This document shows positions 1-64,000 of a DNA stretch of 64,000 bases, piece after piece (position 1 is the stretch's first letter; each line of letters starts with the position of its first letter). The stretch comes from Nephrocerus scutellatus (lineage: Eukaryota; Arthropoda; Insecta; Diptera; Pipunculidae). Below the pieces are notes generated by a model, which saw only the letters and a list, made by a program, of their open reading frames with translations, did no database searches and had not been told where the DNA came from. A program made the translations under genes and the position numbers. Location: NCBI GenBank assembly GCA_947095585.1, contig OX352762.1, positions 120,186,930-120,250,929 on the forward strand, in the 5' to 3' direction.

Positions 1-2550
1 TACAGGAAAAGCGAAATGATCGGGCTAAGTAGTCCCTTCAAAGTAAGGTTGGCGCGATGACAATAACCTCGCCACGAAAAACCATATTAAGGAACCTAAA
101 ATCAGCCTCGCATACACTGATGAACGATGACGACCACGGCAACAAAAACGGCTAAACGATTTAAGAATTTTCTCATGGAACGTACGCTCACTGTATAGAG
201 CTCGAGCTGCACAGCAACTAGCCGATACCCTGTCCAAATATAATGCTGACATAACAGCAATTCAGGAGATGCGGTGGACGGGGAATGGTGTCTTACAAAA
301 ATCAGAATATGACATATAATACGCAAGACATCATGTGCTCGGGGTGGGGTTTTTAGTCAGCAAAAGAATGAAACCCACCGTTATTGGCTTAAAAGCAGAC
401 AGAGGATTCCCCAGATGATGAAAAAGAAGAATTCTTTGAATCAGTCGAACGGGAACTCCATGCCTGCCCTCAGTATGATTTAAAAATCATTCTGGGGGAT
501 ATGAATGTTAAAATAGGTAGGGCAGTACATTGGCACCCATAGCTTACACGAGAATACTTATGACAATGGACAACGAGTCATAGAGATGGCAGCAGGCAAT
601 AATTTGCTTGTTGCAAGTACAAGGTTTGCTCGTAAAAATATCCACAAAGCCATCTGAGAATCTCCTGATGGAGGCACTCGCAACCAGATAGACCACGTGC
701 TGATAGACTGCCGCCACAACCCGAACCTGATGACGGTACGAACGTACCGAGGTGTCACCGTCGACTCGGACCACTATCTTGTTGGTATGGTGCTTTGAGC
801 TCGGATTGCATCATCACGGAAGACTGCATCCGTGAATAAGGTTCGAGTCAGCATGGCTGCCCTTTGCAACGAAGAGCCCAAAAACAACTACGGTCAAGCG
901 ATATGACTATCCCTAAATGCAGGGAGAGTAAGTCCTGAAGCTGAGATGCCGGGCGTAGAAGAGAAATGGATACTGCATAGACAAAGAGATAATCTGATCG
1001 CCGATCTCAAAGGCAAAGGCATGAGCGATGAGAAGAGCACTTTCATGAGTTGCTAAATGGCCAGCTAACTGAGGAGTTCGAGGCTCCGCCAATGACCGAT
1101 GATCATAATATGCCGCCGCCACCAAGCATAGACGAATTTAGCAGAGTGATAAATCGGCTCAAAAATAATAAGGCCCCCTGATCTGATGGGATCCCAGCAG
1201 AACTGATAAAAATAAAAGGCCCCACATTACACCAAGCAATTGATGAAATAATAGTGCAAGCATGGGAGGAAGAAGCTATGCCAGAAGACGGGCGAAGAGG
1301 CATCCTGTGCCTCATATATAAGAAGGGAAATATCACAAATGCAGCAATTATCGTTGTTGAGTACCGCGTATTAGATTTTCTCCTCTATCCTTTAAGACAG
1401 GATAGCTCCATACGCTAAAGTCATCACTGGTCCATGCCAGTGTGGCTTCATCCCAGGCAAATCAACAACTGACGTAGATTTACACCCTAAGGCAGGTGAT
1501 GAAAAATGTCTAGAGTTTCAAAACTCACTACACCATATTTTTATAGACTTTAAACTTTATAAAGCCATGAGAGAATTCGGCATCCCAAATAAACTGACAC
1601 GACTATGTAGGTTGACCATGACCAATGTTATAAGCCAAGTAAAAATATCCGGATCACTATCAAGTCCGTTCAACATCTATAACGTGCACCGAGAAGGGTA
1701 TGGACTGGCCTGCGTCCTCTTCTACCTGGCGTTGGTGAAAGTGATCCGACACTCTGACATAACGGCGAGAGGGACAATACTCTATAAGTCCATTCAGATA
1801 CTGGCTTTCGCAGACGATATTGACATCGTTGGTAGAAACCGAAGAGCTCTACAGCAAGCTGTCATCCAGATCGATCAAGCGGCATGAAATCTGGGGTTGC
1901 ACATAAATGAGAGCAAAACAAAGAACATGTGAGTCACGTCTGCGAGTAGAAAATCCAACATTGGTCCCACAATTAAAATAGTGGAGAGCGAATTTGAACT
2001 TTAACTCTCTTGGGTCAACTGTAGCAGGCGATAACAGCATGGAACCAGAAATACGCGCACTATTGCTTAAAGCAAACAAAGCCTACTATAGTCTCTCAAG
2101 ACTCTTCAAATCCAGGAATTTAACCATTACATCCAAGCTGCTGGTATTTAATAAAATGGTTATACTAGTACTTACATATGGATCCGAGACTTGGGTGCTT
2201 AGCAAAAAGCATTCTCACCTCTTAGCCGCGTTCGAGAGAAAAGTCTTTCGGAGAATTGTTGGCCCCGTATGTTAGGAAGGATGATTCTGGAGACTCTATA
2301 ATGATGAGATCTACGAGCGTTACCGCAATGTCGACATCGTGAAGAGAACTAAGCTCGATAGGCTCCGGTGGGAAGGACACCTTTGCGGTTGGATTTATGG
2401 ACTGGACAGCGAGGCCGACCAAGCCTTCGCTGGAAGGATGGCGTAAACCAGGACACCCAGAGTTTAGGGATGCCAAACAGGATGACATCGGCTCGAAATC
2501 GGGTCTGGACCGGACCCCGGTTGTAGAGACAAATATGATGATGATGATTA
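1..2550 (+). mobile_element. degenerate non-LTR retrotransposon (family A), endonuclease to 3' end
   Basis: Frame-broken copy read through several frames. At 168-290 the reading WNVRSLYRARAAQQLADTL...ITAIQEMRW is an AP-endonuclease start. About 780-1090 is the EN-RT linker. Between 1130 and 1890 lie RT pieces, with NRLKNNKAP near 1150, IDFK near 1545 and FADDIDIVG near 1810. At 1994-2275 is the post-RT region (GSTVAGDN, LTYGSETWVLS, FERKVFRRIVGP). It ends near 2540 in a short ATG-rich tail. The 5' end is outside the window. The clade is probably RTE-like; not resolved. Confidence 0.8.
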
Positions 2551-3555
2551 TTCAGCCACGTATTTGGTAACTCAACCCCTGCACTAAACTGCGCACTCAA
2601 TTTTGTTCCGCCAGCTTTATGAATTATGAAAGAAATTACAAAGCTGAACTCAGTACTTAACATCTTTTTAAATCTGAAATTTTGGCTCAAATGTAAACCA
2701 AGTTTGAGTAAATTATTTTCGGTGTCTCATTACCACCTCTGTGCAGATCTAATTCTTTGCTTTCGCAACAAATGTGAAAACGTATTCATTCTTATTCGCT
2801 GAACTGGAATAAAGTGTGGAAAGAAATCAGTAAAAGAGAAAGAACGATGCTTTGCTTGGCGTCTTTTATAAATCTGAGAATATTGTTGATCAGTTATAAC
2901 TCAAATTTAGTATTAAGTTTTATTTCGAGTGATTAATTGAAGAATTGCAGTCGGGTTATCGTAGGTTATCGGTGGTGAGACAGAAAATTAGTTGTTTTTG
3001 TTGTTGTTCTATTTTTCGTATTCTAAAATACTGATAAGTAGCAGATTAAGTAGCAGTTAGTGGTAGTTTGAACTTCTCCGAAAACTCGTGTCGCGGTTGT
3101 AAAACACACCTTTTTATGATTGTGTTTGTTTGATGCATTTTTATGGTAATCTCCAAAAGAAAGAAGGGAACAGACTTTCTATTCCTGTTTGAAATTCTAC
3201 TAATTCGCTTGGCAAATTGTTTAGCAACTTGCATTATTTGTCCCAATATTCAGATGACGAGACTTTCAAGTCGTGAAAAGTTTATCGACTGGGCGTCGTG
3301 GTCTACGCCATCATTATTGCATATGTTTGGCTGCCACACTGTCATGTCCCATTAACTTTTCCGCAAAAGCTTATGAGAGCTGGATCCTCTTCGCTGATGA
3401 GAGGTAGGTATTCTTTCTAGAGTCTCCGGACTCATCGTTACTAATTGGGAGGCCAAGAGTAAAATTCTCTCTTGAAATCGGTGGAGGCGTCAGGGTGATT
3501 TGTGCTACGCATCCAAGATTTGGATACATAAATAAATACTGGTGCATTCATTGTC
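2551..3555. other. no gene recognised
   Basis: AT-rich sequence between two LINE fragments. Only short ORFs (70 codons or fewer) with no recognisable domain. Confidence 0.5.
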
Positions 3556-4151
3556 TTATAGACAGCTTGTTTGCTTAAGTTCCTGGAGTTTTTTGCACAT
3601 TTTTTCCAATTGTGTTAATATGACCGTTTCTAACGTAAGATTAAAGAGGATGCATACCAGTTTGTACCTTTGACGGAGAGCACGTTTTAGATGTGGTAGG
3701 GGCTTAATAGTGATCCGGATATCTTTACTTGGCTTATAACATTCGTCATGGTCACCCAACATAGTCGTATCAATGTCGGGATGCCGAGCTCTCTCATGGC
3801 TTTATAAACTTCTACTTTGGCAATGCTCTCATAAACGACATTAAAGTCTATAAATATAATGTGAAGTCAGTTTTGGAGCTCTAGAAAATTGTTCATCACC
3901 TGTCTTAGAGTAAAATTTATTATTTGTCTAAGTGGCTTTCCTTCCTTGTATGATAGACGAGAAAATCTTTTACACGGAACACAACAATCTAACACCATGA
4001 TAATTGGTGCACGTTGTGATATATACTTTCCTATGTAAGGAGCACAGGTTGCCTTTGTCCTTCTATAATGATCATAAACAGATTTATTTAGTGCGGGCCC
4101 TATACATTTGACCATCTGATGCCAAGGGCGTCCTACTGCGGACTCTTTCAT
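3556..4151 (-). mobile_element. LINE family A RT fragment, inverted
   Basis: Minus-strand reading gives IIFIDFN, then YKAMRELGIP, CWVTMTNVISQVKIS, LRQRYKLVCILFNLTLE. These match in order the RT block of the copy at 1540-1760 (YKAMREFGIP, TMTNVISQVKIS, ACVLFYLALVK). Frames are broken. It lies downstream of the receptor gene, in the same orientation. Confidence 0.7.
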
Positions 4152-4980
4152 AGAACTTCTGCGCTCCTTTGTATGGTCCTAGCTGTCTGTACTGATCTAG
4201 CTCGCGGACAAGATTCTTCTCTAGGCTGCTTTCTTTCTCCAGTGAACCTTTTTTTCATATCTTTTGATAAATTCTTCTTTGACGTAGCCGCCTTCTATAA
4301 GATTTTAGCAGTTTTTATACGAAACATTCAAATTTTCAGTGGCTAGCTAACGTTATTCATCAAACAAGCCATGAATCGATCTTTCCAAATTCTGTCTTAG
4401 ATGGGGTTAGCATTACATGTCCATGCTCATTTCAATTCCACGCCCTGCATTTTAGCCCCAGGAATTGCTATCCCTTACTTAGAGCAAGTCCTGTGAGCTG
4501 AACGTAGTTGATTCTGATCTCCTTGTTGTGGAAGGCATCCGTGTAATGAAACTCTAATTATTATCATGTTTCATCATTAGTCTCCCACAAATAAGTTGAT
4601 TTCGGGTTATATTTACAAGGCATACAGGACTTTAGAGCGAGGGCTACGTAAATTCGGCATTTCAGTGCATTGGAAAAAATATTCACTCCAGAAATTAGTG
4701 GTTAAGTTGTTCTCAAATATTCATTGTTTTCGGGTGGAGTGTGCAGTCGGTATCCGGTCATGGTCTACCTCTACAGATTAAATTCGAAATATTTGTTTTC
4801 ACTGAAGGTGATGGAAGAACTTCGCACCTATACAAATATTATTTATCATTTTTTCGTATAATTTATTAAAGGAAACGTAGACTCTACCAGCTCAATCTGA
4901 AATAATTCAAAGTTCCTTCGGAACCATTTATCTTTCCGATGAAAATTCAAAGTGGATTTTAGTTAGGTAAATAAAAATGC
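4152..4980. other. no gene recognised; downstream flank of the receptor gene
   Basis: AT-rich, short ORFs only. The end adjoining 4981 is where receptor transcripts should terminate. Confidence 0.4.
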
Positions 4981-4986
4981 TTTATT
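4981..4986 (-). terminator. candidate polyadenylation signal of the receptor gene
   Basis: AATAAA on the minus strand, about 235 nt past the distal stop at 5222. The downstream sequence is T-rich on the sense strand. It is the first canonical signal seen after the readthrough stop, so both products would share one 3' UTR. Confidence 0.4.
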
Positions 4987-5221
4987 AAAAATACGAGTTT
5001 GAGTATTTTACGTTTTTTAATTTGTTTTTAAATTATAAAATTGTATTTACTTGCACACATCCCAAGTTTCACATAGAAATTCATATTCAGACGCCACTTT
5101 CTTACACTAGTTAAGTATACAAGCGGTTTTCTAAAGCATTTTCTTACACAATCACAATAGCATAACTCACACAACACACACACTCACAGAGAGGTAAAAA
5201 AATTAAAGCTAAGAACATAAT

Positions 5222-5635
5222 TTAGAGGGCTTCATCGGCCACCGTCTTGTTGTTGCCGTCTAAGCTTAAATTGTTATTCGTACAGGAATTACTGCTTATA
5301 GCTGTGGTGATCACAGTACCACCATTTTTAATACTGTTAGTAACTGTTGTCGTAATTGCCAACCCTTGACCCAATCCAGGTGAAATGGAAGTGGTGCTAG
5401 TCACAGTCGTCGTCGTCGCCATTGTCACTGCGCTATGGCTTACAATAGCAGTCGCTGTCGCTTCTTCCATTAATGGTTGACATATACGGAAATTGTCGAT
5501 GGTTTTGCGTCGAAAAATCCGTACGCTAATGCCACCCGTTGCCGACTTACTACGCAGACGTCCAGCGCTACTAGTTCCACTACCAAGGACTGCACTGGAT
5601 GCACGTCGCGACGATGCCGACGACAACTCCTTTAG
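5222..5635 (-). CDS. Dh31-R: putative stop-readthrough extension of the receptor tail (137 codons)
   Basis: In frame with exon 10 and uninterrupted from the codon after TGA to TAA at 5224-5222. It begins LKELSSASSRR, has a basic Ser/Arg-rich part (RLRSKSATG, RIFRRKT) and then a Thr/Ser/Asn-rich low-complexity part ending TVADEAL. The TGA-CTA context is the best known leaky stop context in animals, and readthrough is common in flies. Alternatives are an ancestral stop mutation that shortened the protein, or an alternative exon. Protein-level use is inferred, not shown. Confidence 0.6.
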   Translation of the reverse strand, partial: LKELSSASSRRASSAVLGSGTSSAGRLRSKSATGGISVRIFRRKTIDNFRICQPLMEEATATAIVSHSAVTMATTTTVTSTTSISPGLGQGLAITTTVTNSIKNGGTVITTAISSNSCTNNNLSLDGNNKTVADEAL

Positions 5636-5680
5636 TCATACCTTCTCCTCTCCAGGCATCGGTGGACCACATCGAACAAA
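5636..5680 (-). CDS. Dh31-R: DH31-receptor-like exon 10 to first stop
   Basis: Acceptor CCGATTACAG. It codes for FVRCGPPMPGEEKV and then TGA at 5638-5636. The phase matches exon 9. The stop is immediately followed by CTA, and the frame stays open until 5222; the extension is listed separately. Conventional annotation would end the protein here. Confidence 0.82.
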   Translation of the reverse strand, partial: FVRCGPPMPGEEKV

Positions 5681-8600
5681 CTGTAATCGGAATAAGTGTG
5701 ATTTTAAGAATATTCTTGATAGTGATTATTTCAAGACAACAGATACACAAACAAAATATAAATTAAGAAAAATTCTTTAAAAGGATATTTTTGCGAATGT
5801 TAGTAAGCACTTTATGTGATGGTGTGGAAATTATTAAAAATTGTTAACCAAAACAAAACATAAAAAACAAAAACTAAGGCTTATATTTTTTAAATTTTTT
5901 TATAAACCGATTGAATACTGAGACCTGAGTCCTTTATATATAAAACGACAATACAATACCAACAACAACGAACGGGGAAAAAGACTATAGCGAGACGTTT
6001 GGTCTAAGAATGGAACCAAACTTCATCCATTATGACCTGTAATTTGACCCAAGGTTGATGATCACACTTTTTGCTTAGCACAACACGCTCTCATTCTATA
6101 ACTATGGGGTTTTCATTAAGAACGCCTCATTTTGTTTTTTTTTTTACTAAGACAGCTTGTGCTTGAGATAGCGTTAATGTCATTAATTATGGAATTATGG
6201 AAATATGATATTTAGGCGACCTCAGAACCTAAAGATGCTAGCTTTTTGGAATAGACCGTGGACTTGACAAGAACAGCATACAGAATCACACGATTGAGTT
6301 GGCTAATTGACGGGTTCATTTCTGGAAATAAAACGGTCAGTGAACTTCGACTTTTAATAGCACGATTGTTTGGCCAGCTGAGTGTAGCGGTCCGTAAATA
6401 TTGCACCGTGTAAATCTAAAGACGCATTATGAAAACACAAAAGTGAAATACAAACGAAAGAACGTAATGATGATTAACTTCACTCTCTCTTGCAAAAGTA
6501 CCGATGTAAGTAGAAGTAATTCATTTTTGTGGATATTTTATATTTTACGAGTCGCCCACGCCCAGCTTTGAATTAATAATCCTACTTGTGAGCAGAAGAT
6601 TAATCAATTCGCCAAGCGAGTCGTCCGTTGTTAAAAGTACCTTCAATGTCTAAGAATACAACTATTGTGTACTTCTTGTGGTGAAGGAAATGTTCAATAG
6701 AACGTATCAGTGTGTGCATAGCTGTTTCTACAGACTTACCTTTACAATACGTGTGCTGATCTATAGACAGGAGTCTTTTGTCAATGCGTGTGCGTATGTA
6801 GATATCGATCAGTCTTTCCAGTGACTTTAACAGGAATTATGAAAGACTGATTTGTCTGAGATCCTTTAGACTAAGGTGCGAGCATTTGCTGGCTTTGGGT
6901 ATGAAAACCACTTTTACTTCTCTTCATAAAACTGGAATATGGACCAGATCGAGACAACTCTTAAGAATTGTTTCCAGCAAAGGAAGGATAATATCTGAAG
7001 TCCTTTGCAGCTCGGCTGAAATTATGCCGCCAGGTCCTGCAGATTTGTATGGTTTGAAGCTTTGTAGCGCCCAAAGCAGTTTGTCTTTATTTATCAGATC
7101 ATTGGAGATAGTTGTACGAGTGTCTGCCCTATCAAGGCTGACATTAATTAACACATGGGAGCTTCCCGTGAAGTGGCTATCTAAAAGCAGTTTGAGCGAT
7201 TCTTCGCTTGAAGTAGTCCACGAGCCATATAAGCCTTTTTCAGGCAACTCGGCATTATTGGATTTGTTGCGAGGATTATTCTTAGCCTAGACGCCTCAGA
7301 AGATTCTTTTAATTTATCACGGAAGGGTTCTCCAAGAAAAGCGCTTGGCTGTCCTTAATTCTCTTTTATAAAGTTTGAGATATGCTTTGTAAGCATCCCA
7401 GTCATCTTCTAATCTGGTAGACTTGGTCAAGTTGAATAGCTACCTGCAGCTGCTCCTGAAATGCCCTAACTCCGAGGTCGTGCTGTGCAACGTCGTGTGA
7501 TCGCCAAATCATCAGCATAACCAATCGCGATGTGGCTTGGTCTATGCATGTCGGCTAGAAGGTTGACGACTGATCATAGAAGTGGGGAAAGGACGCCTCC
7601 TTGCGGGCAGTCACCGACACAGACTTAACTTTGATAACTTTAATTAAACGATAACTTTCCATGTCAGAACAATATGTGCGATAGATTTTGGCCCTTCAGT
7701 AAATGAGTTTTACGTTCGCAAGGTTCATTTTACTCCTTTTGGTTACATAAATTAATTTAATGTTTTCTATCGCTTGAATAGCAGTGCAAAACTTTAAATG
7801 CTGTCCCACTAATTGTAAGCCATAAATCATATAAACTGCACCCAGAATGTAGAACGTACCATGTCGCATTTTCTTTGAGTCGAATGCATTTAATTCGCAA
7901 TACTTCACATAGTTTTCGTTCACGAGCAATTGACAATGCCATTGAAGGACGACTTCTTCTGTCAAAGCTTAAAATTGAAATAACGAAAACAAAAAAAAAC
8001 AAAAAACACTTTCCATTTCATCCTTACAATGATTGTCTTAAAGTCCTTTTTTGTTGAACTTTGCCAATAGTCTCATTACTTGTGCGAGCCTTATCTGTTA
8101 GTTTATGGCTGAAAGCGTGTGCTCAGTTAAGTTTCGCTGGCATTAACCACATTTTGCCGTGGTCCTTCTTTCTATGGAGTAGTGATACCCACTTGGATAG
8201 TCTGGATATTTAGTTTCCTACAAAACAGAAAAACCACAAGAAAACGAGATTTTGCTACTAAGGCACTCAAGTGAAAATATATAATTTATGACTTTCAGGC
8301 AGACTGAGACTTCGGCACCAAAAATGGAGGAGTAATGTATGCCAGAGGAGCAAAATGCTGCGGGATTAATTTAAAGCGGCATGAGTGAGTATGAATCTGA
8401 ACTAACTGGGGTGTGAATTTGTTTGCGTAGTGACACTTATCTTGATGACTTTCGTGTCACCGCAATGTGGTAGTTGATATTTTTTTAACGTTAACATCCC
8501 TTGGCAATGTAGAAAATGTTAATTTATCCGTACGTCAACATATAAATAAAATGTTCACTCATCTCCTATTAAAATGAAATTTTGGTTTACATTGAGTGTT

Positions 8601-11600
8601 GGTGCACTGTTTGAACGACGTTTTGGCTTTCTATATAATTTATTCGCATGTAGTGTATACTTTAACTGAATGATTACTTATTAATGACTCTTCTACTAAA
8701 AGCAAAATGTCTGCATAGTTGTTTTTACATAAATAATTACCCTTAGTTTACGTTTCAGTTTGTCTGCATAGCACAACAACCAATGAAGAACAAACAATTT
8801 CTGAACAAAAACTATGCTAAAAACAAAGGAAGAAAAGTAATTAGAAAGATAAAGCAAAAATTATTATATAAGAACCAATAAATGACGATGTATTTGTGTG
8901 AGTGAATGTGTACAATGAATGCGAAAAGCGTTTACACTCAAAGTTAAAAATCTTACCGAGACCTGAGTGGCTGTGCAGGAGTTCGATCGTGGACGACTAC
9001 TGTAGCAAATTGTTCGCCATTTGCGTTTCACTTGGGCGATTACTTCTCCGTTGAAAAAGCAAAATAATGTTGCAACGCAAAGTCCCTGAAATATAAAAAC
9101 AATAAATTTAATTGACAGACAGACAGATTGCAGGAAATTTCCAGGATAAATCAACAATCATTGCAATAAATTAAGAAGAATTATCGTATCGAATTGAGTG
9201 AAGGGAAATGCGATGGTCATTCTAGTCAAAAATACAAAATGAAGTGAATGCATCATAGAGGATGAACGAAATCAGTCTTGGTCTTGCAATCAAGAACGGA
9301 TATTAGGAATAAGTTGCGTAAGTGCTGAGTTGATATTTGTTCATTTGTCATACAGCGATACCTTAAATTTGAGGAACTATACATGGGTATATAGCAATAG
9401 GAGTTCTATGTCACCATGCATACGGATATGCTACGTAAGAAACGGTGTAAACAACGTAAGACAAGCGGAAGATATATTATATCAGCATAGAAGTTTTCGG
9501 AATACACATTACCTATTTGTATAAGCTACAAAATAGGTACATGCTGGACACCGAACGTATTACCACTTTTCGAACACCCTGCTGTTTACATCGGCTTTAA
9601 TAGCCACTATACCTCATGAAGATATGCCCAGAATGACCTAAACGGCCTTAAGTTAGTTGAATGGTCCGATGACAACCAACTCGTTTTCAAATCAAAAGAT
9701 GCAGGAACCTTCTTCTCCAGACCTTGGCAGAGAAACTTCAACCCAGATCTCACTTCTGTAAGTTGTAATAGCGACGAAAGAGCTCTCCAAGCCAGCCGGA
9801 AAGTCCTTCCTAGCTTCCCCCATAACCAGCACAGACCTGTCGTCATCGAAACCGGCATAGAGATCCCCATCGTCGAATCGATTGCCCAGCAGAGATGAAA
9901 TTTCAATAAGTACCTACATCCCTTAGCTAAAAATCATTAACGCCTTATCGCCGTCATCATCTCCGCAGCCAAGAAGCATGTTCCGAGAGGATACCGCAAA
10001 GAATACATTCCTGGATGGTCAGAAGAAAGCGACCTGCTATATGAAGAATTCGAGTTAAATGGAGAACCCGAAACATCAAACGAACTGGTAAAGTCCCTCG
10101 ACAAAGCACGCATTGCAAAGTAGCTAAGCACAATTAAAAATACCAACTTCGTGCAATTAAGTCGAAAAGCCTGCAGTCTCCTTCGTAAACTGGAAAGCAG
10201 CACATCTATAGCCACAACAAAAGCCTCAATCAGCCCTGTGAAGCTCTCCAAGTCCCCCTCAGACAAAGTAGAAAGTAGAGTAATCCAGCAGAGTCTCAAA
10301 TTACTGAAAAGAAACTCTCAACAAATGAACGAAATGAAAAGACCTTTTACCCTTGAGGAAGTTGAAGTTGCACTCCTTAAGCTCAAGCCAGGAAAATCTG
10401 CTGGCCTAGATGCATTTTTTCCTAGTTTCCCTTTATAGTTGAATACATTTCAAAAGTTGGCACGCAGGCTACTATTCAGATATTGTAGTAAAGGGAAGCT
10501 TCCCTTACGAACTGAAAAAGTCAAAAGTCATTGCCTTGCTTAAGCCTGGCAAACCCAAAGATAAACAAGAAAGTTACCGGCCGATTGCACTGCTTAGTGC
10601 TGTATACAAGACTTAATTACAACAGAATCGAACCTACTATTAACGCAGTAGTACTGGTGGAACAGACAGGCTTTAGAGCTGGGCGCAGTTGCTGCGACCA
10701 AGTGTTGGCTCTAACAATACACATAGAATAAATACCAAGCCAAGCTCAAAACATTTGTTGCGTTTATCGATATCACAGCGGCGTACGACACAGTCTGGAG
10801 GAATGGTCTCATCTACAATCTTCTTCAGGTCGTACCCTGCATCAAAATAGCAACAATTCCTAATAACATGCTCAGTGATTGATCGTACCAAGTCTTTTTC
10901 GATGATGCAAAGTGCCGACGAAGAGAATTTAACAACGGCCTACCCCAGGGATCAGTGTTAGCACCACTTCTATTTAACCTCTACACCATATGGTCTTGCA
11001 GAGACGACCTCAAAGAAGTTTGCATATGCTGACGACGTCGCTATAGATACTAAATACCGAAACACAGAACAAACGGAAAAAATCCTTATGCAGATCTACC
11101 TAAAGCGAAGAATCGCTCAATCTGCTTTTATATACCCACTTCACCGGCAGCTCACATGTGTTAAGTAATTTCAGCCTTGATAGAGAAGACACTCGTACAA
11201 CAATCTGCAATGATCTGAAAAATAAGGACAAACTGCTTTGGGCGCTACCAAACCATACAAATCTGCAGGACCTGACGGCATAGTTCCAGCCGAGCTGCAA
11301 AGGACTGCGGATATTATCCTTTCTTTGATGGAAACATTTCTTAAGAGCTGTCTCGATCTGCTCCACTTTTCATTGTTATGGAGATACGTAGACGTGGTTT
11401 TCATACTCGTAGCCGGCAAATGCTCGCATTTTAGTCCAAAGTATCTCCGACCAATCAGTTTTTCAGTTTTTCCTGTTAACTGGAAAGACTGATCGATACC
11501 TACATACGCACACGCATGAAAAAAGATTCCTGTCTACAAATCAGTTCGCGTATTGTAAAGGCAACTCCGTAGATACAGCCCTGTACACATTTGCACGTTC

Positions 11601-14600
11601 TATTGAACATACCCTTCATCACGAGGAGTACACAATGGTGGTATTCCTAGACATTGAAGGAACTTTTAGCAACGTCATACATTTGCGATTACAGATGTGA
11701 TGTCGACATTGAGGGCGGATGACTCGCTTGGCGAATTGATTAATCTTTTGTCTCGATCTGCTCCATATTCCAGTTTTATGAAGAGTAGTAAACGTGGTTT
11801 TCAGACCCATACTGACTGAAGTTTGTCCTATTCACCAGGAAATAAAAAGTTCCACTTATTAACCCTCCTTCTATAAAAGGTATAAGCTAAACATTCCAAA
11901 AGCCAAAGCCAAGTATTTGTGTTTTATTTTCGATATTTTTTTTTATATAAGCTAAGCTGGAGACCTAACATACAAGAAAGAGTTCTTAAAGCCATAGTGG
12001 CACTCATATCCTTCAAAAATTACATTGGTAGCAGATGGGGTCTTCAACCCCATATAACTTATTGGCTATATACAGTGGTAGTAAGACCTTCTCTTATATA
12101 CGGTGTAACTGTATGGTGGACTAGCTTAAAAGAGAAAGTAAACCTTGATTATAGAATTAACAAGAAAAGTTTTAATTTTTATGAGTTGATTTGATTTATC
12201 ACTCTGCCAACTATACCCATGCTTGATAGCAGCAGCATAGCCGATCATTTCTGCAGCCTGCAATTCCTCAGCAAGGCATTTAGCAACTCATAAAAGTGCG
12301 ATCTTGCAATCGTACCCAGTACCCTTAATCAAATTACCCTCTTTGTGCGAAATTACTTAGTTGGTTTAAATATTTTTTTAGCTTTCTATATCGCATTTTA
12401 ATGGCGTCTTTTACGAATATAACGACTCAGTTGCAGTTGCATTTTATTTGTTAAAACCTGTGACAGTGTAAAGCTTCTTCATTATTTGTTTATTTTTTAA
12501 ATGGCTACTATTTCTGGCAGAAATGTAACAAAAAATTATCTAAAGCTGCTTAAATAACAAAGTTAACAAAGATCATAAAATTGTCTGCTCTTAATACTTC
12601 TTTAGTTGCTGGGTGGTGTACAAGTAAGACTCTAAACTGCAAGCTTATGCCATTTCCGACTTTGTTCCCAATTTCCTTTTATCCTTCCCCCGATAGAATA
12701 TTTTCGTTTAAATTATCCTTCGCAGAGACAAGCAACAAGACAAAGATAGAAATCGGTTAACTTTTATTGTTGCATTAAGTTTCTTTGATGAGCTCGTAAA
12801 AGTTAATTACATCCGCAGGAATTGGCATTTAGAGGGGTGACATTGTAGAGATTAGCAAATGCTTTCTGGAGGGGATAATGAAAATTGCTGAATTTTTTCC
12901 CTGAGTGGCAATTAATTGGAAAATTAAAATTTGTTTTCATTAATTCCATTAAGCGACAGTTCACTGATTACTATCGGTCATTCGAGTGTTGAGTTTATTC
13001 CGAAATATTGATGAACATTTCCTGATTGGCAAATTTTTGACTTTTTTCAAAAGAAGGAAAAGTTTAAGTTAATTGATCTATGTACAGATGGATAATTGAA
13101 AAAAAGATGCCAAAGAATTACTAAATGAGAGTTATTCGTGTTCCCATCTTATTTTTTGCTAATATTTAAGACAGGAATCCAAGGAATCCATTAAACATTC
13201 TGTCAATGAGTGTTTCTCCCCAAATACAGCCCTGTGCTCAGTATCAGTTCAGTTCATTAACTTTTCAGCAATTGTCCATTTCAGCGTTAATATTTTTTGA
13301 CGCCGGATGTAGTAACTTTTGTACTTCTGCATAAACCTAAATTGTATATCGTCCATCGCAACTTTTTGCATTTAATGGCTACAGAGTAATGCGGTCGTGA
13401 ATTGGACCTCGTTTTGCTATATGCAGAACAAAGGAGCATAAATAACTTTCCAATTTCAAATAAAAATTCTCTTGTCCCTTGTCTTTTTTTTGGGACTATT
13501 TTACCGTAACAATACCATTACTGCAGTATTATACTACCTTACAATACTGTCTCCCCTTTTATTGTTCAAATATTTTTATAACAAATATCGACAAAAATCA
13601 TCAATGAGATGGAGGCTATGAAATGGACTCCACACATACACACATAATACTTTATACCACAAACAATTATGTCTTTGAATAAAAATATCATCTCCAGCGT
13701 CAGCAGTTGAAAGGATAAAAAAAAATGCAAGCAGTCTGAGCGTTAAAACAATGAATTCTGCTTGAATATTTTCAATCTGTCTTTCACGGTAAATTCAGTT
13801 ACATCTCGTAAAAGCCATTTATAGCCCTTCTACCCGCAATCTCTGTGTACGCGTAAGTGCATAGAAATGTTCTTATGAATTTCTTATTTACAAACTGCTG
13901 TTGGCGCTCAGTTTTACAGCGACAATCTGCAGTCTAAATTGCGCTATAAACAGAGTTGTCTGTGACATGATGTAAGCGCGAGGAAAAATCGAAGAAAGTC
14001 ATCCTGTCGAAGATAAAATGTCTTAACGTCTTTGGTAATGATATTCTCCTTCCGTTGATGTTATATTTACCTTTCGTTGCTTGCAACTTTTGACGGGAAC
14101 ATGTTGCGCTTTCATGAAGATGAAGGCGAAGGGAGAGCAACAAGTTATGGTCCTTTGTCTTGAGGTTTTTTTTGGATTGAAACTTTTACTCAAAATAAGT
14201 TTTTAGCTGAATAGAGAGAATAGCGTTTTTTTTACTCCTCTGCCTTCTTCTTCATAAATCCTTTCACCCCTCGTGTGGCCATCTTGTTCTGTTTTCTGCA
14301 AAGCGTTTGAGCTACCTCTAACTCATGAACCATGGACCCTCTGCTTCCTCCTCGACTGTCCTGTACCACGTCCTCCTATGGCGTCATGCTGTTCTACATG
14401 CCTGGTTAAGCGGGTTCCACTGCATGGCATATTTCGCAATTGAGTTTTCGTCGCGCCGTAGTGAGTGTCCAATCCACTGCCACTTTCTCCTTCGCACAAT
14501 AACGTCTACAGGTTCTTGACCCGGTCTCCGATGAAGTTCGTCGTTGGATATACCGTTGGGCCAGAAGCTCCTCAAGGTGATATGTAGGCATTTGTTTACG

Positions 14601-17600
14601 AAAGATTGCAGCTTGCGCGTGGTAGTGGTATCCACCTACCAAGTGCTGCACCAATATAACATTACTAATTTGACGTTGGAGCGGAACAGTCGAAGCTTAG
14701 TTCTTAAGCTTCTTCTCGAGACTTTCGATAGCATTCCGAACGCAGCCCTTCCTTTCCCGATTTTGTTGCACACATCCAGTTCGATGACACCGCATTCAGC
14801 CGAGACCACACTTCCTAGGTATAGAAAGTTGTCAACATTTTCGACTACCTGTCCAGCAATGTTGAGTTGAAAGCGGGTGTTAGAAGTGTTCAGGGCTTTC
14901 GTTTTGGCAGTGTTTATCTTGAACACCACTTTGCTTACTTCGGTTTCTAGATTTTGGGCCATCACATGAAGCTCTTTTTTCTGGGATACCCCTACTGCGC
15001 AGCGCCAACTAGATAGCATCTCGATTTAAGCTGTCAAAAGCATTCCTGTAGTCGATGAAGAGTAGATGTAGAGGAGATCTGTACTTGACGCATTGTTTTA
15101 TTATGATCCGCAAGGTGTTTTTGTGATCGATGTTAGAGGATCCAGAGCGAAAGCCTGCTTGTAACACGTCGAGAGTTGAACCTAAATGCTCCATTACGCG
15201 TTCTAGCTATTATCTTGGCTACGGCCGGTAAAACGCATATACCTCTCCAGTTTCCACATTCCATCAGATTTCCCTTTTTTGAAAGCTTGACGATCATCTC
15301 TCTTTTCCATTATTGGTAAAATTGATAATTTTCCCACGCTCTCCGTATGAGCGGGTGAAGAAGTTTAGCCGATTAGGGATGCTGTCAATACTCACCGCTT
15401 TATTTTTCTATAGAGACTTGATTGCTGCTTCTGATAGTAGGCAATAGAGCACAGTCTACCAACTCGCTCGTAAGCTCACCAAGAAGAAACACCACATCAA
15501 CTACCCTGGTTAAGGCAATAGACGGCTCTTTGATCCTTATGGAGGAACAACAATTAACCCGCTGGACAGAACAAGAATAAGTTTTGAATTGTACTTAGCC
15601 AAGCACGTCCATCAACCCACATATGCACCCTAATAGGATACTTAACATCAGCGTCGCTTCTCCTTTGTTGGATGAGATATTGACAACAATTCATTCACTG
15701 CAATCAGGTAAAGCAGCAGGCAATGATATCAAGGTATCTGGGAATCTCAAACCCCTCCATCATCATTAAAAGAAGGCTTGATAGCCAAACTTCCCAAGAA
15801 AGGTGATTTGAAAACTTATTAACATCATTAAGGTCATCTTGCCTCACCTTTCAACATCTAATCTGGAGTCAAGCAAGGTTGCACCCTCTCACCATTGCTT
15901 TTCACAATTGTCATCGACTGCGTGATGAAAATAGTAACCCATACTCCATCGGGTTTGCCATGGAATGTTTTCTACTGCCTAGAAGACCTGTACTATGCCG
16001 ATGATATCTGTCTCCTATCGTTAGGTGACATGGAGCGAAAATTAAACTCACTAGAGCTCCACGCTAACAAAGTGGGTTTAAAAATTAACGTCTCAAAAAC
16101 AAAACTACCTAGCGTTAACGCCAGTGGAACATATGATCTCTCGATTGTCGGACATCAGATAGAGGAAGTCGATAAGTTTGGTTATTTCGGCAGCTAAATG
16201 TCAAAAAATGGTGGTGCTGACTCGGATGTGTGCTCTCGTGTAAATAAGGCGCGACACTCCTATAGTCTGCTTAATAATATCTTGAACTCCTCACAAATCT
16301 CCCGGAATCTGAAGCTAACGATCTTCAGATCAACAAGTGCTTAAGGAGGATATACTGAGAATAAGATGGCCGGACATTATCACCAATCAAGACTTGTGGA
16401 GATTAACGCAACAGGAAGCAATCGCGATCACCATCAGTCGACGAAAATGGAGCTGGATTGGCCACACTTTGAGAAAGGCAGCGAACGATTTTCGGAACTA
16501 GCGCTCGACTGGATTTCCACAAGGAAGAAGCCGAGTTGGCCGTCCTAGCAAGACATGGAAAAGGACAATAGAAGACAAAGCAAGATCCCAGGGGACCGAG
16601 TGGCATCACTTGAAACCTCAGGCGATAACTCGAGTTCGTTGGCGGGCGTTTGTAGAAGCCCTATGCTCCCTCGCGGAGTAAAGGAAAGAAAGAAAGAAGA
16701 CACAATGGTCAGACGAGCCTAGAGGCGATCATACATTGACGGAGTATTTGTCAGAACGAGAGGTAAAGAACAAGGCAAGGGTGTTTGCGGAATGATTTGT
16801 CATGTCAGGTATTTTTGTAGGCTCATTTACAAGCTGAGTAAGGTGATTAAACTCAGCGAATAACTCAACACACCTTCCTTCGGGTGTTACCTGGCCAGAA
16901 TGGCGTGCCACCCAGAATTATGTACATTGAAATCGCCCGCAATAACGATTGCAGTTTAATTAGCATGTTATGAACATTGCTTTCATGGTAGCTTTGCATT
17001 AGCTGCATACAAAAAAGCTAAAAAGTTTCATGTATTTTCTCTAATTGGAGATACACATGTGTCTGTAATTTTAAAAGAGTTTATATGGCAGCCTCTCGGC
17101 CCTCTTTCTTTTAACAGAAATTCAAAATTTTAATAGCAAATGTTGTCATTGGAGATGTTGAATATTATCGGGCTTAAGGAAGTGGATTAGAAATTTATCA
17201 CAAGATTCCACCAGCCAGCCAGCTACCAACAGACACATGCCGACGCAAGTTGCTATAGAGACTTTGAAAAGCACATTGAGTTGATGAAATTTCTGCTTTG
17301 TGTGATTGTAGCAGATCTAAAGGTTTAAATTTTGAAAGCTCATTTCTAAATATGATACATTGAACGATGAATCCTGTAATAGAAAATCTTCAAGTAAAGT
17401 AATTACAGAATTAATCCACTCCTTTTGTTTCTTCCTTTCACTCACTAAATTTACATAATTTGAAGATAATTAAATATGAAAGTGAATTGTACCATTCGAG
17501 CTGATTCCAATCAACTAAGATAAAATCTCCTTTATTTCTTTCACAAGAAGATTAGGTTACAATTTATGTTCCCCAAATTAGCAAAGTATCTTACTGTCTT

Positions 17601-20600
17601 AGTTGATATTTGGTAAACCGCCACTCTCATTTCCACATAAAAAAACATTCAAGAGGCATCCGTGGCAACTGTCGGGGTAGTGTTACCTACACGAGCAGCC
17701 ACAAACGAAACAAAATATATTAAAATATCATGTTAAGCATCCTTCAAAAATTTAGAAGTTTACCGCAATAGACATGAAAGACTGAATCTAATGCCAACGT
17801 CAAGGATACAAATTATCTTCTCGAGTTGTATAGACATTTTGTAATAAATCAGAATTTTGTAATAAACCACATTTTGTAATAAACTAGAATTTAAATTGAA
17901 AAATTCACAGTTAAAACAACAAAAGGTACTCTTATTTATTGCAAATATTCTAAATTATTTCTTGGCTTATCTTTTCTGCTTCTTGTCTACAGTCGGCAAC
18001 GATAACTATACGTTTGCGACTCATCAACAACAACAATAACTCACTTTTTGTACCACAATCAACAGTTTATGGGTTGGCTCACCTGAAACGACGCCGTAAA
18101 TGCTGAAACGATTTCGTAGAAATGTTCCCACGGATGACCCGGATCTGGTCGAAATGGCGTCAGAATATACTGAAGACCCAGCAACGGAACCAGCAAAAGC
18201 GTTGCACTGCAAACAACGAAATTTTAAAATCAAAAATTGTTCCACTTTTAGTATCGCTTTTGAGTGCGCAATTTACCGAAATGCCTGTAGGATGGTTCGT
18301 GACGGACCAAAACTGCCCTGTATGCTGGCCGGAGCTTTCAATTTCAGCAAAACCACCCGCACGATATTGCATAGGAATAACAGGTTTAGAAGCATCGATA
18401 TACAGACAGGTACCACCAGGATGTTCACATATTTCGTTTCGTTCATCCAGCAACTGGAAAAATACGAGAATATTTATCTGAGGTAACGGCGTCTCGACGA
18501 TAAAGTAAATCCAATTAAAAGTGAAAATATAGTGACAATAAAACCGCCATAACTGGCCGGTAAGGTTTCTTTTTATTACTCACTGTGCTATCTCATCGCC
18601 CTCACCAGCAAGACCACGTGATAGACCATAGATGAGAATGACAATTGCCGGTGAGCCCCAACCGAAGGCAATCAGCCATTTTACTAATTTCTTCTCGGAG
18701 ATGAACGCTGACACAAGAACAGTGTGCAGGTAGAAGCCTTCGCAGAGCATCCAGGAATAGTTCGTCATGAGGAAGTAATGTAGTATAAGATGAAGTATTT
18801 GGCATCCAGCCTAAAATGTAATAATAATACAAGGACGTACGTATGGCTAAAGCGTATTTACAGTGAGTTACAATTGGTTGCAGACGGACATTTTTTTAGA
18901 TATTGCAAATATGCAACCTGAGAATTTCTTTTCTGATAATTCGTCATTCGTCAAGTCATAAGCCAAAAAGCACTGAAAATAATGCATTTTAAATCACAAA
19001 TGTTCTCTGGCTGACATAAATAATATTCGTCAGAATAATCTGGTAACTCACTGTTGTTAGAGTTAGTTTGTGTGATAACAACTTACCGCATTCTCCTGTA
19101 GGATGTCGGTGTCCGCAATTATCACAGTGTACCATAGTAGCCAGAGTGAATTGTTTGCGGCGAACGAGGCGAACAAATTCATGTGCAGTGTTATGCGAGC
19201 GCATCTCAGTGACCTGCAAATGGATGGAGGAATTCATTTTAGAATTTTGTTTGTTTTAGGTGCAGTTGTCGATGGTCCTTGGGGTATTTAATTAAAACGT
19301 ACAATGTGTGCATTCTGTGTTTTTTCAGTGTTGCAATATCCTGCAAATAACCGATAGCTGTGAGTGACAATCGAACCAGCATTTTACAATTAGGAAGATT
19401 TTCACTAGAACCAGCGCAATACTATGCGTCGATGAACCTCTGCCTGTCAGTGAGCGTTGGGATATTTACATTACGTTATTATATTGGTAATATTGCGTTT
19501 AAGTGGGAAATGGAAATGGTATATGTATTGTGATTTCATCAATATTCAGAATGTTGCTTTTAGATTGTTCCTTTTATATTTAACCTTTGGACCTTTGGCG
19601 ACAATAAGAACAAAAAAAACAGCTTCTAAGAATAGAATTGATTAATTTATTGATTGTGGTGGGGGATGTTGTAGAACTGCTTCTACCGATAGATTATGGT
19701 CCGCTAAATAACGAGAAATAATAAGTTGCAGCTCTGTTAGTAAGTCCTAGTTCCACCTCCTCGTGGTGCCAATTGGGAGTTTCTCTGGAAATTGCGAACG
19801 AAAGGGGGCATATGGCGAGCTTCCTGCGCCACAAAACAGGATAAGTGTCGATTGGTCTGTGGCCCAGTGAGCCGCAACCGCAATAAACCCAATTGCTCCG
19901 TAACGTAATACAATGCCTCGGATACGAACTGATACTTTGTTGCGACCTTACGGTATCGCACACTGACAAAGATCGGTTTCTGAAACGTTAAGACCCTCCT
20001 CGACTCACTCCAGAAGGGCCTCAAAACACCAGATTCCCCCAATTAGAACGTGAGCCTACGCGATATAATATAGACATTTTACAAATAAGATGGTATGATA
20101 CCAGTATCGAACAAATAATACTTCTAAGGAATTATCGCTCGCGATGTTACCTAAATCAAAGCGTACACTACACATCGTTTAGTCATTCATGCCTCTAGAT
20201 ATAGATTTAGAAAAGGAATTAAGTCCCCGCTGCACTTGCGTTAGCCTCAATAAACGATTCAATGGACCATTTTTTTTTACCACAAACCTCGAAATAGCGA
20301 GAGAGAGAGAGTAATTTGAATGATGTTTAAATGTTTAAAGTGTTTAAGTACGAGATCAACTTTGTAGGAGAGCTATACCGCTCTTGATATGGTCCAGTTG
20401 GACACACTTCTCTACTTTAGTTGTGACCAAAGGTAGGTAGGTAGGTAGGTAGAGTGGCGGTCCTCGCTGACTTGGCGAGTTCCTCAAATAGCACTATAGA
20501 GCGCCGTTTTGCTGCCACAAACCCAACCCAATGCAACGAAAAATGGTTGTGTGAACTTATAGCCAACCTGTAGCATTAAGGTACGATATCAGATATATGA

Positions 20601-23600
20601 TGCCGTACTCTGAAAGCTCCTTCAGGTCATAAAAGAAGGGAATCCTTAGTTTGCGAAAACGAAGAGCCGCAACTGCCAGGCACTTACAAAGAAATGAATG
20701 AGAGTTTCTTTCTCATCCATATCTAAACAGCTCCTGCAAAAGGTATTGTGGGGAATTCCCAGTGGCCCGTGGTTATTGCAACAGCTCTGGAAATATCTTT
20801 CCGAGATCTGGAGATTAGCTCGGGGGATTTGCTTTTATTATAGGAGGGCCACATCACTCTCGACGTGGTGCAGAGGACAGCTGACTGTTTTAGCGCAGTC
20901 CGTTTCCAGTCTGACGCACTTCTTCACCAGCACGTCCACCCTCTCAATGCCGTCAATGTCGCTGTGTCCCATACCTAAACTAGGGTCAAGTCTATGCATT
21001 GGCTTATAGAAGCCAGTTCGCCCTGGCACTGCCTGACGAGCTTTGAATTGTTGCTTGTAGCTATAATGGCTTTAATAGCAGAATGGTTGTCTACACATAT
21101 GCCAATTCTGCCCGCTATTGCGGTATAGTGAGATAGCGCTCTGCAAGCCTAAGAGCCCCGCCCAAAAGATACTAGCAGAGTCAGGTAGCTTGGGGTTTGA
21201 AAGGTTAGGGTTTTCAGAGTAAACTCCAGCACCGACTCCATTACTCATCTTGGATCCATCGGTGAATAGAGTTACATCAAAGAGCTCCACAGCTCTCCCG
21301 TCCTTTCTCGAGTTGGAAACTCTACGGCAAAGCTAGGTTTGAAGTGAAGTTAATTAGTGCAGTAGTCCGTTGAAGATGGTATCAACTCCTTCGGTAATAA
21401 CTGCAGTGTATTGCAGTGGCCGTACCGTTTGTTAGCAAACCACTCAGATTCTCGGAGGATGACCGCGCTGCACGCCGCAACGTATTTAGTCAATATGTCG
21501 GGAGGTAGTAAGTGAAGGATTGTGTTAAGAACGTCGGTGGGACAGGAGCGAAGTGCTCCAGTTATGCCAACAGCTGCTGATCTCTGATCTGTATTCTACT
21601 TTTTTATTAATCACCGGCCACCAGACCAGCGCACCATAGTTTAGTATAGGACGCACCTCTGCTGTGTACAGCCAAAGAGCCATCCTCGGCTGCAGTCCCC
21701 ATTTCTTGCCAATGGTTTTGCTGCTAGCATATATGGCAATACAAGCTTTCTTAGCCCTAAATTCTATATTCGACTTCCAGCTGAGTTTCCTGTCCAGGAT
21801 TACGTCGAGTTATTTTGCTTCCGAGGTAAGCGTAAGTCTCTGGCCATTGAGCTTGGGCAGGGCAAATTCCGGTATTTTGGACTTAGCCAGAGTGAATCGA
21901 GTGAACCACAAGCGGTAGGCCAGGAGCTAAACTTTCCTAGAGCCCTTACCATGACCTTACTGATAACGGAAAGGTACTGTCCTGACACAAGTATCACCAC
22001 GTCGTCAGCATACGCAACAACCTTCATCCTGTCCATCTCTAATGACCTGAGGCTGTTTATAACCAGCAGCCATAGAAGGGTCGGTATCACACCCCCCTGT
22101 GGAGTGCCCCTGCCGCCTGATTTGGTAATATTGCTACTGCTCAGATTGACATGGATCACCTTGCTACCTAGCACGAAAATGATCCACCGTATTAGGAGTT
22201 GCTCTACCCCTAACTGAGTGAAAGCCTCCTGAATGGCATCAATGTGGACATTTTTAAAGGCCTTCTATATCGAGAAAGTTGGCTACACCCTTGCTTGAAA
22301 TAAAATGGGAATGTTCAATGGTGCGTACTACCAGTTAGAGGATGTCTCTGTGAACCTGCCTTTAAGGGGTAAGCATGCTGGTATTTTGATACGACCGTAT
22401 ATATTCTTAGTCTTATACGGTAGTCTAAGATTCGTTCATGCGTTTTCAGCAGAAACGACGATAGACTAGACTAAGTGGTCTAAAATCTTTCGCCGATTCA
22501 TGACCTCTTATGCCTGCTTTGGGGATGAACACAACTCGTACTCTTCTCCAACTGCAGGGAGCCTAGCTAAGTCTTAGGCAACTTCTGAAAATATTCACTA
22601 AACCAAGGGGCCGACACACCTATAGTCTTCTGAAGCATGATAGGTAGTATGGATAGGCAGAAAAACTGCGAATGGCCCAGGAAACTAGCATCGTGGGTTA
22701 TAATGTTATTTACTTCGCATGGTGTCACTTCCTGCCTTTCAGGAGCACTCAGCCAGTGAGCTGATCCCAAGTCCTTACAAGCGGGAAAGTGAGTATTTAC
22801 AGGTTTTAGTAAATACCCACTTTCCCGCAGTAGTAAAGAAAGAGAGCATTTTGTTTTGACTGAGCTGACTCTTTTCTATTGAATTTTTCCATTCTGTCAG
22901 TGTCTATAGTTATACCCTTATTTTGAGAAAACCACAAAACCAGTGTTACAAACGCAAAAAAACCATAATAAGAGGGGTCAATAACTTGAATGTGATAAAT
23001 TCAATTAGAACCCAATGAAAGTTTTAATTTTCAACACTCAAACAGTCTCACTTAAAGATATTTGTAAGCTGAAACTTAAATGCTTTTTCTGAGAGAATTC
23101 TCTTTAATTCGATGCAAGTGCTCGCCTTCCACAGAATCATTGCCATTCAATAAGAAAAATGCATTCTCCGGATTTTGCATCGGGGATTTTGTCAGCTGTT
23201 TAATTCCAGTAACTGCATAGAAATTAGCCAACATAATCAATTCATTAAAATTAACATAAAGTTTACCCTGATTGATGTCCAGCGGATAAACTTCCAAAGT
23301 AGGATACATTATATAGCCAAAGACCTTCGTTAGCTGCGAGACAAAATTAATTTCTATTAAGCATAACGCTTAGCAAGAATGTGATTAGCTCAGCATGGTA
23401 ACTACCGTGAAACTTCTATGGTAATAAGTATTGAGGTTGCACGTGTCGTTTCTAAGATGCTATGGATTCTCCAGTGTCATATATGTGTATGTATATTATA
23501 AGGGATATTTTTGCAAGGCGACTGTGCTGTGCTGTTCTCTATTTTTGATTTACCAACACAGTATCTTAGAGCTAAGAATAAGGGTTTGTCGTATCAATCC

Positions 23601-26600
23601 TTGAACGTGTTCGTTGGTGATTGCCTTTTAAAGGTTCAAGCCATTTTCAATTAACTACTAAGCCAAAGGCACTCACGGAAGTTCATTCTAAATCCATATT
23701 ATTAATGCACATGTTAGCAAATATCAACTGTGAAGCTTCTTTACGTCCTCTCCACTTACACAGTTTACCTGAATAGCATATGGTTGCCACGGTTCGACTG
23801 TTATCCTGATATTTAACATTTTATGATGACATTTTGAGTAATTCAATTTGCAGCATCCGCAAATTACTCCTGGTAAATTTGTGATCCAAGACAAGTTCTC
23901 AAGTGAGAGGAGAGGTACAAGTTTGCTATTTCAGGATCATTTTAATTTTACCTTGGACGGTCTCTTTAAGTAATGGAATTCACAACACAGCACACGAAAC
24001 GCTCTACACACATTAGACAATTTTGTCATCGCACGGATATGACTTACCTGAAGTAACCCAATATGGCCAAGGACAATAAAATGGCAACAAGAGATATGCC
24101 ATAGCCGGTCTGTGAGATTAAATTTGTTTTATGTTTCCACTGAAAGGACACAAACATAAAACGCAGTGAGTAATATGAAGTATTTGAGACAGGAGTCTTT
24201 GATACTCACCTCTAAGTCATCGTAATTAACACAAGTTGTGTAATTGGACCAGGATCTGTTTGTTAGTGGATGCCTAAACCATTCGCCATTAGTCTCGCAT
24301 TCTTTGTGTGCGTATCCTGTTGGTTAGGAAATGAAAACATAAAAATGGACAACCAATGAGAGTCACTGTAATTAGTTTGTGCAATGAAAGGGAAAATGTT
24401 GATATCCTTGCCACTTAGACTACTGTGAATTGGAATAAAGGTAATTTTGTTGGCTTCTTAAGCTAATGAAACGATTAGGGTTGCCAGGCAACTAATTCAC
24501 CTGTAGGTTAATTTGACTTAATTTTATGTTTTAGAACAACCTATAGGTTAATTAGGAAGGAATAAGAACGCAGCTTATGCTAATAATGTAGTAGTAAACT
24601 GTTTGATATACGTACCTTACCATAAACTATGAACACTAAACAAGTGTGAGAAATTCAAAAACAGTTAATTGCCAAAGAAACGCTTCAAAACCACAATCTA
24701 CAACATTGAAGCAAACTTTAATGCAAACCCGTCCCAGAATACATGAAAAACATTTCGATTGGTTATTCTGGGATGTGCACCTACTACACATGTTTCTGCT
24801 GTTTTCTTTCAGACTGGGGTAATTTCATAAATCGGAATAACAAGAACATCGACTTTTGTTGCCGTTGTCGGCCGATAGAGTAAACGGAAATCCTTCATCC
24901 AACCGCCCACTGATTTTGTCCGGAATTTATTATGAATGCAAAGATAATCATGTAGTAGTCCCGCGGTGAACGTTGTTAAGCAACAATGCTCGTACATCAT
25001 GGCCAGAATATGTTGTACCTTGACATCATCATCGCTGTCGGTGAGTCGTAAAACATCCCCAACAGTGGATATGAACTTAGACATCTGTGCAAAAGTATAG
25101 ATAACATACATAATGTATATGTATGTAACGCTGATGTATACACCAAAGCACTGGTTTCCAAGCAGATAAATGGAAACGAATTGGGTGACTAACCTCGGGG
25201 TCACCTATCGAATCACTTCGTATTGGGCTGGTGAAGTTTACTTTTCAAAATGTTTTTACTGTCAACTCAGAGAATTGTGGCTTATTTTCTATTTCTGTAA
25301 AACTGGCTCATTCGACCTGAGTATATGAGTATTAAGGTGGCAATATGTAAATTACAACGCCAGTCAGCTGGTTTACATATATTATGTATGTACCTTGGTA
25401 TTTTGATTAAGAAATGGATTGGCCAAATTCCTATGAGTGTCATCAAAATAAACACAAATGTTCAAAAAGGACTCTAATGTCGGTAAATGTAATCAACATT
25501 TTTGTTTTATGAGATTGCAAGTTTCACTTGAAATCAAATAAGAATTGGGATGCCAACTCTTTTACTGACTTTAGTATTTAAATACTTACATAAAAAACTT
25601 TGCTTCTCTAGTGAATATACATGAGATACTTCCCTAAATATAAGTACATCGCAAAGGCATACAAACAGGTATATAGTTGACGTTCAAGTACTGAAAGTAA
25701 TGGGTTTTTATTAAGAGCGCCCCCTTTTTTTAATTGAATTGAATTATTTAAAAGTTGGTTGAAAGTATAAAACATGTTGATCCCGAATTATGGATTGCAA
25801 CATCATTCAAATATTTTTCATGAAAACGCCTGGACGTGTGAATGTTCTGAGCCCTATTTTATGTCTGTATGTCTGTTCGCAATTAACTCGAAGACCGTTC
25901 ATCCAATGTAGCTGAAACTTTGGGTTGTGTTGAGAACGGTTGGGGTAAGTGTTTCTAAGAAGTTTCTGGTAGGGTGGTATTCATGAGTAGCGAGGAGGAT
26001 GCGGTGGAACTTTTTTTTTAGATTAACTCGAAGACCGTGCAGTATATAGGCTTAGTCTTTGGCTGGTGTGGGGTATTGGGAGTGTCTTGGAGGTCTTAGA
26101 GCCCTTTGGTAGTGTTAAGCGATATGATATAATCAAAAATTAAGCGGTGCAGATGATGAATTGTTTATTATAGAGTATCTGGCGGTTTTAGGTTTTGGGG
26201 TCTTGGAGGGAATCTTTGTGGTTTTTGAGGTATGTAAGGGTATTTTTGATCTCTGGCGGGTCTTTGGGGTAGAAGAGATTTAGGAAAGTAGTTACCGGTC
26301 TTGAGTGTGTTCTCAGGCGGGCCTTAACGGCGTCTCCAAGGAGTTTTGAGGGGGCCTTATTGTGGTCTTGAGTGGTTTTGATGGAATTATGGCGGTCTTG
26401 AAGCAATCTTTAGTGGGTATCTTAATTGTCTTTTTAGGGGAGCCATAAGAGGCTCTTGAGGAGCTCTTAAGAATTTATACAGGGGGTCTTGAATGATATC
26501 TTGAGTGGAATCTTAAGTTGGTCGTGGGGAATATTGACGGCGGAGCGTTCAAATGGTCCTGGGGTTCATAAACCAATATTTTTTCCAAATCTTATGTTTT

Positions 26601-29600
26601 AATACATTGTCCAGTATTTTTAAATTTTACATAAAAAACAATAACCTGTCACATTTTGAAACGGGTTACACACTTGTGTATTCATGTGTGTGGGTAGCAA
26701 AGCTGTTCATAAATTGTTCGAATAAATCGGGCGATATGCCGGAAAGTATAACAATAATAATATTCGGCGCGACAAACCATTGCGGTCCAAGGCCTTCCTT
26801 CTCGCAACCATTTGTGTTGAGCATGTATATTTTTGCACACAAATGGAGGGGACCTAAAATTTAATTTCGGATCCTAACGGTCAATTGAGAAGCTTTCCGT
26901 GACAAGTTATTACTCACGGACGTTTGTCAGACTTTCGCGAGAGGTGGTTCACCGTGAAAAATACTTTTGGTGTTACTGGGATTCGAAGCACGAACCTCTT
27001 GCTCAGAAGCCATGCTCTTATCCACTGAGCCATGGCGCTCACATGACGGAAAGTATGCTGCATCTACACTAATCAGTAAATTGTGTATGGGTTTTATGAC
27101 ATTTCATCCCAACTGAAAGACCCAGTTAAATAAATTTTCTAGCTGTCAATTACTTAATGTATTTTAATTTTTTAATAAGGAACACTTTCAATTCTCACTC
27201 AATCGCAAAGGACAATAAGAATAATTAATTTTTTTATTAATTTTAATAATTATTATTATTATTTTATTTATTTTTATTATATTGTACACACAGAGTCACT
27301 ACGCGTAGAATTGGCATTTAATAACTCAGCATGTTATGTTATTCCCCCATTACTTCTGAATAATGCATTACCATTGCGTAAGCTGGCATTACAAAAAAAA
27401 AAGGCAAACCGTCATGTTTCTCTTCGCATCGACCAATAGCCCAGCCATCCTTTTTTACTAAGGTCATGGAATCGCTTAACCGTCCGCTTATGAAATATCT
27501 TGAATCACGAGAACTACTCAATGACCGACAATATGGCTTCCGTGGACAATATTCTACTGGTGATCTGATGGCATATCTCACCGAAAATTGGAACCAGTCT
27601 TTTCACAAGTTTGTTGAAAGCAAATTTGTAGCACTTGATATTTCAAAGCCATTTAATAGAGTTTGTCATCAAGCACTTCAATGCGTGCTTATCGAATCGA
27701 TGTAACCTTGCAGTTAAATTCTGACCTTAACAATATAGCAAAGTGGGAAGAACACAATAGAGTCACTTAACGCTTCCAAGACCCAATGCAGTTTTCAAGG
27801 TCGTACATAATGCTGCGAAGTGCCTTGGCTTCCTAACACGGTGCAAGAAATATTTCAATAGAACAATTAGCTTGAACATCGCAGTAATGTCTCCTATTTC
27901 TCAATGTTTTACCGGTTTTTCTAACAACGTTGCTCAAGAGAAATAGCCAGTTGCATTCCGCCCCTCCATAAAATCAACCGCAATACTCGTGCACTTTCAA
28001 TGCTCATCAGTTTATCCTAAAGCCCATCTTCGGACGTAGTGTTAAGTTTAGCGACTGACGTCACTTCACATCACGAATGTGGAATTCTTTCCAAAGCTCT
28101 GTATTTCCGCGTCTCTATGTTCCAAAGCATTCAAAATGCATGCATATCGACATCTCCTCTTTCCTTGCCCAGATAAGACCCATGCTATGCCTAGCACACT
28201 TGAGTGTGTGCGAATAAAAAAAAACTACTTTTAAAGCGCTTTGTATTCAAATATCCAAAAAAAGTGTTTAAAGAGTTGTGTTGCTTATGTTTTCTCACCT
28301 CCGCAGTATTTATGTGGACCAGATCAAATTAAATATCGAAATTAGGAGCTTATGTATCTGTTGAGACAGACAATACCACAAGTTTCCGTTAAGAGTTCAT
28401 TTCGAGCTTCAAGAAAAGTTCATCAATTTCTCTGTTTTGCGTCATTTGTCATTGTTTTGATTGAAATTCATGCTAAAAGTTTTTAGAAAAACCCTTTTTA
28501 TGAGGGACCACAATTTTTTTGTTCCATGTTTTAAAGTTCAATTAAATTGGAAAATAATGGCGCACACATTAGCAAATAAGAAAAACGAGAAAATAGATTT
28601 ATGTTGCTTTTAAATACGGAGAAAAGTTATAGTCAGATTGATTCAAGTTATTTCCTTAGAGTGCAAGCAAATCGGTGAAGATTGGATTTGAAAAAAAAAA
28701 ATAAATCCTGAGAATTGTGATGCTTAAAGAAGCTGTGGATTATACAGAAGTACAGATCTCTGTTTATAGAGTAAACCATACATTACATTACAGATTTTTG
28801 ACTTTTCTTTCCAAATAACAATCCAATGTGCCAAGTAAAAACGCAACAACTTAAAAAGTAAACATTTTCATTTCGCCAGTTACATGCATCAACACAACCC
28901 ATTTAGCCACAAGTGACACTCACTTATGCTAAACGAAACCATTTGCATTTAGCTTTCCTCATAAGTCGGAGAGGAAAAGTAATAAATTAAATAACCAGCA
29001 ACCATGTTACATTTTAACCGCGTATATCCTGCGCCATGTCAAGCTCCCTTGCAGTTTAATTTTTATTTGGTGTGGCGGCAAAGTGATGAATTACTCACCC
29101 ACACCAAATGCCAGCATTTTCCTTTTTACATTTTTAAATATTATCAGCTTATCGACAGTATATTGCATCACTGCGTTAGCATTTTTCAAAGTTGACAATT
29201 ATGGTAAAAACATAAAAACAACGATAAAAATCGAAAGTGCACTAAATCGCTTTTTGGGTTTCTTACATTTTCGTTATGTTTATGAGGAAGTCTATTATTT
29301 GAGTTTTATGATAGTTGAAGTTAAGTTGTTATGTCCTGTAGATCTTGTAAATATGCTTAGTTCACGAGCACACTAAAAAAATACTTGAGAAGTAGTCATT
29401 GTGTGAAATCATATAGTGATAAAAAATACAATAAACTATTACTCCGTGACAGAGTGTGGAAAAACCATCCAACAAAAGTCGTAGTCGCAGCAGCGTGGTT
29501 GTAAAATTCGATAAATATTAACTTCATCTCTCTAGTGCTTATCGTTAAATTCATATTTATATGAAGTATTTAGTGGTTGATTTTAAGATTAATTTATATC

Positions 29601-32600
29601 GATGACTAGCGGAAATACCCGGTGTTTCCCGGCTGACCCATCTAATTGACCAACTGCCCGCTGACCCCCACCACCGATCTTATATCGGCAAAAAATATAT
29701 ACATTTTGGAATCGTGAGTTATGGTCGTGAGTTCATACAAAAATCCTATGGAAAACAGCTTTTTCAGTTTTCGCTTGAGGAGCGTTTCGAAATATTGAAA
29801 ACTTATTTTCAATGTCAGTGTTATGTAGCCAACCGTGCGAATTTTGTAGAGAAATATGGGTCGTGAAAGAGTGCCAAACGGAACCGCTGTGGTAAAATTG
29901 GTGCAGAAAGTTTCTGAGAAAGGCTTGTTATTGGATAACAAATGTGGCCTTGACCTCGGGTAGGTTGCACGCCTGTGAATATAGCGGCTGTGGCCCATAG
30001 GCCCATGGATTCTGTCCCAATCCATTGACCTTAACTCGACGCCAATCACAGCAACTGGCCATTACTCGCACCAGCCTTATACTGCACAAAGACCTCGGTT
30101 TATTCGCTTACAAGGTCCAGAGGACTTGAAATATCATTCGCTTCGATATCAGTTCTCTGCGTGGGCCATAGACCAGTTTGATAATGACGTCGACTTTAGT
30201 CCAAAAAACATATTTTCAAATGAAGTGCATTTCCACCTAGGGGGCTATATACACAAGCAGAACTGCCAGATTTGTAGTTCGGAATGGCCATACGATTCAG
30301 TGGGCTGGAGGGGGCAGCCGGAAAACGATGGGTACTTCTGCTAGTTTTAAAATAAAAATGAGCCAAATCGGTCCAGCCGTTCTCAAGTGATGCGTTTACC
30401 AAACAGCATTTTTTTTATTTAGATTCCGGGCTACATTCCTAATTTTTTATCCGTATAAACCTTACTCGGACTATGATGAATGTTTTAAAATAAAAATGAG
30501 CCACCCTTTTTTTAGATCACCCTTCACATGTGCGCAGCATATAAGCTAATTCCTCTATTGCGCTGTTTCTCTGGGTTAGAATCAAAGACTCTGAAGGTCG
30601 GAGCGTTGATGTCCATTCGCTGTACGCGTACTGACATTTCAAACGTTAAGTAATTTATTTCTTATCTAGGCCGTTGTAATGTTTGTAAAATTTATAAAAG
30701 ACCGAAAATCTCTGATGAGTTTTTAGCTTGAAACGATCTAGGTCATCTTCATCCGCCTTCGATAGAGTCCATACATCAGCCCCATTAATTTAAACTGGGG
30801 GGATAAGGGTCTTATGCAGAGCCTTCGTATTGGTCAGAGAGACCGCATTACTACTCAATTACCTTAGTTACCCAATAAAATAGCGATTGTCAAGAGTGAT
30901 ACTATGTTTCATATCTGAACACCATAACCCGGGTACGGTTAGCAAATAAAACGCGAAACCAAAACCAAAATAGAGAAATCCTTATACTAACCAGCAAATA
31001 GAAAGAGAATCATGTAATGTTTTGCTCTCTTTTTACGGCATTCTTTTAAAAGAATCTCTGTTTTAATATAATGAATAGGTGTTTTTGTTAAATTAATGCA
31101 CAATATGGGTTTTCTCAAAACTCGAAATTAAATAGTCGACAACTATACGATACCGTAGCTCAATTTGTTAGTGTGTTGGAATTCTGAGCAGGATGTTCGC
31201 GGTTCGAATCCCATAAAACACAAGAAATATTTGTCACGGTCCTACTTATCGCGAATGTCTGACAAACATCCGAGAATAGTAACTTGTCACGGAAAGCTTC
31301 TCTCAATTCGCCATTCGTATCCGGCCTTAAATTGTAGGTCCCTTCCATTTGTGTGCAAAAATATACATGCACAACACAAATGGTCGCGAGAAGCTTAGCC
31401 TTGGACCGCAACGGTCTGTCGGGCCGAATATTATATTACTATACGATATCGTGGCTCTATTGCTTAGTGCGTTGGACTTCTGAGCAGGAGGTTCGAGGTT
31501 CGAATCAAACACCAAAAGAATTTTTGCGGTCCAACCTCTCGCGAATATCTGACAAACATCAGAGAATAATAACTTGTCAAGGAAAGATTCTTCTCAATTC
31601 GCCTTTGGGATAATATAATAATAATATATTTTTACACACATGGAAGTGACCTGCAATTTAATGCCGTATCCGATCGGCGAATTGAGAAGCTTTCCGTGAA
31701 AAGTTATTACTCTCGCACGTTTGTCAGACATTCACGAGAGGTGGGATATCGTGAAAAATAATTCCGATGTTACTGGAATTTGAACCACGAACCTCCAGCT
31801 CAGCAACCATGAGCCACGGCGCCTACTCGCCTTTCAGAAAATACATTGAATTGTAGATCCCATCCATTTTGTGTGCAAAAATACAACACGAATGGTCGCA
31901 AGAAGGTTGGCTTTGCAGAGCACCAATCTGTCGCGCCAAGTATTATTTACTATTCATTAATTTATGGCACTATTATGTAACTATTAGCCACATTAGTTAC
32001 ATAATATGGTGTAATAATTCGTGTACAAAAAAGATTATGCGGTTATTTATCCCAATATTGAATGAGCTTACTCGTAAATGAGCAGTTTCTGGTTCATTGC
32101 TTGTTCGTTCATTGAATATACGAGGAGTAAAAACTAAAATCCGACTTCAAAGAATCGCGCACACATTTCTCAAGAATTGAACTATGTCTGCATCGTCTTG
32201 ATAACTTTTGGGATGATAATATGCGGAGCTGCAATTATTACGAACTTGAGTTTGTCTTCTATAAATATAAATTAAATTCAACTGTGAATCTAAAATATTA
32301 TCGGTCATAAAGTTTATTCCTTTTTTCTTAATCATTACCAGAAAATCAGAAATTATAATGCCGGATTTTTACTTTTTATTTTTTTCTCCAGAAAATCTCC
32401 TAAAGACGAATAAAATAATGGAAGTCTCTCCCCAACTACTACAAGGGAACACTGCCTTCTTCTTTTTTCTTATGGGGCATAAATAATTTACAATACTACG
32501 AAATTACTGTCATCATTACATCATTCCAGAATTAATACGAACTTACTTGATGGATCAAATCCAGTTATGAAATCGGGACACTTAGCATACGCTGAAATTC

Positions 32601-32919
32601 CTGCTTTTGTATTTGGCCAGCAAGACCATCCGTCCCACGTTCCTGCACAGTATGTATCTGTGCAAAAATAGATGAAAACCTTTATTTATTTATTTGTTGG
32701 CTTAGATCCTCTTTCACCTGATGGAAAATTCTCTGTAGCAGTGCTGTTGAGCCTCTCATAGCACTCGGATTTGAGCACATCTAGTGGATCTTGTATGGGT
32801 TCATTGTCGTCCCCTAAAGTGTCAGCGGCGAAGGCGGGTTTGAGTGTCCTTGTTCTTCGAATACTTTGATTGTTGCTCAGTGCGGACAATATTGGAGTAG
32901 ATGTGCTGTTGTTACTCAT
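5636..32919 (-). CDS. Dh31-R: class B GPCR, DH31 (calcitonin-like diuretic hormone 31) receptor type, 10 exons
   Basis: Plasma-membrane receptor of the secretin/calcitonin-receptor family; in flies the closest known member binds the neuropeptide DH31 and signals through Gs/cAMP. Coding exons on the minus strand: 32919-32718, 32657-32547, 24316-24210, 24139-24048, 19213-19087, 18810-18584, 18453-18277, 18206-18083, 9085-8957, 5680-5636. All introns are GT-AG and phases agree throughout, giving 446 residues. Residues 53-133 form the extracellular hormone-receptor domain with six Cys (53, 71, 80, 94, 111, 133) and N-glycosylation sequons. TM1 lies at about 145-170, TM2 at 175-205 with RITLHMNLF, TM3-4 in 214-289, the ECL2 CW at 290-291, TM6 LLLVPLLGLQYIL, and TM7 followed by the FFNGEV motif near 399-404. 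No clear signal peptide is seen at the chosen ATG, so an upstream start exon is possible. The paralogue hector is the main alternative; class B assignment is near certain, the exact orthologue less so. Confidence 0.88.
6560..7470 (-). mobile_element. degenerate non-LTR retrotransposon (family C), linker and RT N-terminal half
   Basis: On the minus strand, readings in order are RLEDDWDAYKAYLKLYKREL (about 7420-7350), GSWTTSSEESLKLLLDSHF (about 7220), FKPYKSAGPGGIISAELQ (about 7050), and then pieces of the PKAGK, CKGKSVETAM and VVFLDIEGTF motifs down to about 6650. It ends with SRIINSKLG near 6570. The longest open piece is 107 codons. The second copy at 11100 is on the other strand. Confidence 0.75.
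7480..7640 (-). mobile_element. LINE RT fragment (GGVLSP and YADD motifs)
   Basis: The minus strand reads PQGGVLSPLL, a stop, then NLLADMHRPSHIAIGYADDLAI. This RT segment should follow the part at 6560-7470, yet lies upstream of it, so it is a separate or rearranged fragment of a related element. Confidence 0.6.
8957..9085 (-). CDS. Dh31-R: DH31-receptor-like exon 9 (TM7, helix 8)
   Basis: Acceptor TATATTTCAG, donor TCG|GTAAGA, 43 codons. It carries GLCVATLFCFFNGEVIAQVK, the end of TM7 and helix 8, then a basic, Ser-rich tail. It lies 9 kb downstream of exon 8 across a LINE-filled intron. Confidence 0.95.
9600..11095 (+). mobile_element. degenerate jockey/CR1-type LINE, endonuclease end to RT palm
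   Basis: Plus-strand readings: ERALQASRKVLPSFP near 9780, AAKKHVPRGYRKEYIPGW near 9970, LKLKPGKSAGLD near 10380, PLRTEKVKS then PADCTA (a frame-shifted PSSYRPIALLS block) near 10510-10600, GFRAGRSCCDQVLAL near 10670, FIDITAAYDTVWRNGLIYNLLQ near 10765 and FNNGLPQGSVLAPLLFNLY near 10930. Multiple frameshifts and stops. This type is usually annotated in fly genomes as jockey-like pol. Confidence 0.8.
11100..12310 (+). mobile_element. LINE family C copy, RT and post-RT
   Basis: The nucleotide run 11103-11220 aligns closely with the reverse complement of 7090-7210 (AAGCGAAGAATCGCTCAA, CCTTGATAG, CAGACACTCG and others). It then reads KPYKSAGPDGIVPAELQRTADI, FLDIEGTF (about 11640) and, at 11950-12170, RWGLQPHITYWLYTVVVRPSLIYGVTVWW. 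The last block recurs at 55669-56043. Broken in several frames. Confidence 0.75.
12311..14229. other. intronic sequence, nothing recognised
   Basis: About 1.9 kb of AT-rich DNA with no ORF of interest, no TE signature and no obvious repeat. Could hold intronic regulatory elements; no evidence either way. Confidence 0.5.
14230..15480 (-). mobile_element. degenerate RTE-like LINE, RT to C-terminus
   Basis: Same family as the 619-codon ORF at 34438-36297. The minus strand reads LQAGFRSGSSNIDHKNTLRIIIKQCV, LLFIDYRNAFDSLNRDAI (about 15050), KINTAKTKALN, FLYLGSVVSAECG (about 14820), FVNKCLHITLRSFWPNGIS and RRKWQWIGHSLRRDENSIAKYAMQWNPL (about 14450). An internal piece including the YADD region is missing near 15010. 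Confidence 0.8.
15580..16720 (+). mobile_element. degenerate RTE-like LINE, RT to 3' end
   Basis: Plus-strand readings: TIHSLQSGKAAGND (about 15680), GVKQGCTLSPLLFTIVID (about 15870), LEDLYYADDICLLS (about 15990), KINVSKTK, FGYFGS, and DWIGH-type pieces to about 16660. After the TAA at about 16679 the element ends almost at once in a GAAA-type repeat (AAAGAAAGAAAGAAG). The same short 3' tail design is seen at 34431. Confidence 0.75.
16728..16925 (-). mobile_element. LINE endonuclease fragment
   Basis: The minus strand reads HNSGWHAILARSHP in one frame and CVELFAEFNHLTQLVNEPTKIPD then SANTLALFFTS in another, the distal part of an AP-endonuclease domain. A related fragment is at 54255-54480 on the plus strand. 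Confidence 0.65.
16985..17240. repeat. interspersed repeat with GAGATACACATGTG motif
   Basis: Contains GGAGATACACATGTGTCTG near 17047, TTGTCATTGGAGATG near 17143 and an end block ATTTATCACAAGATTCCACCAGCCAG near 17190-17225 (matching ATTGATCACAAGCCATCCAGCC near 37575). It is a single-unit relative of the array at 37025-37610. Family unnamed. Confidence 0.5.
18083..18206 (-). CDS. Dh31-R: DH31-receptor-like exon 8 (TM6-ECL3-TM7 start)
   Basis: Acceptor TTGTTTGCAG, donor CAG|GTGAGC. It codes for ATLLLVPLLGLQYILTPFRP, the most diagnostic block for calcitonin/DH31-type receptors, and ends at the TM7 Gln that precedes the conserved Gly coded in exon 9. Confidence 0.95.
18277..18453 (-). CDS. Dh31-R: DH31-receptor-like exon 7 (ECL2-TM5-ICL3)
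   Basis: Opens with the conserved CWM of ECL2, then a hydrophobic TM5 (ILVVPVCISMLLNLLFLCNI) and a basic ICL3 with KLKAP. The acceptor is TATTTTTCCAG and the donor TCG|GTAAAT; a 70-bp intron follows. Confidence 0.92.
18584..18810 (-). CDS. Dh31-R: DH31-receptor-like exon 6 (TM3-TM4)
   Basis: Starts with GCQILHLILHYFLMTNYSW and continues through WMLCEGFYLHTVLV into TM4 (WLIAFGWGSPAIVILIYGL). The Cys at the start of TM3 is the one that pairs with ECL2. The donor ACA|GTGAGT leaves phase 2. Confidence 0.95.
19087..19213 (-). CDS. Dh31-R: DH31-receptor-like exon 5 (ICL1-TM2)
   Basis: Acceptor CCATTTGCAG, donor GCG|GTAAGT. It contains SLRCARITLHMNLFASF, the highly conserved ICL1/TM2 block with the polar Arg and His typical of secretin-family receptors. 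The exon ends in phase 0. Confidence 0.93.
20299..20312. repeat. short GA microsatellite
   Basis: GAGAGAGAGAGAGA-type tract, intronic. Confidence 0.8.
20430..22780 (-). mobile_element. degenerate LINE with RNase H domain (I/R1/LOA-like)
   Basis: In minus-strand order: LSAPERQEVTPCEV (22750), a broken PLLPxxx/ERILDYRIR block (about 22430), NFLDIEGLLK (about 22270), RGTPQGGVIPTLLWLLVINSL (about 22100), MKVVAYADDVVILVSGQYL (about 22010), then the RNase H segment VTLFTDGSKMSNGVGAGVYS (about 21270-21210) with a following stretch down to about 20840. RT followed by RNase H places it in the RNase H-bearing non-LTR groups. The same architecture occurs at 54765-56400. Confidence 0.8.
20431..20452. 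repeat. AGGT/GTAG tetranucleotide microsatellite, probable LINE 3' tail
   Basis: AGGTAGGTAGGTAGGTAGG on plus. It sits at the 3' boundary of the minus-strand LINE 20430-22780. The related LINE at 54765 also ends in a run of ACCTA-like units, suggesting this family terminates in simple repeats rather than poly(A). Confidence 0.7.
22781..22828. repeat. near-perfect 20-bp inverted repeat (hairpin)
   Basis: Arms 22781-22800 and 22809-22828 pair with one mismatch around an 8-nt loop AGGTTTTA. It lies exactly at the edge of the recognisable LINE sequence. Confidence 0.85.
23076..23333 (-). CDS. candidate terminal exon of an unidentified gene
   Basis: Strong acceptor TTGTCTCGCAG at 23334, then an open frame beginning LTKVFGYIMYPTLEVYP and ending ENSLRKSI-TAA at 23078-23076. 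Codon choice is varied and the amino-acid composition is balanced, unlike the surrounding AT-rich intron. I do not recognise the family. It lies within receptor intron 4 on the same strand, so it is either part of an interleaved gene or a chance open stretch. Confidence 0.35.
   Translation of the reverse strand, partial: LTKVFGYIMYPTLEVYPLDINQGKLYVNFNELIMLANFYAVTGIKQLTKSPMQNPENAFFLLNGNDSVEGEHLHRIKENSLRKSI
24048..24139 (-). CDS. Dh31-R: DH31-receptor-like exon 4 (TM1)
   Basis: Thirty codons plus two bases. The segment GYGISLVAILLSLAILGYF is a typical class B TM1. The acceptor is GTCCTTTCAG and the donor CAG|GTAAGT. The split codon gives Arg at the start of the first intracellular loop. Confidence 0.9.
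24210..24316 (-). CDS. Dh31-R: DH31-receptor-like exon 3 (hormone-receptor domain, C-terminal half)
   Basis: Acceptor CTAACCAACAG, donor GAG|GTGAGT. It codes for the end of the extracellular domain, with CETNGEWFRHP and NRSWSNYTTC, supplying the last two conserved cysteines and two N-glycosylation sequons. It ends in phase 0, 70 bp before exon 4. Confidence 0.9.
24809..25084 (-). CDS. candidate terminal exon of an unidentified gene
   Basis: A good acceptor (CTATACTTTTGCACAG) is followed by ATGTCTAAG and an open frame of 91 codons to TGA at 24811-24809. Readable pieces are STVGDVLRLTDSDDDVKVQ and VDVLVIPIYEITPV. GC at third positions looks coding-like. The frame is also open upstream of the acceptor to 25204. 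Not recognised. It lies in receptor intron 2, 490 bp from exon 3. It may belong with the open segment at 23076-23333. Confidence 0.4.
   Translation of the reverse strand: MSKFISTVGDVLRLTDSDDDVKVQHILAMMYEHCCLTTFTAGLLHDYLCIHNKFRTKSVGGWMKDFRLLYRPTTATKVDVLVIPIYEITPV
25850..26540. repeat. G/T-rich degenerate tandem repeat with GGTCTTGAG units
   Basis: Starts with CTGTATGTCTGTTCGCAATT and two copies of AACTCGAAGACCG (25894, 26028), followed by a long run of imperfect GGTCTTGAG/GGTTTTGA units. The complementary CTCAAGACC units occur at 41225-41590. Any ORF in it is a by-product of the repeat. Confidence 0.6.
26751..27046 (-). mobile_element. tRNA-derived SINE copy with 10-bp target duplication
   Basis: The 5' end on the minus strand reads GCGCCATGGCTCAGTGG (A box-like) and GGTTCGTGCTTCGAATCC (B box-like); the body contains TAATAACTTGTCACGGAAAGC, CACAAATGGTTGCGAGAAGG and CGCAATGGTTTGTCGCGCCG, then a TATTATTATT tail. 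It is flanked by CGGAAAGTAT at 26741-26750 and 27047-27056. Confidence 0.85.
27340..28225 (+). mobile_element. degenerate jockey/CR1-like LINE, RT fragment and C-terminus
   Basis: At 27466-27705 an open piece reads LLNDRQYGFRGQYSTGDLMAYLTENW and KFVALDISKPFNRVCHQAL, the RT fingers/palm. Downstream pieces (NSDLNNIAKWEEHNRV near 27720, CSRENSQLHSAPP near 27940, SRMWNSFQSSVFPR near 28075) match the conserved C-terminal region of such elements. It ends near an A-rich run at 28218-28226. Internal RT sequence is deleted. Confidence 0.75.
29600..30420 (+). mobile_element. degenerate mariner-like (rosa-type) transposase remnant
   Basis: Reads FSLEERFEILKTYFQ near 29770, then broken DNA-binding and linker parts, and at 30126-30290 LKYHSLRYQFSAWAIDQFDND...FSNEVHFHLGGYIHKQNCQI, the DD34-type catalytic neighbourhood. 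No intact ITRs found. Related remnants are at 36613 and 58144. Confidence 0.65.
30560..30900 (-). mobile_element. LINE post-RT fragment
   Basis: Broken minus-strand readings include IAILLGN, WTLSKADEDDLDRFK and RNRGISLYAAHV, resembling the SETWTLSKADE...FERKVLRKI region found after the RT in RTE-like elements. Confidence 0.45.
31153..31437 (+). mobile_element. tRNA-derived SINE copy with 11-bp target duplication
   Basis: It begins CCGTAGCTCAATTTG with B box-like GGTTCGAATCCC at 31201 and ends GTCGGGCCGAATATTATATT. It is flanked by ACTATACGATA at 31142-31152 and 31438-31448. Confidence 0.8.
31449..31955 (+). mobile_element. SINE copy split by an inverted SINE
   Basis: The 5' half (31449-about 31615) has TCGTGGCTCTATTGC and GGTTCGAGGTTCGAATC; the 3' part resumes near 31850 (GAATTGTAGATCCC ... 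TGTCGCGCCAAGTATTATT). The middle is an oppositely oriented copy, listed separately. Confidence 0.65.
31620..31836 (-). mobile_element. inverted SINE nested in another SINE
   Basis: On the minus strand it reads GGCGCCGTGGCTCATGG, GGTTCGTGGTTCAAATTCC, then TAATAACTTTTCACGG and TTCCATGTGTGTAAAAATA, ending in a TATTATTATTATA tail without the last CGCCG block. Confidence 0.65.
32547..32657 (-). CDS. Dh31-R: DH31-receptor-like exon 2 (hormone-receptor domain)
   Basis: Acceptor TTTTTGCACAG, donor A|GTAAGT. It carries the family signature YCAGTWDGWSCWP followed by CPDF, that is, three of the six disulfide cysteines and the Trp residues of the ligand-binding fold. It ends in phase 1 and joins across an 8.2-kb intron to exon 3. 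Confidence 0.9.
32718..32919 (-). CDS. Dh31-R: DH31-receptor-like exon 1 (N-terminus)
   Basis: Codes for residues 1-67 plus one base. The first ATG is preceded by CAAATA, a good fly initiation context. It is polar, with NST sequons at both ends and the first receptor-domain Cys in SECYERLN. The donor is CCATCAG|GTGAAAG; the next exon is only 60 bp away and completes an Asp codon. A hydrophobic leader is absent, so a further upstream coding exon cannot be excluded. Confidence 0.78.
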
Positions 32920-33580
32920 TATTTGTTGTGAGTAAATATTTTTATGGCGGCTATAGATGTTTTTCTAAAATTGTCATTGACTAAATTCACTTTATTTGAA
33001 GCTAAATCCTTTTGTTTTGAAGAGTTATCCCTCAACGTTACGAATCTGATGTGAAACAAATGGAAAAAGTATTGGTTTATTATCAGAATAATAGTTTATC
33101 TATAAAAAAATGTATAGTGCTAATTATCATTATCAACATTTTATTGGCTTAACAGTTTAATCCGCAAATAATTTTTTTTTCGAGGAAAAAGCGTATTGCA
33201 AAACAGAGAAAAGCTAATGAAATCCCTTTTTAAATCCTATACAGAGTTTCAGTTCGTTATAGATATTGAAAACATTGAAAGGAATACACCATGGAATTTC
33301 ACGTTTCGGTATGAAAACTGCGTGAAAGTGCAAACGTATATACGTGATTCAAGGTTAATTGCATCTGATGGGTTTTCCTTGTATCTCTGTTCGTTTATTG
33401 ATGAAATAGAGCGGAATGTGCAGATATAATTTATTCGAACCAATAATAGTGTAACGGGATGTAATGACTTTTTGTTGTTGTAGAAAGATTTTATTTGCGT
33501 GGACGAAATACGAGACAAAAACCAATTTATTTGTACTTTTTTGTCCGGTTTCTCTGCACTATGAATTTACTAAATGGAAA
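32920..33580. other. 5' flank of receptor exon 1
   Basis: AT-rich. Presumed 5' UTR, upstream intron or promoter-proximal DNA of the minus-strand receptor gene. No core promoter could be assigned. Confidence 0.4.
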
Positions 33581-34057
33581 TATAAAGGGTGTCCCAATAA
33601 GAGTGTCGGATTTGGTTTTCAATTTAAACACATTATTTATTTTAAAAATGATAATGTTTTTATTTCATTATAAAGTGCAAATGTTGTCATCAAGTATGGT
33701 GTAAAATATCCAAGAAATTTGCACCGCGGAATTGTTGGAAAATTGATTTAATAATACATCGTTGCATATTGGTGGATCGATAGTTGCAAAAACACGCAAG
33801 ATTCCATCTTAGACACAGAATTTGTTTGCGGTTTATTGGCATAGACATGCGACTTTAAAAGCCCAAAAGAAGGATGTCAAGTCACACGATCTTGGTGGTC
33901 GATTCTGATCACCATTTTCTTATATTACAAGACCTGAAATATTATCAAAACGTTAGTAAGAGTTAACCACCAATTCTACGGTGCACATTTGTTACATATT
34001 TTGTACCATACTTAATTACAACCTTTATACTTTTTTATTATTGCAACACCCTTTATA
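33581..34057 (-). mobile_element. 477-bp non-autonomous mariner/Tc1-type element with terminal inverted repeats
   Basis: The left end TATAAAGGGTGTCCCAATAA and the right end, read inward on the minus strand, TATAAAGGGTGTTGCAATAA match at about 18 of 20 positions. The element includes the TA duplication. Inside, at about 33830-33900, the minus strand retains a PPRSCDLT-like transposase scrap, so it is a deletion derivative rather than a chance ITR pair. Confidence 0.65.
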
Positions 34058-34430
34058 TGCCAGAACACAAGAGGATGTGTATTCTCGTAACATCTTCTTA
34101 ATGGAATGTAGAGTTTTAAATGATTTTCTATTTCACGTTATTTTAAATCAGCGCAGGTTTAACTAAATGCATTAACAGTAAAATTAATCTAATTAAAATA
34201 CAACGTCAATATATGGGTTTTTTGGGTGACGTTAATGGTATCATTTGTTGTTTAATTACGGTGGGCGTGTGTCTAAAAGTATACATTTAGCTTAGGCTTA
34301 TATATTTTTAGAAATTTGGATTTTATCCTGATACATGGTGAAGATTTTCAATTTACTGATTGCCTTGACTTTTTCGGGGAAAAATTATTTTGGTTTTGGT
34401 GTCCTTGACTTGTGTCCTTGGACATTGTTT

Positions 34431-36315
34431 CTTCTCTTTATGTCCTGTATCCCCTTATGGGTCCTAGGGCCTCTACTACGCCTACGCGCCATCGCGTGCG
34501 GTTCCTGGCAATGAGCTTCAGCTCTCTCCAACTCTTCCCCAATTGCCGTGCCTCCTCCTCAACTGTTCTGCGCCATGTATTTCTCGGACGACCCGTTCTT
34601 CTACCATCCTGAGATAACGGGTTCCATTGCATTGCGTAGTTTGCTATGGAACTGTCGCCTTTTCGGAGTGTATGACCAATCCACTGCCACTTCCGTCGTT
34701 GGATGGTTGTGCCTATTGGTTCCTGACCCGTTCTCTGGTAAAGATGTTCGTTTGAGATACGGTTAGGCCAGAAAACCCTTAAGATGTTCCGTAGGCACCT
34801 ATTTACAAATGTTTGTAATCTTTTTGTGATAGTAGCGGTCACCTTCCAAGTGCTGCACCCATACAACAGCACAGATTCAACATTTGAGCGGAACAGTCGC
34901 AGCTTGGTGTTTAAGCTGATCGCATTGCTTCGCCATATCATGGACATCATTCCAAACACCGATTTTGCTTTGCCGATTCGGTTGGCAATGTCCTGTTCGG
35001 TTCCACCTTCGGTCGAGACAATACTCCCAAGATATTGGAAACTCTCTACTCTCTCTACCGGCTGTCCAGCAATGTTAACATGAGTAACTGAGTTAGTGCC
35101 GAGGTTGATGATTTTGGTTTTGGCAGTATTAATCTTCAAACCCGCAACATTTGCCTCCCTCTCCACATTTGTTGTCATTTGGTGCAGCTCCATAATTCTA
35201 TGTGAGAGTAAACAAACGTCGTCAGCGTAATCCAGATGTTTGAGTTGAGATGTAAGAGTCCAACGAATTCCTCCGTTTCCAGTAGATAAAGCTGCGCGAA
35301 GTACATCGCTAATCACCAACAAAAAAAGTATCGGCGATAGAATGCAACCTTGTCGTACCCCACTTAGGATCTCGAATTCCTCTGACAGCTTTCCTCTATG
35401 CAGCACATGACATTTAGAGCCATCATAGGTTGCTTTAATAATAGCTATTAGTTTATCGGGTATACCTCTCCTGCGCAAGGCGAGCCAGATAAACTGTCTG
35501 TTGACACTGTCAAACGCCTTCTCAAAATCGATGAACAGCAGGTTCAGTGGTGACCGGAATTCAACGCACTGTTCAATAATGATCCGCAGGGTGTTTATGT
35601 GGTCTACACAGGAGGATCCAGTGCGGAAACCTGCTTGTTCGGCATCGAGTGTATCTTCCAGATGTTCCTTAATACGTTCAAGTACTACTTTGGCTATTAC
35701 TTTTGCAACTGCAGGGAGAACGCAAATGCCTCTCCAGTTTTCGCACTCCATAAGACTACCTTTTTTAGGGAGCTTGACAATCATTCCCTTCTTCCATTCT
35801 TCGGGGAAACTTTCTACCTCCCAAGCTCTCTCTACAAGAGGATATAAAAGCTCTGCTGATGTCGTTGGAGCTGCACGCAGAAGCTCTGCGGGTATACCAT
35901 CTAGTCCTACCGACTTGTTGTTCTTTAGTGCGTTAATCGCGGTAGCGATCTCGTCTTTACTGGGAGTTGAGGTGCGAATTCGGGAAATTGTTACTTCCGG
36001 CATTTCCGCTTGATTTAGGTGCATATCGTTAGCAAATACACGGTTAAGGACCGTAGAGAAATGCTCCTTCCATCGCTTGAGCTGATCCTCATCTGAAACT
36101 AGTACGGTACCATCTAGGCCTTTCACCGGATGTTGGCTAGAGCGGTGACCACCTGTCAGCTCTTTGGTGATTCTGTAAAAGGTTCTGCTATCGCACCGAC
36201 TCGCTGCTTCCTCTGCTTCTGAGGCCAGGTTGTTAATATAGTTACGCTTGTCACGTCTTACACTACGCTGCACCTCTCTCATTTTTCTTCGATACATGGA
36301 CTCTAGCTCGCTCCT
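34431..36315 (-). mobile_element. 5'-truncated RTE-like LINE with 13-bp target duplication
   Basis: Bounded by the direct repeat TTGGACATTGTTT at 34418-34430 and 36316-36328. The 3' end lies only 7 nt past the ORF stop and has no poly(A), as expected for RTE-like elements. The 5' end lacks the endonuclease, typical of incomplete target-primed reverse transcription. The open frame continues to the 5' boundary. It is the youngest-looking LINE in the window. Confidence 0.88.
34438..36297 (-). CDS. RTE-like LINE reverse transcriptase ORF, intact RT, 619 codons
   Basis: Codes for the RT and C-terminal part of a non-LTR polyprotein that copies its own RNA at a nicked chromosomal target. Domains: N-terminal basic linker (1-110), RT with LKNNKSVGLDGIPAELL (about 147), GFRTGSSCVDHINTL (about 224), LLFIDFEKAFDSVNR (about 252), GVRQGCILSPILF (about 316), YADDVCLLS (about 355) and FQYLGSIVS (about 420), then a C-terminal region with RRKWQWIGHTLRKG and GRPRNTWRR. 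No frameshift or stop. The AP-endonuclease is missing by 5' truncation, so this copy could not mobilise alone. The chosen ATG is merely the first Met; upstream codons are also open. Confidence 0.88.
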   Translation of the reverse strand: MYRRKMREVQRSVRRDKRNYINNLASEAEEAASRCDSRTFYRITKELTGGHRSSQHPVKGLDGTVLVSDEDQLKRWKEHFSTVLNRVFANDMHLNQAEMPEVTISRIRTSTPSKDEIATAINALKNNKSVGLDGIPAELLRAAPTTSAELLYPLVERAWEVESFPEEWKKGMIVKLPKKGSLMECENWRGICVLPAVAKVIAKVVLERIKEHLEDTLDAEQAGFRTGSSCVDHINTLRIIIEQCVEFRSPLNLLFIDFEKAFDSVNRQFIWLALRRRGIPDKLIAIIKATYDGSKCHVLHRGKLSEEFEILSGVRQGCILSPILFLLVISDVLRAALSTGNGGIRWTLTSQLKHLDYADDVCLLSHRIMELHQMTTNVEREANVAGLKINTAKTKIINLGTNSVTHVNIAGQPVERVESFQYLGSIVSTEGGTEQDIANRIGKAKSVFGMMSMIWRSNAISLNTKLRLFRSNVESVLLYGCSTWKVTATITKRLQTFVNRCLRNILRVFWPNRISNEHLYQRTGQEPIGTTIQRRKWQWIGHTLRKGDSSIANYAMQWNPLSQDGRRTGRPRNTWRRTVEEEARQLGKSWRELKLIARNRTRWRVGVVEALGPIRGYRT

Positions 36316-36612
36316 TTGGACATTGTTTGATTTCGTATATTAAGTATATTTTAATTCTTTTATCTTCAGATATTATACCCCTAATATAATTATTTTGTGT
36401 TAAAGTACCTTCGATGTCATAAGCTATTGAACACGATATCATTTAAAACTGTTACACGGAAAGGCTTTTTATGAGTTAATGCGCTTACCCCAATTTGCAT
36501 GACTTTTTTGTATAAATCGTGCAATAAGGAGTTAATATTGGTTTCGATATTGTCCCTATGTCTTTTTCAAACTACATATTCTTCAAGTAAACCTCTTCAA
36601 ATTTATAGTCAC

Positions 36613-37002
36613 TCAACATGATCCGATCTCCATTGACTTTGACTCAGTTGCCAGGATCCAGAATGAAATTCGCACTAAACAGTTTTTTTTTTGTGTAATG
36701 GCATTTCCGGTAATGACTCCGGGTTGTTGACTTGCCCAAGGGCGAGAATTTCGCCTATTAAGAAAGCCTCTGCGCAAGAAGTGGTCTTCATTGCTGAGGA
36801 TTATTTTGCGATGAAAATTGCGATCCTTTTTGTACATTTTTAGGGCCAAATCACGGAAGCAACGTTGCTGTATATGATCGTCCACATTCAGTTCATGGGT
36901 CGAACTGATTTTATAGGGATGTAGGCCCAAATAGTTGCACAAAATTCGCAATACACTGGTCACAGAGATACTGAAATTCTGAGATCGGTGCAGGATTGAC
37001 AA
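36613..37002 (-). mobile_element. mariner-like (rosa-type) transposase remnant
   Basis: 129 codons open with RSQNFSISVTSVLRILCNYL, LGLHPYKI, DDHIQQRCFRDLALKMY, and FHRKIILSNEDHFLRRGF followed by NRRNSRPWASQQP. This is the linker and first catalytic-Asp neighbourhood of the transposase; the catalytic Asp is preserved only as SNED. It breaks off after residue 100. No ITRs located. Confidence 0.7.
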
Positions 37003-37024
37003 ATTTGAGACCTCACTTCCGCTA

Positions 37025-37610
37025 TAATCCTGTTGTCACTGGCAAAAACTGTTGTCATCGGAGATACACATGTGTTTCAAATTTTAAGAAAATCAGGTTA
37101 GTTATAAAATAAATTTAATGGCTACACCTCAGGCCCCAGGGCCCGATCACTCCAAAAAATTAACAAAAAGTTTTGTTCATCAATGATACACGTGTGTTTA
37201 AAATTTGAAGAAAATGGGGTTTATTTTTAAAAAAATTCTATGGGCACAACTAGGACCTCAGGGCCCGATCATTCAAAAAATTTTACAAAAAGTTTTGTTT
37301 TGTTCTTTAGAGGTAATGTGTTTAAAGTTTGAAGAAGATCAGGCTAATTTTTAAAAAAATATATTGGTATACCACTCGGGCCGCTGGGCGCTGAGCCCAT
37401 TCACTCCAAAAATTTTACAAAAAGTTTGGTCTATCAGTGATACATATGTGTTTAAAAATTGAAGAAAATCGGGTAAAATTTGGGCATCCCTCGTGCCTAA
37501 ATTTTAACAAAATGTGTTGTCACCGGAAATACACATGTGTGCAAAATTTCAATAAAATCGTGCTTTGGGAAGTGGGTTAAAAATTGATCACAAGCCATCC
37601 AGCCACGGGC
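37025..37610. repeat. tandem array, about five units of about 115 bp
   Basis: Each unit has GTTGTC/TTGTTC, a GATACACATGTGTTT-like motif, an A-rich TTTGAAGAAAATCGGGTT block, and a CCTCAGGGCCCGATCA-like block. Units at about 37040, 37175, 37300, 37430 and 37520 diverge from each other. Single-unit relatives occur at 16985-17240 and 41070-41120. Not recognised as a named family. Confidence 0.65.
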
Positions 37611-40600
37611 ACGTGAAGTTAATATAGAAAACTTAAAAAAACGTCATCATGAAGGATTGGGTGGAAATTAACAAGACTCTGCCGTGATTGCCATCACTTT
37701 AGGATGAATTAATGGCAATCCTCATTAGACAGATCGATGTGGTGGTAATAATTCTCAGTATAGCGATAGTGATCAGAGATCGATCAAACTTAAATTCCGG
37801 CTGGATGGGTTCGGATGAAAGGCGCCTTTCAATACACCTTACATGGTCTGTACATGAATTTCTCGGCACGATCGCCTGTTCGTGCTGAGTTATTGTCTGA
37901 GTTTTGGAGACTGGGTGGCTCAATGCAGGTTCTAATGAGCACCATGACTAGTAGGTACTATCAGTACGCGTCTAGCACCATGGAATATACTGAGATATAA
38001 TTAAAAGAGACATCTATACAATGCTGTCTAGATAGATTGTCGATCCTGTGATGTACGCTGCACAGATCACTAACCATCAACTCCTCATGAATAATTGAAT
38101 AGATAGTCATCTTATTTAATTAGATTTACTAAGTCGCGTGTTTAATTCCTGGGAATTTAATATGAGGTGACAAATAGAAGAACGTTAAGGACAGTTCGTC
38201 ACCGAGACGATAGATTTTCATTTGCAGGAAAACACAACTTTCTTGTGGTTGAAGGCTTCCATCATCATCGATCCCTGGTTCAATGTCAATATGCCAGTGA
38301 ACGAACGAACGAACATGTCGCTTCCAGCATAATTCAATTAAAGCTTTCATTAGTTCTTCAAAGAAAAAATCCCGCGCAATGAAGTGGTGAAAGGACTGAA
38401 GTGCAGGAGCGCCAGCAGAAACCCTTAATGTCACTGTGTATGTTGATGTTGATTGCTGAACAAAAAACTTAATTATGGCATACGTGGGAAAACGGTGATG
38501 GCGTCTGTTTGAATGGGATGCGGAATGAAGTGCCCAGACAAAATAGGAATGACACACAAAGCTCTGGCTGTGGATACACGCCTTCAGGCAAACAGTCTGC
38601 TAAATTTTTGCACTGCACTGAAGTGTTGATTTAATGAATTGATAAGAAGTGGCTTGCCTCTGTGTGCACTTGCGGATGATTGCATCTCATCTGTGATACA
38701 CAATTGCTCTCTGCGGGCTTCAGACGAATGGAATGGGAATGGCGCATGACCGCCGCTCTCCCACATAAAACTGTCCATCAGGAAAAGATGCAATCGAAAG
38801 ATAATCATCTGCATGATGTCGAGAATAGAAACTCAATAGTCGGCAGTGCGTGCAGCTAGGAGGGAACTGAAATAAATTCAAATTTGAACTGAAATTACCA
38901 TCAAGATTAAGTCATTCCAACAGATCGTGAATGCAAATAGAATTTTAATGACCGGCAACGAGTATATGTTGGGTACACGGAAGAGCAAGAAGTATCCCTT
39001 GCATCGGTCTATGGGTGTGACCACAAGATGGAATCATTCCTGCTGGTCTTTGACAATCAGCGAGACGGCAAACTCGTTGTTAGACGCGTAATGTTATTCT
39101 CTGTGCACTAGAGACAGATTGCATGCAAATGTGCTGCTGGAAAATCGAAATTCCTGAATTAATTACAACAAAGAGTTGGGACAACAATGCAATCTGCAAA
39201 GGTGATTTATAGGTATATAGGTGGTCGTGGTCGGTCCCTTTTGTCAATAATTTGTTAGGCGTTGAAGGAATTTCCTCATTTCCTTTGGCATTTCTTTATT
39301 TGTCCAAACACCAAGGAAGATGCAATTCAGTATCTTTCTTATTCCCACAATACATAAATTTGTGTTAATCATTTTTGGCACAATCTTTTTAAAAAAAACA
39401 TAACAACAACAACGCAGCGCCACGCTCCATTCTCAGTCCAACAATTAATCATCGAAAATCGCTTTCATCAGTTTATCTCAGAGCATTATGAGTGTTCCTT
39501 CTGGCAAGCAGTAAGCGGTGCAACTACCGCTGGCATTTTGTTGAATCACTTTTGCGGTGATGGATAAAGTCAACAAGTCCGACGAATGCATATCTCCGAA
39601 TGACAAAGTGATTCTGTTTTTTTTTTTAGTTCTTCCATCTTTTTACAACGACGATGGCAGACCACGAAGTACAACCAACAAACTGATGGTTGCCAGAGTT
39701 AACACTTCATCGTGTCGCCTGTTTTTGGTATCAAGCTGCACGAGTGTTCCTTGCTGATGTGCCTGTCCACATTGAATTCATGAATTTCATTATCATTATT
39801 TTTACCTTTAGCCAAAGCAACACGGTAGTCCGCATTGGTTTGAGATTCATCTGCAATGCTGTGACTTTGAGAATTAATGAGCGGCGATTTAAGGTAAAAA
39901 TTAATTTTATGTTTTCGATGACATAACACGTTGTCATCGTCCATTAGAGTATTTGCCAATGCATTAAATGAGAGAAAGACACATCGTTGAAAAAATAGAT
40001 GGGAGCACAAAAAAGCGTTGAAGTAGAAATACGTCAAGTTCTGAGGATAATATACCACCAGCAGTATAACACAGAAAGAACAGAGCTCTGATGCACTACG
40101 TTGGGGGGTTTGTTGTTTCACTCTAACGCGGATAATGCAATCGTTAGTTCAGTGGAAAGGAAGGCTTCTCTTGTAATTGGCTGTTGTAAGAAAACTTCAT
40201 TTATTGCAATCCTCCTGCCAATCGATGAAAAATAAAAACTCTATTCCTTCCATGCTTTCCTTCCAACTACAAAGATGCTTCCAGTTGACAACTGGTCTGT
40301 CTAGACATGACAGAACACTCCGTGAGAATCTACTGGGTTGTAGCATTCATTTTACGTGAAGTGGAAAAAAATACGCCACTTAGCTTTAAACGAAGTCCAC
40401 TCAAGTGCTTCTGCCACGTGACTTTCATTTGATATCTACTACTACACGTCTCTGCCACAAAGAATCTCGCTTGCAATTTTTAAAGTTGTCATATTTCAAA
40501 CACTACATATTGCACATACGTATATGGAGGAAATCCTGAATCAACACAAAAGTCACGTATTTCATATTCAATGCTGAAACATGCGACATGATGCAGGGTT

Positions 40601-41224
40601 CATTAACAATATTGTCCACAGGCACCAAAAGTGAAACAAAATATTCCTGTGCTGCAACAATTCTACGTTTTCCGGGAGTTTTTATTTCAATTGTGTGGGT
40701 GATACTTTTCTTAAAGTTAACCACATTGCCGAACACCAACAACCAACAAAAAAACTTAATAACACTATACGCCTGCTGGGAGCATAAGCCAACATGTAAC
40801 TAACTAAACGGTTTACGACGAGAGGGCTATTAATTAGAATAAAAAGAGGCTTTGTTGCCTAGTCCAAAAAATTAGCTGCGCACGTGAATTTCCCCAAAAT
40901 GCCAAATTAGGAAAAATAGCAAAAAAGAACACAAATTACTAAAATAAAAAGTGTTCCATGGATACTTGCTTTTGCCATTAATCTCACAGTTTTTTGGGGC
41001 GGTGTATTTTCTTCAACAAATGTGAACCTATAATAGGTTTATATATGAGCTGTGCAATGTAAATTCATGTCCATTCTCTAATTGAAGATATAGACGTGTG
41101 CAAATTTAAATAAAATCGGGTTAATTTTAAAAAGAAAAAACGTGAGTGCTGGGACTCATTTTATTACATAAGTATTATGATTTCGATGAAAATAAATTTG
41201 ATAACGATAATTTATATAAAGCTC
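37611..41224. other. 3.6 kb with no recognised gene or TE
   Basis: Contains short ORFs (up to 142 codons at 38129-38557 minus and 140 at 39699-40121 minus) without domains or convincing splice sites. It is the least TE-like stretch in the window; may hold non-coding or regulatory sequence. A minor relative of the GATACACATGTG repeat is at 41070-41120. Confidence 0.5.
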
Positions 41225-41590
41225 CTCATTAAGACCACCCTTAACAAACACCTCAAAAACTCCCTCAGAATCCCCGCAAGACGACATGCTACTCAAGACC
41301 GTTTCAAAATCCTTTCAAAACCACCTCAAAACCCCCTCTAGACCCCACTTAAAACTCCCCCAACCCTACCCCAACAGGGCATCGTCAAGACCCTATTCAA
41401 GACCGCCTCAAACTATCCTTACCACCCCCTTACCAACTTAAGACCTACACAATATCCTTTAAAATCTTCCTCAAGACCCTTTAAAGACATCCTCAAGACC
41501 TGACTCAATATCGCCGCAAAACCTCCTCAGGTTCCTCCCTCAAGACCCTTTCAAAACCACTTCAACACCACAAAAGGACAGTTTAAATTT
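41225..41590. repeat. C/A-rich degenerate tandem repeat with CTCAAGACC units
   Basis: Repeated CTCAAGACC, CTCAAAACC and CCCTCAAGACCC units, the reverse complement of the array at 25850-26540. Strong strand asymmetry over about 365 bp. Confidence 0.65.
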
Positions 41591-41624
41591 TTAAGGAAAG
41601 TGTTGTCACCGGAGAGCTAAGACT

Positions 41625-42760
41625 ATATTAACAGTTCTTCTAAAAGCATGTCTGTGCCTGAAGCATATCCTCTGATACTGGAAAGTTTCTGAGGTAACAA
41701 TGATCCCTAAGCCAGGCAAGTATTCGCACGAAATGTCATCATACAAGCCTATCTCCTTACTACCCATCTTTTCAAAAAATTTCGAAAATAAAGAGACTTA
41801 AATGTGGGCGCCATGGCTCAGTGGTTAAGAGCATGGACTTGTGAGCAGAAGGTTCATGGTTCGAAGCCCAGTAACACCAAAAGTATTTTTCACGGAGTCC
41901 CACCTCTCGCGCAAGTCTGAGAAACGTCCCAGAGTAATAAGTTGTCACAGAAAGCCTTTCAATTCGCCGTTCGGATCCGGCATTAAATTGGGACCTACAA
42001 TTTCATTCCATTCCATTTGTGTGAAAAAATATACATGCTCAACACAAATGGTTGCGAGAAGCTAGGCCTTGGACCGCAATGGTCTGTCGCGCCGAATATT
42101 ATTATAAAGAGACTTAAGCTATTTATAAATAGTGAGAATATGATCTCACTCATCAATTCGGCTTTAGAGACCAACATTCTACTAGCAAGTACATAGAATC
42201 ATCAACATTGTTGAAAAACTACTAGAAAAGAAAATTATATGTTCTTCAATATTCCTGGACGTCGCTAAAGCGTTCGATAAAGTGTGGAATGAAGGCCTAC
42301 TATATAAGCTCAAAACTCTTTTTCCGAGAGAATATTCTACAACTTTAGAATCTTATCTTACTGATAGATATTTCCGGGTAAAACAAAAAGATGCATATTC
42401 TGCGTAGAAAGCGATTAAAGCCGGTGTTCCCCAAGAAAGCATACTAGGCCGGACAATGTATATTCTCTTTACAAATGACAGGGCAACCTTTTCGAATTGC
42501 ACACTTGCTACGTTTGCTGATGACATTAAGACCAGTATGGGCATACGGCATTTAACTGTGGGGGTGTGCTGCTAAAAATAACTTAGAAATATTTAAGTGC
42601 ATCCAAAACAAAGTATTAAGATGCATCGTAAATGCTCCATGGTACAAAGATTTGTTAAAAGCAAAGTTATTACACTCGATATTTCCACGCCTTTTGACAG
42701 ATTCTGGAATCAAGATCTTTTATCGATGATGTGCGTTTATCTATTTGATGAAACAATACT
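41625..42760 (+). mobile_element. degenerate jockey-like LINE, interrupted by a SINE
   Basis: Readings: VTMIPKPGKYSHEMSSYKPISLLPIFS (41695-41770), then the SINE insertion, then KRLKLFINSENMISLINSALE, CSSIFLDVAKAFDKVWNEGLLYKLKTLFP (42240-42325), YLTDRYFRVK, AIKAGVPQESILG, FADDIKTSMG (42515) and IQNKVLRCIVNAPWY (42600). Near 42660 a second short LINE piece (VKSKVITLDISTPFDRFWNQDLL) follows. Confidence 0.8.
41802..42103 (+). mobile_element. tRNA-derived SINE copy (302 bp) with 14-bp target duplication
   Basis: The best-preserved copy. It starts ATGTGGGCGCCATGGCTCAG, has B box-like GGTTCATGGTTCGAAGCCC at 41851, a body with CAATTCGCCGTTCGGATCC, CACAAATGGTTGCGAGAAGC and GGTCTGTCGCGCCGAA, and ends in TATTATT. 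It is flanked by ATAAAGAGACTTAA at 41788-41801 and 42104-42117, the LINE sequence it split. Confidence 0.9.
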
Positions 42761-43608
42761 TGTATGAGTTAGTAGCTTTGCTAAGCGCTGGTATTATTTA
42801 GGGCTCTGGTTTGTCTCTGACACTCTTTATCCTTTTTATTTAATTTGTTACTTTTTATCATATTTATTTTTCACCGACGACAGCACCTTCAACGTTTAAT
42901 ATAACATCACATTTTAATCGTTTGATTGATTAATATATGGTCTTAATTTTTAGTCACATGCATTGTTTCTGAGTTCTCAGAACTTTTGTTGGTTTTCTAC
43001 AGTAGCGTATGAGATAAAACAGCAGTGGGTTCATAATATCTGTTATAGATGATAGAAGAGATAGTGATCATATCTAGTATCTGATACAGATAGAGCAGTG
43101 CTCAGTGGAAAGCATTTTAAAATTTAGAAAGTTTCGGTAGAAAAAGCCGGTACAGACGAGAATTGTTTACTCGTATCTATAAAATCGCTTTAAATTTAAG
43201 AGCGCTTGATATTTCTACCGGTAGAAAGATTTTTTGCAAGATGTCAGGGTTAATCGTCTTTTCCTCGGGGGTAGGAGTGCTTTACTCAATTTTCATGAGT
43301 TCCGTTCCTAAGTCAAATGAGTTTTTCTTTAGTTTTTGATGAAGTACAAGTATCTTACTCGTATGTACTATGGATAACATTTATACTTTGTATCAATAGC
43401 TTCATTCTGAATTTTGTTAAAATGTTTTGAAGCAAAACTTAATTCTTAAAATATATAATAGTGCAAAAGCTAAATCATTCTAACGCTCGCTTAATGGTAA
43501 TTTTCCACTTCAGCAGAGCTCTGCATCAAAGCTACAAATAATTCTACTTAACTCTTCCACTCAACCAGCTGTTCAGCTTTGCCATCATTTCTTACGTTTT
43601 ACCTTAAG
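42761..43608. other. no gene recognised; left flank of the endogenous retrovirus
   Basis: AT-rich with no ORF or repeat of note. TAAG at 43605-43608 is the left copy of the provirus target duplication. Confidence 0.5.
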
Positions 43609-44171
43609 TGTTGTGACCACACACAACTCCTTAGACATGTGCTACGCACATTTCATAATATCCTTCCTTTCCCAAACATGTGCTATGCACATTTCCTATT
43701 TTTTCTAATGTTACATTATCCATAATGTAACATTACCCATTTTTCCAATAACCCAAATCCATTATCCTAAATCCGACGACCCACCGCGGCGTCTACAATT
43801 CCTATTATTCTAAATCCGACGACCCACCGCGGCGTCTTCAATCTATCCTTTTTTTCCCAAATCCTAAATCGGATACCGACGACCCACCGCGGCGTCTACA
43901 TTTTCTATTGTCAATTGCATTCTCGCATTCGCTTGTTCGTACAACGACTGCGAGAATGGTGATGCGTAAACATGCAGGTCAACAGAACGGTTCAGTTTGA
44001 CCTGCACTAAAAAATCAAGTCAAAGGCATGGAGGAAGAAATGGAACGATGGATGAGGCAGTCAATTTCAAACATCCGATTAGGCAAGTTGCCTAGCGGTC
44101 AGATCATTAAACACTTTATATAAACTAATCCATCTGTGTTTTATTTTTCGATATATTACCACGACCCAACA
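43609..44171 (+). repeat. 5' LTR, 563 bp
   Basis: TGTTGTGACC...CGACCCAACA. It contains two copies of ACATGTGCTA(C/T)GCACATTT, a palindrome at 43709-43732, three copies of CGACGACCCACCGCGGCGTC starting at 43774, 43817 and 43877, perfect 10-bp stems at 43918/43949 and 43973/43997, and a TATATAAA-like box near 44117. Confidence 0.95.
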
Positions 44172-44173
44172 TT

Positions 44174-44192
44174 TGGTGGCAGCGGTGGGATT
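44174..44192 (+). other. primer binding site, tRNA-Leu type
   Basis: TGGTGGCAGCGGTGGGATT begins 2 nt after the LTR. It is complementary to the 3' end (with CCA) that I recall for fly tRNA-Leu of the AAG type, which would prime minus-strand DNA synthesis. Confidence 0.7.
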
Positions 44193-44461
44193 ACTAGGTA
44201 AAGCATCTGCCTAGTATCCCGATTTTTTTTTTCTTTTTTTTAATGTTTTTAAACGCGAATTGTGATTAGTGAGACAACAAAATTAAATGTGTGATTGTGT
44301 CGTAGTAAAATTTTATAATCCGTGGTTTTTATATATGCGTAATTAAAGCTGTTTTTAAATATGCAATGAGCTTTCCATAATTTCTCAACGTTCGAGATTA
44401 TTTATAACTTTTCACGATGAATAATTTGTGCCGAATTTTTTTTTGAATACAAAGAAAGCAC

Positions 44462-44737
44462 ATGGCAAATACCATGTTTTTCCATAACTACGGAAATCAG
44501 AATTACGAAGACAATACTACGCTAAATTCAACCATGATTTGCGATCTACCAACCATAACCACATCCGACAAGCTAAAGCAAGCGAGACTGAACACCGATG
44601 CAGTAGCTACAGTAATAGCAACAACAATGGCCCGGAAATTCATCAATCAATATCATCAATTGTCATCAACATCATTACCAGCATCCAGCACATCACAGAG
44701 GGCAACATCCAACAACAACAAAAACATGAATTTGTAA
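44462..44737 (+). CDS. leader ORF, 91 codons, role uncertain
   Basis: It lies in the 1.1-kb leader between primer site and gag. It starts ATG at 44462, is rich in Asn/Thr/Ser/Gln, has no known domain, and stops TAA at 44735-44737. The last codons overlap a donor-like TTT|GTAAGA at 44733/44734. It may be an upstream ORF or the first exon of a spliced env mRNA; see the finding on splicing. Confidence 0.4.
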   Translation: MANTMFFHNYGNQNYEDNTTLNSTMICDLPTITTSDKLKQARLNTDAVATVIATTMARKFINQYHQLSSTSLPASSTSQRATSNNNKNMNL

Positions 44738-45285
44738 GAATTCTATTTTCTTTTTTTTTCTTAAACTTTATGAATTTTTATTTAAAAAATATTTCAATCT
44801 TTATCTAATTTAAAATATATAAAAAGACAAATAAAATCTTATAAAAGATGAACTGAAGGAAGTCAAAGAAAAAAAATTAAGAGTTTATTTCTATAGTAGT
44901 TAACCATTTCCTAACACATATCTTATGTGCTAAATAAAAAAGTTCACTTATAAATATTTTTCTATCCATGTCCAAAACATATATTTCATGTAAAAAAAAA
45001 AGTTTGAACACAATTAACCGAAACGATAACAAAATCTTTACAAAAATTCAAATAAATATACATATAGAAATTTTTTAGTAAAACATAAGTATTCACGAAT
45101 GAGGCAAACATAACAAAAGAGACTTTCCCTTATTCTAAACCCATCAAATCCAACCCCTTTTCTCCGAATTTTTTTTTATTTTATGGTAGTAATTGATTTC
45201 CGAAGTTCCGAGAGAAGACTCAAAGTTAATTGACAATCCGATAGTAGTTAAAGCTCCCCAAGTATCTTTAGATAAGAAATTAAAA

Positions 45286-46263
45286 ATGACTACAAGTCGT
45301 TTTAACCCCTCACACGCCATCAAGCTAATTCCTGAGTTTGATGGATTAGCCAAAAACTTAGATCGATTCATTCAACTAGTTGACCTGCAGTCAAAAAAAG
45401 CGATTGACGATGCAGACAAATTAGAATTAGTTGACATAGTGAAGTCAAAGTTAACTGGCAGAGCCTACAATGTTGTAATAAAATACAACGATTATAACGG
45501 ATGGCCAGAACTTAAAGACGCACTAGTAAAAAATTTTAGAAAATGTCGATCGGTTCAGGTGATTCAGACAGAAATGTTTCAATTTAAGCAAGGCTACAGG
45601 GAAACAGTTGCTTCATACGCGGAAAGAGCCAATGCGTTGTGCGATGAATTAAACAACGCAAACGCAAACACTGAGGATGATTCATCCAATAAAGCAATCC
45701 GTTCGCTAAACAGCGCAATGATGCTGAATAGTTTTTGCAATGGTTTAAATCCACAAATAAAACTTCTTGTTAAAAGTGCACGATGTAAAGAGTTCGACGA
45801 AGCAGTCGAAATAGCGATGGAAGAAGAAAAACTTCTTGCATCCACAAGTAATCGGTACCAAAACCAAAATAACATGTACTGTAAACACTGCAAAACGAAA
45901 ACTCACAATACCAGTGAATGCCGCACAATCAGAAATTATAATTTCAGCCCCGGTGACGTTAGGTTTTTAAATAACACAAACCACAGACCAAATATACAAA
46001 CCACGCAACCTTTTGTAAATAGGCCTACTCTAAACTACACTCAACCATTAACAAATAGGTCTGGTGTAGATACAATCCGCAGTGACATAATTTGTAAGTA
46101 CTGTAGAAACCAAGGTCACTCTATAGAACAATGCCGAAAAAGAGTTTTTAATAACAATAGGAACTCCGGTAACGAAAATAATTATTCGAATCAGGGAAAC
46201 TCTCAGCGACCTGGCCCGACAAGCACTCGGAGTCAGGTAAAAGACATCAAACCTTGTGCGTAA
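45286..46263 (+). CDS. gag: Gag polyprotein (325 residues)
   Basis: Structural capsid/nucleocapsid precursor. I chose the ATG at 45286 (context TTAAAA-ATG-ACT); the frame is open further upstream without an ATG. Residues 10-190 form a capsid-like helical region (HAIKLIPEFDGLAKNLDRF, MFQFKQGYRETVASYAERA). Two CX2CX4HX4C zinc knuckles are at 199-212 (CKHCKTKTHNTSEC) and 270-283 (CKYCRNQGHSIEQC). The tail is Asn/Arg-rich. The TAA at 46261-46263 lies directly before the hexanucleotide tract. Pol is in the -1 frame and overlaps. Confidence 0.92.
   Translation: MTTSRFNPSHAIKLIPEFDGLAKNLDRFIQLVDLQSKKAIDDADKLELVDIVKSKLTGRAYNVVIKYNDYNGWPELKDALVKNFRKCRSVQVIQTEMFQFKQGYRETVASYAERANALCDELNNANANTEDDSSNKAIRSLNSAMMLNSFCNGLNPQIKLLVKSARCKEFDEAVEIAMEEEKLLASTSNRYQNQNNMYCKHCKTKTHNTSECRTIRNYNFSPGDVRFLNNTNHRPNIQTTQPFVNRPTLNYTQPLTNRSGVDTIRSDIICKYCRNQGHSIEQCRKRVFNNNRNSGNENNYSNQGNSQRPGPTSTRSQVKDIKPCA
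46194..46238 (+). promoter_or_regulatory. programmed -1 frameshift signal for Gag-Pol
   Basis: Heptamer G GGA AAC at 46194-46200, in the correct gag phase (X XXY YYZ), an 8-nt spacer, and a hairpin at 46209-46238 with two helices, ACCTG/CAGGT and CCGA/TCGG, closing a CAAGCAC loop. The -1 frame is open from here into pol. Confidence 0.75.
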
Positions 46264-49200
46264 ATCAAAATCAAAATCAAAATCAAAATCAAAATCAAAA
46301 TCAAAATCAAAATCAAAATCAATATCAAAATCAAAATCAAAATCAAAATCAAAATCAAAATCAAAATCAAAATCAAAATCAAAATCAAAATCAAAATCAA
46401 AATCAAAATCAAAATCAAAATCAAAATCAAAATCAAAATCAAAATCAATATCAAAATCAAAATCAAAATCAAAATCAAAATCAAAATCAAAATCAAAATC
46501 AAAATCAAAATCAAAATCAAAATCAAAATCAAAATCAAAATCAAAATCAAAATCAAAATCAAAATCAAAATCAAAATCAAAATCAAAATCAAAATCAAAA
46601 TCAAAATCAAAATCAAAATCAAAATCAAAATCAAAATCAAAATCAAAATCAAAATCAAAATCAAAATCAAAATCAAAATCAAAATCAAAATCAAAATCAA
46701 AATCAAAATCAAAATCAAAATCAAAATCAAAATCAAAATCAAAATCAAAATCAAAATCAAAATCAAAATCAAAATCAAAATCAAAATCAAAATCAAAATC
46801 AAAATCAAAATCAAAATCAAAATCAAAATCAAAATCAAAATCAAAATCAAAATCAAAATCAAAATCAAAATCAAAATCAAAATCAAAATCAAAATCAAAA
46901 TCAAAATCAAAATCAAAATCAAAATCAAAATCAAAATCAAAATCAAAATCAAAATCAAAATCAAAATCAAAATCAAAATCGAAAAACGAATTCTCAAAAT
47001 CAAATTCAAATCGAGCTGTCTCAAAAATATAAATCCGATAGTTTAAATCGAACTATTCCACATGCAAAGTCTGAGAAAGTTCCTGGCCATAGAATGCCTA
47101 ACAGAGACTCAAATCCGGAAAAAGTCCGAAAGCAAACAATAAAACAAAATATTCTGCTAAATGAACACCACCATCAAAATCGAAGCCAAAGCCAAATCCG
47201 AAGGCTACATCAATTTCTAACCAGAAGTCTAGATACTGAATCAAGTTCAGCTAAACAAATAGCCAATATCTCATCTATAAACAGAGCATCTACTTTTAAA
47301 AGCGAGATAAAAATAAAGTCTCAGGAATCAAAGGCTAAATCTAATATTATGCTGCTCGATACGGGGGCAAGCCTTAGTTTAATAAAACTCGGAACATTAA
47401 AACTAAATGCCGAGGTAAACTTAAAAAATGTTATTGAACTGACAGGTATAGGCAAAACGTCTACGTCAACGCTAGGTACAATACTACTAAACATCGAAAT
47501 TACACCAGGTCAACATCTCAAACATCCTTTTCACATAGTACCACAAAACTTCCCTATTACGCAAGATGGAATCATAGGTGAAGATTTTTTTAGAAAATTT
47601 AATGCGATAGTGGATTACAATGACAATATATTTGTATACCACTACAAAAACAGACAATTTACAGTAGACTTCAGCAACGAATGGAAGACCTTAACAATTC
47701 CAGCTAGAACTGAAAAGTGGGTAAAATATGGACCAGTAAAAGAGAAAATGGAACAAATATATTTTTCTCAGGAAATAGCTCCACGCGTGTATTCGGCATC
47801 AACGATAACAGCACCCAAAGACGGTTACGTATTCATATCCATTTTAAATACCAACAACGAAGATGTTAGTATAAAAAACTTAAGCCTTAAATCTGAAAAC
47901 ATGGACCATTACACAGTGTATAACCTAAACTCGATATCAACCGACCAAGTAGTCGAAGAAAGATTAGAAAAACTTAAAACAGAATTAAATCTTATTCACT
48001 TAAATCTAGAAGAAAAGCAATCCATAGAGGAAATCTGCAGAAATTTTAATCACTTATTCTTTATTGAAGGCGACAAATTAAGTACCACATCAGGAATAAA
48101 GCATTCCATTAAGACAGAAAACACTGTTCCTGCAAACATACGCCCATATCGCCTAGCAGAAATCCACAAACAGGAGATAAGAAAACAAGTTAATAAAATG
48201 CTTCAAGATGACGTAATTAGACCCAGTACTAGTCCGTGGAATGCGCCACTTCTGGTAGTCCCCAAAAAAGGAGATCAAAAATGGAGAGTCGTAATAGACT
48301 ACCGAAAATTAAATGAGGCTACAATTCCAGACGCATACCCAATCCCCAATATCGAAGACATTCTTGGGCAACTTGGAGACTCCAAGTACTTTACTACGCT
48401 AGATCTGGTGGATGGTTTCCACCAAATCGAAATTACTGAAGAGGATAAAGAAAAAACAGCGTTTAGTACTACCAACGGTCATTTCGAGTTCAACAGAATG
48501 CCGTTTGGTTTACGAAATGCTCCGCCAACATTCCAGAGACTTATGAACGTTGTTCTCTCTGGATTGCAAGGTTTTATGTGTTTAGTATATCTTGACGACA
48601 TTGTGATTTACGGGAAAAATTTGCAAGATCACAACAAGAAGCTTATTGAAGTTTTTAAAGCTCTAGACAAATTCAATCTAAAAATCAAATTATCTAAATG
48701 CAAATTCCTTCAAACAGAAGTTATGTATTTAGGACACGTCATTACAGCAGACGGTGTTAAACCAGATCCCGATAAGATTGCAGCGATTAATAATATCGAA
48801 ATTCCTAAAACCCAAAAACAAATAAAATCATTTCTAGGTCTGTCCGGGTATTACCGAAAATTTATTAAAAATTATTCACAAATTGCAAATCCGCTGAATA
48901 AACTTCTTCGTAAAGACGTACCTTTTAAGTGGGACGCTTTTTGTGACGAATCCTTTAGAAAACTAAAGAAGTCTATAGTTCAACCACCTATACTCATTTA
49001 CCCAAATTTTGCAAAAACTTTTTATATCACTTCCGACGCTAGCAACGAAGCTATAGGCGCGGTATTATCCCAGCGAGATTCAAACGATAATGATCTACCA
49101 ATAGCGTTTGCCAGTAGAATACTAAACAAGGCCGAAAAAAACTATTCTACTATCGAGAAGGAAGCTCTTGCAGTAGTCTGGGCAGTCACACACTTTAGAC

Positions 49201-50531
49201 CATACGTTTTCGGACGCCACTTTGAAGTCATTACCGACCATAAGCCACTGGTATGGATGTTCAACCTGAAGGATCCTTCTTCGAGAATAATGCGCTGGCG
49301 CATAAAACTAGAGGAGTATGACTTCACGGTCTCGCATAAAGCGGGACATCTAAATACGAATGCGGATGCTTTGTCGCGTTTAAATGTACCAGAAATTAAT
49401 GTGGTAACCCGTAGTTGTAGCAAGATGACGCCAGGCGAACCTGAGCAGGACAATCATGTTACAGAAATCACAGACCCAGTGAAAATAAAGCAAATACTGT
49501 TTGAATTTCACGACACACCCTTAGGAGGTCATCAAGGAGTTAAACGCACACTAAAGCGTATCAGAAAGGCGTACAAATGGAAAAATATGTATGTAGACAT
49601 AAAGAAATACATCATGTCTTGTGAACTATGCCAGAAGAATAAAGTATATACACGCAACAAAATCCCTATGGTCATCACTACAACAGCGAAAGTTCCATTC
49701 GAAAGAATAGCTCTTGATATAGTGGGACCACTGCCAATTACTGAAAACAATAACAAATATATACTTACATTTCAGGATGATTTAACGAAATTCGTCCAAG
49801 CAATAGCTATACCCAACCAAGAAGCCAGAACGGTGGCTGAAGCACTGATAAAGAAAATAGTTTGCACCTTTGGAATACCACAAACAATACTTACGGATCA
49901 AGGAACGAATTTCACAAGTGAATTATTCAAAAATATTTGCAAAACACTAAAGATTCATAAAATACAAACAAGCCCATACCATCCTCAGTCAAATGGCTCA
50001 CTCGAAAGATCGCATAGAACTTTAGGCGACTATCTAAGAAATTATGCAAGTAAAGATCAAGCAAATTGGGATCAGTATATGGATTATGCGATATTTTGCT
50101 ATAATACCACCTCACATTCAAGCACAAATTACAGCCCATTTGAAGCCCTATACGGATTCGAAGCTCCAATTCCCTCAACTCTTAACAGAAGCGTACAGCC
50201 TACATACAACTACGATGATTATGTCGCTGAGATAAAAGAAAAAATGCAAACCGGCTATGAAATAATTCGTAATAACCAAATAAAAGCGAAAGAAAAGTCA
50301 AAAACCTATTACGATCAAAACTGCAAAGAAACTAACTTTAACGTAGGAGACAAAGTTCTACTAGAAATAAAAAATAGGGTTAACAAAAAACTTACCCCCA
50401 TCTTCGAAGGACCCTACGAAATCGTAGAAATTCTATCCCCAGAGAATTCTAGAATTAAAATTGGTAGGAAGGAAAAAGTCATACACAATAATTTAATTAA
50501 ACCATACACACAAGCGCACACAAATACATAA
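46254..50531 (+). CDS. pol: Pol polyprotein: protease, RT, RNase H, integrase (with Q/N tract)
   Basis: Made as Gag-Pol by -1 frameshifting; the frame opens near 46187 (first codon after slippage at 46200), so 46254 is only the start of the clear open part. Numbered from 46254: Q/N tract 4-241; aspartic protease LLDTGAS with Asp about 369 and GEDFF about 448; RT with VVIDYRKLNEATIPDAYP, MPFGLRNAP and YLDD at 779-782; RNase H with TSDAS (Asp about 928), IEKEALAVVWAV and TDHKPL; integrase with an HHCC zinc region (HxxxxGGHQG, CELCQKN), the catalytic triad Asp 1155, Asp 1215, Glu 1251 (D-35-E spacing) and a GPY/F-like FEGPYEIV near the end. No chromodomain. No inactivating change seen. Confidence 0.95.
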   Translation: MCVNQNQNQNQNQNQNQNQNQNQYQNQNQNQNQNQNQNQNQNQNQNQNQNQNQNQNQNQNQNQNQYQNQNQNQNQNQNQNQNQNQNQNQNQNQNQNQNQNQNQNQNQNQNQNQNQNQNQNQNQNQNQNQNQNQNQNQNQNQNQNQNQNQNQNQNQNQNQNQNQNQNQNQNQNQNQNQNQNQNQNQNQNQNQNQNQNQNQNQNQNQNQNQNQNQNQNQNQNQNQNQNQNQNQNQNQNQNQNQNRKTNSQNQIQIELSQKYKSDSLNRTIPHAKSEKVPGHRMPNRDSNPEKVRKQTIKQNILLNEHHHQNRSQSQIRRLHQFLTRSLDTESSSAKQIANISSINRASTFKSEIKIKSQESKAKSNIMLLDTGASLSLIKLGTLKLNAEVNLKNVIELTGIGKTSTSTLGTILLNIEITPGQHLKHPFHIVPQNFPITQDGIIGEDFFRKFNAIVDYNDNIFVYHYKNRQFTVDFSNEWKTLTIPARTEKWVKYGPVKEKMEQIYFSQEIAPRVYSASTITAPKDGYVFISILNTNNEDVSIKNLSLKSENMDHYTVYNLNSISTDQVVEERLEKLKTELNLIHLNLEEKQSIEEICRNFNHLFFIEGDKLSTTSGIKHSIKTENTVPANIRPYRLAEIHKQEIRKQVNKMLQDDVIRPSTSPWNAPLLVVPKKGDQKWRVVIDYRKLNEATIPDAYPIPNIEDILGQLGDSKYFTTLDLVDGFHQIEITEEDKEKTAFSTTNGHFEFNRMPFGLRNAPPTFQRLMNVVLSGLQGFMCLVYLDDIVIYGKNLQDHNKKLIEVFKALDKFNLKIKLSKCKFLQTEVMYLGHVITADGVKPDPDKIAAINNIEIPKTQKQIKSFLGLSGYYRKFIKNYSQIANPLNKLLRKDVPFKWDAFCDESFRKLKKSIVQPPILIYPNFAKTFYITSDASNEAIGAVLSQRDSNDNDLPIAFASRILNKAEKNYSTIEKEALAVVWAVTHFRPYVFGRHFEVITDHKPLVWMFNLKDPSSRIMRWRIKLEEYDFTVSHKAGHLNTNADALSRLNVPEINVVTRSCSKMTPGEPEQDNHVTEITDPVKIKQILFEFHDTPLGGHQGVKRTLKRIRKAYKWKNMYVDIKKYIMSCELCQKNKVYTRNKIPMVITTTAKVPFERIALDIVGPLPITENNNKYILTFQDDLTKFVQAIAIPNQEARTVAEALIKKIVCTFGIPQTILTDQGTNFTSELFKNICKTLKIHKIQTSPYHPQSNGSLERSHRTLGDYLRNYASKDQANWDQYMDYAIFCYNTTSHSSTNYSPFEALYGFEAPIPSTLNRSVQPTYNYDDYVAEIKEKMQTGYEIIRNNQIKAKEKSKTYYDQNCKETNFNVGDKVLLEIKNRVNKKLTPIFEGPYEIVEILSPENSRIKIGRKEKVIHNNLIKPYTQAHTNT
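46263..46976 (+). repeat. hexanucleotide expansion (AATCAA)119 coding for Asn-Gln in pol
   Basis: 714 bp, 119 units, with only two variant units (AATCAATATCAA context at 46321-46326 and 46447-46452, 126 bp apart). In the pol frame it gives 238 residues of alternating Asn and Gln with two Tyr replacements. In other frames it gives alternating Lys-Ser or, on the minus strand, Ile-Leu; those are artefacts. Confidence 0.97.
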
Positions 50532-50540
50532 ACACTTAAC

Positions 50541-52343
50541 ATGACACACACAAAATACCAAAATATTAAAACACGAATTTTCTGTGTTTTCAATTTCAGT
50601 TACTTAATCCTTGTTTGCGCACTAAGTGCGGCTGCAGCGCAGCTACATCAACAACTACCACTAAACACTACAGGTGTTTATTTGGAACCCATAGGCGTAC
50701 TCGAAAAATCCTTCACAAAATGGACATTCCTATTCTATTTTAATAATTCAATAACAAATACCAATGCCAAAACCTTAAAGAAAAACATTAACACGCTCTC
50801 GGATCTATGCGAGAATACGACAAAAGAGTATCCTATAGGCCGCTGTAAAATGACCCTACAAATGCTGAAACACTCTCTTAACGAGGTACAGCAAAATAAT
50901 AGGATGCTGGATGGTATCCTATTGGGGACAAGACTTACTAAAAGAAGTACGACAATTACAAACGGAGGTTTATTTAACGGTATAGGTTATATCCAGAAAT
51001 TCCTTTTCGGAACAATGGACTCTCAAGACGCTGTAAAGATAGAAAACGCATTACAAACCCTCTCGGAAAACCAAAATAGCCTCTACCACATGACAAAAGA
51101 ACAATTGACTATAATATCAAACGTTTTTGATGCACTTAATGACACGACACGTAACATAAATAATAACTTTAATTTAATAACCAAAGAAATTAAAGAAAAT
51201 TCAGCTAAGCTGGTAAATCTCACGAACTTTGAAAAAATACTTCACAGTTTTGACGAAATGTCATACCTTATATCCATATGCGCTTTCCAAATTTTGGCAA
51301 AACAAGCAGAATTACTTGACACTTTGCAAGAGGCAAAATTAGGAAGATTAGACAGCAGATTTTTAAATTCAGACATTTTTATTGCTACGTTAAACCAGAT
51401 ACAGGCCGAACTCCCGCACAACGTAAGGTTTCCACAGAAAATTTCCAGGTTAAATCTACCTATAATCAATTCACTAGCAACAACGACACCCATTTATGTA
51501 AATGGAAATTTTATGATTCAGGTCAGCATACCGATGGTTAACGAAGAATTTAATCTATTTAGAATTACCCCTCTCCCCACAAAATATCTAGAGCACACAT
51601 ATCGATACGTCTCAACTGGTAGCGAACTCGTTGCCGTTAACGAGAACTACAGGAGATACATATTTTTGAGCATTAATGATTTGGAAAAATGTATCACAAG
51701 CGAACCAGAACATTTCGTGTGCCAACAAAATTTCGTTATACATAATTATGACATGAATAATTGCATAATACAGCTAATATCAGGAAACCCAAATCCACAG
51801 ATTTGTGAATATCGAGTATTCCAACTCAAACACGAGTTATGGTTCACGTTGAAGAACAAAAACTCATGGCTATATGTTATGCCAGAACCAAAAAACGTAC
51901 GAATCATATGTGGCGATACTCCACACACAATAAAATTATCAGACAGCGGAATCCTTAAAATAAAGCCATACTGCAAGGCAGTAACGAACGAAATTTACTT
52001 GCAGGCGTCAAATGACATTTACAACAAGGTCCCTATTCTCTACCATTTCCAGGCCATACCCGTAATTGAAAAAATCGATATCCCCAGTAACCTATCCCAA
52101 ATCTCATCCCACATAATACATGTTGAAAAGTTAAATTTGGATAAATTCAGTATTAACGTAAAAGATTTAGTAAGAAAAGATACATCATTTATAACAATAA
52201 AACATGAAACTTTATATATTTCGACCTCTACCCTCATTGCCATATGTCTAATTTGCATATTAATACATGTAATAAAGAAATACTTTAAAATAAAAGTCTC
52301 GGTGAACAAAGAAGCAGGAGAAAATGTAGCAGAAAATCCATAA
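50541..52343 (+). CDS. env: Envelope glycoprotein (600 residues)
   Basis: Errantivirus Env, homologous in fold class to baculovirus F fusion proteins. It begins 9 nt after the pol stop, normally translated from a spliced subgenomic RNA. A hydrophobic leader spans about 13-34, a furin-type site RLTKR lies at 131-135, and a Gly-rich GGLFNGIGYIQKFLFGTMD segment follows about 8 residues on, as in known gypsy Env proteins. The ectodomain has N-glycosylation sequons and paired Cys, a membrane anchor lies at about 560-582, and the cytoplasmic tail is short and basic. Uninterrupted. A splice acceptor-like TTTTCAATTTCAG sits at 50587-50599, inside the leader. Confidence 0.93.
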   Translation: MTHTKYQNIKTRIFCVFNFSYLILVCALSAAAAQLHQQLPLNTTGVYLEPIGVLEKSFTKWTFLFYFNNSITNTNAKTLKKNINTLSDLCENTTKEYPIGRCKMTLQMLKHSLNEVQQNNRMLDGILLGTRLTKRSTTITNGGLFNGIGYIQKFLFGTMDSQDAVKIENALQTLSENQNSLYHMTKEQLTIISNVFDALNDTTRNINNNFNLITKEIKENSAKLVNLTNFEKILHSFDEMSYLISICAFQILAKQAELLDTLQEAKLGRLDSRFLNSDIFIATLNQIQAELPHNVRFPQKISRLNLPIINSLATTTPIYVNGNFMIQVSIPMVNEEFNLFRITPLPTKYLEHTYRYVSTGSELVAVNENYRRYIFLSINDLEKCITSEPEHFVCQQNFVIHNYDMNNCIIQLISGNPNPQICEYRVFQLKHELWFTLKNKNSWLYVMPEPKNVRIICGDTPHTIKLSDSGILKIKPYCKAVTNEIYLQASNDIYNKVPILYHFQAIPVIEKIDIPSNLSQISSHIIHVEKLNLDKFSINVKDLVRKDTSFITIKHETLYISTSTLIAICLICILIHVIKKYFKIKVSVNKEAGENVAENP

Positions 52344-52533
52344 AAAAAAAAAAATTTCAAAATAACATCTCAAAAAAAAAATTTCCAATTTGTAATCATT
52401 TATATATATATTAAAAGAAAATACATATATATACAATCATTTCTTATCAATAAAAAAAAAAAGAAATACAATATTATTATTATCATTTCAAACAAATTAT
52501 AAATATAAAATTATAAAACAAATAAATAATGTC

Positions 52534-52575
<42 letters not shown>

Positions 52576-52757
52576 ATAAAATATTGTACACGTGTATAAG
52601 CGTGCTAGGCAAACAAAAATTGTTTAATAAATATCTATTTCATATCGTATAGCAGAATCACTAAACTACATTCATCGTTCATTGACTCCTACATGCCATA
52701 TGCCGAAAGTCTTCTCTCCTAACGTCGCGCGTCTTTCGTATTCTAAGGGGGGAGGAG
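52344..52757 (+). other. env-3' LTR spacer with 39-nt poly(A) run
   Basis: A-rich. A run of 39 A occupies 52535-52573. It ends in a polypurine tract AAGGGGGGAGGAG (52745-52757), the plus-strand primer, directly against the 3' LTR. Confidence 0.85.
52745..52757 (+). other. polypurine tract
   Basis: AAGGGGGGAGGAG immediately before TGTTG of the 3' LTR. Confidence 0.9.
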
Positions 52758-53320
52758 TGTTGTGACCACACACAACTCCTTAGACATGTGCTACGCACAT
52801 TTCATAATATCCTTCCTTTCCCAAACATGTGCTATGCACATTTCCTATTTTTTCTAATGTTACATTATCCATAATGTAACATTACCCATTTTTCCAATAA
52901 CCCAAATCCATTATCCTAAATCCGACGACCCACCGCGGCGTCTACAATTCCTATTATTCTAAATCCGACGACCCACCGCGGCGTCTTCAATCTATCCTTT
53001 TTTTCCCAAATCCTAAATCGGATACCGACGACCCACCGCGGCGTCTACATTTTCTATTGTCAATTGCATTCTCGCATTCGCTTGTTCGTACAACGACTGC
53101 GAGAATGGTGATGCGTAAACATGCAGGTCAACAGAACGGTTCAGTTTGACCTGCACTAAAAAATCAAGTCAAAGGCATGGAGGAAGAAATGGAACGATGG
53201 ATGAGGCAGTCAATTTCAAACATCCGATTAGGCAAGTTGCCTAGCGGTCAGATCATTAAACACTTTATATAAACTAATCCATCTGTGTTTTATTTTTCGA
53301 TATATTACCACGACCCAACA
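52758..53320 (+). repeat. 3' LTR, 563 bp
   Basis: Same length and, on reading, the same sequence as the 5' LTR, followed by TAAG at 53321-53324. Confidence 0.95.
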
Positions 53321-54254
53321 TAAGTCAACAAATCGGCGGTTTGGCCAGTTTTTCGCTTCCAGCAAAAACATAATAATTTTTAAAACAAATTACCCAGCAG
53401 ATCTGCTTGAAAATTAAAATAAGAAAATCCCATCAAACTTGGGACTTTACGACTTGGTAACTGGCTATGACTAAGGTTATTTAAGTGGAAAATTATGCGA
53501 ATTACAAAGCAAATGCGATAAATGTCCACGCAATACCGGCACGAATACGACTTTATATCAGACGCACTCTGCACTAACAGTCGACGGTTGTAGTGTTTGT
53601 TCGTTGTTGTTGGAAGAAGTCTTCGTCCATTCGCATTCACTCTGCCACAGTTGCATACGCGAATTGTACGCAAAAGTCGAATTAGCATTTTGCTTTCTAA
53701 ATGGCCAATTCTTTAGTATGTCTGATGGGGATTCACGCAAGCTAGGAATGTGTCTTGTATGTTAATCGAACTTTGGACGTCCTGTAAAATCAACATCATC
53801 ATCATCATCATTTATTGATGCATCGTAGCATTAGATATCACAATGGGACACTGGGCGATCTGCTTTACATACTTCTGTAATTGTCTGCTTGTGGATCGGT
53901 CAGTAAAATTGATTAAAGTATCAAAGGATACCAACCATTCAAGCATAGACCAACGGGCGTACATTGACCGCAAAGTATTCCCATCAAAGATGTGAACAGA
54001 ATTTTACCTTTGTTTTACTTACGATGGAAATGATATCATTTCAGCTTGAATTTTCTACAAAAGGTTTAATGCTTGTGTACTGAGGTCTAAGGAGGGTGAA
54101 ATTTTTGGAATTATTTACATTACCAGAGTAAAAAATCTGGTGCCCGGGTAAGAAAAGTCGTAAATAACAACTATAAAAATATGTTCTTTTGTTTATGAAG
54201 TCACTTTGAACATTTTAAGAACCTTTTTTTAAAGGAGTTTTGTTTCTTGTGTGT
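53321..54254. other. right flank of the provirus, no gene recognised
   Basis: Contains an ATC microsatellite (about 53789-53812). Two overlapping minus-strand open stretches around 53380-53740 have GTTGTT/CAACAA-rich, exon-like composition but no domain; could be a 5' UTR exon or chance. Confidence 0.4.
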
Positions 54255-54480
54255 GCTCAGTCATCGTAGAGTGGTTGAATTTGGAATTAATGTTCACACT
54301 TCTAATGGCAAGTATGGTTATCTTCGCCATTCTGGCTAGACAACATCTGAATAAAGCTCTTTTGAGATATTTGCTGACATAAACAACCTTTCTCAGCTTC
54401 TAAATGAACCGACAAGAATTATTTGCATAGCAAATCCCACCGCTAACACCCTGCACTCCTGATAAACACACCGTGAATAT
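54255..54480 (+). mobile_element. LINE endonuclease fragment
   Basis: The plus strand reads INVHTSNGKYGYLRHSG, IFADINNLSQLLNEPTRIICIANPTANTLHS, the distal AP-endonuclease with stops. Related to 16728-16925 on the other strand. Confidence 0.6.
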
Positions 54481-54764
54481 ATTATATCTTCTAGGCTAAT
54501 CTGCGCATTGTTACACAAAAAACTCACAAGAGAATTGTATGACGATACGAGAAATACAATTGGAATGGTCTTAACAGTATTTGAGAGTACTATCGTTCTT
54601 ATAAGTATAAGAGATGTTGTCCGTTCAATGAATATGTCTGTTAAACCAAATAAAAATGGATTGAATGATTTGAGCTTCACAGAAGTCTCTATGATTAGGC
54701 CAGAAGTCTCTATGATTAGGCAGGTATGCTTTCGGTGATTCAAAGCAAATTCATGTGAGGTTAG

Positions 54765-56400
54765 GTAAGGTAGGTTAAGGTGGCTGTCAGTTAAACCGAC
54801 ACACTTAGACTAGAAATGATCCATTGTGATACCACATGGATCAGGAAAAATTCCCTCCACCTAATCGATGAACCAATTGGAGCTATGTATGAAGCGTATA
54901 AGACTAACAATGTCAATGTTGATGAGATCAATAGTGTCGTTGTAGAAAAAAGCTCCCATATGGAGTTAATGTTTTTAGGAGAGGGCCGGACAAATACAGA
55001 GAAGAGATTGGCGATGGTCTTCTTCTCCTCCTCATCCATGCAGCTTCTGCAGAAGTCATTCGAGAAGACTCCGAGTCTTGCTGCATGACTGTCTAAGAGA
55101 CAGTGCCCAGTGATGACACCTACAATTGCACCGATGTGTGATATGTTTTGAGAGATCAAACACTTGGAGCGTTTCAGATCTAGCTTGGGCCAGATCTGTT
55201 TTGTCGCTATGCTAGTGGTACCGTTTGACCACCTATGCCTATGGTATGCCTATGGAACCATATTTAGGTAAGAAGGGTAGTGTAATTCCTTGCTTGGCGA
55301 GTTTGTCAGCAATACAGCTACCCGGAATGTCTCTGTGCACGGCCACCCAACACAGGTGGATATTAAACTCCTCCGTCATCTCCACGAGAGATGATCGGCA
55401 GTTAAGGGCTAGAATTGAATTTGTAGAGACAGATTCCAGGGATTTCAGTGTAGCTTGGCCATCCGAGAATATACGGATATCCTTAGCGGATATGACGTTT
55501 CACTTCAGCCTAGACAAGGCTTCACTGATCGCCATAATTTCAGCCTGGAAAACACTACAGTGATTAGGAAGATGGAAAGAGACGCTAAGGTTTAGCTTTT
55601 TGACCCGTCTTTTTGGTGAAACGGAGTTGCGAAATGGTGTAGTCTATGTTGTGTGGGGGGGGTCTTGACTAAATACAGGATAGATGAGTCCATTGGAAGA
55701 TAGCATTCAGTCGAAAAGCTGAACTAGCAGCTACTTTCCTGCTGTAAATGTCGAGTGGTATAGGGTCGAACAGAATGTCCAATGCAAAGAACGTACGAAG
55801 TGCTCCGCTCATATATAGGCTAGCTGATCTTAGGACTTTGCTTAATTTGTCAAGGTTTGCTTTCTTATTTAAGGCAATCCACCATACAGTCACACCATAT
55901 AGAAGAGTAGGTCTTACTACTGCTTTATATAGCCCAGTTATATGGTGTTGAAGACCCCATCTGTTACCAATGGCTTTTTTGCATGACAAGAGTAAGAGTA
56001 TGTTGGATTTCCAGCTTAGCTGTTTGTCCAAAATAAGATCCAAATACTTGGCTTTATCAGAGAATGTTAAGCTTATAACTTTTATAGAATTAGGAATAGG
56101 ACAAGCTCAGTTTTGTGAGGATTTACCCCTAAGCCAAAGCGATCTGTGACCAGCAAGTTAGCTTGTTGAGAGCATTTTGCTGAAGTTCCTTTAAGGTATT
56201 CGGGTATTTTCCTGAGACGGCAATAGCAACGTCATCCGCAAAAGCGATTACTCTGTAGCTCTCACCTCTGAGGCATACCAGCAGCTCATTCACAGCTAAG
56301 TTACACACCTTGTGGGGTTCCTCTGCAGACAGATCTTCTGGCAGACGACACGACCAACTTTGAATTAATAATCCGACATATGAACAGAAGTTGTATTCTC
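54765..56400 (-). mobile_element. degenerate RNase H-bearing LINE, RT palm to 3' end
   Basis: Minus-strand order: GLLIQSW (a frame-broken RIIxSKLG equivalent, 56360), SYRVIAFADDVAIAVSGKYPNTLKEL (56250), RWGLQHHITGLYKAVVRPTLLYGVTVWW (55950-55870), an RNase H C-terminal half (PGSCIADKLAKQGI near 55330), and a final ITGHCLLDSHAARLGVFSNDFCRSCMDEEE cysteine region (55110-55020). It ends at ACCTTAACCTACCTTACCTA (about 54782-54763), a simple-repeat tail. Confidence 0.8.
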
Positions 56401-56404
56401 GGCA

Positions 56405-57250
56405 AATCTCAATTCCGTTTTCGAATATTTGCATTGCAACAACAATCGTGTTTATGTTTTGTCCTCCACAAGTATCAGAATAAAACATAACTGCAGCTAT
56501 TACATTTGCACCTCTTCCTACAATACCTTCATGACAAGTATAGTTAATTAAGGTACCATCCAAAAGGTTGTGTATTGTTAATTAAACATCCCCAGCTGCC
56601 TTTTGTAGAAAGCAACCGATGTGGAAAAGCTTGGTGTTGGAAGGCACTGCTGCAAATTGGTGGCAAAACAAGCTTTAACCTCAGTTAACCTCATCTAAAG
56701 TCTTATTCGCAGGAGTATGATGACCTCGTAGATCAAAATTTCAGGAAGAGATGACTTCCTTTTGATCAGTACTATCCTTATAAAATAATGTTGTCAAAAG
56801 TGGCCTTAAAAAAATTTTTATTAACACACTCTCCTTCTCAAAAAAATTTCCAAAAAAAGCTCTATTTTTTGTCTATTCGATGCGATCATGTTTTGAAGTT
56901 TCCTGATTTATAAGGATTCCAACCTAAAGACGTTCTTAAGTCCTAAGTACCCAGCAACCACAGTAAGCATCCAAAATATTCTTTTGTACGTCAGGTTTCA
57001 AAATTTGACTACAACCGTTTGGACAGCTTCCCACATGTTTGAACGCTCGACCAGGCTTGGTAACATTTTTGGCAGTGGTATAAAATTTTCCTGCGTTCCG
57101 ATTAGTTTTTCGCTGTCGACGAACGGATCGTTTCGATGGTTTATTTTTCGTCTCAGTAGCTTCTTGATGATTTTGGGTCTTGGTGTCAGAAAAATCGATT
57201 AACTCCAATAATCGAAAAGAAAAAATATTCTTAAAATAGGCACACAAACA
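56405..57250 (-). mobile_element. remnant of insect transposase-like family with CGGQN motif
   Basis: The minus-strand N-terminal part reads RRQRKTNRNAGKFYTTAKN, then CPNGCSQIL and CGCW, a Cys-bearing N-terminal domain; 700 bp on it reads FYSDTCGGQNINTIVVAMQIFENG, the conserved DxCGGQNxN core of a widespread but poorly named arthropod transposon protein. The middle is deleted or scrambled, and it is truncated by the neighbouring LINE. Confidence 0.55.
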
Positions 57251-58143
57251 TTTCTAGTGAAAAAAGCACTTTTTTTCTTATGTTTTTACTAAATAAAATT
57301 CGAAAGAACTACAAAATTGCAGTTATGTTGACCACACATTATTTAAAAACAATGGAACTTTTAGCTCGGTCAAAGCAACACATGTGGAGCTATGTCGTTT
57401 TGACCAAACTTCATAGATGTATTCCCAGCAATTTGCCATATTCTGTTGCATCATACATACGTGAAGAAATTCTTAAGATTTTTTAAGACTTTCCCCTGGC
57501 AACTCATCATAATGACACGTATTAGCACGTGATTCAATTATCTCTTCCCTCTTACACACTTACGCACTTTCCGATTAAGATCAGATCACTTAGGTTTTCC
57601 TCACGATATCACACGTTAGGCCCATGAAAATGAGACGATTATATTGGAGGATGCTGGCAAAAATGAGTTCGTCTCATTCTCCTTAGGGATTTTGGTACTT
57701 TAGCAAGCTATTCGTATAAATTTGAATAAAAAAGAAAATCATCGATTTGCACGCAATGATTCTAGGAAATGTGCGATTTGATGTGCGTAGAAATGGAAAT
57801 GCTTCGTTTTGGTGAAATTGTTTCAATTTGCATTTTAGTAGACTTTGTCTGGCCTAAATGGCTTAGTTCGTTTCTGTATAAGTACATATGTCTATAATTG
57901 GTGTGATGACGTTAATGTAAAAGTAATGAGTACACTTAATAAGTGGGTGACAATGGTGTAAATGAATTTTTTCGTCTTTCTTTCTTGTTTCGTTCAAACT
58001 CACTTAGACCTAAGGACTAAATTAAACTTTTCACCTAATTTAAGACAGCTGTTGTGTGTTTACATCTTTTGCTCTTATTAATAGTATCTTTGCTCGACGT
58101 GATATCTATGCACTGGGCTAAAAGTAATGTCATAACCAAGTTA
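57251..58143. other. no gene recognised
   Basis: AT-rich; one 68-codon plus-strand ORF at 57280 without recognisable domain. Confidence 0.5.
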
Positions 58144-58717
58144 TATAGGGTGTTTCAACAGGTGCGCTTCAACTTTTCTCCGATAGAAACGGCGAACGAC
58201 GCCATATTTTTTATTGTTCTTTTGTCATTTGGAAACTTCATTAGTATCCATTTCATCATGGAACGCTACACATGTGAACAGCGATTGCAAATCGTGCAAA
58301 TTTTTTATCAAAATAATCGTTCTGTTGCCGCTACTTTAAGAGCATTACGGCCATTTTACGGTCCATTTAACGATGAGGCTCACTTTTGGCTAGAAGGATT
58401 TGTCAACAAGCAAAATATGCGTTACTGGGCAGAAAGCAACCCACACGTGATTCATGAGGCACCGTTGCATCCCGAAAAAGTCACTGTTTGGTGCGGATTA
58501 CATGCAGGCGGCGTCATTGGGCCATATTTTTGGTTCAAAGATTGGACTTCGTAAAACGTGCACGCGGTGGTCATGCAAAAGAAATCGAGTTTCATACTTA
58601 AATGTGTCATATGTATATGTTCAAATTCGTTAATAAAAAAAAAGTTAGTTCAAAAGTCGAACAGTTTGTGCTTTATTCAAAAAAAAAGTTGAAGTGCTCT
58701 TATTGAAAAACCCTATA
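58144..58717 (+). mobile_element. internally deleted mariner-like element (rosa-type) with ITRs
   Basis: Ends TATAGGGTGTTTCAAC and, inward from the right, TATAGGGTTTTTCAAT, continuing to CTTCAACTTTT on both sides: about 31-bp ITRs with TA duplication. Inside, 58258-58553 joins an N-terminal helix-turn-helix (MERYTCEQRLQIVQIFYQNN, LRALRPFYG) directly to FNDEAHFWLEGFVNKQNMRYW and HPEKVTVWCGLHAGGVIGPYFW. The middle (linker, first half of catalytic core) and the C-terminus are lost, so it is non-autonomous. Confidence 0.8.
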
Positions 58718-59734
58718 TAATAAAAGAAAAAAATAGGCGGCAAAATAGGTAAAAATAGGAGAAAAATAAGCAATTTAAAAAAAGGTCTACGAGAATATAC
58801 GTCCCTTTTTGCTTACCTGTATGATAAATCTGACTCTGTCTGCTACGAGGGTCAGACCAAAGGAAGTTTCCCATTCAAATCTAACAAATCTAACTGGTTT
58901 CAAGAACATTTACATCAAGTGCCCCGATATGTCTCCCCAAAAGTAGTGGCCGACCTTGCCGCTATCGGTAAATACGTACATTCTAAAAAAATCTCATACC
59001 TCAAAGGAAGCCGTGTTGACCATGTTGGCAAATCGTTCTGCTAACAGAACGTTAGAGGCCAAGCCTCGAAAACGCAAATCTCATTCTCTCCCATTCGATA
59101 TATATGGCCTGACTGAAACCAAGAGAAAGAACAAGTAGTTATTCCCCCTTACATTTAATGTTTTTGGAGATGACGATCTTACCTACCCAATGATAGACTC
59201 TCCCTTTCGAGGGGTCCCGCTGGCTATGTACAAAAATATTGCCTCGTCTCTCATTGCAATTTCTTCGCCTTCTAAACTCGATTTCATTTCAAAACGAATA
59301 CCACTCCACCGTAGGTCACTGCACGGTACGTTAAGTGTTGTTACATTCAACCGGGTCAACCTATATATTCCTACCAGCTTGCTATTTAATTTTTTTTTTA
59401 TCACCAGTCAATTATGCAGATGAAATGTATTAACAGCAACTGGAACGTTCTCCCTGAATCCTTTTTCATCACCTCATATCCCAGCTCAACCAAGGAATGT
59501 CTCTTCATAGTTTGGCTTACAGACACAAGTCTGTGCCAAGTTAGTGACGTCCCTAACTACGTGTATAGGCAGCTAGAACTTATCTTCACAACTGATCGCA
59601 TTAACTCTTCTGTTTCACTTTGTCCCCTATCTCTATCGACTATTTGTTTATTCTTTTTTCCATAACTCTCCTCTACAATCCCCTCCTTCTAATGTTATCT
59701 CTTCCTATGACTTTCATTAACCTCCCCAAAATAA
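58718..59734. other. coding-like remnants, not recognised
   Basis: Plus-strand open pieces (58956-59138, 59190-59423, 59414-59665) in changing frames have protein-like composition, e.g. VSPKVVADLAAIGKYVHSKK and FGDDDLTYPMIDSPFRGVP. This suggests a decayed gene or TE ORF, but no family is recognised. Confidence 0.35.
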
Positions 59735-59890
59735 ATGCAAAAATCTCATAGAACGCGGGAACAAGATGAATATAAACAGCTCAGAAGATATGAAAAACAG
59801 TTCACCTGCGAAAGAAAGAATCCTGGGAAAAGAATCTCGTTCGTGAACTTCGCACCAGGCGCGAAAATTCTACCAAAAAGTCCGCGGTAT
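59735..59890 (+). mobile_element. LINE family A linker fragment
   Basis: Reads QKSHRTREQDEYKQLRRYEK with QFTCERK and TKKSA-like nucleotide ends. It aligns closely with 62346-62518, where the same sequence sits between endonuclease and RT parts of a LINE. Confidence 0.6.
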
Positions 59891-60299
59891 GGCCTCACAC
59901 AAAAACACTTAAATTACTTGTACTTATCAGTTATCTGGTACCTCTACATTCTTGACAAAATTTTTTCAAATTGACTGGTTGAATAAATGAATTCTCTTCA
60001 GGAAAGACCAGAACATTCCTTATTTACAACTACCCACTAAAACTTCTAAAAATAGAATCTATGTGCAATCATGTAGACGCCTTAACAGGTTTGACTATAT
60101 TTTTGAAAACATCAGTACATAATTCTAACTTAAAGTTAGTTAATATTACAGCCTAAGAGTATGAGTATGCAAATATAATTCTAATTCAGTTCCTATTTTT
60201 GGGCATATGTACATTGCGAGTTTTCTTAGGATTCGTATTCCATTATCTTCGCTACTAACTACTTTATTAATAATAATATGCTTATGCTTCACTGCTAAT
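59891..60299. other. no gene recognised
   Basis: AT-rich, no features. Confidence 0.5.
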
Positions 60300-60560
60300 T
60301 CTTGAATATTTTACCAAACGCAACGCAGTTCTGTTTTCACCGGACATGGCATCCTGTGATTTCTGTCTACTCCCGAAGTTAAAAGGAACGACATTTTGCT
60401 AACATTTTGAAGCTAAACGCCATATCGAAAATTGCGTCTAGAAGGGCTTCAAAAATTGGAAAAAGAGCTGACTCAAGATCATTATATCTAATGGAGAGTA
60501 CTTAGAAGGGGACAAATGTAGTAAATTGTGCTGAATGTTTACTATGTGTCTACTTTAAAA
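60300..60560 (+). mobile_element. mariner transposase C-terminal remnant
   Basis: Reads FSPDMASCDFCLLPKLKR (the SPDLAPCDFWLFPKLK catalytic motif, with the final Asp still present), EGLQKLEKELTQD and VLRRGQM/EYLEGDKCS at the end. Broken by stops; a different mariner lineage from the rosa-type remnants. Confidence 0.65.
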
Positions 60561-62015
60561 AGAGCTGACTGATGTGCTCCTTAGATTTTCGCTTTATGTC
60601 GTGCATACCCATATCAATTGTATGACATATAGTTATTATCCTTTAGATGCACACATATTTCATGATATTGTCTTTTTATTATGCTTGCCTTTTTTTCTTC
60701 TTCTTGTCTGCGTCATATTTTTAAAGGAAAAACATATCATTGAGTAATGCTCCAGTTATATAACAAAACTCTAAACATTCAAATCAGTTGAAACTCCCGA
60801 ATCTGTATGAAATTGAACGAAACATTACCGCTAGCGCTAGGCAATTATTGCCTAACTACAAACCAGGAAAGGAAAACCAAAAGAAAATATTTGTTGATTG
60901 TAATTTATTTCCATTTCAAATGAACTAAAATGCAAAACCGTCATGAACAACAACAGAAACCAAAACAACAAAACAACAACAACAGCTCAGTTGCTGTCTG
61001 TTAATAGCCCGTGCCAACGGCAATGGGGTTAATTTGATGTAATTTTTATAAAAGAAAAACATTCCATAAGAGATCTATTTCTGTATATCGGGCAGCAACT
61101 CCAGCAACTGAGGGCATACGTCACGATGAATTTGCGTGAAACTGATATTTGTCGAGAGATAAGAAGAATTGTTATACGGTTGACGCGGTAATAGCGCTCG
61201 TAGTTATTGTTCCAGTGAGCTGGCTATAGTCAAAACAGCATCACAATCACAAACATTTTAAATAGGCAATCAGGCTTTGTGCAGGAAATATGATGCTATT
61301 GATAGTGGACAAGCTATACTGGCCAGCGGTTAATAGTTGGGTGGCCCCGGGGACAGTGTGACACAACGAGGATCTATCCAGACCATTTAGTTTCCCGCTC
61401 AATTGCTATTTATTTGATTTTCTGTTTACAGTTAAAACGAGTGTAATGGACGGTTTATTGCCTGCAAATATTTGCTGATTGCTGGGCTGTCATTCTATTT
61501 CACAACTAATCCCATCTGTGGCAGCAACGTGTGCTACCACTTGTTGTTTGTTGACTGTTTTGTTACACAAGTGGCTCTAGTGCTGTTAGTGCAAATCATC
61601 CTCTGGTGATAATGCAAGTGGTGGACTAGGTTTGTTAAGTTTTCTGATAACAAAGTTAGGTGCCTCGTCTGTTATAACCAGCGAACGATTTTTGTTGTCA
61701 TTGCATTTTTGCATTTTTACGCAGAATGCCTTTTTTTTTTTGCTTTTTGATGCCTTTTTGAAAGTATAGTAAGCGCCTCTTGTGGTATATATTAAAATAA
61801 AAATAAATAAAAATAAAATAAAAAACTAAAGCGAAATGACACACACAGTTAGTTGTATTAATAAATTTATTTTCGTCTGACAAAATCCTAACCGTTAGAG
61901 ATCATCTGTGAGGTATTTTCTCGTAAGTGTGCACGCTTTCATCTAGCCCGTCTTTTAACTCGGGTCTATTTGTCTCTGTCCATGTAGAAAGATCTTTTAC
62001 CCCGTTCAAGACACA
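60561..62015. other. no gene or TE recognised
   Basis: About 1.45 kb of AT-rich unique-looking sequence, with CAA-rich and poly(T) stretches. No ORF of interest. Confidence 0.5.
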
Positions 62016-63160
62016 GATGATGAAAAAGAATAATTCTTTGAATCAGTCGAACGGGAAACTCCATGCCTGCACTCTGTATGATGTAAAAATCATTCTTGGG
62101 GATATAAATGCAAAAATAGGTAGGGGGCCAGTAGTCAGGCTATACATTGGCACTCATAGCTTACACCAGAACACAATTGACAACCAGTGATGGAGATGCC
62201 AGCAAGCAATCAAATAGTCGTTGCGAGTACAAGGTTTGCGCGTAAAAATATTCGCAAAGCCACCTGAGTATTTCCTGATGGAGCCGCTCGCAACTAGATG
62301 ACGAATGTAAGCTAGCGACTGAACGTAAGAATGTTGCGTACCGAGCAATGCAACAATCTCATAGAACGCGGGAACAAGATGAATATAAAGAGCTCAGAAG
62401 ATATGAAAAACAGTTCACCTGCGAAAGAAAGCAGCCTGATGGGAGAAGAATCTCGTCCGTGAACAGTACAGACAGGGAGAACCGCACCAGGCGCGAAAAT
62501 TCTACCAAAAAGTCCGCGGTAAGACGCAATATACAATACATTGCATATACTGCAAAGACAAAGACGGCAATCTGAACGCCGAACTCAAAGGCATCTGTGC
62601 AGCGATGGAAAGAGCACTTTAGTGAGTTGCTAAATGGCCAGCTAACTAAAGAGAGGAGGCCCCACCAATGACCGAAGACAACGCTATCCTGCCACCAAGC
62701 ATAGACGAACGTAGTAGAACGATAAATCGGCTCAAAAATAATAAGGCCTCTGAATCATGGGGTAGCGGAGCTGATTAAATCAGGAGGCCCCGAAATATAC
62801 CAAGCAATTCATGAACTAATAGTGAAAGTATACCAGGAAGAAGCGATGCCAGGAGACTGGTGAAGAGACATCTTGTGCCACATACATAGGAAATGAGATA
62901 TCACAACATGCAGCAATTATCGTGGTATAATTTTGTTGAGTACCGCGTATAAGGTTTTCTCCTCTATCCATCAATAGATGATAGCCAAATATGCTAAAGT
63001 CATCATTGGTATACCGGCCGGCCAAGCCTACGCTGGACGGATTGCGTATGCCAGGACGCCTGGAATATAGGAATGCCAAACTGGATGAATTTGTTTTTGG
63101 GTCGAAATGGAGGCCAGGAGAGGACTTCGGTTGTAGATCCAAATATGATGATAATGAATG
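62016..63160 (+). mobile_element. degenerate LINE family A copy, internally deleted
   Basis: 62016-62200 aligns with 404-570 (GAATCAGTCGAACGGGAA, CTCCATGCCTGC, AATCATTCT, AAAATAGGTAGGG). It then reads MQQSHRTREQDEYKELRRYEK (62348), pieces of the RT start near 62700 (NRLKNNKA) and 3' sequence 63020-63150 aligning with 2420-2545. Most of the RT is missing. Confidence 0.75.
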
Positions 63161-64000
63161 TATCCATTATTGTACATGTAATTGGAGCCTGAGATACCAT
63201 ATATATATAAACAGGCTGAACCTGTCTCCAGGAACGTTGCCGATTCTACTTAGAAGAGGGAAAAATATCAGAGCAAACAGTTGATCTCTGTAAGTTACAT
63301 AGTTTTGTGTATTTAAGACGTATAGTGTTTTGAAGAAATATGATCGCACTCCCGTGTTTCAGGAGCTTAGAATATTAGGAACACATTCACTTTCCATCAT
63401 CATTTTTTTTTATGAGTGTCAAAACACACAGTAATAGGATATTTTGCCTCTACTGTGTTTTAGAAAGTAATCCTTTAGTCGAATGAACACAAACTTTATA
63501 ATTAAAACAAATTCTTTCGCTTTAAGGCAAAAAGTAACAAAAGACAAACATTGAAATTCAGTTTCTCTTTAAAACTCTTCCGAAAGGATCGTACCTATAG
63601 TGTTTACCTATACTGCAGGGTGGGGAACACTGATAGTATATAAAGCAACATCCGCATTTATGCAGACCGCTACCCTACCGCTAAAAAAAATTCACACATA
63701 CCATAACAGCGATGTGCACTATCGTGGTTTTCAGTCGCGTGAGTAATCCTTTTCAACTAGAAAATCGCACAAGTATGAGATTTTCGTTTCAGTTGTGCAA
63801 TTCGTAGTCGATATTATGCGGCCGGTGCTACATAGATATCCAATTTGCTTATTCAGAACGGTGTTTCTAAGCCTCGACACAAGAATGTCCTTTTATTCAG
63901 CTACATTCGTTTTTTGAATTTTAATTGAATCGTGCGTTATGTATCGTGGACTAAAACGCGACTCAAAGGTCACCTGAAGCATAGTAGAAGAACGTGCCAG
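63161..64000. other. no gene recognised
   Basis: AT-rich, no ORF above 60 codons with any recognisable domain. Confidence 0.5.

What the first reader, a model, noticed from the sequence alone, without database searches (positions are those of the whole stretch)
46254..46980. A 238-residue Asn-Gln repeat inside the Gag-Pol of an apparently intact endogenous retrovirus
Seen: 119 copies of AATCAA starting two bases into the gag stop codon and running in the pol frame without a stop to the protease region. Only two units vary, and they lie exactly 126 bp (21 units) apart, which suggests internal duplication. Known: retroviral pre-protease regions vary, but a Q/N tract this long would be extraordinary; Q/N tracts can drive prion-like assembly. 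Inference: either a recent slippage expansion tolerated because it sits in a linker and is made only on frameshifted molecules, or a functional condensate/assembly module. Because gag terminates just before it, only the minor Gag-Pol product would carry the tract. I know of no described errantivirus with this.
Basis: partly seen in the sequence, partly recalled or inferred. Interest (0 to 1): 0.88.

Follow-up and report, generated by a model that had tools for sequence, protein, structure and literature searches.

The report
Virus family with elastic NQ tract
A young insect-type endogenous retrovirus family carries a six-letter DNA repeat inside its polymerase gene that spells asparagine-glutamine over and over, and copies that are otherwise almost identical have widely different repeat lengths, which makes it an unusual natural case of a runaway repeat spreading inside a mobile gene.

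Summary
A clean provirus with gag, pol and env (identical LTRs, TAAG target duplication) has 119 AATCAA-type units in the pol frame, between a -1 frameshift signal and the protease. It is no lone artefact: the tract's 3' junction occurs at 84 places in the same genome. All 63 young copies carry 29-123 units, in frame; 43 with identical flanks show 34 lengths, and the eight checked at their LTRs each have their own target duplication. Twenty-one older places carry from no repeat to 100 units, and arrays there are mostly purer than their flanks predict, so the array also turns over as chromosomal DNA. Six further array sites all adjoin remnants of this family (one by a short match only). Nine lineage changes suggest purifying selection on pol, so the frame through the tract is probably used. 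Best reading: a hypervariable, frame-neutral hexanucleotide microsatellite in a disordered Gag-Pol-only linker, driven by slippage, repeat exchange and, by inference, reverse-transcriptase template switching; tolerated rather than needed. A selected N/Q assembly module is not excluded: no young copy is short, although reverse transcriptases delete direct repeats readily. About 19% of the array hits were not located.

The parts
43605..43608 (.). 4-bp target-site duplication TAAG, left
43609..44171 (+). 5' LTR, TGTTG...CAACA, 563 bp, identical to the 3' LTR
44174..44192 (+). likely tRNA primer binding site (TGGTGGCAGCGGTGGGATT); leucine tRNA by recall, not tested
45193..46263 (+). gag stop-to-stop frame (first ATG 45286; stop TAA 46261-46263); Retrotrans_gag and two CCHC knuckles
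46194..46200 (+). -1 slippery heptamer G GGA AAC in gag phase
46209..46238 (+). stem-loop 8 nt downstream of the heptamer (predicted)
46182..50531 (+). pol open frame, -1 relative to gag
46263..46976 (+). (AATCAA)119 tract, 238 residues (NQ)n with two YQ
46977..47309 (+). S/N/Q/K-rich linker between tract and protease domain
47310..47603 (+). retroviral protease RVP (DTG at 47358)
48258..48743 (+). reverse transcriptase RVT_1 (YLDD at 48588)
48930..49319 (+). RNase H-like domains
49482..49985 (+). integrase: H2C2 zinc domain and rve core
50532..52343 (+). env frame, Baculo_F family; first ATG 50541
52745..52757 (+). polypurine tract before the 3' LTR (by eye)
52758..53320 (+). 3' LTR
53321..53324 (.). 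4-bp target-site duplication TAAG, right

Best explanation
The tract is an in-frame hexanucleotide microsatellite that has expanded, and keeps changing length, inside a recently active errantivirus-type (Ty3/gypsy with env) family. Because the unit is two codons long, every gain or loss keeps pol in frame. Because it lies after the gag stop, behind a -1 frameshift, only the minor Gag-Pol product carries it, in a low-complexity linker between nucleocapsid and protease, so copies with 29 to 123 units could all spread. Shown in the assembly: family-wide presence, in-frame length hypervariability among copies with separate target duplications, and length change and unexpected purity of arrays in old copies (a chromosomal process). 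Supported by few changes: purifying selection on pol. Inferred: that reverse-transcriptase template switching between repeat registers also changes length at each cycle, and that the (NQ)n peptide is tolerated rather than required.
For: Length: 63 of 63 young copies have 29-123 units, all of length 6n+3 before the fixed 3' flank; 43 copies with identical 480+759 bp flanks show 34 lengths, 29-123. Separate insertions: 7 young copies plus the window each have their own 4-bp duplication; 7 of 8 LTR pairs are identical, one (L035) has 1 mismatch. Control: the 43-bp x 2.1 tandem repeat in the LTR is unchanged in 14 of 14 LTRs of those 7 copies. DNA-level change: L072 and L073, 7.5 kb apart and sharing a 5' deletion, differ at 7 of 2,182 flank sites but have 41 and 20 units; six old-copy arrays hold 3 variant units where terminal branch lengths predict 27.7. 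Translated frame: where 13 older copies agree (base present in at least 8) and the window differs, 3 changes are non-synonymous and 6 synonymous, against 111 (7 of them stops) to 23 for changes private to one of these old copies, Fisher p = 0.002; GGGAAAC kept in 75 of 75 rows with an intact 5' junction. Inherited but drifting: 10 copies with TATCAA average 98.6 units, 53 without average 58.8, p = 3e-6. Large steps: the window copy alone has TATCAA twice, 21 units apart. Older copies with 2-4 units exist.
Against: No young copy has fewer than 29 units, which drift with deletion-prone reverse transcription would be expected to produce sometimes. The short tracts of older copies may have shrunk after insertion, so they do not prove that a short form could move. 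The split between chromosomal slippage and reverse-transcription change is not resolved. Lengths rest on one assembly without reads. 1,177 of 6,078 array 30-mer hits were not located. Beside L085 an old array is not pure, so homogenisation is not universal. The selection test rests on 9 lineage changes and 13 of 21 older places.
Confidence: 0.68

Rival explanations
1. Selected assembly module: the long (NQ)n tract gives Gag-Pol a prion-like, self-associating segment that helps it join Gag assemblies or condensates; length above some threshold is favoured.
For: All 63 young copies have at least 29 units although some older members have 2-4. Reverse transcriptases remove direct repeats often (41% in a single cycle for a 110-bp repeat in an SNV vector; PMC3187697, section 2.1, read), so a pure array should tend to shrink. 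Ty1 Gag needs a prion-like domain (PMC10372613, passages including part of the abstract).
Against: No preferred length (29-123). Long arrays also occur in decayed copies and there even at other junctions, for example beside integrase remnants. The 14 variant units in young arrays all change the residue (11 N>Y, 1 N>K, 1 N>S, 1 Q>R), so no sign that the residues are conserved. In Ty1 the domain is in Gag, here only in Gag-Pol.
Confidence: 0.15
2. RNA-level role: a long unstructured A-rich stretch just after the frameshift stem tunes frameshifting, packaging or escape from silencing; the peptide is a by-product.
For: 50 units fold with 0.0 kcal/mol; the stem lies 8 nt after the heptamer and ends 24 nt before the tract.
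Against: Heptamer present also in the short-tract copies with intact 5' junction, and the stem region nearly the same; no length optimum.
Confidence: 0.08
3. Purely chromosomal instability: every copy inserts with a similar length and drifts afterwards by slippage or unequal exchange; reverse transcription contributes nothing. (This differs from the best explanation only in its inferred step, so the two confidences overlap.)
For: Length change in the tandem pair L072/L073 and purity of arrays in old copies.
Against: Seven copies whose LTR pairs are still identical have 29, 32, 45, 72, 91, 103 and 119 units. TATCAA occurs with and without a 15-bp deletion 86 bp downstream, in all four combinations, as recombination between copies would give; repeated loss of the unit could do so too.
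Confidence: 0.25
4. Assembly or sequencing artefact.
For: Long perfect arrays are hard to assemble and no reads were seen.
Against: The tract recurs in 63 of 63 young copies, with in-frame lengths, some copy-specific variant units and, in the eight checked, separate target duplications.
Confidence: 0.02

Closest known systems
Errantiviruses / insect endogenous retroviruses (Metaviridae, gypsy group)
   Same: gag, pol in -1 frame, Baculo_F-type env, PR-RT-RNaseH-IN order, 4-bp target duplication
   Different: No (NQ)n array in the 120 pol relatives listed of 1,463 found; nucleocapsid-to-protease distance 49-208 residues in the 18 relatives where it could be measured, about 408 here
rover 5' UTR 151-bp tandem expansion in Drosophila (PMC12992720, outline and passages)
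   Same: Tandem repeat whose number differs between variants of one insect ERV lineage
   Different: There untranslated, 1-4 copies of 151 bp; here coding, 29-123 copies of 6 bp
SVA elements of hominids (PMC12593883, listing and abstract start only)
   Same: Retroelement with length-variable internal repeats
   Different: SVA is composite and non-LTR (recalled); here the repeat is in-frame in a polyprotein
Ty1 Gag prion-like domain (PMC10372613, passages)
   Same: Low-complexity, prion-like composition in a retroelement polyprotein
   Different: In Ty1 in Gag and required; here in Gag-Pol only, not shown to be needed

Membership tests
Errantivirus (env-bearing gypsy, Metaviridae) | LTRs with TG...CA ends and 4-bp target duplication | tested here: met
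   window and 7 other copies
Errantivirus (env-bearing gypsy, Metaviridae) | pol with PR, RT, RNase H, IN in that order | tested here: met
Errantivirus (env-bearing gypsy, Metaviridae) | third frame coding an F-type envelope | tested here: met
   Baculo_F, E = 6.9e-35
Errantivirus (env-bearing gypsy, Metaviridae) | sequence signals for a -1 gag-pol frameshift | tested here: met
   in-phase GGGAAAC and predicted stem; no translation data
Errantivirus (env-bearing gypsy, Metaviridae) | RT places it inside the gypsy clade | not tested
   no RT tree with named errantiviruses was built; best listed relative 52% identical, unnamed
Errantivirus (env-bearing gypsy, Metaviridae) | infectivity | not testable with these tools
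   -
Prion-like domain | N/Q-rich low-complexity composition | tested here: met
   236 of 238 residues N or Q; no prion predictor was run
Prion-like domain | self-propagating or condensing behaviour | not testable with these tools
   -
Microsatellite (hypervariable tandem repeat) | copy number varies between otherwise identical copies | tested here: met
   between copies of one family, not between alleles of one locus

The most novel reading that the evidence does not exclude
A retroviral family whose spread depends on a length-tunable N/Q assembly tract in Gag-Pol: a repeat array that reverse transcription should erase is kept at 29 or more units by selection for Gag-Pol recruitment, while its instability gives most new insertions their own variant.
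Probability: 0.15. Interest if true: 0.9.

Novelty: new variant of a known kind. Interest (0 to 1): 0.62.

Why it matters
It is a natural length series of a pure (NQ)n peptide and of a pure hexanucleotide array, embedded in otherwise nearly identical, recently inserted copies. That makes two questions testable: how perfect arrays survive repeated reverse transcription, which in laboratory retroviral vectors deletes direct repeats, and whether a retroelement polyprotein can use or merely tolerates a prion-like tract. It also suggests a mobile element scattering one microsatellite over a genome: every AATCAA array site that I read lies in or beside sequence of this family, though 19% of the array hits were not located.

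Tried and rejected
Sole defective copy: rejected, 63 of 63 young copies carry the tract. Tract from an unrelated genomic satellite: six further array sites, found by a pattern for a different left edge, all adjoin sequence like this family, L129 by one 69-bp match only; not excluded for the 1,177 of 6,078 hits not located (3,794 forward and 2,284 reverse; 4,214 accounted for; 687 in L128-L135, a lower bound because L133's array runs off its stretch). Relatives with NQ tracts: a search with the tract plus protease region gave 15 proteins, none with a retroelement Pfam domain; only proteins of 0.55-1.75 times the query length were candidates. N-rich relatives (P0023, P0053) and one with another tandem repeat (P0045) have no (NQ)n array. 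Copy pairs about 100 kb apart as segmental duplications: in three of the four pairs flanks were compared and share no similarity; both LTR edges were recognised only in the C3 pair, and the window's own pair was not compared. Dating of four older copies (L080, L083, L084, L087) failed, no LTR pair was found in the pieces fetched. Literature: ten searches, some with capped listings, showed no errantivirus with such a tract; the library lacks most subscription papers, and Chary and Hayashi 2025 (289 metazoan errantiviruses, cited in PMC13172572, passages) was not read.

Full report
What is there. The window lies in a 613-Mb assembly of 9 contigs. At 43605-53324 is a complete-looking provirus: 563-bp LTRs with TG...CA ends, identical to each other, a TAAG target duplication, a likely primer binding site and polypurine tract, gag with two CCHC knuckles, pol with protease, RT, RNase H and integrase, and an env of the Baculo_F family. 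The tract is as described: 119 units at 46263-46976, 117 N, 119 Q, 2 Y.

How it is reached. Pol is in the -1 frame. Inside the overlap lies G GGA AAC at 46194-46200 in gag phase, with a predicted stem starting 8 nt downstream (46209-46238; z -2.2 and -2.6 for two stretches including the heptamer, -1.7 for the stem region alone; in the first two the heptamer itself also pairs weakly). The heptamer is kept in 75 of 75 rows with an intact 5' junction, two of which (L085, L086) are the same place. The other 6 of the 81 rows are L080, which has AGGAAAAC instead, and L072, L073, L078, L079 and L089, which lack the region. So the tract is expected only on Gag-Pol. All forward frames through the hexamer are open, so openness proves nothing. 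Better evidence is selection: over 897 bp after the tract, sites where 13 older copies agree (base present in at least 8) and the window differs are 3 non-synonymous and 6 synonymous, against 104 non-synonymous, 7 stops and 23 synonymous for changes private to one of these copies (Fisher p = 0.002). The other 8 older places were not used. This suggests that pol was translated while the lineage moved, and translation must pass the tract.

The family. The 3' junction pattern finds 81 places with up to 3 mismatches, a second pattern 3 more. I read the tract at these. Sixty-three share the young junction and form one clade on their 3' flanks (SH-aLRT 99, quick tree, midpoint root). All 63 have 29-123 units (mean 65, median 61, 45 distinct lengths). 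The 21 older places have: 7 with 20-100 units (L072, L073, L080, L084, L087, L088, L125), 7 with 2-4 (L074, L075, L076, L081, L082, L083, L090), one with 7 degenerate units and beside it one longer mixed array read only in part (both in L085), one without repeat (L126), and 4 whose 5' side is deleted or unrelated (L078, L079, L089, L127). Long and short are interspersed on the tree, so expansion or contraction happened repeatedly.

How fast. Thirty-eight copies with 1,330 identical flank bases have 29-100 units; with 480+759 bases it is 43 copies, 34 lengths, 29-123. Seven young copies examined at both LTRs, plus the window, each have their own target duplication; the LTR pairs differ at 1 of about 4,500 compared sites in all. 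With a fly-like mutation rate of about 3e-9 per site and generation (recalled) this means some 40,000 generations on average. The LTR's own 43-bp tandem repeat did not change in 14 of 14 LTRs, so the instability is not general. In 62 of 63 young copies pol stays open to the end of the fetched stretch, 368-510 codons from the tract start; L056 has a frame change.

How it changes. Two signs point to chromosomal DNA: the tandem pair L072/L073 (41 and 20 units, flanks 0.3% different) and the near purity of six old-copy arrays (3 variant units seen, 27.7 expected from branch lengths). Against that, the mixed array in L085 is not pure. Two signs point to large steps or exchange: the window copy alone has TATCAA twice, 21 units apart; and TATCAA occurs with and without a 15-bp in-frame deletion 86 bp downstream that six young copies share (only L054 has both), as recombination between copies, or repeated loss of the unit, would produce. 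TATCAA copies are longer (mean 98.6 of 10 against 58.8 of 53), so length is inherited with drift. Reverse transcriptases jump between direct repeats often (PMC3187697, section 2.1); I infer that this contributes.

Arrays elsewhere. Of 6,078 exact 30-mer hits, 4,214 lie in the family copies read. An edge pattern (11 hits, two of them in L080 and L055) gave six more sites, on C1, C2 and C3, holding at least 687 hits. All six adjoin sequence like this family at 79-95% identity: L134 in the usual place on both sides, L132 on the 3' side, L135 on the 5' side with integrase remnants after it, L131 followed by integrase and env remnants, L133 preceded by integrase remnants, and L129 followed by a 69-bp protease-region match only. 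So the arrays read are bound to this family, also in its old remnants, and often lie at breakpoints. 1,177 hits remain unlocated.

Function. The tract lengthens the nucleocapsid-to-protease distance from about 170 to about 408 residues; in the 18 relatives where it could be measured it is 49-208 (72 of the 120 listed relatives had both pol motifs, 18 of these a CCHC). Against a specific role: no preferred length, long arrays in decayed copies, and 14 of 14 variant units in young arrays changing the residue (TATCAA probably arose once or few times). Short-tract older copies also argue against need, unless they shrank after insertion. For a role: none of 63 young copies is short. I therefore prefer a tolerated runaway repeat and keep the assembly-module reading as the bold alternative.

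Limits. One assembly, no reads, no expression data, organism not named by any tool. The contig sizes seen (five of 95-142 Mb, one of 27 Mb) would suit a higher fly, from recall only.

Noticed in passing
window 34438-36339 (- strand): 633-codon open frame with reverse transcriptase RVT_1 and DUF6451: a probable non-LTR retrotransposon (type by recall).
   Followed up: no
window 37063-37474: 122-bp tandem repeat, 3.3 copies, 71% matches.
   Followed up: no
C1:60.475/60.575, C2:120.234/120.335, C3:30.296/30.397, C5:72.555/72.665 Mb: Four pairs of young copies lie 100.1, 101.4, 101.1 and 110.4 kb apart. By my own rough estimate, no call, that is more than even scatter gives; flanks of three pairs are unrelated. 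Post hoc; may be chance.
   Followed up: partly
P0045 (unnamed relative): An 11-residue tandem repeat (RQNINLSPTID) in its protease-RT linker: another linker repeat in a related pol.
   Followed up: no
L085, C1:61.895 Mb: Old copy with a duplicated tract junction: 7 degenerate units, then part of both flanks again, then a mixed array with AATCAT and AATCGA units.
   Followed up: partly
L114, C1:60.569 Mb: An LTR start follows directly after the 3' LTR end of copy L044: adjoining or nested copy.
   Followed up: no
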